DNA from: Cordylochernes scorpioides
Lineage: Eukaryota; Arthropoda; Arachnida; Pseudoscorpiones; Chernetidae
DNA length: 64,000 nucleotides
Assembly: GCA_030710605.1 (NCBI GenBank)
Contig: CP092869.1
Span: forward strand, 13,399,295 to 13,463,294
Direction: 5' to 3'
In this document: positions 1-64,000 of the stretch, in pieces
Numbering within the stretch: the stretch's first letter is position 1
How the letters are laid out: each line of letters opens with the position of its first letter
Notes under the pieces: generated by a model
The model's database searches: none
Told to the model about the DNA's origin: nothing
The model's input: only the letters and a program-made list of their open reading frames with translations
Made by a program: the position numbers and the translations under genes

Positions 1-60
1 TACTTTCACGTTGTTCTTAAATCCGTACTGTGGTTTGAAATATTGGAAATCTATATCTCT

Positions 61-756
61 CATCAGTGTTTCTTAGCTGTTTGGCTATAGCACATCAGTG
101 AATTCTCAGCTTTTTGGCCATAGCTCTCATCAGTGTCTCTTCAGCTGTTTGGCTATAGTTCATCATTATGTTCTTAGCTGTTTGGCCATAGCTCTAATCA
201 ATGAATTCTCAGCTTTTGGCCATAGCTCTCATCAGTGTCTCTTCAGATGTTTGGCTATAGCTCATCAGTAGGTTCTCAGCTGTTTGGTTATAGCTCACCA
301 GTTTCCTCTAAGCTGCTTGGTTATAGATCACCAGCTTCTCAACACCAGATCCTCAGCTGTTTAGCCATATCTCTCTCATCAGTGTCTTCTCATCTGTTTG
401 GCTATAGCTCATCAGTGAGTTCTCAGCTGTTTGGTTATAGCTCACCAGTTTCCTCTAAGCTGCTTGGTTATAGATCACCAGCTTCTCATCACGAGATTCT
501 CAGCTGTTTAGCCATATCTCTCTCATCAGTGTCTTCTAATCTGTTTGGCTATAGCTCATCAGTAAGTTCCCAGCTGTTTGGCTATAACTTGTCAGTGTCC
601 TCTAAGCTGTTTGGCTATAACTTGTCAGTGTCCTCTAAGCTGTTTGGCTATAACTTGTCAGTGTCCTCTAAGCTGTTTGGCTATAACTTGTCAGTGTCCT
701 CTAAGCTGTTTGGCTATAGCTCATCAGTAAGTTCCCAGCTGTTTGGTAATCAGCTT
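61..756. repeat. 33-bp minisatellite with 11-residue coding periodicity
   Basis: Tandem units contain a core like AGCTGTTTGGCTATAGCTC. The distal part (about 590-720) is a near-perfect 33-bp period. The proximal part is more diverged and shows a higher-order repeat of about 147 bp (compare 281 with 428). Because 33 is divisible by three, one + frame stays open from about 235 to 825 and reads as an 11-residue repeat around SSxLFGY. That frame has no ATG until 247, no recognisable domain, and ends in unrelated sequence, so I do not call it a gene. The array may begin outside the window. Confidence 0.85.
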
Positions 757-940
757 TCAGAGAATACCTTCTTCAATACTAGGAAGAAAGGCCGGCGCGG
801 ACTACTAGGTCACGTTTCTCTATAAATACACCGTTATCTTGAACGATAGGATGGGTGATAGATTTAATGGGAGGGGTATATAGGACGTAGAACCTATTAA
901 ACTCTCTTACTGAAATATTCTACTTTATTATTACAAAGAG

Positions 941-1252
941 GGGAGGTCGGTGGAAGGATGGTCTAAACCATTGATTTTCGACCACAACGACCCGGGTTCG
1001 ATTCCCGCATTGGACACTATTTTCTGATTAAAAAAAAATATATGCTCCAATGGTTCCCGATTCTTTCAAAATTCTAACCCCACCAGCAAAAGTACAAGTA
1101 ATCAAACAGGGTTCTGGTACATTTGTAAAGTGCAAATTCGAACTGCTTTTGACATGTGTAGATATGTAGTGCACTTACAGTAAAAAACAGTCTCTTTCTT
1201 CTACCCACCATGATCATCATGGCTTGTACCACGTGTACTAGGGATAAGCAAA
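941..1252 (+). repeat. tRNA-derived composite SINE, full length
   Basis: A tRNA-like head (about 941-1017) has a pol III B-box-like GGTTCGATTCC at 995-1005. An A/T spacer follows. The body then contains the family signatures TTCGAACTGCTTTTGACATG, a 'tggtgcacttacag' block, a palindrome around CCATGAT(C/T)ATCATGG, and the end GTGTACTAGGGATAAGC. The same head-body order recurs at 54745-55042 (+) and 23509-23802 (-). Reverse-strand frames across the body are chance ORFs. Confidence 0.8.
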
Positions 1253-1865
1253 TGACAAAGAGGAAATTATGTACGCACATGCTTTCTTGAACGTTGGGTA
1301 GTACTAGAACATCAACTTGTTCCTTAACAACCCTCAGAATGGCCCTGTTCTGTGACATCGATGTGTTTGTATGTACAAATTCATTCTTCAGGAGAGGTAA
1401 CATTGACCGAATGATGTAGCACCGGTCTGTAGCCATGCCGTAGACTTGCCAAGAACGTTCGAGGGCCAAGGTCAACTTTGTTATCATTGTCGCGGCAGTT
1501 TGGGCTCAAGGCCGGAGATAGACCGACAACTGACGACATCTTCCTGAGCTTAGCTCGTTCCACATTCCATCGATAGCTTTGTGGCTGTTCATTTGTCTGG
1601 ATTATCTGTAGCTTGCCTCATTGACTCGCCAACCTACACCTGCATAGTATTGGAATATTACACATCTCTAGAGAAGTGCTTCTTATTTTGAAGAACTGTA
1701 AATATCGATCAGACAATTTCCATCTTTAACAATGTATGCTGAATGTATATGGATCAAACAATAAATCTCTCTGTTACGAATATGTTCAGATTCGTATCAG
1801 TCAATCTGAATTAGTATGAATCGAAGTTACAGTGTTCTGCTTACTGGGAAGATACCATACCACAT
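1253..1865. other. No recognisable feature
   Basis: Reverse-strand open frames here run out of the neighbouring SINE and show no domain. I see no RNA gene or clear repeat. Confidence 0.5.
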
Positions 1866-1945
1866 TCCCTGGACACTTTTATTTTCCCGTTCATCATTAC
1901 TCTTCACAATTCATCCTTTCATACTTCATCCCTAAGGATAGGAAT
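1866..1945 (+). repeat. Dispersed repeat fragment
   Basis: The block starting ccctggacactttta and running through 'cacaattcatcctttcata' to 'cttcatccctaagg' matches 30130-30200. There it directly follows a tRNA-like head, so this is probably the body of the same tRNA-derived repeat without its head. Confidence 0.6.
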
Positions 1946-2261
1946 AGTCATTATTGTTGCATTATTACACAGAGTAACAATGGCTATAGATGAGCTCCTG
2001 TTTGAAAAGGAACTTGTATATAATAATGATTTCCTTTGTTGTTTTCACGTAAAACATATACCAAGATATGTTTTGTATAATTGCTATTAATAATAAATAA
2101 TATGTAAAGTTGGTTACGTCCTTCTTACTTACTTTAATAACATAACACATAGAAACAGCTCGGCAACTCGCATAGCCCCTGAATAAAACATCCCGTTTAT
2201 CTGCTGAACAGTCTATTTGACAGTTGAGAATAGAGTCTTGGTTTTTTTCTCAAACTCTTTC
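1946..2261. other. AT-rich, nothing recognised
   Basis: A short reverse-strand frame (1965-2150) has low-complexity composition and no family resemblance. Confidence 0.5.
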
Positions 2262-2267
2262 GTTTTT

Positions 2268-2707
2268 AAGAAAAAGACATCTCCTTATCGTGCAACTCAA
2301 AGTTACTGATGGCTTACGCCATCTATCGGAATAAATATCAACTATTCTTTGATTTTTTTAATTATTCCATAATTTGGCCAAATACCCATTCTTGATTAAT
2401 CAAGAAAAGCTAATTCTTGGCCAATTCTAGAATAATAAAAAATTAATAAATAGTTGATATTATAACAAAGTATTTATTAATTTTATTATTTTTATTAACA
2501 GAGTGGTCATTTTTTATGTTATATTTTGCTACTCTGTAAATTTCCCTTGTGGCTTATCTTTTGTTTACCATTCATAGTTTGTTCTTGCCTGAAATAAATT
2601 GTTGTCTCCTCCTGAAGTTTTTGTCTTCCCTAATTTTCCACGTGACAATACTTATTCCGATAGATGACGCAAGTCATCAGCAACTTTAAGTTGCAGGATA
2701 AGGAGAT
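2268..2707. repeat. MITE of the 'catctccttatcg' family, interrupted
   Basis: The terminal inverted repeats read catctccttatcgtgcaact at the left and ggataaggagatgcc at the right, each followed inward by a 'gatggc..ccatctatcgg' motif. Short uninterrupted relatives of about 130-140 bp lie at 20287-20398, 27535-27660 and 62702-62826. This copy is longer because another repeat occupies about 2460-2648. Confidence 0.7.
2460..2648 (+). repeat. Dispersed AT-rich repeat inside the MITE
   Basis: The landmark is 'aagtatttattaattttatt', followed later by 'cattcatagtttgttcttgcc' and a 'cctgaagtttttgtct' block. Related copies are at 37500-37680 (+), 9100-9213 (-) and 12241-12354 (-). A shorter relic lies at about 7250-7325. 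Confidence 0.6.
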
Positions 2708-4031
2708 GCCTTTGTCTTAATTTATGAACCTTATCCCAGTACAATATCACATTTGTACTTTTTTTTCCAAATCTTTCGTTTTTGTTTTTTAGAGCTCACA
2801 GAGCTCTAATATGTCTTGAAGTCCCTTTCTTCTCAAGACATTCCCTATGTCTCTGTGCACATGGGAATACCATCTTCAATCAAGGCTGCCCTCAGCCACT
2901 CCTATGTACTACACTGACGTACGTCCTTCAAGTGAAAGTTGTCCTTGAGCTTGTAAAAAGGATGTTTACGGAAATTACCATCGTTTTCCTCTATCTCTTT
3001 CTATCCTTGTATTCCTGTACATTCGTCCATTTCTTGTAACTTATTTGAAACTTCGGATATCATATTTTATTCTAGTGAAGTGTAGACAATTGACAATTTA
3101 AACAATTGTATTGATTCTTCTCTTTTTATGTTTGATGTGTGTGTAAAAATCAAATAGACTTCTATGTAAGAAAAATAGTTCACCCCCTTCAACAAGAAGA
3201 AGGACCGTTAGGAATCCACATTTTACAGAAACGTATACTAAAAGAAGAAAGAGATCAGTATAGTAGGTTTGCATCTTGATATTTAAAGAAGAAAACACTC
3301 ATTTAAGTTGTTAAATGATTAATAATTATTAGGTTGCGTTGAAGGGGTTAATGATAAATTTGTATGTAAGTATTTGATGCTCACACAGCTCTTCAGTTGT
3401 CAAGATTTTTCAGCCTCTCGCACAAAGAAGGAAAAACGCCCAGGGTGGATCCTTCGACCCATATAGTCACTCGAGACGCTTCAGGTCAAAGTGTTCCAAA
3501 AACTAACAAAAAAAGAGTAAAAATTGAACAGAAAATAGCCAAGTAGGTGAAGACAAGTGTAGCCGCCTCCAAAATTAAATACATTCCCGAGGCACGTTTG
3601 TGTTTTTTGTGTAGGCGATGGCGCGTGGCTGAACTTCCTCTTCTGTCTTATGGTTGGTTTGGCGCCGCTTACATTCCTGTTGTTGTTCGGTCAGGTGGGG
3701 ATAACGGCTGTGGTGGTTCGTCACAGCTACTGGATAGGCAAATTACGTTTAACAACGGTTTTCTGACAAAGAAATCAACTAACTGAACTCAAATAGCTTC
3801 AAACAGTCGAAACTGTCGTATATGGGAGTCCCTGGAAACGAAGATACAGACTCAATGGTAAAGGATGAAGCATCCTGGTACCATCCGATAGAAATACACA
3901 TTTCAGTAAGAGATAACATCAGTCAACTAAATATGCAACCAACAAGAGGTAAAAGTTAAAATAGACAGCGTTGTTAATTCATGGTATCAAATGGAAACCC
4001 CAAGCAAGCAAGATTTAGAAAAGAATCCACT
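2708..4031. other. No recognisable gene
   Basis: Open frames at 2782-3039 (+), 3098-3298 (-) and 3547-3786 (+) lack domains, conserved motifs or supporting splice context. I saw no RNA gene. This is the longest stretch in the left part of the window with no assigned repeat and could still hold unrecognised transposon debris. Confidence 0.5.
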
Positions 4032-4260
4032 TGTTGTTGATGTGGTGTCTAATAAAGAGCCTCAGATGTCTCCATACATCTCAATCACAGCAGTCACAAT
4101 GTCCACTATCTTGAGTGTGTAAAGCTGCTGTTCTGGGTCCATCTCAATTTTCTGCAAGGCTGCGGCCATTGCTGAACATGAGAATATGTGAGTAGGTGTT
4201 AGTTCCACACCAGGATAATTGTCCTGTAGGTTCTTGTGCCATCTGGATGTATTGCCATTC
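4032..4260 (-). pseudogene. LINE ORF2 C-terminus and 3' tail, truncated
   Basis: On the minus strand this encodes the same peptide seen best at 49870-50121: a CNNCPGVELTPTHIFSC-type cysteine/histidine knuckle followed by MAAALxKIDMDPEQQLYTP and an acidic end. The nucleotide tail GAGGCTCTT..(GACAACAACAAC) is also present in reverse. The reverse transcriptase and endonuclease are missing, as expected of a 5'-truncated non-LTR insertion. Other copies are at 14523-14706, 48834-49370, 49870-50140 and 52515-52706. Confidence 0.75.
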
Positions 4261-4540
4261 CTTCATGTCGAACCAAACCTCCCCTCAGTGCCTCCTGGAT
4301 TCTTTGGATATTCGTCCTATTTCTGATCCGTTACCAAGGTCGCTAACGTGGCAACAGAACCCATTTTCCAATGAAGAGCGAAACTGAAAGCATCCAGTTA
4401 GTTATCCAGATTGAAATAAGGTCACCTACGTCCATTGTTCTATAAAGAAAGGACAAAAACCTTCCATAAATTCACAAAATTGAAGACGCTACTACCATTC
4501 CCCAGCATATACTGAAATGTTCTGAAAATAGAGAAATCCA

Positions 4541-4922
4541 TACTTGAAACATTAGATAGTAAAAAGCCATATATTGGATTTAATAAAAGATTTATTTGCC
4601 AATATTTCGGCTGGCTGAACACCAACCTTTATCAAGTCATTACATTTTTGTAGACACAAACTCAGTGCCGCATAGTGTTATAATATCACAGTTGAAATCA
4701 TTTAAATACAAAGTAGGTGGGGGAAATTTGTGCATGAAAAAAATATTATAAATTTTTTTTTTTTTTTTTAATGATTTTAACTGAGATATTATAACACTAT
4801 GCGGCGCCAAGTTTGTTTATACAAAAATGTAATGTCTTGATAAAGGTTGGCGTTCAGCCAGCCGAAATATTGGCAAATAAATCTTTTATTCAATCCAATA
4901 TATGCCTTTTTATTATCTAATA
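4541..4922. repeat. Foldback (long inverted repeat) element
   Basis: Arms of roughly 145 bp (about 4548-4690 and 4775-4922) are inverted copies of each other. Landmarks are TTTGCCAATATTTCGGCTGG and its complement, and 'tgtgttataatatc'. The spacer is T-rich. The family recurs at 29217-29770, where it has been interrupted by another element. Confidence 0.8.
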
Positions 4923-5360
4923 CTGAAATGTATTGAGATAGACACTCCATATATAAGGAATTGAAGAAATTACTTAACCATCTCAAAGAACAAGATTTCC
5001 AGGATTTGATCTGAAGGAATAAAAGGAATATGATTTATATTTCTCTCTCTATCTCTCTAATTATCTTTGAGATAATCAATTATCACATAATTAATGGCTT
5101 CAGATCACTGTTAATTATAATATCAATTATTATTTGAGATTTACCAATAATTTATGTTTGTCATTATTGGTTCATTGAAGTGATATTCTGTATAAAGTAC
5201 GCCATCTATATTTGAGAATTGACACTAATTAGCTCAATTTTTTCATTTTTACAACTAAAACCATCTTCTACAATCCTTACAGTAATGAAGAAAAAAAAAC
5301 ACATTATTTTATCTGTTAAATAAAGAAAACGCGATAGATGCCTCAATTCTCATATATATA

Positions 5361-5531
5361 CAGTAGAATCTCCATGAAAGACACTCCCGCTAGAAGACAC
5401 CTCTCTTCCAAGGACAGTTGACATTTGCAAAATTATAATTTTTACTATTTAGCAACTCTCCGGTAAGATGACACCTCTCCCTAAAGGACACTTTGGCTCT
5501 GCAATTGGGTGTTATCCTTTACAGAGAGGTA
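5361..5531 (+). mobile_element. pogo/Tigger-like MITE, right end lost
   Basis: Begins CAGTAGAATCTCCATGAAAG, the CAGT(A/T)GAACCTC type of terminus known from pogo/Tigger elements. The internal blocks 'gacacctctc' and 'ggacactttggctctg' match the other copies at 6033-6204, 9767-9931 and 10715-10890. The final inverted repeat is degraded. There is no transposase. Confidence 0.65.
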
Positions 5532-5591
5532 TTAATAACTCCCTAACAATACGTAGATAAAAAATAAATGCTAGAGAGAATTAGAACTATA

Positions 5592-5655
5592 CAACAACAA
5601 AAAGCTTTATTAAGACCTTTTAGTCTTATACTGATTCTCTCCAAGCAGAAATGTA
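5592..5655 (-). repeat. LINE 3' end
   Basis: On the minus strand this reads a short stem-loop (AAGAC..GTCTT), then AATAAAG, then a (GTT)n-like simple repeat. That is the 3' architecture shared by many LINE tails in this window. The copy A equivalent is at about 10003-10060. Confidence 0.55.
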
Positions 5656-5962
5656 GGATACATGCATAAAAATTAATAGTACCTTAATGGTAATATGATA
5701 TTTATATACAGGAAAATTATATAAAAAACATCAAGCTGATAGATTAGTCTGGGTAAATTGGAGGAAAATACATTTATTATTCACGGATTTACCGAAAATG
5801 AGGATAAAAAAGCAAAAAGCTAATTACAATCAATATTGAGATAATGAAATTTATATATCGTAATTAAGACAATTGAGCTCATAAACAGATTTGAAAGGTA
5901 AAAAATAAGAACTATAGAAGAGTGTATAATGAGAATATTGTATATATAGGAATTCTAATAAT

Positions 5963-6032
5963 TGATTTTTATATCACTAGATGGCGCTCTACCATCTTAA
6001 AAGCACATGTGCTCCTGGTCAGGATATGCTTT
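5963..6032 (+). repeat. 70-bp dispersed repeat with 'agatggcgctc' core
   Basis: Contains 'actagatggcgctctacc' and GCACATGTGCTCCTGGTCAG. The same block is at 10645-10714 (+), 22280-22362 (-) and 32052-32112 (+). It abuts the pogo-like MITE here and in copy A. Confidence 0.6.
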
Positions 6033-6204
6033 CAGAACCTCCATGAAAGGACACACACGCTAGAAGACACCTCTCTACAAAGGACAGTTTTCATTTACAA
6101 AATTATTATTTTTACTATTTAAAAACTCTCCGGTAAGAGGACACCTCTCTCTAAAGGACACTTTGGCTCTGTAATTAGGTGTCCTTTACAGGAAGATTCT
6201 ATTG
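6033..6204 (+). mobile_element. pogo/Tigger-like MITE, nearly complete
   Basis: About 172 bp, from 'cagaacctccatgaaagg' to 'ggaagattctattg', with inverted ends. The interior alternates 'gaggacacctctct' and 'aaaggacac' motifs that later form the 74-bp satellite units at 15754 and 58006. No coding capacity. Confidence 0.7.
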
Positions 6205-6499
6205 TATTAATAATTCCCTAACAATACATAGATTAAAATAAATGCTAGAAGGAATCATAACTATAGAAGAGTGTATAAAGGGAATATTGTATATATAGGA
6301 GTTCTAATAAATCGATATTGTTTATTACAAGGAAGAGATGCCCAAAGGAAACGTCTGCTCTACATCCGTCCTATATCGATCGGTATCTACTTGGTTTGTA
6401 GTTCCTAGGTCAGGAACAAAACTTCCATACACATTATTTACCTGCTATCGCTGTGTCCATATTTATTTTTTCTTATATAGAGCGTGACTTCTACTCCTC

Positions 6500-6815
6500 T
6501 TCTTCGTCTTTCTTATCTCCACTCAATCATATTAGGGTCTGGGTGAAGTAGAATGCCTTTGTCATTAAGACTGGGAGCACTACTCAGTGGCAGGCCGACT
6601 TAGCTCCAAAAGAAATGGCCGCCTCTTACATGAGGAACAGACGCCATGTGCAGCTCCTCTAACATGGAGTACAAACACTGCTAATCCTGTATCCCTGGAT
6701 TAGGAGCTCCTACAGGGTACTATCAGCATGGCCAGCTGACCCAGGTTTTTTAGTGAGCTTGTTACTGCTCCCCCTCCTCCTTTTTCATCCGGGCTTGGGA
6801 CTGGCAAAGGCGGAG
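6500..6815 (+). repeat. LINE 3' tail family ('ggccgcctctgacatgagg')
   Basis: This roughly 320-bp tail begins with 'tcttatctccactcaatcat' and ends in 'catccgggcttgggac'. It is found at 11190-11365, 26887-27236, 27868-28175, 28438-28610, 36845-37194, 41857-42185 (-) and 54219-54575. In several copies it follows a cysteine-rich LINE C-terminus, so I read it as that LINE's 3' untranslated tail. Frames through it are broken by stops. Confidence 0.7.
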
Positions 6816-7071
6816 TTGTGACTGCTAGTAGCATCTGTGATCTAACCTTTAAACAACGATCGCTTCATTGAGATGGATGTATGTACTTCTATTTCACAGG
6901 GAGTAGGTTGGATCTCTAGAAAGAAGCTTTGTTATTCAAATAAGTCTGTTTTTATTAGGGTTCTCTTCTTTTAATAATATTGAAATATGATGATATGAAA
7001 GAGAAAAAAGGATAAATAGAATGAGTAAATGAAAATTTTGCTGAGATAAACCTTCCAAATATTTATAATAT

Positions 7072-7561
7072 ACTAGCGGACCCGCCCGGCTTCGCCCGGG
7101 TTTTACCTGAGTAAAGGTTTGTCTAACGAATCTCTCGATAAAGTGAACATTTTTCCCGGTCCCTTCAGAAATACTCGATAAGTTGAATAAAATCAATATT
7201 AATTGGTTCCCTCGGTAATTGGAAGTTAAAGGAATAGTATCTTGCCTTTGAATTGTATCATTATTCTTGTCTCAAATAAATTGCCGTGTCATCCTGAATT
7301 TTGTCTTTCCTAATTTTCTACATTACAAAATCATCGTATCATCATGATAATATTTAGAGTAGATTGTTGAATTATAACAGATAAATTAGAATATTTATCT
7401 TGATTATTTCTAGGCGAAAAGTAATTTCAAAAATTTTATTTGCTAGAAACCTTCCCAGTACTATACTAAATAACTTCCCAAAGTTTCATGGCGATCCAAT
7501 GAGTGGTTTGGTCAGGCATAAAGGACAAACAGACATACATTCATTTTTATATATATAGATA
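7072..7561 (+). mobile_element. Dispersed retroposon-like repeat with GC-rich start
   Basis: It starts 'actagcggacccgcccgg', immediately followed by the palindrome CCCGGCTTCGCCCGGG. It ends 'ggacaaacagacatacattc' then 'tatatatagat'. This start/end pair is typical of a retroposon type widespread in invertebrates; I cannot fix the clade (RTE-like is a guess). A shorter relative inserted at 51934-52136, and a GC-rich start relic in reverse sits at 8739-8785 and 11877-11923. Confidence 0.55.
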
Positions 7562-8239
7562 AAAACAAGAAATAACAAAAGAACAAGGCTTATTGGCTTT
7601 CAGGGCGTCATACACTTGTCCAGAAAACAACTAGGGTAACGAACTTCTGCTGATATTCTTCAATAAAAATAGAATATTTTGTGAATAGAATATGATCAAT
7701 ATATGTATAATGCATATTTACTTTTCTCTCTCCTAATTATATATAGATGGAAATTTTGACGGCAGGAAATTGTGATCTATAAAAAATAGGGCACCTCTCC
7801 CGTCAAATTAAACGTCAAAACTAGACGCCATCTATTATCCCGTCGTCGATAAATAGATATAATAATAAATCGAAAAAAAACATATATATATGTAAAACAA
7901 AAGTGACATCCTAGATAAAGTACATTGATATTTGCCTCTTGATATATAGAAAAGAAATTTTAGTACATAGTGGAAACCCACGTTAAATCTGCATTCAAAT
8001 AACTGTGTAAACATCCTCTGTATTTGATTATATTTCAACTCTTGTCCTATTGGCGATTTATTGTAGAATGTTTTTCCTGTAGAAGAGTTTTCGTGTCTGA
8101 AAACTAGAGATTTATGAAATAAAATGTTTTAAAAGAAACTTATCCCCGGAATCTTAATATTTCACCTTGAAATATGTTTGAATCCAAAATATACCTCGTT
8201 ATCAGAAATTAAATAGAAGAACGTTTTATTGAAAAATGA
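7562..8239. other. AT-rich, nothing recognised; absent from copy A
   Basis: Part of the roughly 1.5-kb segment that copy A lacks between about 11365 and 11368. The reverse-strand frame at 7835-8038 is low complexity. Confidence 0.5.
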
Positions 8240-8563
8240 TGGATTTTTATATGAGAGAGATATTTATAACCCAGGGAGAACAGAACGCCAACTAACCGAG
8301 GAGTCCAGCTTACTAGTATGGACTAGTGTTGAGCGCTTTTTACTCGCGTCCTGTTTTGATTGCTGAGTTGAACCAGTTGACCAGGAAGTTCCATGCTAAG
8401 GTTGAGTCTGGAAGTCTGGCCATAGATGTAGATGATTGATTTCTCTTTCAATTATTAATATATACAGTTATCAGCGTCATAATCAAGGAACAATTCTTAA
8501 TCAATTCTGTCACCGTTTGCTTTGTGAATGGAATAAATACCCAAATATGGCCATTTCTCATAA

Positions 8564-8634
8564 CCATCGGTGGTTCAGTGGTAGAATGCTCGCCTGCCAC
8601 GCGGGTGGCCCGGGTTCGATTCCCGGCCGATGCA
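8564..8634 (+). tRNA. tRNA-Gly (GCC)
   Basis: This 71-nt sequence folds as a tRNA. The D-arm is 'tggttcagtggtagaat'. The anticodon arm ctcgc-CTGCCAC-gcggg carries GCC at 8596-8598. The T-arm is cccgg-GTTCGAT-tcccgg, and the 3' acceptor strand CCGATGC is followed by discriminator A. Both pol III internal boxes are intact and a long T-run follows directly as terminator. Oddity: the first base is C where the acceptor needs G, giving a C:C mismatch at position 1:72, and the second copy shares it. That may weaken aminoacylation or 5' processing; otherwise every element looks functional. Confidence 0.9.
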
Positions 8635-9079
8635 TTTTTTTTTTTTTTTTTACAATTTTTAAAACTCATTTATATATTATACAAGAATGACATCCGCGGC
8701 GCCAATTTATAATTGTAACGAATAGTATTTGAATAAAAGCATTTAATCGGGTAAACCCGGGCGTTGCCCGGGTCATTCGGCTAGTTAAAAGTATATCTAT
8801 GGATAGTGATCATTGTTGAACAAACTCAAGCTACATTTAGAATGATTGTATTATTTCTACGATATATAATAATGTAGAAAACATTACTGTAATGGGGTTT
8901 ATTTATAAATATAGCTAGACAATATGATAACCTATAGAAACATGATAGCCTACTAAAACGATGATAAGAGAGATGACCTACCTGATAGATAGTCTACTGC
9001 ACAAACATCGACGAAAAGCGCGTAGAAGACATCATATTGCCACGTGGAAAATTAGGGAAGACCAACTTCGGGATGAGAT

Positions 9080-9215
9080 AACAATTTATTTCAGGCAAAA
9101 ACAAACTATGAATGGTAAACAAAAGATAAGCCACGAGGGAAATTTACAGAATATCAAAATATAAACATAAAAATGACCACTCTGTTAATAAAATTAATAA
9201 ATACTTTGTTACATA
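9080..9215 (-). repeat. Reverse copy of the 2460-2648 dispersed repeat
   Basis: Landmarks 'ggtaaacaaaagataagcca' and 'ttaataaatactttgtta' match the complement of 2460-2580. The short + frame 8961-9164 that overlaps it is shared with copy A but resembles nothing I know. Confidence 0.55.
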
Positions 9216-9413
9216 GCTTCTTCCCGATGGGAGTTGTGACCCACAGCTAGCAATTTTTGTAGATACTGATATGGATCTGACGTGCTTCCATCGAAGTCTT
9301 GGAACTTTGTCCCTAGTACCTTTGCGTCCTTTTTCTACCGGCGTGAAGAGCGGCTTTGTCGTCGTATCGTCTATAGGGACATCGTCTTCTGGGAGAGAAG
9401 TCTTGGCTTTAGC

Positions 9414-9513
9414 NNNNNNNNNNNNNNNNNNNNNNNNNNNNNNNNNNNNNNNNNNNNNNNNNNNNNNNNNNNNNNNNNNNNNNNNNNNNNNNNNNNNNNN
9501 NNNNNNNNNNNNN
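9414..9513. other. Assembly gap 1 (100 N)
   Basis: Exactly 100 N, a scaffolding placeholder. The left flank ends ...CTTGGCTTTAGC, homologous to the base at 12555 in copy A. Confidence 0.99.
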
Positions 9514-9766
9514 TATTATTCTGCTTATATGTGCTACAATGAAAGGTAGGTCTCTAAGAAGTGGTCTGGTAGGTTAAATCGACGAAACCGCTAGGAGGCT
9601 TCATCACTGATGATCAAAGCTCTCCCAATATATTTTCATCGCAGTAAGGACAGTAGAAGTTTGTTTTATGTTTGAAAGAAACATTCGTGCTTTAGATGGT
9701 GTTACATTATAATTATGCTACATATAAAATCTAGTATATATTGAAATATATTACTACATATATATA
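9514..9766. other. Start of the inter-gap contig; nothing recognised
   Basis: Carries loose similarity to the 'ttctgcttatat' block seen at 14141 and 53690. I see no homology to the sequence left of 5361. Confidence 0.4.
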
Positions 9767-9931
9767 TAGTAGAACCTCCATGAAAGGACACACACGCTAG
9801 AGGACACCTCTCTACAAAGGACAGTTGTCATTTGTAAAATTACCATTTTTACTATCAGCAACTCTCCAGTAAGGTGACACCTCTCTCTAAAGTACACTTT
9901 GGCTCTGCAATTAGGTATCCTTTACAGAGAG
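9767..9931 (+). mobile_element. pogo/Tigger-like MITE, right end lost
   Basis: Copy A equivalent of 5361-5531. It begins 'tagtagaacctccatgaaag' next to a TA-rich target. Confidence 0.6.
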
Positions 9932-10714
9932 GTATTAATAACTCCCTAACAATACATAGTTAAAAATAAATGCTAGAGGGAATTAGAACTATACAACAAC
10001 AAAAAGCCTTATTAAGACATTTTAGTCTTATACAGATTATCCAAGCAGAAATGTAGGATACATACAGGAAAAAAGTAATAGTACCTTAATGGTAATATGA
10101 TATTTATATACAGGAAAATTATATAAAGAACATAAAGCTGATAAATAAATTAGTCTGGGTGAATTTGAGGAAAAGAAATTTATTAGGTTATTATTGGATT
10201 AACCGCAAATGAAGATAAAAAAAAAGTAAAAGCTAATTACAATCAATATAGAGATAATGAAATTTATACATTATAATTAAGACAATTGACCTAATAAACA
10301 GATTTGAAAGGGTAAAATATTAGAACTATAGAAAAGTGTATAAAGGGATATTAATATTAATTATATGTATATAATTCCTCATATGTTATGAATATGATTT
10401 TTGTTGTTGAAAAGATAGAGAATTGAAGGTGCAGTCGGCGAAAAAAGTAAAGATGGGTATTTACTTATCAAGTAGTTTTTATTTTTAATTACTTGAAAAG
10501 AATTACACATTAAATATTTTTCACAGTAATACAGAATTTATAAAATGAATCCTATATTCGTGAATTAAAAAAATAGGTAGGTTAACTATACATATTGTAC
10601 ATTACACATTCAAAGTGGTATCTTCTAAATCTATGGTCAATAATTGATTTCTATATCACTAGATGGCGCTCTCCCATCTTAAAAGCACATGTGCTCCTGG
10701 TCAGGATATGCTTT

Positions 10715-10890
10715 CAGAACCTCCATGAAAGGACACACACGCTAAAAGACACCTCTCTACAAAAGACAGTAGTAATTTACAAAATTATTATTTTTACTAT
10801 TTAGCAACTCTCCGGTAAGAGGACACCTTTCTCTAAAGGACACTTTGGCTCTGAAATTAGGTGATGTCCTTTACAGGAAGGTTCTACTAT
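10715..10890 (+). mobile_element. pogo/Tigger-like MITE
   Basis: Copy A equivalent of 6033-6204, ending 'ggaaggttctacta', the inverted complement of the CAGTAGAACCTCC terminus. The stretch 10345-10600 just left of it is AT-rich sequence absent from the partner. Confidence 0.65.
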
Positions 10891-11189
10891 ATTAATAATT
10901 CCCTAACAATACATAGATAAAAATAAATACTAGGGGGAATTAAAACTATAGAAGAGTGTATAAAGGGAATATTGTATATATAGGAGTTCTAATAAATCGA
11001 TATTGTTTATTACAAGGAAGAGATGCCCAGAGGAAATGTCTGCTCTACATCCGTCTTATATCGATCAGTATCTACTTGGTTTGTAGTTCCTAGGTCAGGA
11101 ACAAAACTTCCATACACATTACTTACCTGCTATCGCTGTGTCCATATTTATTCTTTCATATATAGAGCGTGACTTCTTCTTCTTTCTTA

Positions 11190-11366
11190 TCTCCACTCAA
11201 TCATATTAGGGTCTGGGTGAAGTAGAATGGGTCTGCCTTTGTCATTAAGACTGGAAGTACTACTCAGTGGCATTGCCGACTTAGCACCAAAAGAAATGTC
11301 CGCCTCTGACATGAGAAACAGACATCGTGTGCAGCTGCTCCTAACATGGAGTACATCCTGTATCCC
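11190..11366 (+). repeat. LINE 3' tail, cut short
   Basis: Matches 6520-6712 of the partner and breaks at 'tgtatccctgga'. There it joins directly to the equivalent of 8240, which marks the deletion or insertion breakpoint between the copies. Confidence 0.65.
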
Positions 11367-11694
11367 TGGATAGATTTTTATATGAGAGAAAGATATTTAT
11401 AACTCAGGGTGCACAGAACGCCACTACCCGGGGAGTCCAGCTCACCAGTATGGACTAGTGTTGAGTGCCTTTACTCGCGTCCTGTTTTGATTGCTGAGTT
11501 GAACCAGTTGACCAGGAAGTTCCATGCTAAGGTTGAGTCTGGAAGGCTGGCCATAGATGTAGATGATTGATTCCTCTTTCAATTATTAATATATACAATT
11601 AGCAGCGTCATAATCAAGCAACAATTCTTAATCAATTCTGTCACCGTTTGCTTTGTGAATGGAATAAATACCCAAATATGGCCATTTCTCATAA

Positions 11695-11765
11695 CCATCG
11701 GTGGTTCAGTGGTAGAATGCTCGCCTGCCACGCGGGTGGCCCGGGTTCGATTCCCGGCCGATGCA
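11695..11765 (+). tRNA. tRNA-Gly (GCC), second copy
   Basis: Same 71-nt sequence and fold as 8564-8634. It has the same GCC anticodon, intact A and B boxes, the same C:C mismatch at acceptor pair 1:72, and a T-run longer than 20 as terminator. Flanks are also duplicated, so this is a passenger of the block duplication (or an allele) rather than an independent retrocopy. Whether one or two gene copies exist depends on the assembly question raised by the two gaps. Confidence 0.88.
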
Positions 11766-12952
11766 TTTTTTTTTTTTTTTTTTTTTAACAATTTTTAAAA
11801 CTCATTTATATATTATACAAGAATGACATCTACGGCGCCAATTTATAATTGTAACGAATAGTATTTGAATAAAAGCATTTAATCGGGTAAAACCCGGGCG
11901 TTGCCCGGGTAATTCGGCTAGTTAAAAGTATATCTATGGATAGTGATCATTGTTGAACATGCTCAAGCTACATTTTGAATATTTGTATTATTTTCTATGA
12001 TATATAGAATAATGTAGAAACCTTACTCTGTAATAGAGTTTATTTATATAAATATAGCTAGACAATATGATAACCTATAGAAACATGATAGCCTATTAAA
12101 ACGATGATAAAAGAGATAACCTACATGATAGATAGTCTACTGCACAAACATCGACGAAAAGCGCGTAGAAGACATCATATTGCCACGTGGAAAATTAGGG
12201 AAGACCAACTTCGGGATGAGATAAAAATTTATTTCATGCAAAAACAAACTATGAGTGGTAAACAAAAGATAAACCACGAGGGAAATTTACAGAGTATCAA
12301 AATATAAATATCAAAAATGATAATCGGTTAATAAAATAATAAATACTTTGTTACATAACTCCTTTCCTATGGGAGCTGTGACCCACAGCTAGCAATTATT
12401 GTAGATACTGATATGGATCTGACGTGCTTCCATCGAAGTCTTGGAACTTTGTCCCTAGTACCTTTGCGTCCTTTTTCTTACGGCGTGAAGAGCGGCTTTG
12501 TCGTCGTATCGTCTATAGGGACATCGTCATCTTGGAGGGAAGTCTTGGCTTTAGCACCGCGGTGGAATTATCAAGAGGTAAACCTAGTTCTACATTTGTA
12601 GATGAACTGAAGAAGTAAACCAAGACAACCAAGTCTTTCCACTAGACTATAACTATGGATTGTTCATCTTGGAGAATCCTTATTAAGGAGGTATACCAGT
12701 CTTAGGAAATATTCACTTACATTTATAATAGTAAATAAATTGTAATAAATATTATAAATAGAGTTATATCCTTTCATGATATGTTTATTTTGTTCACTTA
12801 TATAGTTAGAAAAAGAGTATAAAAGTTTGAAATTCTACTGGGATCAGGTGGATAAATTAGTAAAGTTACACAATCAAAATATGTCTTTTCCCTCATTTAT
12901 ATAGCTAGGTTACTATATAGTGAAAGACACGCACACATTTTCTTTCTCTTAT

Positions 12953-13708
12953 ACACTCATGAACAAAACTTAAGTAGTTGTACCTTTCAGCATGTATATC
13001 GGGATTGAGACAATAACTCTGAATGATACACTCATAGACAAAACTTAAGGAAGTTGTACCTTTTAGCATGTATATCGGGATTGAGACAATAACTCTGAAT
13101 GATACTCTTGGACAAAACTTAAGTAGTTGTACCTTTCAGCATGTATATCGGGATTGAGACAATAACTCTGAATGATACACTCATAGACAAAACTTAAGGA
13201 AGTTGTACCTTTTAGCATGTATATCGGGATTGAGACAATAACTCTGAATGATACACTCATAGACAAAACTTAAGGAAGTTGTACCTTTCAGCATGTATAT
13301 CGGGATTGAGACAACAACTCTGAAAGATACACTCATGGACAAAACTTAAGGAAGTTGTACCTTTCAGCATGTATATCGGGATTGAGACAACAACTCTGAA
13401 AGATACACTCATGGACAAAACTTAAGGAAGTTGTACCTTTCAGCATGTATATCGGGATTGAGACAACAACTCTGAAAGATACACTCATAGACAAAACTTA
13501 AGGAAGTTGTACCTTTTAGCATGTATCTCGGGATTGAGAAAATAACTCTGAAAGATACACTCATGGACAAAGCTTAAGGAAGTTGTACCTTTCAGCATGT
13601 ATATCGGGATTCAGACAATAACTCTGAGAGATACCCTCATGGACAAAACTTAAGAAAGTTGTGCCTTTTAGCATGTATATCGGGATTGAGACAATAACTC
13701 TGAAAGAT
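12953..13708 (+). repeat. 76-bp tandem array of a Tc1-like end (about 10 units)
   Basis: The period is 76 bp (for example the same site at 13331 and 13407). Each unit runs from the terminal ACTCATGGACAAAACTTAAG through 'ttgtacctttcagcatg' to 'aactctgaaagat'. Confidence 0.9.
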
Positions 13709-13792
13709 ATCACAGTGACCTTTATTGAAGACACACTAGATAACCAAGTGTGAACAAAATTGCTTCTATCTACTTAAAAATATGTATAAAAT

Positions 13793-13931
13793 TTCTTCAA
13801 ATTAAAGATACTTCAGCCAGTAAATCTTTTGTATTGTCTCGACGTTTCGACAAAAGACGAGGACAAAAGATTTTTGTCGAAACGTCGAAACAATAAAAAA
13901 AGATTTACAGGCCGATATATTTTAATTTGAA
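13793..13931. repeat. Foldback element inside the Tc1-like element
   Basis: The arms are inverted copies around GTCTCGACGTTTCGACAAAA and its complement, ending in 'cttcaaattaaa'/'tttaatttgaag'. Copy B equivalent: 51595-51722. A related but damaged pair is at 27357-27460. Confidence 0.75.
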
Positions 13932-14039
13932 GAACTATGAATTCCGGCCAGGCAGCCTCTATCTTTACGATTTATAAAAAAAAAATACTCAAAGACTTTT
14001 TACTTCCTTAAGTTTTGTCCATGATTGTAAAATAACATT

Positions 14040-14522
14040 TTCCCTATCGCGATGGAGAAATATTGAAAAAGCCTGGATCATCAGTGGTGAACCCTCCCAT
14101 TGGTTTTGTCAGATTAATCTACCATACCTCTCTAATTTATATTAGATTGTTCTGCTTATATATCCGGAAATTTAAAGGATTTCTTGGTTATGGTATTCGA
14201 GGAAGCTATAAATATAAGCTTTTTTTAATTCATATTTATATTTTTTCTATATTTAACCTCATATGTTACCTTATATGGACTTTGAAATAAAGTAGTTTCA
14301 ATCTCAATCTTTCTCTTGAGGTAACCTGTATTCCTAAAGCGTACTAAAGTCGCCAACTATTCGGGTTGGTCTTTTGACTTCGCGTCTAATGGTGGCAGCA
14401 TACATAAGCTTTGAGAGAGGACAGCAGAAATATATATAAATACATATCCAACGAGCATTGTCCTTTCGCAAATAATACAACTAAGTCAGGCATAATTACA
14501 ATTGATATAAACTTGTCCTGGT
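14040..14522. other. Duplicated non-coding stretch with a LINE/SINE-like block
   Basis: Contains the block 'atcagtggtgaaccctccca' (about 14080-14135), also seen at 33930-33985, 51868 and 53625, so it is a dispersed repeat of unknown class. The rest is unrecognised. Copy B equivalent 51850-52514 carries a 203-bp insert. Confidence 0.5.
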
Positions 14523-14706
14523 ATGGAACTAACACCTACTCACATATTCTCATGCCTAGCAATGGCTGCAGCCTTGCAGAAAATTGACATGGACCCAGAG
14601 CAGCAGCTTTACACACCCAAGATAGTGGACATTGCTGTTGGGCAATGTGTTGGAGATGCATGGAGACATCTGAGGCTCTTCATTGGACACGACAACAACA
14701 ACATAT
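14523..14706 (+). pseudogene. LINE ORF2 C-terminal fragment
   Basis: Encodes MELTPTHIFSCLAMAAALQK and the following IDMDPEQQLYTPKIVDIAV, the tail of the same LINE family as 49870-50121. It has an internal rearrangement after 'gtggacattgctg', and the usual (GACAACAACAAC) end at about 14690-14704. Only the last histidine and cysteine of the knuckle remain. Immobile 5'-truncated copy. Confidence 0.7.
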
Positions 14707-15055
14707 AAACTTGCTCCAATACAATAAATGCAAGACCTATGCTTCCAATTTTAAAGCAATCTGCGAACTGTTAGATTCAAATCTCAGAATTACTGCAACA
14801 CCAGTTTCGGAAAATCCGGTAAATCCACTTCAATATCCCGATTTATATCTATGACCCTCATCAGTTTAGGTCACAATAATCCACAATAGCTTATGAAAGT
14901 ACTCTCATATTGCACCAATACACTTGTACAAATGTATGTAAAATCACTTATAGATGTAAAACATATCTCGTGTTTGTCATATATATAATATGATAAGTTG
15001 ATGTGTGTGTCATTAGTATCGTTATTTAGTTCTAAGTTTAAAGGCGATCCAAAAT
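14707..15055. other. Nothing recognised
   Basis: Duplicated at 52707-53050. AT-rich with no convincing frame or repeat. Confidence 0.5.
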
Positions 15056-15345
15056 GGATTATCTTCTTCTTCTTTCTTATCTCCACTCAATCATATCAGG
15101 GTATCAAGCTTGTAGAGTTTGCTGATGGTGTCCGCTGGGGATGCATCTCTTCTTCTTTCTTATCTCCACTTAATCATATCAGGGTATCAAGCTTGTAAAG
15201 CATATTGATGGTGTCTGCTAGGGATGTGTAGAGATCATCAATGGATGAGTCAATACAGTCAATAATATGGTTTGGAGTTTCAGGTTGACACTTAATACAT
15301 AGTGGAACAACCTTGTAACCATTCTGTCATTGTCCGCAAATGACC
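15056..15345 (-). pseudogene. LINE C-terminal fragment with locally duplicated tail
   Basis: On the minus strand it encodes a CxKCQPETPNHIIDCI-type cysteine/histidine motif then SLADTINxLYKLDTLI and the tail 'ttgagtggagataagaaag'. The tail and last codons (about 75 bp) are tandemly duplicated here (about 15065 and 15150) but single in copy B (53060-53130). Related fragment on the + strand at 35062-35330. Confidence 0.7.
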
Positions 15346-15487
15346 AGACTTTGGTACATTTTAAAGTGCAAATTCGAACTGCTTTATACATGCGTAGACA
15401 TGTGGTGCACTTACAGTAAAAGTAGTCATCTATTTCTACCCACCATGATTATTATGGCCTGTACCACGTGTACTAGGGATATACAAA
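15346..15487 (+). repeat. SINE body, head missing; empty LINE site
   Basis: Body of the composite SINE from 'ttggtacattttaaag' to GTGTACTAGGGATATAC and an A-run. The matching SINE in copy B (54905-55042) contains the LINE. This copy shows the uninterrupted target. Confidence 0.8.
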
Positions 15488-15753
15488 AAAAAGAGGTCTT
15501 AAGTATCATGTACTACCGACTGAGGGCTAGCGGGGACAAGTAGAATTATAAAGGTACAAGACTTTTAGAAGGAAGATTAGCCAAGACAGAAAGGTGTGGG
15601 GGTAAGTTGACCAAGGAAGGGAGCAATGTTTGTTCACTTGCCCCACTTCCCCATCCTTTCTGGTCGGTCCCCCATCTGTCAACATCACCCTCTCCTTCTA
15701 CACCTGTAAGGAAACACTTACTCCATGTGTATCGTACAAAGAATTTATATATA

Positions 15754-16935
15754 CAGTAGAACTTCCATGAGAGGACACTCACGCTAGAGGACACCGCTCT
15801 ACAAAAAGGCAGTTTCCATCACCAATACAGTAGAACCTCCATGAGAGGACACTCACGCCAGAGAACACCTTCTGTAAAAAGACAGTTTTCATCACCAATA
15901 CAGTAGAACTTCCATGAGAGGACACTCACGCTAGAGGACACCGCTCTACAAAAAGGCAGTTTCCATCACCAATACAGTAGAACCTCCATGAGAGGACACT
16001 CACGCCAGAGAACACCTTCTGTAAAGAGACAGTTTTCATCACCAATACAGTAGAACTTCCATGAGAGGGCACTCGCGCTAGAGGACACCGCTCTACAAAG
16101 AGACAGTTTCCATCACCAATACAGTAGAACCTCCATGAGAGGACACTCACGCTAGAGGACATCGCTCTATAAAGGACAGTTTTCATCACCGATACAGTAG
16201 AACTTCCATGAGAGGGCACTCGCGCTAGAGGACACCGCTCTACAAAGAGACAGTTTCCATCACCAATACAGTAGAACCTCCATGAGAGGACACTCACGCT
16301 AGAGGACATCGCTCTATAAAGGACAGTTTTCATCACCGATACAGTAGAACTTCCATGAGAGGGCACTCGCGCTAGAGGACACCGCTCTACAAAGAGACAG
16401 TTTCCATCACCAATACAGTAGAACCTCCATGAGAGGACACTCACGCTAGAGGACATCGCTCTATAAAGGACAGTTTTCATCACCGATACAGTAGAACTTC
16501 CATGAGAGGACACTCGCGCTAGAGGACACCGCTCTGTAAAGAGACAGTTTTCATCACCAATACAGTAGAACCTCCATGAGAGGACACTCGCGCTAGAGAA
16601 CACCGCTCTACAAAGGACAGTTTTCATCACCAATACAGTAGAACATCCATGAGAGGACACTCACGCCTGAGAATACCGCTCTGTAAAGAGACATTTTTCA
16701 TCACCAATACAGTAGAAATTCCATGAGAGAACACTCGCGCTAGAGGACCTCGCTCTATAAAGGACAGTTTTCATCACCAATACAGTAGAACTTCCATGAG
16801 AGGACACTCGCGCTAGAGGACACCGCTCTATAAAGGACAGTTTTTATCACCAATACAGTAGAACCTCCATGAGAAGACACCTCTCTACAAAGAGACAGTT
16901 TTCATCACCAATAGAGTAGAACCTCCATGAAAGGA
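15754..16935. repeat. 74-bp satellite of a pogo-like transposon end (about 16 units)
   Basis: Units begin ACAGTAGAACCTCCATGAGA and continue 'ggacactcacgctagagg', 'acaccgctctac', 'cagtttccatcacca'. The period is 74 bp (15754 to 15828) with some shorter units. The first bases are those of the pogo-like MITEs at 6033 and 9767. A dimer of two unit types (one with 'gggcactcgcgctag', one with 'catcgctctataaaggac') repeats three times at about 16045-16480. The long reverse-strand frame 15926-16660 is an artefact of the array. Confidence 0.9.
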
Positions 16936-17249
16936 TACTAACAGTTTAATTTGCATATTCTCTGTTTCACCCAGGCGTTTCTTCAATACTTGCCTTATCG
17001 CAATGAAGCTTGGATACGGTATAAAGTTAGGTCTGAGAGAATAACTCATTGTTTATAACAAAGGATATGCAAATCAATTCGATAGCGAGTGTTTATTTTC
17101 GCATATTCATTTGTTAGCCATACCCGGAAACAGTCAGACAATTATTCTAGCATGTGATAACGAAAGAAAAGTCATGGATTGATACTTAGGTCGGCCTGAG
17201 GAATGGAACTAAATCTTTGTTTTTCCAAGGCGTGCGATCATCTTTTTTT
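16936..17249. other. Duplicated sequence, nothing recognised
   Basis: Matches 59151-59455 closely. It starts with a decayed pogo-end and continues into sequence with no coding or repeat signature I know. Confidence 0.5.
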
Positions 17250-17392
17250 TTATTATTATCCCTAGTACACGTGGTACAGTCCATAATAATCATGGTGGGT
17301 AGAAGTAAGCGACTGCTTTTACTGTAAGTACACCACATGTCTACATATGTGAAAAGCAGTTCGACCTTTGCACTTACAAATGTTCTGGATCC
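17250..17392 (-). repeat. SINE body (reverse)
   Basis: Complement of the body signatures: 'ttatccctagtacacgtgg', 'aatcatggtgggtagaag', 'gcagttcgacctttgcac'. Copy B equivalent 59455-59585. Confidence 0.75.
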
Positions 17393-18168
17393 AAAGTTAC
17401 TCCTAGGAATTTTGGGTTATTTGTTGTCTCAAGTAAATTGTCGTTAGAAATAATTTGGGTATGAATTTGCTTCTGTTTTTCCTGTCTGTAGTGAAGGTGC
17501 TAACTTTTGTTCTGTTAGGGTTGAGTAGCAACTTCAATTGTCGGCCCAACATTCTATAAGGACTGATCTGATCTGCTCCATGGACAAGACACCACCACTT
17601 ACAAATGTGACAGAGCCTCGTTTAGTTACTTGCACTCGCTGGTGAGGTTGAACTTTTTCAAGAATCGGGGAACCATTGGAGTATATTTATATGTCGTAAA
17701 CCCGGGTAAGCCAACAAGTGAGTTGGAAGCAGTCGGGGTTGAGTGGCAAGGCGTGCAGAGTGGGAAGTCCGCACGGGACAGTAAGGACAAAGTTTGGGTT
17801 CAAAAGACGCTCTCCTAGTACGTCTCACGTGGCACCAGGACTAGGGGAAAGTTGAGGATTAACTGAGGAAAGCTCGGCGTCCTGCATAAAGCCGTGGAAG
17901 CAGAGAAGAGCCAAAACGGCAGCCACGAGGGCCGCCGTGAGATGACAACTGCCTAGAACTCCGCGTGCCTGTCCGAAAATATCCACTGTAACCTAACTAA
18001 CTGTCAACATCTGGACGCCCCTTCTTTTGTCCCTCTCTGGATCCCTCAGGTGTCCAGTGGCAAGCTGGTGTCACTTTGAGACGACTAGAAAAGGCGTCAT
18101 ACTTTATTACTTACATATCACATTGTTTTAAATTACGATATATATATATATGGAATTAGAAAAAAAAA
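17393..18168. other. Duplicated GC-richer segment, possible LINE 5' region
   Basis: Conserved with 59586-60366. One + frame (17630-17818; 59832-60020) reads ELEAVGVEWQGVQSGKSARD and is followed by stops. The GC-richer block 'cagccacgagggccgccgtg' looks like transposon 5' leader rather than host gene. I do not recognise the family. Confidence 0.4.
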
Positions 18169-18368
18169 GTGCCCAATGCGGGATTCGATCCTGGGTCGTA
18201 GAGGTCGAAAACCAACGGTTTAAATCAACGGAGCTCTGGCACATTTGTAAGTGCAAAGTCGAACTGCTTTTCACATGTGTAGACATGTGGTACACTTACA
18301 GTAAAAAGCAGTCGCCTACTTCTACTCACCATGATTATCATGGCCTGTACCACGTGTACTAGGGATAA
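18169..18368. repeat. SINE with head and body in opposite orientation
   Basis: The tRNA-like head is on the minus strand (18169-18222: 'gtgcccaatgcgggattcga' with B-box complement), yet the body follows on the plus strand (18226-18368, ending GTGTACTAGGGATAAG). In the regular copies head and body share one strand. Copy B has the same arrangement at 60367-60565, so it predates the duplication or allele split. Confidence 0.7.
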
Positions 18369-18409
18369 GAAAAAAGAAGACCACCCTTCCACTGAATCCC
18401 GGCGTGCGA

Positions 18410-18643
18410 TCATAAGAATGTGTGAGTTAAACAGATGAGGTGAAGTCGTCGGTCTGGCGCCGTTCCATATGACCCTGGGCCAGCCCACTCTTCTTTAATT
18501 GTCATTCTCCACTCAACATTGTCTCTTTCTTGGCATTGTTGCTTTGGAGATAGAGAGGGCTTCTTCAGCTGTGCTCTAATTGATTGATTGATAGACGTGG
18601 GACACTCAGACAGCTCTCTGAGGATTTTCCCATCCTGGAACAC
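18410..18643 (-). other. Conserved 77-codon frame, unidentified
   Basis: Reads MFQDGKILRELSECPTSINQ... and is kept almost unchanged at 60607-60840 (two residues differ at most). No domain is evident. Conservation is no greater than that of the flanking non-coding duplicate, so coding status is unproven. It may be part of a LINE ORF. Confidence 0.3.
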
Positions 18644-18810
18644 TACCTGTTCCGAATGCTGAATGGTTACAATTATTTTATTTCCAAAGCGCTATATCCC
18701 GCAAGGGATACTTGCGCCAAACAAGGAGAAAAGTTTATTTACATAAGTTATTTACATTATTCAACGCATGAAAACCTTTGAGATCTAGATTTTGTAGAAA
18801 GTTTAGAATG

Positions 18811-18997
18811 TATTTACAAAATGAATTGAACTTTAAATATGATTTTTTATCGGAAATCAAATCGTTAAGTTCACAAACAACTAGAGTTCATTCTACATTC
18901 TATAATCTTGAAATGCTGGGCAATCGATCAGTAGATGTCTTGAGGTTTGTTCCTCAATACCACAAAAGCAACTTGAATGGTTTGTTGGCAGTAACAT
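18811..18997 (-). pseudogene. LINE C-terminal knuckle fragment
   Basis: Minus-strand sequence carries the CFCGIEEQTSRHLLLDCPAF motif (C-x-C...H...C) followed by a short tail. That arrangement is typical of the last domain of Jockey-type LINE ORF2. The upstream catalytic domains are absent and replaced by SINE sequence. The equivalent in copy B (61011-61193) is open for 60 codons; here the reading frame differs near the stop. Confidence 0.6.
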
Positions 18998-19060
18998 GTT
19001 ATAGTGAAGCCCTCATCGCTTTGTCTTTATCCATTTATAGGGTCAACATGTGTTTTCACG

Positions 19061-19370
19061 GAGCTCTAGCTCACTTGTAAGTGCCAAAATTCGAACTGCT
19101 TTTGACATGTGTAGACATGTGGTGTACTTACAGTAAAAGCAGTCGCTAACTTCTACCCACCATGATTATCATGGCCTGTACCATGTTTTAGTTCTCTTCA
19201 ATGTGTTTGATAGAATCCTAGTTTTGGTTTACAGCTCCAACAATTGACTGGAGTTATTGGGATGAACCCGGCAGCCGGACGTATGTAGACATGTGGTGCA
19301 CTTACAGTAAAAGCAGTCGCCTTCTACCCACCATGATTATCATTGCTTGTACCACGTGTACTGGGGATAA
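19061..19370 (+). repeat. Two tandem SINE bodies
   Basis: Body signatures occur at 19061-19190 and again at about 19280-19370, separated by 'gtttacagctccaacaattg' and 'gatgaacccggcagccggac'. Copy B has three bodies with a 202-bp period (61255-61805). Confidence 0.75.
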
Positions 19371-19523
19371 TAAAATAAATAAATAAACATGTGTTTTCTA
19401 GATCAGTGTTTCCTCACGGATATGTTGTAGAAGACCTAAGATTGTGTTAGATGAATCTCTCACCATTTACAAGAATCTGCAATAAACAGATAAAGTAGAA
19501 CTCTTTATGAAAGAGAATTACAG

Positions 19524-19690
19524 TTAGAGAGAGAAACATACTTTATTGACTTCCAGTCAACGTCAAAACAAAGTTACAACAAGATTACAGCTATCAACAC
19601 ATTATAATAAAATATATACATGACATCAGACTCGAGGCCTTCCCCGAGGGACGTCTAGATTACATCAAGGGCTACAAGCCGTCCTAAGTC
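19524..19690 (-). repeat. LINE 3' end, hairpin-AATAAA-(TCTC) type
   Basis: Read on the minus strand: 'gacgttgactggaagtcaat' (stem-loop), AATAAAG overlapping its end, then TCTCTCT. Copy B equivalent 61955-62115. Confidence 0.55.
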
Positions 19691-19699
19691 CGGATAGGT

Positions 19700-19858
19700 G
19701 CTTAGCATTACAGTTAGAGGATACCTCTCTTATACAATGGACAGTTTTCATTTCCAAAATTACCATTTTTACTATTCAGCAACTATCCAGTAAGTAAACA
19801 CTTTCCCTTACATGACACTTTAGCTCTGTAACTAGTTGTCTTTTACAGAGAAGTTCTG
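19700..19858 (+). mobile_element. pogo-like MITE, decayed
   Basis: Internal blocks 'gaggatacctctctta', 'catgacactttagctctg' and the right end 'ttttacagagaagttctga' match the pogo-like MITEs; the left end is lost. Copy B: 62130-62290. Confidence 0.55.
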
Positions 19859-19861
19859 ATA

Positions 19862-20126
19862 TACACACGCACACACACAAAGCTTTATTAAGACCATAGG
19901 TCTTATACAGATTCACCACAGGAAGAAAAAATAGATAGAGCTCCTATACTCCAGGCAGCGCAGTACCCAACAACAGCCTCCAGGTCCGACACATGTCCAG
20001 TGGCCACACGTTCCTTTGTGCATACGTCATGTTCAGCGAATCACTGAACAGACTAGTGTGTTCTAATATACTTAAAATATCTCTAAAAAATGTGTAGAAA
20101 AGTCGGTGGACGAGTGGATAACACAC
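19862..20126 (-). pseudogene. LINE C-terminus and 3' end with (CA)n
   Basis: Minus-strand frame ends ...MTYAQRNVWPLDMCRTWRLL LGTALPGV, then stop. Next come 'ggtgaatctgtataagacc', AATAAAG and (TG)n at 19862-19885. The same tail is at 31781-32050 (-), 34075-34155 (+), 44495-44580 (+) and 62292-62480 (-). Strongly 5'-truncated. Confidence 0.6.
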
Positions 20127-20178
20127 TCAATTCCCGACAGCCATGAACCAGGATTGAATCCCGTATTGGACACTATGT
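20098..20178 (+). repeat. tRNA(Ser/Leu-like)-derived repeat, first unit
   Basis: A-box-like TGGACGAGTGG and B-box-like GGATTGAATCCC (about 20152-20163) are in tRNA-like spacing, but stems are broken, so this is not a functional tRNA. A second unit lies at 20452-20540; copy B at 62523-62600 and 62885-62965. Confidence 0.6.
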
Positions 20179-20279
20179 TTTAATATGTGAATAACCTTCA
20201 TATATATTATTTATTGTGAAAAAATAGTACAAATGTGATATTGTACTGGGATATGGTGCATAAATTATGAAAAAATGCA

Positions 20280-20405
20280 TCTCCTTATCGTGCAACTGAA
20301 ATTTGATATTTGGCCAATTCTGGAATAAGTAATAAGGAATAGTTGATATTTATTCCGATAGATGGCGCAACTTTCAGTTGTACGATAGCGATGCCTTTTT
20401 TCATG
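20280..20405. repeat. Short MITE ('catctccttatcg' family)
   Basis: Ends are GCATCTCCTTATCGTGCAAC and its inverted, partly mutated copy 'gttgtacgatagcgatgcc'. Internal 'tattccgatagatggcgc' matches 2652 and 27606. Confidence 0.7.
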
Positions 20406-20451
20406 AATTATTCAGGTGGAAGTTCTGAATTAGTGATGGCTAGTTTGGTAG

Positions 20452-20540
20452 ACGACATAGAGTCGGTGAACAAGTGGGTAACACCCTCGATTCCCGACAG
20501 CAATGAACCAGGATTGAATCCCACGTTAACATTTTGTATA
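20452..20540 (+). repeat. tRNA-derived repeat, second unit
   Basis: Repeats 'agtcggtgaacaagtgggta' and 'aaccaggattgaatcccacg'. It is about 360 bp downstream of the first unit, with the MITE between them. Confidence 0.55.
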
Positions 20541-20856
20541 ATATGTGATTAACCATATTATTCATTGTTATAAATATCATAAGCTAGGTTGCTCTTTTTG
20601 AGAAGCACCTAGTAAAGTTATTTTGGAATCGAAAAAAACGTGTAGATGGATGGTTAATGCGAAGATAACGGATAGAGTGGATAGCGTAATCTATCCATTG
20701 ACCGAAGACCAAGTTCTGCAGGTCGTGTTGCTTCTGAATGATATGTATGTGTATTGATGTATGTAGAAGAAAACCCTGCTGTTTTATAATATGCTTAGTA
20801 TCCACTTCAGTGTTAAGTGAGCAACAGTAAATTGGTTTCTACTCATATTTTAAGTA

Positions 20857-21126
20857 CACCTATCCCCCGATTTACACGGTACTTGTTTTACACGTTTTCG
20901 CTTTTACACGGTTTTCCAAATAAGTTTTTTTTATCGCACTATACTAAATGCTACTGTTATTGAACACATGCGCTGTGTACACATCTCACGAGGAATCCCG
21001 AGCTTATGTGCTGACTACATATTTTAACCTGTCAATGCATTTTATTTTTATTTCTGTGTACACCTATCCCCCAATTTACACGTTTTTCTCAGGAAGGTAT
21101 CTACCGTGTAAATCGGGGGATAGGTG
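20857..21126. mobile_element. 270-bp element with CACCTATCCCCCGATTTACA ends, TA target
   Basis: Inverted ends CACCTATCCCCCGATTTACA / complement, flanked by TA on both sides. The class is set by the cleaner copy at 29241-29508, whose empty site is known. Copy B: 63290-63560. No coding capacity. TA duplication suggests the Tc1/mariner/pogo superfamily. Confidence 0.8.
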
Positions 21127-21664
21127 TATAATTTGAATGTTTGAAGTGATGGCTTCATTAGGTTGTGCTAACCTAAAGTTAAATTAACTAAGCAATAAAG
21201 CAAAACTATGGATTAAATTGTACAACTGCCAACAATCAGCAACGTAAGGAGATAAATTTTACCACCAAAGCATTAGCCTTAGTGAAGACATTTTCAAATC
21301 ATTTCAAATTTGATTTTAGAAAGATGAAAGACACTTGTATGCTCCGTTTTAAAAGCTTGTATAATTGCATTCAACAATTCTTGTTTACTAAATTCATATG
21401 AAATATTGTATGTATATGTGATTCTAAAGATCTTTGATCTCTTTAGAATGTGTGTGTGCCTTCAAGGATGACCTTTAAAACATTCGTCTCTACGACTTGT
21501 TAACGTCATATACAAGGAACTCATTATGTGTCGCCCCCATAAAACTTTGCCCCACAGTCTCCCGTTGTCACGGCATGCTTAGTCATTGGTGTCCCCCCTT
21601 CTTCTTTAGCATCGGCTGATAACCTCCGTGATGATGTTTACAGTAGGTCTTTCTTGTAGAGTCT
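21127..21664. other. Nothing recognised; duplicated up to 21567
   Basis: Matches 63561-64000 as far as the window allows. Confidence 0.5.
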
Positions 21665-21666
21665 TA

Positions 21667-22259
21667 CATGGTTGTTTCAAAAGTTCGTAAACATATTGCC
21701 ACGGTAGTGATAACAAGTATAACAAAAGTTTAAGTAAAATAATTTATTGATTAGAATTCAAACTATTGCTAAAATTTTATTTACAAGTAATAATATACAA
21801 GCATGGTAAGGGGGGATGACTAGTCAAATATTTATGATGATATACAACAGAATATTTAAAATAATTATTCTGTGACAATATTATGATTTTGCAAGTGTTT
21901 ACGAAAGTGTTTACCAAAGCGTCACATACTATTTATTTGGTCTTATTACCTTGTGTTTATAATCCAAATTGTTACTTCACCCCAGTAGAAAACTTTAATA
22001 GTAATGATGAAGAATGAGCCGCAAGTTTTGGTAAATTCAGACAAAATGTCAACCTACCTATATACCATGGTTTCAGGCTATGGTCCTCAACATACAGGGA
22101 TGGCTTCAAGTTCATAACATTCTACGAGAGAGATTATGGAATCAGTCTTATTCACTGAACATTTTAATATTCTGAATCTTTATTAAATTTGAACAACTGT
22201 GTTTTTGCCAAGCTCCTATTTAAAAAAAAAAGTGTTTACGAACTTTTGGACAACCTTGG
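21667..22259. mobile_element. mariner-like non-autonomous element, TA-flanked
   Basis: Left end 'catggttgtttcaaaagttc' and right end 'gaacttttggacaaccttgg' are imperfect inverted repeats of mariner type. TA occurs on both sides (21665-21666 and 22260-22261). The 593-bp interior is AT-rich with no transposase frame. Confidence 0.7.
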
Positions 22260-22426
22260 TAACTTTGTTAACCATTATTAAAAATGGCATATCCTGACCA
22301 GGAGCACATGTGCTTTACAGAAGGCAGAGCGCCATCTGGTGGAACAGAAATCAATTAAACATTGATTTAGCCTGTTCCCTGATATTTGCCCAACCCAATT
22401 TATTGATAAGTCAAGAAAAGCCATCC

Positions 22427-22459
22427 ACGAACGCGTTTCGCGCTTTTGGCGCTCGTCAG
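22427..22459 (-). ncRNA. Possible hammerhead-ribozyme-like core (degenerate)
   Basis: On the minus strand: CTGACGA (22453-22459), a 4-bp helix GCGC/GCGC with loop CAAAA, GAAA (22436-22439), then ACG-CGTT-CGT. These are the box order and spacing of a hammerhead core with a very short stem III, as known from Penelope-like retroelements. The base at the expected cleavage position appears to be G, and I cannot draw a convincing stem I, so activity is doubtful. Confidence 0.35.
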
Positions 22460-22621
22460 CGTAGAGTAGGCTGAACCACTGCGACCAAAAAATATTTTTT
22501 GGTCCCAGTGGCTTCTTGAAAAACCAAGAAATGGGTATTTAAGGCCAAGCTTGCGTAAATACGCTTAGCACATTAAAAAAATAATAATAAAAGAAAAAAA
22601 TAAAAGATAAAAAGATCAGGT

Positions 22622-22915
22622 GTTAACCATGGTAAAATTATAACAGAATTCTGATAGAAGAATTATTTAATCTCTGATGTTTTCTATATCAAGGGTGGTC
22701 AATCAGTAGGTAGGTCAAGTTTCAGAATTACAAGGTTGTCCCAAAAGTTCGCAAACATATTATGATTTATATTTTGCAAGTGTTTACGAACCTTTGGGAC
22801 AACCTTGTAATTCTGAAACTTGGCCCACCTACTGATTGGCCACCCTTGATAATAGAAAACATCAGAGATTAAATCATTCTTCTATAAGAATTCTGTTATA
22901 ATTTTACCAAGGTTA
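22622..22915. repeat. Long palindrome with mariner-like ends at its centre
   Basis: Left arm about 22622-22757 and right arm about 22790-22912 are inverted copies ('gtggtcaatcagtaggtagg' against 'cctactgattggccaccc'). The centre contains facing GTTGTCCCAAAAGTTCGCAA-type ends separated by about 35 bp. A further end pair follows at 22932-23005. Confidence 0.75.
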
Positions 22916-23024
22916 CCAATATTACTAAAGTTGTCCCAAAAGTTCGTAAGCACTTGCAAAATATAAATCATAATATGTTTGCGAACTTTTAGGAGAACCT
23001 TATAGCAACATTTCGAACTAATCT

Positions 23025-23200
23025 ACACATTCCTAGACAAACTTAAGGGAGTTGAAAGTCTTTGATATCGACGCTTGTCTGTTTGTTTTTAAGGAGACAA
23101 AGGAAATTTTGTTCACACTTGGTTATCTCATGTCTTCAATAAAGGTCACTGTAATATCTTTCAGATTTATTGTCTCAATCCCGGTTTATATGCTATATAC
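23025..23200. mobile_element. Tc1-like element fragment
   Basis: 'attcctagacaaacttaagg' at the left, then 'aataaaggtcactgtaatat' and 'ttattgtctcaatcccg', the same modules as 46600-47085 and 13640-13740. Confidence 0.55.
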
Positions 23201-23508
23201 ATACAAGAAGATTTTCGAAGTTTTTGGAAGGTGTAGGACACTTAGAGTGTTTGTTGCGCTGATTTACCTGAGTCGACACTTCGTCTTACCTCTTTGAGTC
23301 CCTGCCGCTCCAGTTTAGCGATCCAATAAAGATAAGTAGTGTTATTCACCTTTTGTTTAGTTGGTGTGAATGGTTTTTATCACGCTTTGTTATGGTAAGC
23401 TTTGTTTTGTTATTCTACTCGTGCGTATTGAGGTTTACTTTTGTCGTATCTCGTAGACAGCAATTTTTGTCATCTACAGAAAATAGAGGTGTTTCCAGGG
23501 CAACTTAA
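23201..23508. other. Nothing recognised
   Basis: No repeat or coding signal seen. Confidence 0.4.
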
Positions 23509-23802
23509 TTATCCCGAGTATACGTGGTACAGGCCATAATTATCATGGTGAGGGGTAGTAAGAGACTGATTTTACTGTAAGTGCACTACATGTCTACACA
23601 GGTAAAAAAACAGTTCGACTCTTACACTTACAAGTATTCCAGAGTCCCATTTGATTACTTGCTGGTAGAGTTATACTTATACACGTATCAGGGATCATTG
23701 AGCATTTTTTTTTTTTTTTGAAAAAAAAAAATGCTCAACGCGGGATTCGATCCAGAGTCGTAGCGATCGAAAACGGTTTAGACTACTCATCCACGGACCT
23801 CC
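23509..23802 (-). repeat. Composite SINE, full length (reverse)
   Basis: Body complement (23509-23700, starting 'attatcccgagtatacgtgg'), an A/T spacer, then the tRNA-like head complement with 'cgggattcgatcc' at 23741. Same head-to-body polarity as 941-1252. Confidence 0.75.
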
Positions 23803-24428
23803 AACAATCTTTTTGTTAGCTAGAAGTTCTGTTCAGGCAATTCCATAGACAATTCATGGTACATTCCATATAGCTATTCGAAGTTACCTACTTACATCGA
23901 ACATCGTGTTGATCTAATGATGTTTTACATTTTTTAGGCATCGATGCTTTTTTTCGGCTAAATAGAAAGCAATCTCTGCAAATTTCACACTGCGATGACA
24001 GAAAAAAATGGCGAAAGGATTCACCATTAATGAGCCAAATTCTCTCATCGAATTTTTCTATCATCGCATTAAGGTCTAAGGAAGAGGTTTTGCTTATTCG
24101 TTCAAAAAGAAACATTGGGGTAGAAAAAAGGTATGTTTTTTTTTTCAATAGAGAGATGACAATTTAGAATATAATTTGCACCAATGTAAGGAAAGCCTGA
24201 ATGAAACTAATAAGCGAAGTGTACGGAGAGTGCCTGAGGTGGGTGAAACCAGGTCAGATGAGGCCAAATTGGTCTTGAGACGAAAGAAAAAAAAAGACAA
24301 AGGAGTTTTTTTTTCTGGATGACGTCACCTGCCAGTCTGATCATCCGATACAAATGTGTCAATAAGAACAATTAACAATGGACTAATTGGGTCTGTAATC
24401 GTTGATAGCTTTGTGGGCAATATGCCGT
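23803..24428. other. Nothing recognised
   Basis: The minus-strand frame 23888-24148 has a few Cys pairs (CEICRDC) but no clear domain, and ends in low complexity. Confidence 0.4.
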
Positions 24429-25548
24429 GACGTTGAGCTTTGATTGGGTGGCGATGTGAGGCGGCTTTGACGTCGAGATTTCCTTGGGGCGATGTGCTAC
24501 TGCTCTGACGTCGAGATTTGCTTGGGGCGATGTGCTACTGCTCTGACGTCGAGATTTGCTTGGGGCGATGTGCTACTGCTCTGAAGTCGAGATTTGCTTG
24601 GGACGATGTGCTACTGCTCTGACGTCGAGATTTCCTTGGGGCGATGTGCTACTGCTCTGACGTCGAGATTTCCTTGGGGCGATGTGTGGAGGCTTTGACG
24701 TTGAGATTTCCTTGGGGCGATGTGCTACTGCTCTGACGTCGAGGTTTCCTTGGGGCGATGTGCTACTGCTCTGACGTCGAGATTTCCTTGGGGCGATGTG
24801 AGGCGGCTTTGACGTCGAGATTTCCTTGGGGCGATGTGCTACTGCTCTGACGTCGAGATTTCCTTGGGGCGATGTGCTACTGCTCTGACGTTGAGCTTTG
24901 ATTGGGTGGCGATGTGCTACTGCTCTGACGTCTAAATTTCCTTGGGGCGATGTGCTACTGCTCTGACGTCGAGGTTTCCTTGGGGCGATGTGCTACTGCT
25001 CTGACGTCGTGATTTCCTTGGGGCGATGTGCTACTGCTCTGACGTCGAGATTTCCTTTAGGCGATGTGCTACTGCTCTGACGTCGTGATTTCCTTGGGGC
25101 GATGTGCTACTGCTCTGACGTCGAGATTTCCTTGGGGCGATGTGCTACTGCTCTGACGTCGAGGTTTCCTTGGGGTGATGTGCTACTGCTCTGACGTCGA
25201 GATTTCCTTGGGGCGATGTGCTACTGCTCTGACGTAGAGATTTCCTTGGGGCGATGTGCTACTGCTCTGACGTCGAGATTTCCTTGGGGCGATGTGCTAC
25301 TGCTCTGACGTCGAGATTTCCTTGGGTCGATGTGAGGCGGCTTTGATGTCGAGATTTCCTTGGGGCGATGTGCTACTGCTCTGACGTCGAGATTTCCTTG
25401 GGGCGATGTGCTACTGCTCTGACGTCGAGTTTTCCTTGGGGCGATGTGCTACTGCTCTGACGTCGAGATTTCCTTGGGGCGATGTGCTACTGCTCTGACG
25501 TCGAGATTTCCTTGGGGCGATGTGCTACTGCTCTGACGTCGAGATTTC
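24429..25548. repeat. 38-bp minisatellite, about 29 units
   Basis: The unit is TGACGTCGAGATTTCCTTGG followed by 'ggcgatgtgctactgctc'. Variants replace the last part by 'aggcggctt' at irregular intervals (24455, 24800, 25330). Nearly every unit keeps TGACGTC and a CpG-rich core, in contrast to the AT-rich surroundings. Confidence 0.92.
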
Positions 25549-25682
25549 CTAGAAAACTTTCTGTTGCTCTGTAGATATTTTCTAGTGATGTTTTATAACT
25601 TTTGTTTAAAGAAGTTGACAGAGTTCATCGTATTGTGTGTGTTATGGCTTATCTTTCTATGTTCCAAAGAGAGCATGCTATT

Positions 25683-25778
25683 ATCTAAAGAACATTGATG
25701 AGGTTTCCACAGGATATTTAACATTCTGATCTAAAGAACATTGATGAGGTTTCCACAGGATATTTAACATTCTGATCA
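25683..25778. repeat. Direct 48-bp duplication
   Basis: 'ctaaagaacattgatgagg' through 'ggatatttaacattctgat' occurs twice head to tail. Confidence 0.85.
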
Positions 25779-25929
25779 TTCTTCATTTTCATCAATATTC
25801 TCATCAGCGAAATTGAGTTTAAACTTGTAGACATTCCTAGAATCAATAAACACGTTGGCGAAATTTCAAAATGTAAAGAAATCGAACAAATTTACTTAAT
25901 CGACTCTGAGCTTTAATACAAGTGGATAT

Positions 25930-26360
25930 AAGCTAAGTTCTCTCTGTAGTGCTGACAGAGGCGCCATGTTCTTTGTACATAGTATGATGCATATATATGT
26001 TATATAAAAATATTATTTTATTCAAAATTATATATCATAGATTCAAATATTATGTTAAGTCGACCGCCAGTTGTTTCCCGATGGCCGGCTCAAATCTTTT
26101 GTACATTATGTAAATAAGTTTTTTCATTTTTTAGATTCTTACGCCTTAAGCCAGGCATTACCTCTATTAAATTATATTTTGTATATATTCCCTAAGCTCA
26201 ATTAAAGTTATTTTTAATCTTCATATTTTTATTATATTTTCAAGATTTTTGCCATGACTGCATCACAATAGCTTAATATCCTCAAGATAACCAAAATCAA
26301 CCAACAGCTAATAATTCTATACCTCTGATATTCCAAAATCAACAGAAAATCTCATTTTAT
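25930..26360 (-). repeat. Dispersed repeat, inverted partner of 32900-33330
   Basis: Landmarks 'gaggcgccatgttctttgta', 'cgatggccggctcaaatc' and 'ttccaaaatcaacagaaaat' occur as complements at 32900-33330. The shared edge near GGCGCC could be a solo LTR boundary, but I cannot show that. Confidence 0.6.
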
Positions 26361-26371
26361 TAATATAACAA

Positions 26372-26492
26372 ATATATAAATAGTTATAAAACGAAGAGAA
26401 TTTTTTTTTATTTTTTATAAAAATAAAAAAAAAATAAAAAATAAAAATTAAAAAAAAAAAAAAAATTTCTCTTCGTTTTATAACTATTTACA
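26372..26492. repeat. Foldback with A/T-run spacer
   Basis: 'aaatagttataaaacgaaga' and its complement flank a spacer of T- and A-runs. Confidence 0.75.
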
Positions 26493-26886
26493 ATTCTATA
26501 AGAGAAATTTTCATGATTCATGTTATAACAAATATATAATTATATATATAATTATATTTTTTAAACAGTACAGACTGTGTACTTTTGTACGTATTGACAA
26601 GTTGTCAATAAAATTATTTTAATTGTATTGTATAAGCTATGTTTCAAAGGATAAAAATGAATGATTCTCTCACTGTATCTTCTTGTTGGGAAGTCACCAT
26701 TCTTCAGAGAGTATCGTTGTTGATCTGGTAGCTGTTGTTGCGCCAGTATTTACGGCCCATCTGGCAGTTTTTATGGGCATGTTGGCCTACTGAGACAGGT
26801 GCCACACAGGCAACACTGATCATTGAATCGCTCCGTGTTGTTGCTGCTTAATATCTCATGTTTCATTGAGTTGAGAAACGTTTAAA
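26493..26886. other. Nothing recognised
   Basis: AT-rich, without a supported feature. Confidence 0.4.
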
Positions 26887-27236
26887 TAATGTTCTTCTTT
26901 CTTATCTCCACTCAATCATATTACGGTATCAAGCTTGTAAAGCTTGACAACCATCATGATTGGGTGAAGTAGAATGCGTCTGCCTTTGTCATTAAGACTG
27001 GGAGCACTACTCAGTGGAAGGCCGACTTAGCTCCAAAAGAAATGGCCGCCTCTGACATGAGGAACAGATGCCATGTGCAGCCACTCCTAAAATGGAGTAC
27101 AGACTCATCCTGTATTCCTGGATTAGGAGCCCTTACAGGGTACTATCAGCCGGGCCAGCTGAGCCCAGGTTTTTAGTGAGCTTGTTACTGCTCCCCCTCC
27201 TTTTTCATCCAGGCTTGGGACCGGCAAAGGCGAAGT
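26887..27236 (+). repeat. LINE 3' tail family
   Basis: Full tail, from 'ttcttatctccactcaatca' to 'catccaggcttgggacc'. Confidence 0.75.
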
Positions 27237-27356
27237 TATTTAAATTATACTTTTATAGAATATCAGAAACGTTAGCCTTCTTACATTAATATCCTCGGTA
27301 GAAACCATTTTAATAAATATATCATAAAGATAGAGTCCTTCTGGCCGGCATTCATA

Positions 27357-27460
27357 GTTATTAAAATTGAAGATACTTCGGCCAGTAAATCTTTTTTTAT
27401 TATCTTTTAATTATTATAAAAATATTTACTACCCCAAATATATCTTCAATTTTAAGAACT
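27357..27460. repeat. Damaged foldback, relative of 13793-13931
   Basis: 'attaaaattgaagatacttc' and 'tatatcttcaattttaagaa' at the edges; the middle has diverged. Confidence 0.5.
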
Positions 27461-27524
27461 AATAAATATATGTGAAAAAATAATACAAATGTGATATTGT
27501 ACTGGGATAAGGTGCAAACATTAT

Positions 27525-27668
27525 GAAAAAGGCATCTCCTTATCATGCAACTGATATGGCCAATTCTGGAATAATTAAAAATCAACGAGAATAGTTCATT
27601 TTTATTCCGATAGATTTTGAAAGCCATCAGAAACTTTCAGTTGCACGATAAGGAGATGCCTTTTTCAT
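27525..27668. repeat. Short MITE ('catctccttatcg' family)
   Basis: Inverted ends GGCATCTCCTTATCATGCAA and 'gcacgataaggagatgcc'. Confidence 0.75.
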
Positions 27669-27867
27669 AATAAATATATGTTACAAATAAGTTTAATTTA
27701 AACCCCACAATATACACCTTATAACAATACGATCAACTGTAAAAAAAGTCAAAATACAGGATTACAGAGAACAGAATTTTCGATTAACTATAGCTTTCTT
27801 ATTTCTAGGAGAATCAATGAGAAGGCGCTACAAGGATCTAAGCTTTATACATAATTTGTAGGTTGTC

Positions 27868-28175
27868 GTCTCTTCTTCTTCTTTCTTATCTCCACACTGG
27901 GTGAAGTAAAATGCGTCTGCCTTTGTCATTAAGACTGGGAGCACTACTCAGTGGCAGGCCGACTTAGCTCCAAAAAAAATGGCCGCCTCTGACATGAGGA
28001 ACAGACGCCATGTGCAGCCGCTCCTAACATGGAGTACAGACGCTGTTCATCTTGTATCCCTGGATTAGGAGCCCGTACTATCAGCCGGGCCAGCTGAACC
28101 CAGGTTTTTTACCGAGCTTTTTACTGCTCCCCCTCCTCCTTTTTCATCCGGGCTTGGGACCGGCAAAGGCGTAGT
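27868..28175 (+). repeat. LINE 3' tail family
   Basis: Same tail as 6500-6815 with a small internal deletion ('ggagcccgtactatcag'). Confidence 0.7.
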
Positions 28176-28437
28176 TTGTAGGTTTTCATGATACTCCTGT
28201 GGAAGGACTGACAGGTCCGAAAGCTAGAGAATAAAAATTTGATCAAGAAACTTAGCCCTGGAGACTTTATTTTCTTTATAATAATTTGTTGATGACAATT
28301 CTTTCTGTAAAAACTGGAAGAAATCTTCGACCAACTGATTGTGAATACTGTAGTTTTGTGGTTAGATATACCACTTTGTCTTTTTTATAATCTTTTACAT
28401 ATCTGTATGGTTAAGTGAGAAAATATATTGTCTTCCT

Positions 28438-28610
28438 TCTTCTTCTTTCTTATCTTCACACTGGATGAAGTAGAATGCGTCTGCCTTTGTCATTAAGACT
28501 GGGAGCACTACTCAGTGGCAGGCCGACTTAGCTCCAAAAGAAATGGCCGCCTCTGACATGAGGAACAGACGCCATGTGCAGCCGCTCCTAACAAGGAGTA
28601 CAAATATATT
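28438..28610 (+). repeat. LINE 3' tail family, truncated at right
   Basis: Ends after 'gccgctcctaacaaggagta'. The sequence between this and 28175 is a separate short block ('gacaggtccgaaagctagag', a hairpin motif found near other retroposon ends such as 49450). Confidence 0.65.
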
Positions 28611-28814
28611 GTTATTATATAAATACGTTCATCTTTGAAACATTTGATAACATGTTTACTCTATTATTAATTGGAAAATTAGAACTTCTAGTAACACTAA
28701 ATAATTTTAAATTTATTCACACTGTTGTAAGCCAGGCCTATAATGCAATAGATAGTTCTTAAGTTAATGATGATATTAAATAATGAACACTGCATTAAAA
28801 TTACAAATATATTC

Positions 28815-28985
28815 TCACAATGAGTATCTTTTTTATTTAAAATAACGCTAGATTTCAAGTGTTAATCGCTCTTCAACGGGTTTACTATAATATCGACTTT
28901 ATCCCACCAGAAATATTTCTGCGAGCGATTAACGCTTGAAAGCTAGCGTTTTTTAAATAAAAAAGATACTCATTGTAAGAATATA
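28815..28985. repeat. Foldback element
   Basis: 'gagtatcttttttatttaaa' and its complement at 28958-28977, with 'aacgctag'/'ctagcgtt' inside. The spacer is about 60 bp. Confidence 0.8.
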
Positions 28986-29216
28986 TTTGTAATTTTAATA
29001 CTTTTTTCATAATTTTATCATGAATAGAGAATGAACATTGTAATAGAAACTTACAAACACAATGTTCAGTTTCTACAATGTATGAGCGTCATTTATAATC
29101 AACCTAGAACAAAAAACCTTTTATAACAACCAACATTTTCCACAACTTCATTTTAATAAGTTTTTTTTACCGTAATGACATTTCCGCATATCCTATATTA
29201 TTTTACAAACATCTTT

Positions 29217-29770
29217 AGTTAGATAATAAAAAGGCATATACACCTATACACGGTAGATACGTTCCTGAGAAAAACGTGTAAATCGGGGGATAGGTGTACA
29301 CAGAAATAAAAATAAAATGCATTGACAGGTTAAAATATGTAGTCAGCACATAAGCTCGGGAGATTCCTCGTGAGATGTGTACACAGCGCATGTGTTCAAT
29401 CACAGTAGTATAGTGCGATAAAACAAAAACAAAAAAAAAACTTATTTGGAAAACCGTGTAAAAGCGAAAACGTGTAAAACAAGTACCGTGTAAATCGGGG
29501 GATAGGTGTATTGGATTGAATAAAATATTTATTTGCCAATATTTCGGTTGGCTGAACGCCAAACCTTTATCAAGGCGTTACATTTTTGTATAAACAAACT
29601 CAGTGCTGCATAGTGTTATAATATCACAGTTGAAATAATGAATAAATCCGGCGCTGAGTTTTTTTATACAAAAATGTAATACCTTGATAAAGGTTTGGCG
29701 TTCAGCCAACCGAAATATTGGCAAATAAATATTTTATTAAATTCAATATATGCTCTTTTATTATCTAATG
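29217..29770. repeat. Foldback element carrying a nested insertion
   Basis: Same family as 4541-4922: 'aatatttcggttggctgaac' and complement, 'cagtgctgcatagtgttata'. The left end is split by the element at 29241-29508. Confidence 0.8.
29241..29508. mobile_element. 268-bp TA-target element nested in the foldback
   Basis: Ends 'cacctatacacggtagata' and 'cgggggataggtg'. Comparing with 4560 ('gccatatattggattt') shows the target was CATATATTGG and that TA was duplicated (29239-29240 and 29509-29510). The boundaries are therefore exact. Non-coding. Confidence 0.88.
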
Positions 29771-30061
29771 AATTAAATGGATTGCTCTATTTTCAAAACA
29801 TAGTTATTGTAATATTTAACTGAAATATCTCTATCAAGCCTTTTAAAAATAGATTGATCTAAAAATATTTCAAAATTTGGTTTATAATTGAAAGTTTTCC
29901 TACCAAGTTGATTGACATGTTTTGTTTTCCCACTTCCTTTAAAAACTTCTATTATAGAACTTGTAGATGCTGAATATTGGGCTAGAATCCTAAATTATTC
30001 TTCCTCTTATATATATATTCTCTCTTTTATGTAATAAATATATATTTACGAACAGAAAAAA

Positions 30062-30138
30062 TATGTCCAGGTTAGCCTAGTGGACATGGCATCTGCCCAG
30101 TAAGCGAAACACTGTGGGTTCGATTCCCATCCCTGGAT
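30062..30138 (+). repeat. tRNA-like head of a dispersed repeat
   Basis: A 7-bp acceptor-like stem (GTCCAGG/CCTGGAT), a D-arm-like 'ttagcctagtggacatggc' and an intact T-arm GTGGG-TTCGATT-CCCAT are present. The anticodon arm has only 4 bp with a 9-nt loop, so it is unlikely to act as a tRNA. The body 30139-30190 matches 1866-1945. Confidence 0.6.
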
Positions 30139-30189
30139 ACTTTTATTATTCCGTTTATCATTACTCTTCACAATTCATCCTTTCATACT

Positions 30190-31530
30190 TCATCCCTAAG
30201 GTTAGAAATAATCGTTATTTCTCCTTAAAATAAATTTCGATTTTTCGTTCAAAAGAAACACATGCGGGATAATTTTCAAATGTCGTTCTACAATCATAAG
30301 CCGCATTATATTGTATTATATATATATATTTATACGATGTATTAGAACGCCATCTGTTTTAAGAAATTTCAACTATTTTTGACGTGTATGATTCTTTTTA
30401 AAATAATTCAATATTCTACTGACCTTACTGCAATGATAAAATAATAGAAAGGGCAGTATGGTCAGTAGAAAATTGATTTATTGTGTGTGTGTGGTCAAAA
30501 AGAATCATACAAATAAAAAATAGTTGAAATCTATACTTTTTAAAACAAATTTATTTCATAAAAAGCACGAAATCATAAGGTGAAATGTTTCTTTCAAAGT
30601 TTTTTTAGGTAAAATAAAAAAAATAAAAACTTTAAAAAAAAAAAAACTTTCGCTTTATGATTTCACGCTTTTTTTAAATTTGCTTCAGGTTATTATGTTA
30701 TTAAACAAATCTCTTTCATTTATTTATGAATCATTTTGATGTTAGTTCTTTAATCCTTGTAATATAATGATTTGATGCTTGATCTAAATATTCTGCAATA
30801 GCAGATTTTAGCAAAGGAAGAATGAATTGTGTTTATTAAATACGACATATTGTAAAGTCTACTTATTCTTAAAATGTCCCTTTGCATGTACGATGGGTTG
30901 ATACCCTACAGCAGGCAATCTTTTTAGTCGGAAGAGTCAAAAATTACAATTCACAAAATTTCAAAGTTTTCAAAGAGCCACAAAATTGTTTCTTGACAAC
31001 AATAAATAGTACTCACATAAATAATATTTACATATGGAACTATATAAAGAGCCGCAGCTTTACATCCAAAGAGCCGCATGTGGCTCGCGAGCTGCAGTTT
31101 TCCGACCCCTGGTCTATGCTATGTTTTTAAAAAAGTTTCGAAGTATTTAACCTCTCTTATCAATTCTTCAATCCATTAGGAAGAAGATGGAATCTGTGAG
31201 CATTCTGTAATGGCGGGAGGTCTTTCTCCATGGGGTACCTCAAAACCTTGACCCAGGAAGGATTCCATAACGACCTGGGGTGGTAGATAGTATGTGGTAG
31301 GATGTCTATCTTTATCCTATCTTCCTGGGTCTAAGACATTGCTGTCTATCTCCTTGAAAGTCAGTTAGCACTGTCTATCTTCAAAAATCTAATATCCTAT
31401 ACTCCCTATTTAATTAAAAGGACATATATTGTAGAACGAAGTTTGACAACTATACCGCAAATGTTTCTTTTGAACGAAAAAATCGAAATTTATTTTAAGA
31501 AGAAATAACGATTATTTCTAACCTTAGGGA
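30190..31530. mobile_element. 1.34-kb element with terminal inverted repeats of about 95 bp
   Basis: Left 'ccctaaggttagaaataatc' and right 'gattatttctaaccttaggg' are the edges. Inversion continues through 'aaataaatttcgattttt' and 'cgttcaaaagaaacac'. The interior has a second, imperfect palindrome (30345-30540) and a hAT-like MITE. No long frame. Confidence 0.65.
30905..31115. mobile_element. hAT-like MITE
   Basis: Right end CAGTTTTCCGACCCCTGGTC is the complement of a CAGGGGTCGG(A/C)AAAC-type hAT terminus; the left end is decayed ('cagcaggcaatctttttag'). The interior 'agagccgcatgtggctcgcg' matches 34500. Confidence 0.6.
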
Positions 31531-31639
31531 CATATATTATATCTAAAATAATTTTTTTACTCATTAAATCGCTTAATAGAAATCTAAATCAATTTATATA
31601 ATATGTAAAAGGCGTTAAGACATGTTTCGAAAAGAAAAA

Positions 31640-31780
31640 GTAAATTTGCACTCATTAGTGCAAAAGTCGAACTGCTTTTCTACATGTATAGACATGTGGT
31701 GTACTTACAGCAAAAAGCAGTCGCTAACTTCTACTCACCATGATTATCATAACCTGTACCACGTTGTACAAGGGATAATA
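31640..31780 (+). repeat. SINE body
   Basis: From 'tgcaaaagtcgaactgcttt' to 'gtacaagggataataat', running straight into a LINE 3' end. Confidence 0.7.
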
Positions 31781-32050
31781 ATACACACACAAAGCTTTAT
31801 TAAGACCAGAGGTCTTATACAGATTCACCACAGGAAGAAATAATAGATTGAGCTCCTATACTCCAGGCAGCGCAGCACCCAAAAACAGCCTCCAGGTCCG
31901 ACACATGTCCAATGGCCACACGTTCCTTTTTGTATACGTCATGTTTAGCGAATCACTGAACAGGCGAGTGTGGAATCAGCCGCGTTCTAGTGCAAAGGAT
32001 AATATTAATAATTTTAATACCAGGGGAAACAGGTTAAATCACAACGTTTA
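31781..32050 (-). pseudogene. LINE C-terminus and 3' end
   Basis: Minus-strand copy of the 19862-20126 tail: (CA)n at the left, AATAAAG complement, hairpin, then the C-terminal codons, broken upstream. Confidence 0.6.
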
Positions 32051-32329
32051 ATTGATTTCTGTTCAACTAGATGGTACTCTCCCATCTAAAAATCGTTCAT
32101 GTTAGTGACCAGGATATGCCTAATTTGTTTTAAATAATTTTATTGTTTGTCTCTTAGAGAATGTCTTCAATGAGTCATTCAAAGCTTATCTCAGCCACTT
32201 GAAATGTTGAAATGTCGACTGCAGCTGATAAGACGCTCTGTTGTGGTTTCTTGTTCCCTTTACAAGGAGAGCTGATGGAATCTCAGACCATAAGTTGTCT
32301 CGGAATCTTGATCATTTTACTTTGGAATA

Positions 32330-32870
32330 TCCCATAGATCCTGTTTTGTGGCTACATGTTGGTAAATGTTGAAAATACTTGATACATGTTGAATTTTTTT
32401 TTTAAAGACACTTGTCTCATTATGTATTTGAAACACTCCATAATTTGCATAGTTTATTATCTAATTTACACCAAAAAGTTATGATACTGGATTGTGTTTT
32501 ACTGTGGATTGTCGTTAAATCCAGTTTTATGGCTACATACAATCAATGGGTACTATCAATTTTGTACATAGTACATACTGAAAATGTTCTAAAAAGACAC
32601 TTGTCTTATTATGTATTTGTAACACTCCGAGATTTTCATAGTTTATTATCTAATTTACACCAATAAGTTATGATACTGGATTGTGTTTTACTGTGGATTG
32701 TTGTCAAATCCAGTTTTATGACTACATACAATGAAGGAGAGGTTGGATACTATAAGTTTTGTACTTAGTACATACTGAGAATGTTTTTAAAAGACTCTTG
32801 TCTTCTTATGTATTTGAAACACTCCGAGATTTGCATAGTTTATTATCTAATATATTTGCACCAAAAAGTG
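32330..32870. repeat. Tandem repeat of about 190-197 bp, roughly 2.7 units
   Basis: 'aaagacacttgtct' recurs at 32403, 32593 and (as 'aaagactcttgtct') 32790, with 'gatactggattgtgttttac' between. Confidence 0.8.
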
Positions 32871-32899
32871 GGGATACTTATATATATATATATATATAT

Positions 32900-33330
32900 T
32901 ATAAATAGAAAAGAGATTTTCTGTTGATTTTGGAATTGTTGTGATTATCTTGATTTGGTTATCTTGAGAATTAAGCTATGGTGGTGCAGTCGTGGGAATA
33001 ACAATAAAAATGGTTTTGATCAGAGGTTGCTTTAATTGAGCTAAGGAATATTTATGAATAACATAATTTGATAAAAGTACTTCCTGGCTTAAGGCAAGTA
33101 GAATAAGGAAAACAAAAAATTATTTACATAATGTACAAAAGTTTTGAGCCGGCCAACGGGAAATAACAACAATGAGTTTTTATAGGGTAAGCGTGACCTC
33201 TGGCGGTCGATTTAACAGAGTATTTCTATCTATGAAATATAATTTCATATAAATTAATATTTTAATATAACATATATATATTTGTAGTGGCTATGTACAA
33301 TGAACATGGCGCCTCTGCCACCGCTGCAGA
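32900..33330 (+). repeat. Dispersed repeat, inverted partner of 25930-26360
   Basis: See that entry. The two copies lie 6.5 kb apart in opposite orientation. Confidence 0.6.
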
Positions 33331-34060
33331 GTTTGGTGGAGAATCACCAGCGGGTCTCCAGCGACACCACGTATTTCGACACAGTAGAAGAATAGATTTT
33401 GTGTCTATTTTAGTTGTTGGGAGAGTTGTTATTTTAGATATAAATTTATTTTCTTTGCAAAATTTTCATCCATAGAATACGTTAAAATTCAGATCAAACT
33501 TTAATGCTACATGGCACCAGAGTTGTTGCACCATCTTGACCTTCAACGGTACACCACTTGGCGTTGCTTATTCCAAACTCCACTTAAGTGTTGAGAAGAA
33601 GAAGAAAAAAGGAACGTTTACTCTCCATGCATCTAGTTAATTACGGTGTCATTGAGCAAATGGCGTGGAGCTACTAATTGGTTCTAATTACTTATTTAGT
33701 CAACGAGGGACCTGAAGGTTATGTACCTGCCAGGTGTACAGTCCGTGAATTGATAGCTCGTAGACAATTCCATATATTGTATTGACACCCCTAATGAATT
33801 GTTACAAAAATCAAAAAGAAATTAAACAAAGATAAATGTAAATTCGAAATTATTATAGACGCATGTGATTCTTTTAAAAAATAAACAATTTCTACTACCC
33901 TTACTGCAATGGAAAAATTAATGGGAGGGCCTGGCTCATCAGTGGTGAACCCTCCCAGCGGTTTCGCCAATTTAATCTATAATAATATCTAATTTTCATA
34001 ACAGACAACGCGCTAATGCATCATAATATAAATATAAATGATATTATTTACAATTGCTGT
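33331..34060. other. Mostly unrecognised
   Basis: 33930-33985 holds the dispersed 'cagtggtgaaccctcccag' block; the rest shows nothing. Confidence 0.4.
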
Positions 34061-34074
34061 GCTGCCTGAAGTAT

Positions 34075-34155
34075 AGGAGCTCCATCGGTTATTTCTTCCT
34101 GTGGTGAATCTGTATAGGACCGTTGTCTTAATAAAGCTTTGTGTGTGTGTGTGAT
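34075..34155 (+). repeat. LINE 3' end (hairpin, AATAAAG, (TG)n)
   Basis: 'aggagctccatcggttattt', 'tgtggtgaatctgtatagg', then GTCTTAATAAAGCTTTGTGT. Confidence 0.65.
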
Positions 34156-34361
34156 ATTATTTACAATTTGGTGATTAAATGACTGTTCTCAGGAAGGAAG
34201 ACTCATCCATCTTGTCCTCCTACAGACAAAGACAGGATCTCTCAGTTCAATGTTAAGATGATACTTAGAGGGATACACTTTGCAGATGATGATCCGTAGA
34301 AAAAAATAGAGCTACCACGTAGGGTAAATCATCAACTACCCGCTCTGTACTCTACCACAGA

Positions 34362-34538
34362 CTAGGTCAGCAAACCTTTTAATCGGAAGAGCCAAAATTT
34401 TCAAAGTTTTTAAAGAGCCATAAAATATTTTCTTGCTAAATAGTACTCACATAAATAATATTTACGTATGGAACTATATAAAGAGCTTCACATCTCCAAA
34501 GAGCCGCATGTGGCTCGCAGTTGACCGACTTCTGGTCT
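34362..34538. mobile_element. hAT-like MITE
   Basis: Left 'ggtcagcaaaccttttaatc', interior 'aaagagccgcatgtggctcg', right 'gttgaccgacttctggtc'. It is flanked by similar 'agact'/'tctaga' bases but without a clear 8-bp duplication. Confidence 0.6.
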
Positions 34539-35061
34539 AGATGAAACTTCCAGTTATGAGGATAACAGCTTGCTACGGCTGGCATGTTTACCAGTTAGTT
34601 CCAGCCCGAGTCTGGCAGTATATCTAGAGATGAACTCCATGAAGCAAAGCTGTTTGAAACCTGTGTAACAGGAAATTTGGACAGATGAAAATAGATGGTC
34701 TACCATTATGGTTGTTCCCACTCTTGAAGACAGCAAGATCTATATGTCAGAGATCTGAAAGAACATGACTGTAGCCAGTATGGATTGTTGCGTTGACCAT
34801 TCCAATCTCATATTGCTCATAAGCCATTATAGACACTGTTTATTGAAAATGTAAACTATTTAAAACCCGCGTATTTCTTTTTTATTATTAAAACAAAATT
34901 CTACTTCTCTTAGTCAATGATAAAGATAATGGAAGAACATGGTTCATCATTGCAGTAAGGGCTTTAGAAAATAGTGTTATTTAAAAGAGAAACATAGGCT
35001 ATAAATAGTCGACATTCTCAATAGCAGATGGCGTGTTAATGTATCGTGTTTGAATTAATCT
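34539..35061. other. Nothing recognised
   Basis: No coding domain or repeat signature. Confidence 0.4.
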
Positions 35062-35330
35062 AAAACATTATGACACTATTCCACTCACTAACTTCATCAA
35101 AGTTGCATGGTTGCAAGGTTTTCCCATTATTTACTAAGTGCAATTCTCAACCTGCAACCCGAAAACACATCATTGACTGTATTTGCTCATCCATTGATGA
35201 AATCGACTCATCCCCAGCAGACACCATCAACAAGCTCTACAGGCATGAATCAAAATTCTCAAGCTCTACAGGCTTGATACCCTGTAATAAGTGGAGATCG
35301 GAAAGAATATTAAGACTGTTATAATAAACT
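35062..35330 (+). pseudogene. LINE C-terminal fragment
   Basis: Encodes KVFPLFTKCNSQPATRKHII DCICSSIDE.. then SPADTINKLYR. This is the same C..C..H..C domain seen on the minus strand at 15056-15345 and 53060-53290, here with one cysteine of the first pair replaced (LFTKC). An internal 20-bp duplication around 'caagctctacaggc' disrupts the end. Confidence 0.65.
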
Positions 35331-35735
35331 GCGTTGAATCATGTCTTTTTCATTTGGAGAATCTATCAAGCCATGAGAATAGTCTGAAGAGAAACGTGAC
35401 TTGACAATGTGAGAACAAGGAAGAACATCAGGACATACCATCGCCTCAAAAGACTGTCAGGCGAAAGGGAAAATTAGCGAGGACTGTTGTGCCGACCTTC
35501 AAATCAAGGTGTCACTTTGTTGATAATGACAATGATATTCATTTCTTGTCGGAGAAGGAAGACAGGAAGGCCTTGGTGTCCGTCATGTCTTACCCTCAGT
35601 GAGTTCTTTGTCTGTTACCACGTATCCCAAGTACACATGGCCCCATTTTCCCGTTAGTCAGTCACATTTCGGAGTTCCCTGTTCACGGTTACCGTAACGG
35701 CTCACGACACCGTACTACAGGGCAGTCCCTTACTT
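35331..35735. other. Nothing recognised upstream of U6-like sequence
   Basis: I find no TATA box 25-30 bp before 35736, which argues against an active type 3 pol III promoter for the U6 copy. Confidence 0.4.
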
Positions 35736-35841
35736 GTGCTGCTTCTCTCCCGCAAATCTACTATAATATTGGAACGATACAGAGAAGATTAGAATGGCCC
35801 CTGCGCAAGAATGACACGCAAAATCGTGAAGCGTTCCATAT
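35736..35841 (+). pseudogene. U6 snRNA-like copy, probably dead
   Basis: From TTGGAACGATACAGAGAAGA (35769) to 'gcgttccatat' the sequence follows metazoan U6 nearly base for base, including the ACAGAGA box, 'ctgcgcaagaatgacacgca' and the 3' stem. Three faults suggest a pseudogene. The catalytic AGC triad reads AGA (TTAGAATGG). The 5' stem-loop is scrambled (GTGCTGCTTCTCTCCCGCAA replaces the TTCGGCAG loop). No T-run follows the 3' end and no TATA precedes it. U6 is the catalytic snRNA of the major spliceosome; this copy is useful as the local reference for the array at 47503-48504. Confidence 0.8.
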
Positions 35842-36844
35842 AATATACGCTATTTTTAGTTATATATATTTTTTAATTTTATATGATGTTTGTTTTATTC
35901 GTATTCTGATTGGATGATCAATGTCACATGATCTTAATCGTCCAATCATCGTTGAGTTCATTAACCAATCAACTTTCAGAGTTTCTTTAGCTCATAGATT
36001 GCATTGAACAACAAATTTATTATTAAATATAAGATCATGGCTTCGATTCAAGGAAGTTCTCTTTGTTTTTGTTTTTTTAATTAAAAATATTTTAATTTCA
36101 TCATTCTAATTGTATATATATACTTTTAAAAATCACTTTTTTTATTTCTCAAGGTTTTATTCAATTATCGTGTTGATTTCAAAAAGGTATAAGACGTCCC
36201 AACTTTTTGTCATTATATAGGTTTTTTTTAATCTTTGACAATACTTGTATTATAAGGATCTTACACTCCTTAATCTGTAATAGGGAATTTCAGCGAAGTG
36301 AGAAGGGTCCAATTTTGTTAAATCGAGACGTTTTTAGGTTTAAATTGTTCTTGAAATGTACAGTCGCATGTTCTACGAGAGAGGGACTGTGGTTTTAATG
36401 TTCTAGTTAAACAAGAGGAAGGTAAACCCAGGAAATATAGTTTAAAAATCACGTTCATAGAGTAACCAACCCAACGTGTGATTGAGCAAGGCATTCCGTA
36501 ACATGGCACGCAAGCATTAAGGCAATTATAGTCCAGTAAGGAGAGAGCGTGCATCAAAAATTTGGAAGCCGTAATTTAATGTGCTTGCATATTTCTCCCA
36601 TTTCAGGAAGGCGAGCTCTTGCTTGTAGGCACGCAAGACTGTCGTTTTTACATTAATGGCCTTCATTCAATCTCTCTCTTCGAACTACAATACCTCTTCC
36701 AGCACTTAAGCTTCTATCTTTTCCTGACTTCGATTCTTCATTCTTAGCATGAGATGGTGTTGTTGATGCCGTGGACATTGAACAGCTTGGCTAGAAAGAA
36801 GTCAACCGGGAACAGTAACATGTTCCTGTACATGTCATACAGTC
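35842..36844. other. No recognisable feature
   Basis: AT-rich first half, mixed second half. Short frames at 36207-36398 and 36318-36557 have no domain. Confidence 0.45.
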
Positions 36845-37194
36845 TTCTTCTTCTTTCTTATCTCCACTCAATCATATTAGGGTATCAAGCTTGTAAAGCT
36901 TGAGACTCTGGGTGAAGTAGAAAGCGTCTGCCTTTTTCATTAAGACTGGGAGCACTACTCAGTGGCAGGCCGACTTAGCTCCAAAAGAAATGGCCGCCTC
37001 TGACATGAGGAACAGATGCCATGTACAGCCGCTCCTAACATGGAGTACAAACGCTGCTCATCCTGTATCCCTGGATTAGGAGCCCTTACAGAGTACTATC
37101 AGCCGGGCCAGCTGAGCCAAGGTTTTTTAGTGAGCTTGTTACTGCTCCCCCTCCTTCTTTTTTATCCGGGCTTGGGACCGGCAAGGGCGGAGTT
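36845..37194 (+). repeat. LINE 3' tail family
   Basis: Full tail from 'cttcttctttcttatctcca' to 'catcc/tatccgggcttggg'. Confidence 0.7.
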
Positions 37195-37231
37195 TGTCAT
37201 ACAGTAGATGCATGATACTAAACATTGCTTT

Positions 37232-37366
37232 GACACCTTGTAAATGTAAATGTCGAACTGCTATCTACATGTTTATACAGGTGGTGTTCTTACAGCAAAA
37301 GGCATTCGCTAACTACCTAAAATTATTATCGTGACAGGTACAACGTATACTTGAGATAAGCAAAAA
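37232..37366 (+). repeat. SINE body, diverged
   Basis: 'aaatgtcgaactgctatcta', 'cttacagcaaaaggcattcg', 'gatataccttgagataagc'-like end. More mutated than other copies. Confidence 0.55.
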
Positions 37367-37382
37367 AGAAAAGAGATTTAAT

Positions 37383-37757
37383 ACAAGGTTATCCCAAAGG
37401 TTTGTAAACACTTGCAAAAAAATTGAAATACCAATATTATTCGCCGTTATGTTTAATGTCTTTGTATTATGTATAAAGTTATTGTATTATTATGTATTCG
37501 CCATAATACTATTGTAGCAAGGTATTTATTATTTTATTAACAGAGTATCATTTTTTATATATTTATTCTGCTATTCTGTAAACTTACCTCATTGTTTATC
37601 TTTTGTTTATCATTCATAGTTTGTTCTTGCCTTAAATTGCCGTATTATCCTGAAGTTTGTCTATCATAATTTTCATAAACGTAGCACTGTTATTCTCCAA
37701 GTAATAAGTAAAACAAAGTTTTTAGAAGAACAGGAACTTTTGAGATAACCTTAATAT
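37383..37757. mobile_element. mariner-like end pair around a dispersed repeat
   Basis: Left 'caaggttatcccaaaggttt' and right 'aacttttgagataacctta' are imperfect inverted ends of the same type as 21667-22259. The interior includes the 2460-2648-type repeat at 37500-37680. Confidence 0.55.
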
Positions 37758-38214
37758 GAGTGTATCAGCGCTCTAAATGCATTTTTTCTAGATTATCCAG
37801 AAAAAAAGAGAGAGAAAACAAGGAAGTCTCAAGGAGAATGATGGGGGTTGGTCAGAGAAGAAATATTGAGGCAATTATTTCTCAGTTCCCCACCCACATT
37901 GACAAAGTTGAGGACAAATAATGGACGGTGGATGAAGGAATGAACATCCCTAATGGAATACATTCCAACATCCCATTTGTTTCTTCTCGGCTTGCAACAA
38001 GGCGCGTGCATGCTTACAACAATGCCCTCACTAATTGTTCGGATCACCCTATGAAAAATGACCTTGTCTTATATAACAACCTCTTCCTTCTAAATTATTG
38101 ACTTGTTCATACTTGTTTTTAACCCCATAGTCTTGTTGATTAGGTATAACACGAAATGTTTGGGTTGAATATATCGTTGTGATTCTCTTCGTTTCTTTAT
38201 TTAGATGAACGCTC
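37758..38214. other. Nothing recognised
   Basis: Minus-strand frames 37829-38047 and 38049-38246 have no domain. The latter may overlap the decayed end of the mariner gene. Confidence 0.4.
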
Positions 38215-38400
38215 TTTGGATTTTGTATTATAGAATTTGAATACAAGCCTCCTCAACTTCTTTGAATAACTCAAATTTTCGCTTTCGTAGAAATTTTTCT
38301 ATTGATCGGAACATACCATAATAAGAGGGAGAGCATTGTCAGGACTGTAAGGAGGATGAGGTAGGATCTTAACTCCAGATTTAAATCTTCAAATTTATGT
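38215..38400 (-). pseudogene. mariner-family transposase C-terminal fragment
   Basis: One minus-strand frame reads RFKSGVKILPHPPYSPDNAL, containing the PHPPYSPD motif that carries the third catalytic Asp of mariner DDD transposases. Another frame downstream reads KFLRKRKFELFKEVEEA, matching the conserved segment after it. Frameshifts and a stop (after MVCSDQ) show the gene is dead. Upstream on the minus strand (38400 and beyond) the frame ARMTKHKFEDL continues directly into the first unit of the 113-bp satellite, which supplies the VLFHQDN segment with the second catalytic Asp. The N-terminal DNA-binding part is not present. Confidence 0.8.
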
Positions 38401-41400
38401 TTAGTCATTCTAGCGGTGTTGTCTTGATGGAACAAAACCTGATTTCAACCAACAATAACTGGGTACTTCAGTACATCCTACACTCTGTCTAGCTGTTGAC
38501 AGTAAAGTACTGTTTGGTCATTCTAGCGGTGTTGTCTTGATGGAACAAAACCTGATTTCAACCAACAATAACTAGGTACTTCAGTACATCCTACACTCTG
38601 TATAGCTGTTGACAGTAAAGTACTGTTTAGTCATTCTAGCGGTGTTGTCTTGATGGAACAAAACCTGATTTCAACCAACAATAACTGGGTACTTCAGTAC
38701 ATCCTACACTCTGTCTAGCTGTTGACAGTAAAGTACTGTTTAGTCATTCTAGCGGTGTTGTCTTGATGGAACAAAACCTGATTTCAACCAACAATAACTA
38801 GGTACTTCAGTACATCCTACACTCTGTCTAGCTTTTGACAGTAAAGTACTGTTTAATCATTCTAGCGGTGTTGTCTTGATGGAACAAAACCTGATTTCAA
38901 CCAACAATAACTGGGTACTTCAGTACATCCTACACTCTGTCTAGCTGTTGACAGTAAAGTACTGTTTAGTTATTCTAGCGGTATTGTCTTGATGGAACAA
39001 AACCTGATTTCAACCAACAATAACTGGGTACTTCAGTACATCCTACACTCTGTCTAGCTGTTGACAGTAAAGTACTGTTTAGTTATTCTAGCGGTGTTGT
39101 CTTGATAGAACAAAACCTGATTTCAACCAACAATAACTGGGTACTTCAGTACATCCTACACTCTGTCTAGCTGTTGACAGTAAAGTACTGTTTAGTTATT
39201 CTAGCGGTGTTGTCTTGATAGAACAAAACCTGATTTCAACCAACAATAACTGGGTACTTCAGTACATCCTACACTCTGTCTAGCTGTTGACAGTAAAGTA
39301 CTGTTTAGTTATTCTAGCGATGTTGTCTTGATAGAACAAAACCTGATTTCAACCAACAATAACTGGGTACTTCAGTACATCCTACACTCTGTCTAGCTGT
39401 TGACAGTAAAGTACTGTTTAGTTATTCTAGCGGTGTTGTCTTGATAGAACAAAACCTGATTTCAACTAACAATAACTGGGTACTTCAGTACATCCTACAC
39501 TCTGTCTAGCTGTTGACAGTAAAGTACTGTTTACTCATTCTAGCGGTGTTGTCTTGATGGAACAAAACCTGATTTCAACCAACAACAACTGGGTACTTCA
39601 GTACATCCTACACTCTGTCTAGCTGTTGACAGTAAAGTACTGTTTAGTTATTCTAGCGGTGTTGTCTTGATAGAACAAAACCTGATTTCAACCAACAATA
39701 ACTGGGTACTTCAGTACATCCTACACTCTGTCTAGCTGTTGACAGTAAAGTACTGTTTAATCATTCTAGCGGTGTTGTCTTGATGGAACAAAACCTGATT
39801 TCAACCAACAACAACTGGGTACTTCAGTACATCCTACACTCTGTCTAGCTGTTGACAGTAAAGTACTGTTTAGTCATTCTAGCGGTGTTGTCTTGATGGA
39901 ACAAAACCTGATTTCAACCAACAATAACTGGGTACTTCAGTACATCCTACACTCTGTCTAGCTGTTGACAGTAAAGTACTGTTTAGTTATTCTAGCGGTG
40001 TTGTCTTGATAGAACAAAACCTGATTTCAACCAACAATAACTGGGTACTTCAGTACATCCTACACTCTGTCTAGCTGTTGACAGTAAAGTACTGTTTAGT
40101 TATTCTAGCGGTGTTGTCTTGATAGAACAAAACCTGATTTCAACTAACAATAACTGGGTACTTCAGTACATCCTACACTCTGTCTAGCTGTTGACAGTAA
40201 AGTACTGTTTACTCATTCTAGCGGTGTTGTCTTGATGGAACAAAACCTGATTTCAACCAACAACAACTGGGTACTTCAGTACATCCTACACTCTGTCTAG
40301 CTGTTGACAGTAAAGTACTGTTTAGTCATTCTAGCGGTGTTGTCTTGATGGAACAAAACCTGATTTCAACCAACAATAACTGGGTACTTCAGTACATCCT
40401 ACACTCTGTCTAGCTGTTGACAGTAAAGTACTGTTTAATCATTCTAGCGGTGTTGTCTTGATAGAACAAAACCTGATTTCAACCAACAATAACTGGGTAC
40501 TTCAGTACATCCTACACTCTGTCTAGCTGTTGACAGTAAAGTACTGTTTAGTTATTCTAGCGGTATTGTCTTGATGGAACAAAACCTGATTTCAACCAAC
40601 AATAACTGGGTACTTCAGTACATCCTACACTCTGTCTAGCTGTTGACAGTAAAGTACTGTTTACTCATTCTAGCGGTGTTGTCTTGATGGAACAAAACCT
40701 GATTTCAACCAACAATAACTGGGTACTTCAGTACATCCTACACTCTGTCTAGCTGTTGACAGTAAAGTACTGTTTAGTTATTCTAGCGGTATTGTCTTGA
40801 TGGAACAAAACCTGATTTCAACCAACAATAACTGGGTACTTCAGTACATCCTACACTCTGTCTAGGTGTTGACAGTAAAGTACTGTTTACTCATTCTAGC
40901 GGTGTTGTCTTGATGGAACAAAACCTGATATTAACCAGCAACAACTGGGTACTTCAGTACATCCTACACTCTGTCTAGCTGTTGACAGTAAAGTACTGTT
41001 TAGTCATTCTAGCGGTATTGTCTTGATGGAACAAAACCTGATTTCAACCAACAATAACTGGGTACTTCAGTACATCCTACACTCTGTCTAGGTGTTGACA
41101 GTAAAGTACTGTTTACTCATTCTAGCGGTGTTGTCTTGATGGAACAAAACCTGATTTCAACCAACAACAACTGGGTACTTCAGTACATCCTACACTCTGT
41201 CTAGCTGTTGACAGTAAAGTACTGTTTAATCATTCTAGCGGTGTTGTCTTGATGGAACAAAACCTGATTTCAACCAACAATAACTGGGTACTTCAGTACA
41301 TCCTACACTCTGTCTAGCTGTTGACAGTAAAGTACTGTTTGGTTATTCTAGCGGTGTTGTCTTGATGGAACAAAACCTGATTTCAACCAACAACAACTGG

Positions 41401-41558
41401 GTACTTCAGTACATCCTACACTCTGTCTAGCTGTTGACAGTAAAGTACTGTTTAGTCATTCTAGCGGTGTTGTCTTGATAGAACAAAACCTGATTTCAAC
41501 CAACAATAACTGGGTACTTCAGTACATCCTACACTCTGTCTAGCTGTTGACAGTAAAG
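38400..41558. repeat. 113-bp satellite made from a mariner transposase segment (about 28 units)
   Basis: The period is exactly 113 bp (38400 to 38513). On the minus strand each unit carries the coding sense VLFHQDNTARMTK, the mariner block around the second catalytic Asp, preceded by out-of-frame sequence with stops. Units are very similar; recurrent variants (T(C/T)ATTC, GA(T/C)GGAACA versus GATAGAACA, AACAA(T/C)AAC) recur in patches, suggesting recent homogenisation. Confidence 0.93.
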
Positions 41559-41856
41559 GTCTGAATTGATAGACAATTGGTATAATAGCCTATTTAAACA
41601 TTTTTAACCCAATGTGAAAAATTAGATTAATAGCAAGTTTTACAAATGTGATTCAAATATTGTCCCTTAGTTACATATATCTCTGAAACTGCCCATTATG
41701 TAAGCTGAAGGAAGAATTCAATGGCTCATTTGTCTGGTGATTGAGTGAATCAGCTCATCCTCGCTGAGTCAAGATCACCATATCCTTTGTGCTCTTGTGA
41801 ATGGCTATTTAACAAATCAATGCTATAAAGAACTAGACATTATATAATATCCAAAA
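41559..41856. other. Nothing recognised
   Basis: Unique-looking AT-rich sequence to the right of the satellite. I do not see the N-terminal part of the transposase here. Confidence 0.4.
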
Positions 41857-42185
41857 TTTAAGAACGAAAAAGGAGGAGGGGGAGCAGTAACAAGCTCACT
41901 AAAAAACCTGGGCTCAGCTGGCCCGGCTGATAGTACCCTGTAAGGGCTCCTAATCCAGGGATACAGGATGAGCAGCGTTTGTACTCCATGTAAGGAGAGG
42001 CTGCACATGGCGTCTGTTCCTCATGTCAGAGGCTTTCTTTTGGAGCTAAGTCGGCCTGCCACTGAGTAATGCTCCCAGTCTTAATGACAAAGACAGACGC
42101 ATTCAACTTCACTCAGTCATGATGGTTGTCAAGCTTTACAAGCTTGATATCTTAATATCATTGAGTGGAGATAAGAAAGAAGAAG
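41857..42185 (-). repeat. LINE 3' tail family (reverse)
   Basis: Complement of 6500-6815, ending 'tgagtggagataagaaagaa'. Confidence 0.7.
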
Positions 42186-42299
42186 AAAGAATATAGCAAT
42201 AGTTCTAGTTCAAATATATTCGTCAAGTCATTGCCCACAGTAACCAGTTCATAAGAGTTCGAATTTTCTCGGAAAAAATATTTGTATAAAATGAATAAA

Positions 42300-42779
42300 A
42301 CAAGACAGAGAGATTTAAGAAATTTAAAAATATTTTATTGACCTCATACACAAGTCAATGGTAGAACTATATAATAATCATAAAAAGAGGGATAAAATAA
42401 AAGAGTAAAATATATACAGTTATGTACAGTCGAGGAGATTCCCCCAACGACAAAGAGTCCTCCTCCAGACAGAGAGATAGATAGATTGAAACTGATTTAT
42501 TACATAGTTCATTTAAGATTATATAATGTTAAATACAGAATAAATATGAATGAATAAGATTATATTAAGATAAATATATGAATAAATAGATATAAGAATA
42601 TAAATAGAGAGAGAGATTGAAACATACTTTATTGACTTATATTGTCAATGGTAAAACAAAAACAAGAAGAACACATAAAAAACATAGATTTCTAAATCAA
42701 AATGCCAGCTTGACACCTCGAAAATGAATCAATAGGTGAAAACATACACAAATGCATAATATATACATTTATATAGAGA
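42300..42779 (-). repeat. Cluster of LINE 3' ends
   Basis: Two reverse tails of the hairpin-AATAAA type: 42318-42372 ('attttattgacctcataca' with 'caagtcaatgg') and 42605-42665 ('tactttattgacttatattg' with 'tcaatgg'), each preceded by AGAGAG-rich repeats. Confidence 0.5.
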
Positions 42780-43925
42780 TTCTCCATTGATGGAGGGAGA
42801 TATGGAGAGACCATGTGGCCTAAACTCAGTAGAGGAAGGCATTGAAGGAGGGAGATATGGAGAGACCATGTGGCCCACCCTCAGTAGAGGAAGGCATTGA
42901 AGGAGGGAGATATGGAGAGACCATGTGGCCCACCCTCAGTAGAGGAAGGCATTGAAGAAGGGAGAAATGGAGAGACCATGTGGCCCACCCTCAGTAGAGG
43001 AAGGCATTGAAGGAGGAAGATATGGAGAGACCATGTGGCCTACCCTCAGTAAAGGAAGACATTGAAGGAGGGAGATATGGAGAGACCATGTGGCCCACCC
43101 TCAGTAGAGGAAGGCATTGAAGGAGGAAGATATGGAGAGACCATGTGGCCTACCCTCAGTAAAGGAAGGCATTGAAGGAGGAAGATATGGAGAGACCATG
43201 TGGCCTACCCCCAGTAAAGGAAGACATTGAAGGAGGGAGATGTGGAGAGACCATGTGGCCAGCCACCCTCAGTAGAGGAAGGCATTGAAGGAGGGAGATA
43301 TGGCGAGACCATGTGGCCTACCCTCAGTAGAGGAAGGCATTGAAGTAAGGAGATATGGATAGACCATGTGGCCAGCCATCGTCAGTAGAGGAAGGCATTG
43401 AAGGAGGGAGATATGGCGAGACCATGTGGCCTACCCTCAGTAGAGGAAGGCATTGAAGTAAGGAGATATGGATAGACCATGTGGCCAGCCACCCTCAGTA
43501 GAGGAAGGCATTGAAGGAGGGAGATATGGCGAGACCATGTGGTCTACCCTCAGTAGAGGAAGGCATTGAAGGAGGGAGATATGGCGAGACCATGTGGTCT
43601 ACCCTCAGTAGAGGAAGGCATTGAAGGAGGGAGATATGGAGAGACCATGTGGCCTAACCTCAGTAGAGGAAGACATTGAAGGAGGGAGATATGGAGAGAC
43701 CATGTGGCCAGCCACCCTCAGTAGAGGAAGACATTGAAGGAGGGAGATATGGAGAGACCATGTGGCCAGCCACCCTCAGTAGAGGAAGTCATTGAAGGAG
43801 GGATATATGGAGAGACCATGTGGCCAGCCACCCTCAGTAGAGGAAGACATTGAAGGAGGGAGATATGGAGAGACCATGTGGCCAGCCATCCTCAGTAGAG
43901 GAAGACATTGAAGAAGGAGGAGTAC
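42780..43925. repeat. 55-bp minisatellite, about 21 units
   Basis: The unit is GGAGGGAGATATGGAGAGAC, then 'catgtggcccaccctcag', 'tagaggaaggcattgaa'. Some units carry a 4-bp insert (GGCCAGCCACC). Purine-rich on the + strand. Confidence 0.93.
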
Positions 43926-44251
43926 AACCACAAAGTAGAAGTAATAACTGAAGATTCGCACTGCTTTCACCATCATTCTCCCACCCACGTGCAGACGCAT
44001 TCACCAGATTCTTTTGAAAAATCTGAGGAGTCATTAAGCGAGCGGAAACCTTAATTGGGTCTTGTTTTGATGCAGCAAGGATGTACGTCGTGGATACAGT
44101 TTCTTGGAAAACCTTCAGATAGCACAGGAATACACAACAGATAAGCCTTAAATGAAAACCTACAAAAACTTTGAAAATTTTATATCAAATTCAAACCTTT
44201 TACTACAAAATATTATATTCGTTACCGAGGGCACATATTGGAATATATTTG
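43926..44251. other. Nothing recognised
   Basis: Minus-strand frames across 43776-44034 are read-through of the minisatellite. Confidence 0.4.
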
Positions 44252-44433
44252 AAAATTAAAATAGGAGCATATTTTGGATCAAAATATTTATTAAATTTAA
44301 ATATTTCGACGAGGCTGTTCGCCTATTTTCTTCTCGGAAAAAAAAATTCAAAAGAAGAAGTAGGCGAACAGCCTCGTCGAAATATTGAAATTTAATAAAT
44401 ATTTTGATCCAAAATATGATCCTATTTTAATTA
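44252..44433. repeat. Foldback element with arms of about 80 bp
   Basis: 'atatttcgacgaggctgttc' and 'gaacagcctcgtcgaaatat' are the inner core. Inversion extends outward through 'ggatcaaaatatttatta'. The spacer is about 20 bp. Confidence 0.88.
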
Positions 44434-44494
44434 TCAAAAATGGATTGCTCTATATTCAAAGACCTATTTGAAAATGTATATATGTTGCCTGGAT

Positions 44495-44580
44495 TATAGG
44501 AGTTCCATCTATGCTTCTTTTCTGTAGTGAATCTGTATAAGACCAGTGGTCTTAATAAAGCTGTATGTGTGTATGTATTT
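44495..44580 (+). repeat. LINE 3' end
   Basis: 'gattataggagttccatcta', 'gtgaatctgtataagaccag', 'ggtcttaataaagctgtatg' then TG-rich repeat. Confidence 0.65.
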
Positions 44581-45280
44581 TAGAGGCCGTCTTCAAAAAA
44601 TGAATAGAAATGCATTCAAACACTACCTTTGCATAGCCGAGATGGTTTGGTTAGCATTTATAAATGTTTATTTACGTGAAAATATCTCCACAAAGTCAGA
44701 AATTTAATCGAAATACATAGATAATGTTAGTAATAGAATCAACATTAACATATTTACATAGTAGCATATGTTCCTTTTCCGTTGGTTCTCCGCACAGTTT
44801 ACAAACATACGAGCTGATGGAATTCCAAGTTTTTATATTTTACATTAACATGATAGTTATTTTGTTAGTATTTGAAATACTATATATACATATCTAAATA
44901 TATTCTTTATGTATTTAGTCAAATTGTTTCAATTAATTATTAGAATATTTTCATAGAGTAGGGGCTATTTCTCAATTGGTGAAAATAAATATTATGAAAA
45001 TATTTCAGATTAATCCCATAAACCATGGTCCTATTAAAGATTCTTAGAAAATTTGAAAAATTAGATGATCAAATAAAAGAAAAAGTAATTTAAAAGTAAA
45101 CTTTATCTACATATATATGTTATAATATATTAAGATATTTTGTTGAGAGATTAATTTCTGGTTCTATTGAGTATATGAATATGTAATGGTATTGTTTGTA
45201 GTGATGTCATTTTGAAAGAAAATTGGATAGTTGCCTGTCGAAGGACGTCAAAGTCCGATAGCTTGCCGAATTTACAGCAT
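44581..45280. other. AT-rich, nothing recognised
   Basis: No frame or repeat supported. A retroposon-type hairpin 'tgtcgaaggacgtcaaagtc' lies at 45237-45256. Confidence 0.4.
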
Positions 45281-45545
45281 TAACCCGTAAGCGGTCGCAA
45301 TGGGTAAAAATTACCCAGAAGGAACTTTTAGAGAATATTTCTATATTAAAAAATATATATATTCAAAATATATTATCAGTACCTTTCTAAATCTCTATCT
45401 AAAGATTATTATAATAAACCTATAATTTTTATATAATGACATTTATTCCTTTTATTAGCATGTTTGGGTCAATTTTACTCAGTGCGACCTTTTGAGTTCT
45501 CGTCATTGGGTAATTTTTACCCAGCGCGACCTGTTATCGCTTTGT
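45281..45545. mobile_element. piggyBac-like MITE (putative)
   Basis: TTAA followed by CCCGTAAGCGGTCGCAATGG and 'gtaaaaattaccca' at the left. 'tgggtaatttttacccagcg' and 'cgacctgttatcgc' at the right are inverted. The TTAACCC start is typical of piggyBac-like elements, but the right TTAA is not intact. Confidence 0.5.
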
Positions 45546-46599
45546 TTTTGGTTTTGCGTAATTAATAAAATAAATAAGTCACCGTTAACTGTTTTTCCTT
45601 CTTCGAGATAAAACAATCTACTATCCTCACTGCGGTTAATTTTTGAAAACAAATGTCTTTTTTTTTTCATAAAGGTTTATTTAAATTGATTTTTCAGAAC
45701 AGATCTTAAGAAATATAACTAAAGGTGTGTCAACAAGTCAAAGTAAGAAACTTCCAAAGTTAGTGAAACATCTTCCAACGTGACTTCCCAGCGCAGGAAT
45801 AAGATTACACATGCTGACTCACGCGGATTTCCTTCTCGTACACGGAAGTCGACCTTCTAAACCCAACTAACGTTGAACGATAATTGATTCTTTTAGCTGT
45901 TCACCGTCGACATAGGAGAATTCTTTAAGTCTTGTTTAACAATATCTTGTAACTTTCAAGATTATGTAGGACGTAACGCTAGAATTTTATCTAATACGAG
46001 AAAACAACAACCGCCCTCCTTCTGCAAAGGTCTGTACCTTCTTTAACTTTTTCCATTTTAACACATGTTGAAAGGAGTTGACTTAGGCAAGTTGAAAATC
46101 ACAACACACACAAACCTTTATTAGGGATCAAGCCCCATACAGGATTCAAAAGTTGAAAAGCATAAGTCCAAGCATCTGTAGGAAGCGTAACATACCTACT
46201 CCTTGTTGGACACAACAGAGAAGTGTCTTTCCCAGAAGAAGCATGAAAAAATTCATAGTCATAGAAAACATCTTCCTGGAGCAATATCTAAATAAGGTTA
46301 TCATAAAATATCCGATAGTAATTTTCATTGTCTCGGAGGGAAGAGAGGATATTAGCAGTTTCATACGCCTATAAAGGTAACAAGTCAAAGATTTACAAGA
46401 TTTTCTTTGAATCATTAATTGCTAAGAGCTTTTCTTCTTATGAGACCAGTTCTACAGTTTATTAGAAAAGTTGAGACTATCGTTCAAAAGGAAGAAGATG
46501 GCTAAAAGGCACACAGCGTTTGTTATGTCTCCCCAACAAGCCTGTGTGTAACTGAATACCTATTTGCACTCATGAACAAACAAGTTTCATATTTTGATG
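45546..46599. other. Mostly unrecognised; LINE 3' end at 46100-46145 (-)
   Basis: 'acacacacaaacctttatta' with 'gggatcaagccccatacag' is a reverse LINE end (hairpin plus AATAAAG complement). Overlapping frames at 46099-46415 have no domain. Confidence 0.45.
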
Positions 46600-47085
46600 T
46601 CGCTGGTTGTCTGTTTTTTTTTGTTTTTTTTTTTTAGGCAAGACAGAGGCAATTTTGTTTACATTTGGTTATCTCGTGTATCTTCAATAAAGGTCACTGT
46701 AATATCTTTCAGAGTTATTGTCTCAATCCCGATATACATGGTAAAAGGTACAACTTCCTTAAGTTTTGTCCATGAGTATATACAAATCTATAAGACAGAG
46801 GTAATTTTGTTCACACTTAGTTATCTCGTGTATCTTCAATAAAGGTCACTGTAATATATTTCAGAGTTATTGTCTGAATCCCGATATACATACTAAAAGG
46901 TACAACTTCCTTAAGTATTGTCCATGAGTGTATACAAATCTATAAGACAGAGGTAATTTTGTTCACACTTAGTTATCTCGTGTTTCTTTAATAAAGGTCA
47001 CTGTAATATCTTTCATAGTTATTGTATGAATCCCGATATACATGTTAAAAGGTACAACTTCCTTAAGTTTTGTCCATGAGTATAC
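46600..47085 (-). repeat. 150-bp tandem array of a Tc1-like element (3 units)
   Basis: Reverse orientation relative to 12953. Each unit holds 'cttcaataaaggtcactgta', 'ttattgtctcaatcccga', 'ggtacaacttccttaagttt' and 'gtccatgag'. The period is about 150 bp (46769, 46920, 47069). The unit includes internal sequence that the 76-bp arrays lack. Confidence 0.85.
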
Positions 47086-47472
47086 ATAGTGACATGCTAC
47101 CATTGTTTTCTTTTTCTTCTTTTTCTTAGACTTCAGAACGAGTTAATCAATATAAGACGAGATTTTGTTGCATATCATGCATGAATGTGCCCATGATGGT
47201 ACTATGGATACTTACCTAGTAGAAATAGTAAAAAAGAATGTACGCTGTCAACAAAGTGAGATACTTGAGAAAGACATTTCTCCATGAAAGTGGCAGTGCG
47301 ATGGGTGACTTGAGGACGCCTCCTGTTCCATTGGATGACCCCAGGGCCGAGCACAGACAATGGTGACGGTGGGCGGAGGTCACGGGCCTCGCCTCAATGA
47401 CGACCAAGAAAGAAGCTGACCATCTGTTTGCATGGCTCCATGAACTTTCACTACTCGTCTGTGACTTGGGTG
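47086..47472. other. Nothing recognised
   Basis: GC-richer block 47280-47400; the minus-strand frame 47216-47407 has no domain. Confidence 0.4.
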
Positions 47473-47482
47473 CTTATATCTT
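47473..47482 (+). promoter_or_regulatory. TATA-like box about 29 bp before the U6-like start
   Basis: 'cttatatctt' sits where a type 3 pol III U6 promoter would carry its TATA box if transcription began near 47503. I cannot identify a proximal sequence element near -60. Confidence 0.25.
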
Positions 47483-47502
47483 ACTTTAGATTGTTGCACC
47501 AA

Positions 47503-48504
47503 GTTGTAGCTTTGCAGGGTAAGGGATACACAGAGAAGATTAGCATGGCCTCCGTGATACCAGTTCGGCGGTACAACTACTACAATAGGAAGGATACAGA
47601 GAAGATTAGCATGAACCCTGTGATACCAGTTCGGCGGTACAACTACTACAATAGGAAGGATACAGAGAAGATTAGCATGGCCCCTGTGATACCAGTTCGG
47701 ATGTACAACTACTACAATAGGAACGATACAGAGAAGATTAGCATGGCCCCCGTAATACCAGTTCGGCGGTACAACTACTACAATAGGAAGGATACAGAGA
47801 AGATTAGCATGATCCCTGTGATACCAGTTCGGCGGTACAACTACTACAATAGGAACGATACAGAGAAGATTAGCATGATCCCTGTGATACCAGTTCGGCG
47901 GTACAACTACTACAATAGGAACGATACAGGGAAGATTAGCATGGCCCCTGTGATACCAGTTCGGTGGTACAACTACTGTAATAAGAACGATACAGAGAAG
48001 ATTAGCATGGCCCCTGTGATACCAGTTCGGCGGTACAACTACTACATTAAGAACGATACAGAGAAGATTAGCATGGTCCCTGTGATACCAGTTCGGCGGT
48101 ACAACTACTACAATAAGAACGATACAGAGAAGATTAGCATGGTTGCTGTGATACCAGTTCGGCGGTACAACTACTACAATAAGAACGATACAGAGAAGAT
48201 TAGCATGGTCCCTGTGATATCAGTTCGGCGGTACAACTACTACAATAAGAACGATACAGAGAAGATTAGCATGGTCCCTGTGATACCAGTTCGGCGGTAC
48301 AACTACTACAATAAGAACGATACAGAGAAGATTAGCATGGTCCCTGTGATACCAGTTCGGCGGTACAACTACTACAATAAGAACGATACAGAGAAGATTA
48401 GCATGGTCCCTGTGATACCAGTTCGGCGGTACAACTACTACAATAAGAACGATACAGAGAAGATTAGCATGGATGACACTCAAAATGGTGAAGAGTTCTA
48501 ATAA
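47503..48504 (+). pseudogene. U6-like sequence with its 5' half tandemly repeated 15 times
   Basis: Fifteen units of exactly 66 bp carry ACAGAGAAGATTAGCATGG, first at 47530 and last at 48454 (924 bp = 14 x 66). Across the whole unit the order is that of U6 nucleotides 1-64: a 5' stem-loop with a TTCGGC loop ('ataccagttcggcggtac'), 'actactacaataag', then AACGATACAGAGAAGATTAG and CATGGCCCCT. After the last unit the sequence jumps to GGATGACACTCAAAATGGTG and AAGAGTTCTAAT, which is the U6 3' end with about four substitutions. So one U6 copy has had its 5' half amplified in place. The ACAGAGA box and AGC triad are intact in 14 units; the unit at 47926 reads ACAGGGA. Because 66 is divisible by three, a frame of 357 codons (47428-48501) happens to stay open and reads a 22-residue repeat; I regard this as incidental. 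Confidence 0.85.
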
Positions 48505-48833
48505 GGATGTTATAAGAGGGTCACGTGTTTCCACAGGTCTGGGCACCGCAAGCTGCCGGAGGTGAAAGACCTGGGAAGTCGGGTCAGCCCAGGAAATCAA
48601 TAGAGAACCTCCACGATAGGTTTTGGCATGTCTCCGAGACCTATGACGTCACGCTACCTTCTTTCCTCTTCCAGTCATCCTTTAACGACAATCACAGCAC
48701 AGACATTCACTCTAAGTAAATACACCTTCATCCCTGACTTTACAATTTAATAAAATTAACAAGCACTCAAAGGCCAAATTTCTTTTACTATTTGTATCTC
48801 TATAGCTTTCGGGCTTATATGTCCTTCAACAGG
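48505..48833. other. Nothing recognised
   Basis: Short + frames only. The retroposon-like hairpin 'agctttcgggcttatatg' (reverse) lies at about 48804. Confidence 0.4.
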
Positions 48834-49370
48834 AGAACTAACACCTACCCACATATTCTCATGCCTAGCAATGGCCGCAGTCTTTCAGAAAATCGACATG
48901 GACCCAGAGCAGTAGCTTTACACACCCAAGATAGAGTACATTGTGACTGCTGTGATAGAGATGCATGGAGACATCTGAGGCTCTTCATTGGACACAACAA
49001 CAACAGAAAATTGACATGAACCCAGAACAGCAGCTTTACATACCCAAGATAGAGGACATTGCTACTGCTGTGATAAAGATGTATGGAGACATCTGAGGCT
49101 CTTCATTGGACACGACAACAACAGAAAATAGACATGGACCCAGAGCAGCAGCTTTACACACCCAAGATAGAGTACATTGTGACTACTGTGATAGAGATGT
49201 ATGGAGACTTCTGAGGCTCTTCATTGGACACGACAACAACAACATAAAATTGACATGGACTTAGAACAGCAGTTTTACACACCCAAGATAGAGGACATTG
49301 CGACTGCTGTGATAGAGATGTATGTAGACATCTGACGCTCTTCATTGGACACGACAACAACAAAGGAAGA
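48834..49370 (+). repeat. LINE 3' tail in four tandem copies (about 115-121 bp)
   Basis: 'gaaaatcgacatggaccca' or variants recur at 48888, 49009, 49124 and 49243. Each copy runs through 'cagctttacacacccaagat' to 'ctcttcattggacac' and (GACAACAACAAC). Only the first copy has the preceding codons (ACACCTAC.CACATATTCTCA). Stops interrupt every copy. Confidence 0.85.
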
Positions 49371-49869
49371 ACTAGTTGTATGACTTCCAACTAACTATAA
49401 CGGAGTGTATAGATAGCTGGAAGTCATTCACCTAGTTCTCCTTTTGAAGGGCATGTTGGCCCGAAAACTAGAGAAATGCTAATAGTAAAATAAACTTGGC
49501 CTTGAATTTTGCTTGTTGATTTTTTTTAAACTATAAGTAAACACTACATATAGTGCATTCTGTTTGCTGAGGATGGGATCATTCGACGCTTTTTTTCTGT
49601 GAATCTATAGGACTGATTTCTATAATTAGAGAACTGAAGATGTAAGCCATCAAATGCAGAGAGACTCCATTATTACAATAGTGGTAGCGATCTGGAAGAT
49701 TGAATGAATGAAATCGCTGGGGACATTCATCACTGATAGGTCAAACCATCCCAATTACGTATTTTACCATTTAAGAAGATATCGGTTTTGCTATTCATTG
49801 GAAAATGGGTGCCGTTGCTACGTTAGTCACCTTGGAAACGTACCAGAATTTGGTCAAATATTCCAAGGG
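49371..49869. other. Nothing recognised apart from a retroposon-like hairpin
   Basis: 'gaagggcatgttggcccgaa' at about 49446. The upstream part of the open frame at 49708-49870 is not LINE-like. Confidence 0.4.
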
Positions 49870-50140
49870 TCCAGGGGGGACCGCAGGAAGGTGTGGTCGG
49901 ACTTCTCTCCCCTCCCAAATACAATACATCCAGATGGCACAAGAACCTACAGGACATGCAACAACTGTCCTGGTGTGGAACTAACACCTACTCACATATT
50001 CTCATGTCCAGCAATGGCCGCAGCCTTGGAGAAAATTGACATGGATCCAGAACAGCAGCTTTACACACCCAAGATAGAGGACATTGGTGCTGCTGTGAAA
50101 GAGATGTATGGAAACATCTGAGGCTCTTCATTTGACACGA
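49870..50140 (+). pseudogene. LINE ORF2 C-terminal fragment, best copy of its family
   Basis: Encodes DGTRTYRTCNNCPGVELTPT then HIFSCPAMAAALEKIDMDPE and ends KEMYGNI-stop at 50121. The C-x2-C-x9-H-x4-C spacing is the terminal knuckle of Jockey/I-type LINE proteins. The 3' end is 'ctcttcatttgacacgac' and (AAC)n. The frame is open leftward to 49708, but that part is unrelated, so the copy is 5'-truncated at about 49865. Confidence 0.75.
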
Positions 50141-50323
50141 CAACAACAACAACCATTAAAGAACTGAAGATGAAAGCCATCATGTTGCAGGCAGACTATA
50201 TGATTGCAATATTAGCGTGATCTGCTAGATTTAAATTAGTGAAATCGCTTAAAAATTTCACCACTAAGCCAAGCCTTCACAATTCTCTTTCATTTTAAGT
50301 TTACTAATCGAAGTATTCTGGAA

Positions 50324-50423
50324 NNNNNNNNNNNNNNNNNNNNNNNNNNNNNNNNNNNNNNNNNNNNNNNNNNNNNNNNNNNNNNNNNNNNNNNNNNNNN
50401 NNNNNNNNNNNNNNNNNNNNNNN
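50324..50423. other. Assembly gap 2 (100 N)
   Basis: Exactly 100 N. The right flank starts ACGGCGGTGGAATTATCAAG, homologous to 12556 in copy A, the very next base after the homologue of the left flank of gap 1. Confidence 0.99.
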
Positions 50424-51047
50424 ACGGCGGTGGAATTATCAAGAGGGAACCTAGTTCTACATTTGTAGATGAACTGAACCAAGACAAATAAGTCTTACTA
50501 CCACACTATAACTATGGATTGTTCATCTTGGTGAATCCTTATTGATGAGGTATACCAGTCTTAGGAAATATACACTTACATTTATAATAGTAAAGAAATT
50601 GTAATAAATATTACACATAGCGTTAAATCCTTTCATAATATTTTTATTTTATTAACTTATTCAGTGAGAAGAATAGTATAAAAGTATTATAAAATAAATA
50701 AAGCTTCCAGGGTTAAGTTTCTTTTGCAACTTTTTATTTTCAAGTTTTCAGACTTGTCAGTTCTTCAACAGGATTATCACGTTAAATTTTTAATAATAAA
50801 TACATATTTTTTTTATATATACATAATTTAAATACTTATGATCTATTTAGAGAAAAAATATATTACATTATTTCAGTTTGAAAAACAAAATTTTTTTAAT
50901 TATAGTATAAAAGTATGAAATTTTACTGGGATTAGGTGGATGAAATAGTAAATTTGCACAATCAGGAAATGTCTTTTCCCTCATTTATATAGTTAGGCTA
51001 CTATATAGTTATATAGTGAAAGACACGCACACACTTTCTTTCTCTTA

Positions 51048-51825
51048 TACACTCATGGACAAAACTTAAGGAAGTTGTGCCTTTTAGCATGTATATCGGG
51101 ATTTAGACAATAACCCTGAATGATACACTCATGGACAAAACTTAAGGAAGTTGTGCCTTTTAGCATGTATATCGGGATTTAGACAATAACTCTGAATGAT
51201 ACACTCATGGACAGAACTTAAGGAAGTTGTACCTTTCAGCATGTATATCGAGATTGAGAAAATAACTCTGAATGATACACTCATGGACAAAACTTAAGGA
51301 AGTTGTGCCTTTCAGCATGTATATCGGGATTCAGACAATAACTCTAAAAGATACACTCATGGACAAAACTTAAGGAAGTTGTACCTTTTAGCATGTATCT
51401 CGGGAATCAGACAATAACTCTAAAAGATACACTCATGGACAAAACTTAAGGAAGTTATACCTTTCAGCATGTATATCGGGATTCAGACAATAACTCTGAA
51501 AGATATTATAGTGACCTTTATTGAAGACACACTAGATAACCAAGTGTGAACAAAATTGCTTCTGTCTACTTAAAAATATGTATATATTATTCTTCAAATT
51601 AAAGATACTCTTGCCAGTAAATCTTTTTTGTTGTCTCGACGTTTCGACAAAAGACGAGGAAAAAAGATTTTTGTCGAAACAATAAAAAAGATTTACAGAA
51701 CGATATATTTTAATTTGAAGAACTATGAATTCCAGTCAGGCAGCCTCTATCTTTATGATATATAAATAAAAATACTCAAAGACTTTTTACTTCCTTAAGT
51801 TTTGTCCATGAGTGTAAAATAACAT
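51048..51825 (+). mobile_element. Tc1-like element with six-unit end array
   Basis: Copy B of 12953-14028: six 76-bp units (51051-51506), the internal block, the foldback at 51595-51722, and the right end TTAAGTTTTGTCCATGAGTG at about 51805-51824. Confidence 0.8.
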
Positions 51826-51933
51826 TTTCCCTATAGCGATGGAGAAATATTGAAAAAGTCTGGATCATCAGTGGTGAACCCTTCCACTGGTTTTGTCAGA
51901 TTAATCTACCATACCACTCTAATTTATATTAGA

Positions 51934-52136
51934 CTAGACGAATGACCCGGCTTCGCCCGAGAATTCCTCTGAATGCAATTTCCTTCATACTGAAATAACA
52001 TCAATAATAAATGGTAGAAGTGCCATAGAATAGCAATACGGGTTTATAAAAAGCGACATGCAAATTTGGTACCAATTGGTTCAGTAGTTTTTGAGTTTAT
52101 CGCGAAACAGACAACAGACATTGACTTTTATATATA
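51934..52136 (+). mobile_element. 203-bp retroposon-like insert absent from copy A
   Basis: Starts 'ctagacgaatgacccggctt' and ends 'ttgacttttatatata', with AGA on both sides. Copy A reads 'atattagattgttctg' straight through at 14141-14156. Same start/end style as 7072-7561. Confidence 0.75.
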
Positions 52137-52514
52137 AGATTGTTCTGCTTATATATCCAGAACTTTAAAGGATTTCTTTGTTATGGTATTTGTGGAAGCT
52201 ATAGATATAAGTTTATTCAATTCATATTTATATTTATTCTGTATTTAACCTTATATATAATCTTATATGAACATTGAACATCCAATCTCAATCTCTCTTT
52301 TCTCTCTCTTGAGGTAGGTAACCTGTATTCCTGAAGCGTATTAAAGTCGCCAACTATCTTGGTTGGTCTTTTGACTTCGCGTCTAATGATGGCAGCATAC
52401 ATAAGCTTTGAGAGAGGACTTCAGAAATATATATAAACACATATCCAAAGAGCATTGTCCTTCTGCAAATAATACCACCAAGTCAGGCATAATTACAATT
52501 GATATAAACTTGTC

Positions 52515-52706
52515 CTGGTGTGGAACTAACACCTACTCACATATTCTCATGCCTAGCAATGGCCGCAGCCTTGCAGAAAATTGACATGGACCCAGAACAG
52601 CAGCTTTACACACCCAAGATAGTGGACATTGCTGTTGGACAATGTGTTGGAGATGCATGGAGACATCTGAGGCTCTACATTGGACACGACAACAACAACA
52701 TATAAA
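52515..52706 (+). pseudogene. LINE ORF2 C-terminal fragment
   Basis: Copy B of 14523-14706 with about five substitutions. Begins GTGTGGAACTAACACC. Confidence 0.7.
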
Positions 52707-53049
52707 TTTGTTCTAATACAATAAATGTAAGACCTATGCTCCCAATTTTAAAGCAATCTGCGAACTGTTAGATTCAAATCTCAGAATTACGGCAACACCA
52801 GTTTCGGAAAATCCGGTAAATCCACCTCAATATCCCGATTTATATCTATGGCCCCCATCAGTTTAGGTCACAATAATCCACAATAGCTTATGAAAGTACT
52901 CTCATATTGCACCAATACACTTGTACAAATTTATGTAAAATTACTTATAGATGTAAAACATATCTCGTGTTTGTCTTATATATAATATGATAAGTCGATG
53001 TGTGCTTCATTAGTATCTTTATTTAGTTCAGTTCTAAGTTTAAAGACGA

Positions 53050-53290
53050 ACTAAAATGAATTATCTTCTTTTTCTTTCTTATCTCCACTCAATCATATTA
53101 GGGTATCAAGCTTGTAGAGCTTATTGATGGTGTCTGCTAGGGATGTGTAGAGATCATCAATGGATGAGTTAATACAGTCAATAATATGGTTTGGAGTTTC
53201 AGGTTGACACTTAGTACATAGTGGGAAAAACTTGTAACCATTCTGGAAAGTCATTGTCCGTAGATGACCAGACTTAAGTCTGGAAATCAA
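53050..53290 (-). pseudogene. LINE C-terminal fragment
   Basis: Minus-strand frame ISRLKSGHLRTMTFQNGYKF then FPLCTKCQPETPNHIIDCIN and SLADTINKLYKLDTLI-stop. RLxSGH followed by the C-x2-C..H..C knuckle is a common LINE ORF2 C-terminus in arthropods. It is open over 65 codons, with no RT upstream. Confidence 0.75.
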
Positions 53291-53900
53291 AGATTGTTCC
53301 TTTGGGAGAACAGAATTGATGCTTGTCCCTTCTTAGTATTGAAATGGATTATAAAATTGATTGATTCTGCTAGCTCCTATCTTAAATATAATTAGTCCAG
53401 GCCGATGACTATCATGGCAGGTATGCAATTGCTTGTAATGTAAGTATACCACGCACATGTGTGTCTACACCGGTAGATGCCTTTTGAAGCGAAATTGACT
53501 TGTTGATTTTAATAAGTTCTAATACAAATGAAAACACCAAAACTCGAATGTTTATTTTCACAAATAAATCAAACTTCTACTTTTCTTACTGCGATAAAAA
53601 ATATTAGGTGGGCTTGGCTTATCGGTGGTGAACCCTCCCAGATTTAATCTACCAGACCACTTCTTTAGAACTCTAATATTGTATTGGATCATTCTGCTTA
53701 TATATGCTGCAATGAAGGTTGGAATTTTGGAAATGGTATATAAGCAAACTATGGATATAAGCTTTTAGGACAGTAGAATTACATATGAATATTTGCATCA
53801 AGCAATGCTCATCCACAAACAATAAGAACAAGGCCTATTAGGTATAAATGAATCTGAAAGAAACATTCGCGTGCTTATAAATGTTTTATAAGTTCTATAT
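53291..53900. other. Segment absent from copy A; mostly unrecognised
   Basis: Contains a damaged SINE-like relic (53410-53480) and the dispersed 'cggtggtgaaccctcccag' block at about 53622-53640. Confidence 0.45.
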
Positions 53901-53913
53901 ATAATTTTGTTCT

Positions 53914-54218
53914 ATGAAATTCATATATTTAAATAGAATAAAGAGTAATAACCTTGGAAAGAAGGCATACATGATTAATGTAAATATTAACAATGATTCG
54001 AAACTTACTCTAGCTGCGAACCAAAAGATGACAGATTTTAAACGCGATGGGTCTATTGCATATTGGCAAGCTTTCGATCAAGATATCATCGACAGACTAA
54101 AACTAGAGTCTAGTTCTTGGCCCGACAAATTGAAAGAAGTCGAGAGAATCAATCCCAACTATTATTGTAAAAGTGAAATAAATAGGCGAATTACACTAAA
54201 TGCTTATTTTTATTACTT
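53914..54218 (+). other. Unidentified open frame cut by a LINE tail
   Basis: One frame is open from an ATG at 53914 to 54261. Its first 100 codons include KMTDFKRDGSIAYWQAFDQD and LKEVERINPNYYCKSEINRR, of ordinary protein-like composition with no domain I recognise. The last codons (from about 54219) are read from the LINE tail. It could be the end of an unknown transposon protein or a captured exon. Confidence 0.3.
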
Positions 54219-54575
54219 GCTTGTAAAGCTTGACACCTTTGATGGTGTTTGTCGGGGATGAATAGAACTCATCAATGGACGAGTCAATACAGGACAACCA
54301 TCATGATTGGGTGAAGTAGAATGCTTCTGCCTTTGTCATTTAGACTGGGAGCACTACTCAGTAACAGGCCGACTTAGCTTCAATATGAAATGGACACCTC
54401 TGACATGAGGAACAGATGCCATGTGCAGCCACTCCTAATATGGAATACAAACGCTGCTCATTCTGTATCCCTGGACCCCTTACAGGGTACTATCAGCCGG
54501 GCCAGCTGAGCCCAGGTTTTTTAGTGAGCTTGTTACTGCTCCCCCTCCTCCTTTTTCATCCGGGCTTCAATCTCC
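54219..54575 (+). repeat. LINE 3' tail family
   Basis: 'gcttgtaaagcttgacacct', 'gacatgaggaacagatgcca', ending 'ctttttcatccgggctt'. Confidence 0.7.
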
Positions 54576-54744
54576 TGGATACCACAGGTTTCTGTAGATG
54601 GGTTTCTTTACATTTAATTAACGTAGCTTTCTGGCATTTCTGCTCCTTCTAGAGGAGAACATAAATAAAGGAATAAAACTCCGCCTGATGCCAAACTATT
54701 ACAAAAATCTATGTAGCTAGCTTGAGACTACGTTGATAAAATGA

Positions 54745-55042
54745 ATGATAGTCTAAACCGTTAGTTTTCGACCGCTACGACCCGGGTTCGATTCACGCAT
54801 TGGGCACTTTTTTTTTATTTAAAAAAAAAAAATCTCCAATGGCCCCCGATTCTTGAAAAAGTTCAACACCACCAGCGAATGCAAGTGATCAAACGGGGCT
54901 TTGGTACATTTTAAAGTTCAAATTCGAACTGCTTTTTACATGCGTAGACATGTGGTGCACTTACAGTAAAAGTAGTCATCTACTTCTACCCACCATGATT
55001 ATTATGGCCTGTACCACGTGTACTAGGGATAAGCAATAAAAA
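54745..55042 (+). repeat. Composite SINE, full length, target of the LINE
   Basis: tRNA-like head with 'cccgggttcgattcacgc' (54781-54798), T/A spacer, body to GTGTACTAGGGATAAGCAAT. The last 15 bp (55028-55042) are duplicated at 57722-57736 on the far side of the LINE. Confidence 0.85.
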
Positions 55043-55043
55043 T

Positions 55044-57272
55044 ATTTATGTCTCAAATAGGAAAAGGTACACGACCTTAATAAACTTCAACAAGAAAAAA
55101 TATCTTCAGGAAAAACAAGAACTTCTTAAAAATGCCCGTGACTCCGCAAACTTTTGGAAAACTATAGCTACCTTGAAAGACAAAAGCTATATACAAGGAA
55201 ATATAACAATTTTAGAGTGGCAATGCTTTTACAACAAACTGCTCTCTGCTGAAACGACGATAGGAAGCGACCTATCTACTCTCTCACGAATTGATCCTGA
55301 ACTCTACTGTGAAATCTCCATAACAGAAATAACTAGAGAAATCTCCAGTCTGGCAAATGAAAAAGCTTGTGGCGCTGACGAAATTCCGAATGAAGCATTA
55401 AAGACCCTACCTTTCGAACACCTTGTTACTCTAAAAAATATATTCAACAGAATCATTAATTCTGGTTCATATCCCTTAATATGGTCTAAATCTATCATCC
55501 ATCCTATTTTTAAAAGCGGTGACCGGGATAATCCATCAAACTACCGCGGAATTGCCCTTATTAGTAATCTGTCAAAACTTTTCACATCAATACTAAAATC
55601 GCGATTACGCAACTGGATTGAAGGTAGATCAATTATTCCAGAAAACCAGGCCGGATTCAGAAAAGGCTACTCCTGTCAAGATCACATATTCACACTGTTG
55701 TCCTTGATACAGCTGACTCTCAGACGTAAAAGAAGAAAACTCTATGCTTTTTTTGTGGACCTAAAAAAGGCTTTTGACACTGTTCCCCACTCACTTCTGT
55801 GGTCAAAATTGGGTGAATTAGGTCTGGATTTCCGCTTTGTTAACCTTATCAGGAACTACTTCGAACAAATGACAACGACGGTGAGATGGAATGGACTATT
55901 TACTGAACCCATCAAAATCCGATCGGGAGTGTTACAAGGAGAACCCTTATCACCCTATCTATTTATACTCTTTGTAACTGATTTAATCAACATTTTTAAT
56001 GACTCTACTCTACCAGGCATATACCTCCCTAATTTTGGAACGGTCCACCTTTTGATGTATGCCGACGACATAATTCTCATAGGAGAATCAAAAATCAATC
56101 TACAAATAAAAATCAACATGTTGAAAAAATACTTCGAAACAAATCATCTAACCCTGAACGAATCAAAATCCAAGATAATGGTTTTCCGAAATGGTGGCCG
56201 CCCTGCAAAATCGGACAAATGGTTCTGGGGAGACCAACTGTTGACAGTGACATCGAAATATCTCTATCTTGGCTATCCCCTCACAACAACAATCTCGTTT
56301 AGTCAAGTGGCTTCATACTTCAAAGGCAAAGCGCTTGCAGCTACCGGCGAAGTATGGAAAATTATGGAGAAATCCAGGTTGAATTCATTTGGTTCATCAA
56401 TGAAACTATTAGACTCGATTATCCTGTCAACTCTGCTGTATTCTGCTCCAATTTGGGCAAACGAAAAGTACAAAATCTTGGACCAAATTCAGAATAACTA
56501 TCTCCGACGACTATTGAACTTGCCGAGTAACACACCAGGCTACATACTACGCATGGAAACCGGACGCTTCTCACTAGGAGTCACAGCAACCAAACTAATT
56601 CTAAAGTTCTGGTTAAGAATATTAAAAATGGAAAAATCCAGATTGCCCGCAATCTGTCTAGCCCAATTATGGGAAACGTCCACTCTGACGAATGCCTTTA
56701 TAGGTTTTACAGAAAATTTAATGAATATCCTAAACTCAACTGGATTCATGTGGTTAAAGAATTGTTCAGGCCCCAATATTCTACAGAAAGCAATACCTCA
56801 AATTATCAGAATCACTATAGAACAGTCTATCCAAACCGACCAATCAAGAATAACCAATTCGAAGCTACACACACACTACAAATATTTACATAAAACATTC
56901 GCAGCAGAGAACTATCTACTAAGTGAACTCCCACTGCCGGCTAAACGCCTCATTGCGCAATTGAGAATTCTATTTGTTTTATATCGAGAAGACCATATAA
57001 AATATCTAAGGACAGAAGACTTGTATTGCCAACTATGCAAAAATAGAACCGAAAATGAATTAGAACATTATATATTTGAATGCATGCCTCTTGACACGGA
57101 AAGAAAAATACTCTTCTCTAAGATAGGCCATACACACTTCACATTATATTCTTTATTATCCAACTTTATAGACAATAGTTCAGTAGCTCTAAATCTATAT
57201 AACTTCCATAAAAATGCTGTAAAAAAGAAAGACTTAACCGAACATTCAAACATACCAAAAATTTCTGTTTGA
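55044..57272 (+). CDS. LINE ORF2 fragment: reverse transcriptase and C-terminal zinc knuckle
   Basis: The frame is open from the insertion junction (first whole codon 55044) to TGA at 57270-57272, 742 codons, with no ATG near the start, as expected of a 5'-truncated element. Counting from codon TTG at 55173, fingers motifs are near residues 105-135 (IIHPIFKSGDRDNPSNYRGI), motif A is FVDLKKAFD (194-202), motif B is SGVLQGEPLSPY (251-262) and the catalytic YADD is at 296-299. A thumb/connector region follows, then CQLCKNRTENELEHYIFEC (about 619-637), a C-x2-C-x9-H-x4-C knuckle. The product would copy LINE RNA into DNA at a nicked target. The apurinic-type endonuclease is absent, so this copy cannot move alone, yet its frame is undamaged. 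The Jockey/CR1-like group is my best placement; the exact clade is unproven. Confidence 0.93.
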   Translation: MYVSNRKRYTTLINFNKKKYLQEKQELLKNARDSANFWKTIATLKDKSYIQGNITILEWQCFYNKLLSAETTIGSDLSTLSRIDPELYCEISITEITREISSLANEKACGADEIPNEALKTLPFEHLVTLKNIFNRIINSGSYPLIWSKSIIHPIFKSGDRDNPSNYRGIALISNLSKLFTSILKSRLRNWIEGRSIIPENQAGFRKGYSCQDHIFTLLSLIQLTLRRKRRKLYAFFVDLKKAFDTVPHSLLWSKLGELGLDFRFVNLIRNYFEQMTTTVRWNGLFTEPIKIRSGVLQGEPLSPYLFILFVTDLINIFNDSTLPGIYLPNFGTVHLLMYADDIILIGESKINLQIKINMLKKYFETNHLTLNESKSKIMVFRNGGRPAKSDKWFWGDQLLTVTSKYLYLGYPLTTTISFSQVASYFKGKALAATGEVWKIMEKSRLNSFGSSMKLLDSIILSTLLYSAPIWANEKYKILDQIQNNYLRRLLNLPSNTPGYILRMETGRFSLGVTATKLILKFWLRILKMEKSRLPAICLAQLWETSTLTNAFIGFTENLMNILNSTGFMWLKNCSGPNILQKAIPQIIRITIEQSIQTDQSRITNSKLHTHYKYLHKTFAAENYLLSELPLPAKRLIAQLRILFVLYREDHIKYLRTEDLYCQLCKNRTENELEHYIFECMPLDTERKILFSKIGHTHFTLYSLLSNFIDNSSVALNLYNFHKNAVKKKDLTEHSNIPKISV

Positions 57273-57721
57273 TGAGAAAGACAGAACCAACATCCAATTA
57301 TTTGTTTAGGCAGATACGATAAGTTAACAATGATAAAACGGTGTTTACCTTACAACCCTGAACACGAGGATTTCCTGGGAAATCTCTTAAAGATTTCTTA
57401 AAAAATACATGGCCCACCTGTGCTGTGTGAGAGCTTAAATGGTCTTGTTCCATATGTAAATACCTGTTTTCTTTCCTCTTTTCGCTCTCCACTTCTCCCA
57501 TCCATATTTCCAAAATTTTTTTTTTTTTCTCTTTTTTTGATTTTTTTTATTCTTCTTATTTTTTATTCTTTCTTATAATCTGTATATATTTACCAAATGT
57601 ATATAATCTTTCTCCATTTTTTATTTCCCACTTTCATAGGTTTCTCCGTTTTGTAACCCCAAGGAGAATCCTCTGTAAGACCTGTGTGTCTTAATAAAGG
57701 CTTTTGTGTGTGTGTGTGTGT
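57273..57721 (+). other. LINE 3' untranslated region
   Basis: Long T/C-rich run (57515-57620), then 'agaatcctctgtaagacctg', a stem-loop, AATAAAG at about 57692, and (TG)n to 57721. Confidence 0.8.
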
Positions 57722-58005
57722 GATAAGCAATAAAAAAAAAGAGGTTTTAAGTACCATGTTCTACCGACGGAGAACTAGCCGGGACAAGTAAAGTTATAAA
57801 GGTAGAAGACTTTTAGAAGGAAGATTAGCCAAGACAGAAAGGTGTGGGGGTAAGTTGACCAAGGAAGGGAGCAATGTTTGTTCACTTGCCCCACTTCCCC
57901 ATCCTTTCTGGCTGGTCGGTCCCCCTTCTGTCAACATCACCCTCTCCTTCTACACCTGTAAGGAAACACTTACTCCATGTGTATCGTACAAAGAATTTAT
58001 ATATA

Positions 58006-59150
58006 CAGTAGAACCTCCATAAGAGGACACTCGCGCTAGAGGACACCGCTCTACAAAGAGGCAGTTTCCATCACCAATACAGTAGAACCTCCATGAGAGG
58101 ACACTCACGCTAGAGGACACCGCTCTACAAAGAGGCAGTTTCCATCACCGATACAGTAGAACTTCCATCAGAGGACACTCGCGCTAGAGGACACCGCTCT
58201 ACAAAGAGGCAGTTTCCATCACCGATACAGTAGAACTTCCATCAGAGGACACTCACGCTAGAGGACACCGCTCTACAAAGAGGCAGTTTCCATCACCGAT
58301 ACAGTAGAACTTCCATCAGAGGACACTCGCGCTAGAGGACACCGCTCTACAAAGAGGCAGTTTCCATCACCAATACAGTAGAACTTCCATGAGAGGACAC
58401 TCACGCCAGAGAACACCGCTCTGTAAAGAGACAGTTTCCATCACCGATACAGTAGAACTTCCACGAGAGGACACTCGCGCTAGAGGACACCGCTCTATAA
58501 AGGACAGTTTTCATCATCAATACAGTAGAACTTCCATGAGAGGACACTCGCGCTAGAGGACACCGCTCTATAAAGAGACAGTTTTCATCACCAATACAGT
58601 AGAACTTCCACGAGAGGACACCTCTCTACAAAGAGACAGTTTCCATCACCAATACAGTAGAACTTCCATGAGAGGACACTCGCGCTAGAGAACACCGCTC
58701 TATAAAGGACAGTTTTCATCACCAATACAGTAGAACTTCCACGAGAGGACACCTCTCTACAAAGAGACAGTTTCCATCACCAATACAGTAGAACTTCCAT
58801 GAGAGGACACTCGCGCTAGAGAACACCGCTCTATAAAGGACAGTTTTCATCACCAATACAGTAGAACTTCCACGAGAGGACACCTCTCTACAAAGAGACA
58901 GTTTCCATCACCAATACAGTAGAACTTCCATGAGAGGACACTCGCGCTAGAGAACACCGCTCTATAAAGGACAGTTTTCATCACCAATACAGTAGAACTT
59001 CCACGAGAGGACACCTCTCTACAAAGAGACAGTTTCCATCACCAATACAGTAGAACTTCCATGAGAGGACACTCGCGCTAGAGAACACCGCTCTATAAAG
59101 GACAGTTTCCATCACCAATACAGTATAACCTCCATGAAAGGACACTAACA
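58006..59150. repeat. 74-bp pogo-end satellite, copy B (about 16 units)
   Basis: Same units as 15754-16935, but the higher-order pattern differs: a dimer of a short unit ('cacgagaggacacctctct') and a full unit ('gagaacaccgctctataaag') repeats four times at about 58595-59110. Confidence 0.9.
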
Positions 59151-59454
59151 GTCTAATTTTCATATTCTCTGTTTCCCCCAGACGTTTCTTCAATAATTGC
59201 CTTATCGCAATGAAGCTTGGATACGGTATAAAGTTAGGTCTGAGAGAATAACTCATTGTTTATAACAAAGGATATGCAAATCAATTTGATAGCGAGTGTT
59301 TATTTTCGCATATTCATTTGTTAGCCATACCCGGAAACCGCCAGACAATTACTCTAGCATGTGATAACGAAAGAAAAGACATAGATTGATACTTAGGTCG
59401 GCCTGAGGAATAGAACGAAATATTCGTTTTTCCAAGGCGTGCTATCATTTTTTA

Positions 59455-59585
59455 AAATAATTATCCCTAGTACACGTGGTACAGTCCAAAATAATCATGG
59501 TGGATAGTTAGCGACTGCTTTTACTGTAAGTGCACCACATGTCTACATATGTGAAAAGCAGTTCGACTTTGCACTTACAAAAATT
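59455..59585 (-). repeat. SINE body (reverse), copy B
   Basis: Equivalent of 17250-17392. Confidence 0.7.
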
Positions 59586-60366
59586 CTGGATCCAAAGTTA
59601 TTCCCAGGAATTTTGGGTTATTTGTTGTCTCAAGTAGTTTGTCGTTTAGAAATAATTTGGGCATGAATTTGCTTCTGTTTTTCCTGTCTGTAGTGAAGGT
59701 GCTAACTTTTGTTCTGTTAGGGTTGAGTAGCAACTTCAATTGTCGGCCCAATATTCTATAAGGAGCGATCTGATCTGCTCCATGGACAAGACACCACCAC
59801 TTCCAAATGTGACAGAACCTCGTTTAGTTACTTGCACTCGCTGGTGAGGTTGAACTTTTTCAAGAATCGGGGAACCATTGGAGTATATTTATATGACGTA
59901 AACCCGGGTAAGCCAACAAGTGAGTTGGAAGCAGTCGGGGTTGAGTGGCAAGGCGTGCAGAGTGGGAAGTCCGCACGGGACAGTAAGGACAAAGTTTGGG
60001 ATCAAAAGACGCTCTCCTAGTACGTCTCACGTGGCACCAGGACTAGGGGGAAGTTGAGGATTAACTGAGGAAAGCTCGGCGTCTTGCATAAAGCCGTGGA
60101 AGCAGAGAAGAGCCAAAACGGCAGCCACGAGGGCCGCCGTGAGATGACAACTGCCTAGAACTCCGCGGGCCTGTCCGAAAATATCCACTGTAACCTAACT
60201 AACTGTCAACATCTGGACGCCCCTTCTTTTGTCCCTCTCTGGATCCCCCGGGTGTCCAGTGGCAAGCTGGTGTCACTTTGAGACGACTAGAAAAGGCGTC
60301 ATACTTTATTACTTACATGTCACATTGTTTAAATTACGATATATATATTTGGAATTAGAAAAAAAA
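59586..60366. other. Copy B of the unidentified GC-richer segment
   Basis: Equivalent of 17393-18168, including the 62-codon frame at 59832-60020 with two residue changes. Confidence 0.4.
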
Positions 60367-60565
60367 GTGCCCAATGCGGGATTCGATCCTGGGTCGTAGA
60401 GGTCGAAAACCAAGGGTTTAAATCAACGGAGCTCTGGCACATTTGTAAGTGCAAAGTCGAACTGCTTTTCACATGTGTAGACATGTGGTGCACTTACAGT
60501 AAAAGCAGTCGCCTACTACTACCCACCATGATTATCATGGCCTGTACTACGTGTACTAGGGATAA
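60367..60565. repeat. SINE with inverted head, copy B
   Basis: Equivalent of 18169-18368; same head(-)/body(+) arrangement. Confidence 0.7.
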
Positions 60566-60606
60566 GAAAAAAGAAGACCACCCTTCCACTGAATCCCGGC
60601 CTGCGA

Positions 60607-60840
60607 TCATAAGAATGTGTGAGTTAAACAGATGAGGTGAAGTCGTCGGTCTGGCGCCGTTCCATATGACCCTGGGCCAGCCCACTCTTCTTTAATTGTC
60701 ATTCTCCACTCAACATTGTCTCTTTCTTGGCATTGTTGCTTTGGAGATAGAGAGGGCTTCTTCAGCTGTGATCTAATTGATTGATTGATAGACGTGGGAC
60801 ACTCAGACAGCTCTCTGAGGATTTTCCCATCCTGGAACAC
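60607..60840 (-). other. Conserved 77-codon frame, copy B
   Basis: Equivalent of 18410-18643. Unidentified. Confidence 0.3.
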
Positions 60841-61010
60841 TACCTGTTCCGAATGCTGAATGGTTACAATTATTTTATTTCTAAAGCTCTATATCCCGCA
60901 AGGGATACTTGCGCCAAACAAGGAGAAACGTTTATTTACATAAGTTATTTACATTATTCAACGCATGAAAACATTAGAGATCCAGATTTTGTAGAAAGTT
61001 TAGAATGTAT

Positions 61011-61193
61011 TTAGAAAATGAATTGAACTTTAAATATGATTTTTTTATCGGAAATCAAATCGTTAAATTCACAAACAATTAGTTCATTCTTCATTCTATA
61101 ATCTTGAAATGCTGGGCAATCGAGCAGTAGATGTCTTGAGGTTTGTTCCTCAATACCACAAAAGCAACTTGAATGGTTTGTTGGCAGTAACAT
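61011..61193 (-). pseudogene. LINE C-terminal knuckle fragment
   Basis: Minus-strand frame MLLPTNHSSCFCGIEEQTSR then HLLLDCPAFQDYRMKNELIV, ending at a stop. C-x-C..H..C knuckle; no RT upstream. Confidence 0.65.
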
Positions 61194-61254
61194 GTTAGAG
61201 TGAAGCCCTCATCTCTTTGTCTTTATCCATTTATAGGGTCAACATATGTTTTCA

Positions 61255-61805
61255 CGGAGCTCTGGCACATTTGTAAGTGCAAAGTCGAACTGCTTTTCAC
61301 ATATGTTGACATGTGGTGCACTTACAGTAAAAGCAGTCGCCAACTTCTACCCACCATGATTATCATGGCCTGTACCACGTGTACTAGGGATAAGCAAAAA
61401 AAAAAAACCTTTTAGTTCTCTACAATGTGTTTGATAGAATCCTAGTTTTGGTTTACAGCTCCAACAATTGATTGGAGTTATTGGGATGAACCCGGCAGCC
61501 GGACGTATGTAGACATGTGATGCACTTACAGTAAAAGCAGTCGCCAACTTCTACCCACCATGATTATCATGGCCTGTACCACGTGTACTAGGGATAAGCA
61601 AAAAAAAAACCTTTTAGTTCTCTACAATGTGTTTGATAGAATCCTAGTTTTGGTTTACAGCTCCAACAATTGACTGGAGTTATTGGGATGAACCCGGCAG
61701 CCGGACGTATGTAGACATGTGATGCACTTACAGTAAAAGCAGTCGCCAACTTCTACCCACCATGATTATCATGGCCTGTACAACGTGTACTAGGGATAAG
61801 CAATA
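61255..61805 (+). repeat. Three SINE bodies, two in a 202-bp tandem
   Basis: 'ggacgtatgtagacatgtg' occurs at 61501 and 61703, exactly 202 bp apart, each followed by the SINE body and 'ctctacaatgtgtttgatag'. A related body starts at 61262. Copy A has only two. Confidence 0.85.
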
Positions 61806-61954
61806 ATAAATAAATAAGCATGTGTTTTCTATATAAGTGTTGTCCTCACGGATATGTTGTGGCATGCCGTATGATTGTGTTAATTGAATCTCACCATTTA
61901 CAAGTATCTGCGAGAAACAGATAAAGTAGAACTTTATGAAAGAGCATTACAGTT

Positions 61955-62115
61955 AGAGAGAGAAACATACTTCATTGACTTCCAGTCAACATCAAAACAA
62001 AGTTACAACAAGATTACAGCTATCAGCATTATAATAAAATATTTACATGATATCAGACTCGAGGCCTTCCCCGAGGGACGTCTAGATTACATCAAGGGCT
62101 ACAAGCCGCCCTGAG
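61955..62115 (-). repeat. LINE 3' end, copy B
   Basis: Equivalent of 19524-19690. The + frame across it is incidental. Confidence 0.5.
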
Positions 62116-62129
62116 TCCGGATAGGTGCT

Positions 62130-62290
62130 TAGCATTACAGTTAGAGAATACCTCTCTTATATATACAATGGATAGTTTTCATTTCCAAAATTTCCTTTGT
62201 TTACTAATTAGAAACTCTCTGGTAAGAGGACAACTCTCCTTAAAGGACACTTAAGCTCTGTAACTAGGTGTCTTTTACAGATAAATTCTG
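62130..62290 (+). mobile_element. pogo-like MITE, decayed, copy B
   Basis: Equivalent of 19700-19858. Confidence 0.5.
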
Positions 62291-62291
62291 A

Positions 62292-62480
62292 TACACACAC
62301 ACAAAGCTTTATTAAGACCACCAGTCTTATACAGATTCACCACAGGAAGAAATAATAGATGGAGCTCCTATACTCCAGACAGTACAGCACCCAACAACAG
62401 CCTCCTGGTCCGACGCATGTCCAATGGCCACACGTTCCTTTGTGCATACGTCATGGTTAGCGAATCACTGAACAGGCTAG
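62292..62480 (-). pseudogene. LINE C-terminus and 3' end, copy B
   Basis: Equivalent of 19862-20126; (CA)n is shorter. Confidence 0.55.
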
Positions 62481-62522
62481 TGAGTTCTGATATACTTAAA
62501 ATATCTTTTAAAAATGTGTAGA

Positions 62523-62965
62523 AAAGTCAGTGGATGAGAGGTTAAAACCCTCGATTCCCGACACCCATGAACCAGGATTGAATCCCGTATTGGACACTAT
62601 GTTTTAATATGTGAATAACCTTCATATATATTATTTATTGTGAAAAAATAGTACAAATGTGATAGTGTACTGGGATATGGTGCATAAATTATGAAAAAAT
62701 GCATCTCCTTATCGTGCAACTGAAAGTTGGTATTTGGCCAATTCTGGAATAATTAAAAATCAACAAGAATAGTTGATATTTATTCCGATAGATGGCGCAA
62801 CTTTCAGTTGTACGATAAAGAGATGCCTTTTTTCATGAATTATTCAGGTGGAAGTTCTGAATTAGTGATGACTAGTTTGGTAGACGACATAGAGTCGGTG
62901 AACAAGTGGGTAACACCCTCGATTCCCGACAGTCATGAACCAGGATTGAATCCCACGTTAACATT
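62523..62965 (+). repeat. Two tRNA-derived units with a MITE between, copy B
   Basis: Units at 62523-62600 and 62885-62965; MITE at 62702-62826 with cleaner inverted ends than copy A. Confidence 0.6.
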
Positions 62966-63289
62966 TTGTTTAATATGTTATTAATCATATTATTCATTGT
63001 TGTAAATATCATAAACTAGGTTGCTCTTTTTGAGAAGCACCTAGTAAAGTTATTTTGGAATCGAAAAAACGTGTAGATGGATGGTTTTAATGCAAAGATA
63101 GCGGATAGAGTGGATAGCGTAATCTATCCATTGACCGAAGACCAAGTTCTGCAGCTCGTGTTACTTCTGAATGATATGTATGTGTATTGATGTATGTAGA
63201 AGAAAACCCTGCTGGTTTATAATATGCTTAGTATCCACTTCAGTGTTAAGTGAGCAACAGTAAATTGGTTTCTACTCATATTTTAAGTA

Positions 63290-63560
63290 CACCTATCCCC
63301 CGATTTACACGGTACTTGTTTTACACGTTTTCGCTTTTACACGGTTTTCCAAATAAGTTTTTTTTTATCGCACTATACTAAATGCTACTGTGATTGAACA
63401 TATGCGCTGTGTACACATCTCACGAGGAATCCCGAGCTTATGTGCTGACTACATATTTTAACCTGTCAATGCATTTTATTTTTATTTCTGTGTACACCTA
63501 TTCCCCGATTTACACGTTTTTCTCAGGAACGTATCTACCGTGTAAATCGGGGGATAGGTG
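63290..63560. mobile_element. 271-bp TA-target element, copy B
   Basis: Equivalent of 20857-21126: CACCTATCCCCCGATTTACA ends and TA flanks. Confidence 0.8.
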
Positions 63561-64000
63561 TATAATGTGAATGTTTGCAGTGATGTTTGATGTCTTCATT
63601 AGGTTGTGCTAACCTAAAGTTAAATTAACATAGTCAAAACTAAAGATTAAATTGTATAACTGCCAACAATCAGCAACTTAGGGAGATAGGTTTTACCACC
63701 AAAGCTTCAGCCTTAGTGAAGACATTTTCAAATCATTTCAAATTTGATTTTAAAAAGGTAGGAGACACTTGTATTCTCAGTTTTAAAAGCTTGCATAATT
63801 GCATTCAACAATTCTTCTTTACTAAATTCATATGAAATATTGTATGTATATGTGATTCTAAAGATCTTTGATCTCTTTAGAATGTGTGTTGTCTTCAAGG
63901 ATGACCTTTAAAATATTCGCCTCTACGACTTGCTAATGTCATATACAAGGAACTCATTATGTGTCGCCCCCATAAAACTTTGCCCCACAGTCTCCCGTTG
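63561..64000. other. Nothing recognised; still homologous to copy A at the edge
   Basis: Matches 21127-21567 to the last base. Confidence 0.5.

Follow-up and report, generated by a model that had tools for sequence, protein, structure and literature searches.

The window, as we call the whole 64,000-nucleotide stretch of DNA analysed here (C7:13399295-13463294, from the 2.62-Gb genome of Cordylochernes scorpioides in 24 contigs), contains an array of 66-nt units that match U6 snRNA, as well as a second, single U6 copy. The features under study are as follows:

47524..47553, + strand: first unit, truncated, in which U6 extends from roughly the GATAC preceding the ACAGAGA box as far as CATGGCC (from the sequence; left border by eye).
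47554..48477, + strand: 14 further 66-nt units, each consisting of the linker GTGATACCAG followed by U6 that begins at TTCGG and reaches about CATGGCCCCT; the last continues into the U6 3′ part (TRF, Infernal, comparison with host U6, box spacing).
48473..48498, + strand: U6 3′ part, ATGACAC to GTTC, with the preceding 13 nt deleted (Infernal alignment).
47428..48501, + strand: 357-aa open frame spanning the array (66 = 3 × 22), without sign of coding constraint (ORF and substitution counts).
47151..50323, no strand assigned: array-bearing segment duplicated 44 kb away (L030); its limits are those of the longest alignments and may extend further.
35741..35845, + strand: the second U6 copy, without an array (RF00026, 84.9 bits).

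TRF recognized a tandem repeat at 47530-48472 with a period of 66, 14.3 copies and 95% matches. Infernal yielded 14 RF00026 matches on the + strand of the array. Thirteen are partial, running from model position 1 to 57-65 with 40.1-50.2 bits (one, at 48085-48142, scores under the gathering score of 44), and the last, at 48415-48507, is the single full-length match (52.6 bits, with a 13-nt gap). These results bear out the observation of an earlier note that 66-bp units match U6 and that the last of them enters the U6 3′ part. The 5′ stem-loop is covered from model position 1, so the failure to cover it, which that note had proposed as a refutation, did not occur, and its view of the array as an internal expansion within a U6 copy and no random minisatellite holds on the same alignments. 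The spacing is as regular as had been claimed: 15 ACAGAGA boxes lie exactly 66 nt apart from 47530 to 48454. The box is intact in 14 of 15 units (the exception, at 47926, reads ACAGGGA) and AGC is present in all 15, which agrees with the claim that 14 of 15 units keep both the box and the AGC triad. The figure of 15 units fits the number of boxes, but the first of them is incomplete and begins, truncated, at about 47524. At the other end, the last unit lacks 13 nt, so that CATGG is fused to ATGACAC, just as the join had been described, and the copy terminates in GTTCTAATAAGG.

Other repeats are present in the window as well. A minisatellite family of 76 bp (or 152 bp) occupies three places (12951-13709, 51047-51505 and 46640-47084; TRF); by eye, one of these adjoins the U6 array and runs on the opposite strand. 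TRF also reported long minisatellites at 15751-16930, 24450-25550, 38398-41558, 42785-43917 and 58003-59146, and tandem growth seems to be common in this genome. A reverse-transcriptase frame lies at 55173-57272, with proteins of C. scorpioides as its best matches.

Comparison with the host's own U6 refined the picture of the unit. The first ~10 nt (GTGATACCAG) differ and identity begins at TTCGG; therefore, the unit is a linker followed by U6 from TTCGG to CATGGCCCCT. The notion that the unit equals U6 nt 1-64 throughout is not supported, since its beginning is linker. With another left strand, the unit can still form a 5′ stem, by computation a weaker one (-5.1 kcal/mol, compared with -9.2 for the 5′ half of host U6). 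The array units lack the U6 3′ half, and so would the units of the multi-U6-core RNA that the earlier note envisaged if the array is transcribed. U4 was considered as a source of the linker and rejected, as the similarity was too weak.

The earlier note had treated the array as a lone curiosity. Genome-wide sequence and junction-pattern searches ruled out a unique locus: the unit-junction pattern was found 19,381 times (9204 + 10177; at most 2 mismatches), compared with 0 for the reversed control. The array is thus not a product of chance and represents one locus of a dispersed family. The U6 3′ part was found at 4843 places, the authentic U6 5′ end at 3260 and the array-type first unit at 1957, each with a control of 0; all four pattern counts are incomplete. 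A 174-nt query gave at least 263 matches with 40 of 836 candidates scored, on at least 17 of the 24 contigs among the matches listed. The first 100 exact junction places lie on C1 as far as 65.2 Mb; counted by hand, they fall into 13 clusters, from which we roughly extrapolate to about 500 arrays genome-wide. Taking one 66-nt unit per junction, the 19,381 junctions would amount to about 1.28 Mb. The exact junction pattern was not found in viral_contigs or genome_contigs, which hold viral and prokaryote contigs and from which records of the C. scorpioides genome are possibly excluded. Some stretches consist of N, as an assembly artefact might leave behind, but many loci have distinct flanks, variants of their own and target-site duplications, and we regard an artefact as very improbable.

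The arrays possibly lean towards chromosome ends. In the 174-nt search, the outer 10% holds 15 of 38 loci (p 0.005); for loci with a unit variant described below (L064) the share is 11 of 41 (p 0.18). The first 7.1 Mb of C1 contain 8 of 13 arrays vs 4 of 41 U6 3′ ends, a limit that was picked after looking.

For anatomy, we inspected L009 and 20 array loci, 20 loci found by first-unit or tandem match, 40 U6 3′ ends and 7 further arrays. The number of units runs from 2 (L130) and 3 (L067, L131) to at least 53 (L046, up to the fetched end), and one-unit copies exist too (L059, L062, L068). For the window copy and 21 other loci, the left border (by eye) lies at or near U6 +1 in 9 cases and inside a truncated first unit in 10, both groups including duplicated pairs; it was not clearly readable in L032, L040 and L047. 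On the right, readable arrays mostly end at or just after GTTC. Like tailless retrocopies, they have a truncated U6 3′ end and no poly(A). The 40 U6 3′ ends, sampled from the 4843 as exact matches on the + strand of C1, included four in 66-nt arrays (L091, L095, L100, L102) and one in a whole-copy tandem (L101). The rest occur singly, and a dozen or more are 5′-truncated; one (L108) has an inverted U6 piece in front, and the pairs L096/L097 and L106/L107 resemble duplicates of each other.

Pieces of U4 snRNA are fused directly to the 5′ ends of two U6 copies, one an array and the other a single copy (L009 4096-4170 on the - strand and L060 1-109; Rfam U4 47.5 and 53.5 bits). These look like chimeras, as from template switching. 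U4-like letters are also seen by eye, without an Rfam run, upstream of L074.

Target-site duplications were scored as gapless matches between flanks, for which both ends were usable at 45 of 83 loci. A score of at least 10 was reached by 17 of these 45 vs 0.2% of controls. Among arrays it was reached by 4 of 19 (L036, L041, L044 and L050, the last a whole-copy tandem; controls 0.2%). A second run covered 22 arrays, with L040 omitted and L067, L130, L131 and L133 added after inspection. Here, 8 of 22 scored at least 8 (controls 5 of 462; 4 of 18 without the added loci) and 5 of 22 at least 10 (controls 1 of 462). Many single U6 copies carry such duplications too. The remaining 14 of 22 arrays stay under a score of 8, and flank comparison gave no convincing duplication for the window copy or its duplicate L030, which counts against the explanation that we favour.

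That explanation, which we hold to be probable, is that the array belongs to a dispersed, non-autonomous U6-derived family that arose by LINE-type insertion and internal duplication, spread as short multimers and expanded locally. A LINE-type enzyme would reverse-transcribe U6 RNA into new sites. Priming inside the U6 3′ end would yield tailless copies stopping at GTTC. In one lineage, an internal duplication via a short linker would have taken in about U6 nt 8-12 through 66, and copies with two or a few units would then be transcribed and insert at new sites. At each site, slippage or unequal exchange at the DNA level would multiply and homogenize the units to give from 2 to more than 50. The explanation builds on the abundance of the family, the duplications at a minority of arrays, the junctions common to many loci and the gradation from one unit to many.

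The junctions bear on whether the duplication happened once. The common form is CCCCTG-TGATACCAG-TTCGG. A variant, TGATACTTG-TTCGG, occurs in L063, L133 and L135 together with mixed junctions; it retains the host CTTG and in part accompanies an authentic U6 body (L063, L135), from which we infer that it is older. Other tandems are joined differently: TGATACTCTACACGC-TTGTTCGG with a period of 75 nt (L052, L053), ACACGC also with 75 nt (L051) and CCCCTGTG-TTCGG with 59 nt (L069). L055 is a U6 tandem with a period of 61 nt, while in L050 (113 nt) and L054 (125 nt) a whole copy plus its target duplication is the repeat. U6 tandems were also noted at C1:31290377, C1:38669717 and C1:87407365, with periods of 48, 88 and 112 nt (from listed positions). 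This diversity of junctions and periods (59, 61, two kinds of 75, 113 and 125 nt; 48, 88 and 112 nt), as well as the local spread of the L064 variant, is what one would expect if every array had originated independently from one U6 retrocopy at its site, with the identical junction recreated each time. Such repeated origins seem improbable to us, since one non-U6 linker recurs 19,381 times and the units of the window array and L030 hold U6 parts missing from their own truncated first unit.

The next question is in what form the arrays moved. The variant analysis used 449 of 468 units from 33 of 34 loci (L055 was skipped). Several loci have unit variants in common, and these segregate inside the arrays. 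Within arrays, variation occurs at body position 27 in 29 of the 33 loci, at position 50 in 21 and at position 23 in 15. Loci on C7 and on C1 share the 13-nt terminal deletion although their flanks differ; this deletion could also be recurrent via GG microhomology. We count the shared segregating variants and the shared deletion for inheritance of several units. Both, together with the duplications that flank some whole arrays, would also suit a true multimeric SINE, that is, a long multi-U6 RNA that is transcribed and then retrotransposed in full, entire arrays being moved at once with little change thereafter. Such an element is nonetheless unlikely. By eye, the breaks of truncated arrays at 8 independent loci fall within the first unit, at about its positions 11-39, whereas random stops in a long RNA would be expected anywhere, and duplicated loci differ in their number of units. 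The segment at 47151-50323 has a 93% identical copy at L030 with 19 units, and duplicated pairs have 15/19, 11/20 and 15/15 units, or 12 vs at least 19 in a gap-bearing pair; their alignments, arrays included, are 86-97% identical.

These differing numbers, the variant of L064 and the alternation of two unit types in L136 are counted for local expansion. Exact matches to the L064 variant number 81 and group, by hand count, into 41 clusters; the L064 array contains 10 of them and a single other array another 10, while the scattered single ones are compatible with recurrent mutation. Units are slightly more alike within loci than between them (distances of 0.056 vs 0.0715), and this small gap is counted against short multimers followed by local expansion. 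Unit order was tried as proof of whole-array copying and set aside as uninformative: 30 of 190 locus pairs gave p <= 0.05 (about 9.5 expected), but none of the 4 duplicated pairs ranked in the top 25 of 190, so duplicated loci are not collinear either; this loss of order also counts against the explanation that we favour. Overall, we favour short multimers as the inserted form, with local expansion afterwards.

A source of the arrays was sought among U6 loci with a promoter. The host U6 promoter pattern occurs at 80 places in the genome. At 16 promoter-bearing U6 loci (including L003-L006) we saw no array, the interiors of 10 being not readable; two U6 landmarks stand 80 nt apart in 15 and 79 nt apart in one, which is the distance of a single gene. 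The lack of such a source among these 16 speaks against a multimeric SINE and also against our preferred explanation. On C7 the pattern occurs once, at 10.9 Mb, and belongs to another sequence. The window copy has neither the host promoter pattern nor the intact body of a functional U6 gene, as it has lost 13 nt; it may have a divergent promoter. Eight promoter-pattern places (L119, L123-L129) are a different dispersed sequence that resembles the U6 TATA region (AAATGCAGGGTATATAASAAAA...) and has no Rfam match. Likely U6 gene clusters lie at C20:27.70-27.90 Mb (18 places) and C8:91.216-91.224 Mb (3), where a conserved box, roughly TAGATACCATTCTGCTGTG, lies upstream of TATA.

The 357-aa frame is open and matches four predicted C. 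scorpioides proteins and one metagenome protein (E 1.7e-7), as would a repeat protein encoded by the array. Counting distinct variants per locus, transitions gave 59 silent to 128 replacement changes (16:35 available) and transversions 24:144 plus 13 stops (12:82 plus 8 available). With every unit counted, silent changes even fall below expectation (126:396, and 29:384 plus 25 stops). Replacement changes occur as often as an unconstrained sequence predicts, and stops are present among the variants; we therefore rejected a repeat protein as extremely improbable. The arrays are probably functionless. A bolder idea, and a quite doubtful one, is that multi-U6 RNAs made here act as a U6-based SINE: the 5′ stem-loop and the ACAGAGA/AGC core might recruit U6-binding proteins or U4, hold the RNA in the nucleus near a LINE reverse transcriptase and so favour its own copying. 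The joined U4-U6 copies would fit the closeness that this posits.

Among known systems, the closest kind in the literature covered is the SINE-derived satellites (sSats) of squamates. These are dispersed loci at which a segment of a retroelement is tandemly repeated (67 nt in snakes), for which duplication followed by amplification has been proposed (Vassetzky et al. 2023, PMC10702118). In the portion of that paper considered here, the likenesses are terminal units that reach the ends of the element, variant junctions, alternating unit types and a similar unit length, along with homogenization with length in sSats. The U6 arrays, too, are tandems of part of a retroelement whose terminal units match its ends. 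Unlike sSats, which have a SINE progenitor with its own 3′ end, they derive from U6 snRNA retrocopies: the progenitor is U6 along its length, and comparison with Rfam U6 showed no separate SINE body or LINE-like tail. Target-site duplications, found here in a minority of arrays, go unmentioned in the same portion.

The insertion step proposed here matches that of the tailless, 3′-truncated U6 retropseudogenes, which have target-site duplications, truncation inside the 3′ end and priming by short pairing (Doucet et al. 2015, PMC4476161). In the part of that paper considered, these are single copies from mammals and other vertebrates, with no mention of tandems or arthropods. A repeat family of primates is likewise U6-derived, judging by a 2009 title cited in PMC13174262. 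SVA (SINE-R, VNTR, Alu) resembles the arrays in being LINE-mobilised and in carrying internal tandem repeats whose number varies; according to the portion of the same source considered, it is a composite human element whose repeat is not an snRNA. A search of titles and abstract openings of open-licence papers revealed no U6-derived tandem family among the papers listed.

A known route to satellite-like DNA seems here to start from a new source, U6. For annotation, our results are a warning that Rfam U6 matches and some predicted proteins in the C. scorpioides genome stem from arrays. As single copies, dimers, trimers and long arrays coexist in one genome, young insertions offer a way to test how a retrocopy becomes a satellite-like array. 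In this pseudoscorpion, a spliceosomal RNA appears to have been the seed of a large tandem-repeat family.
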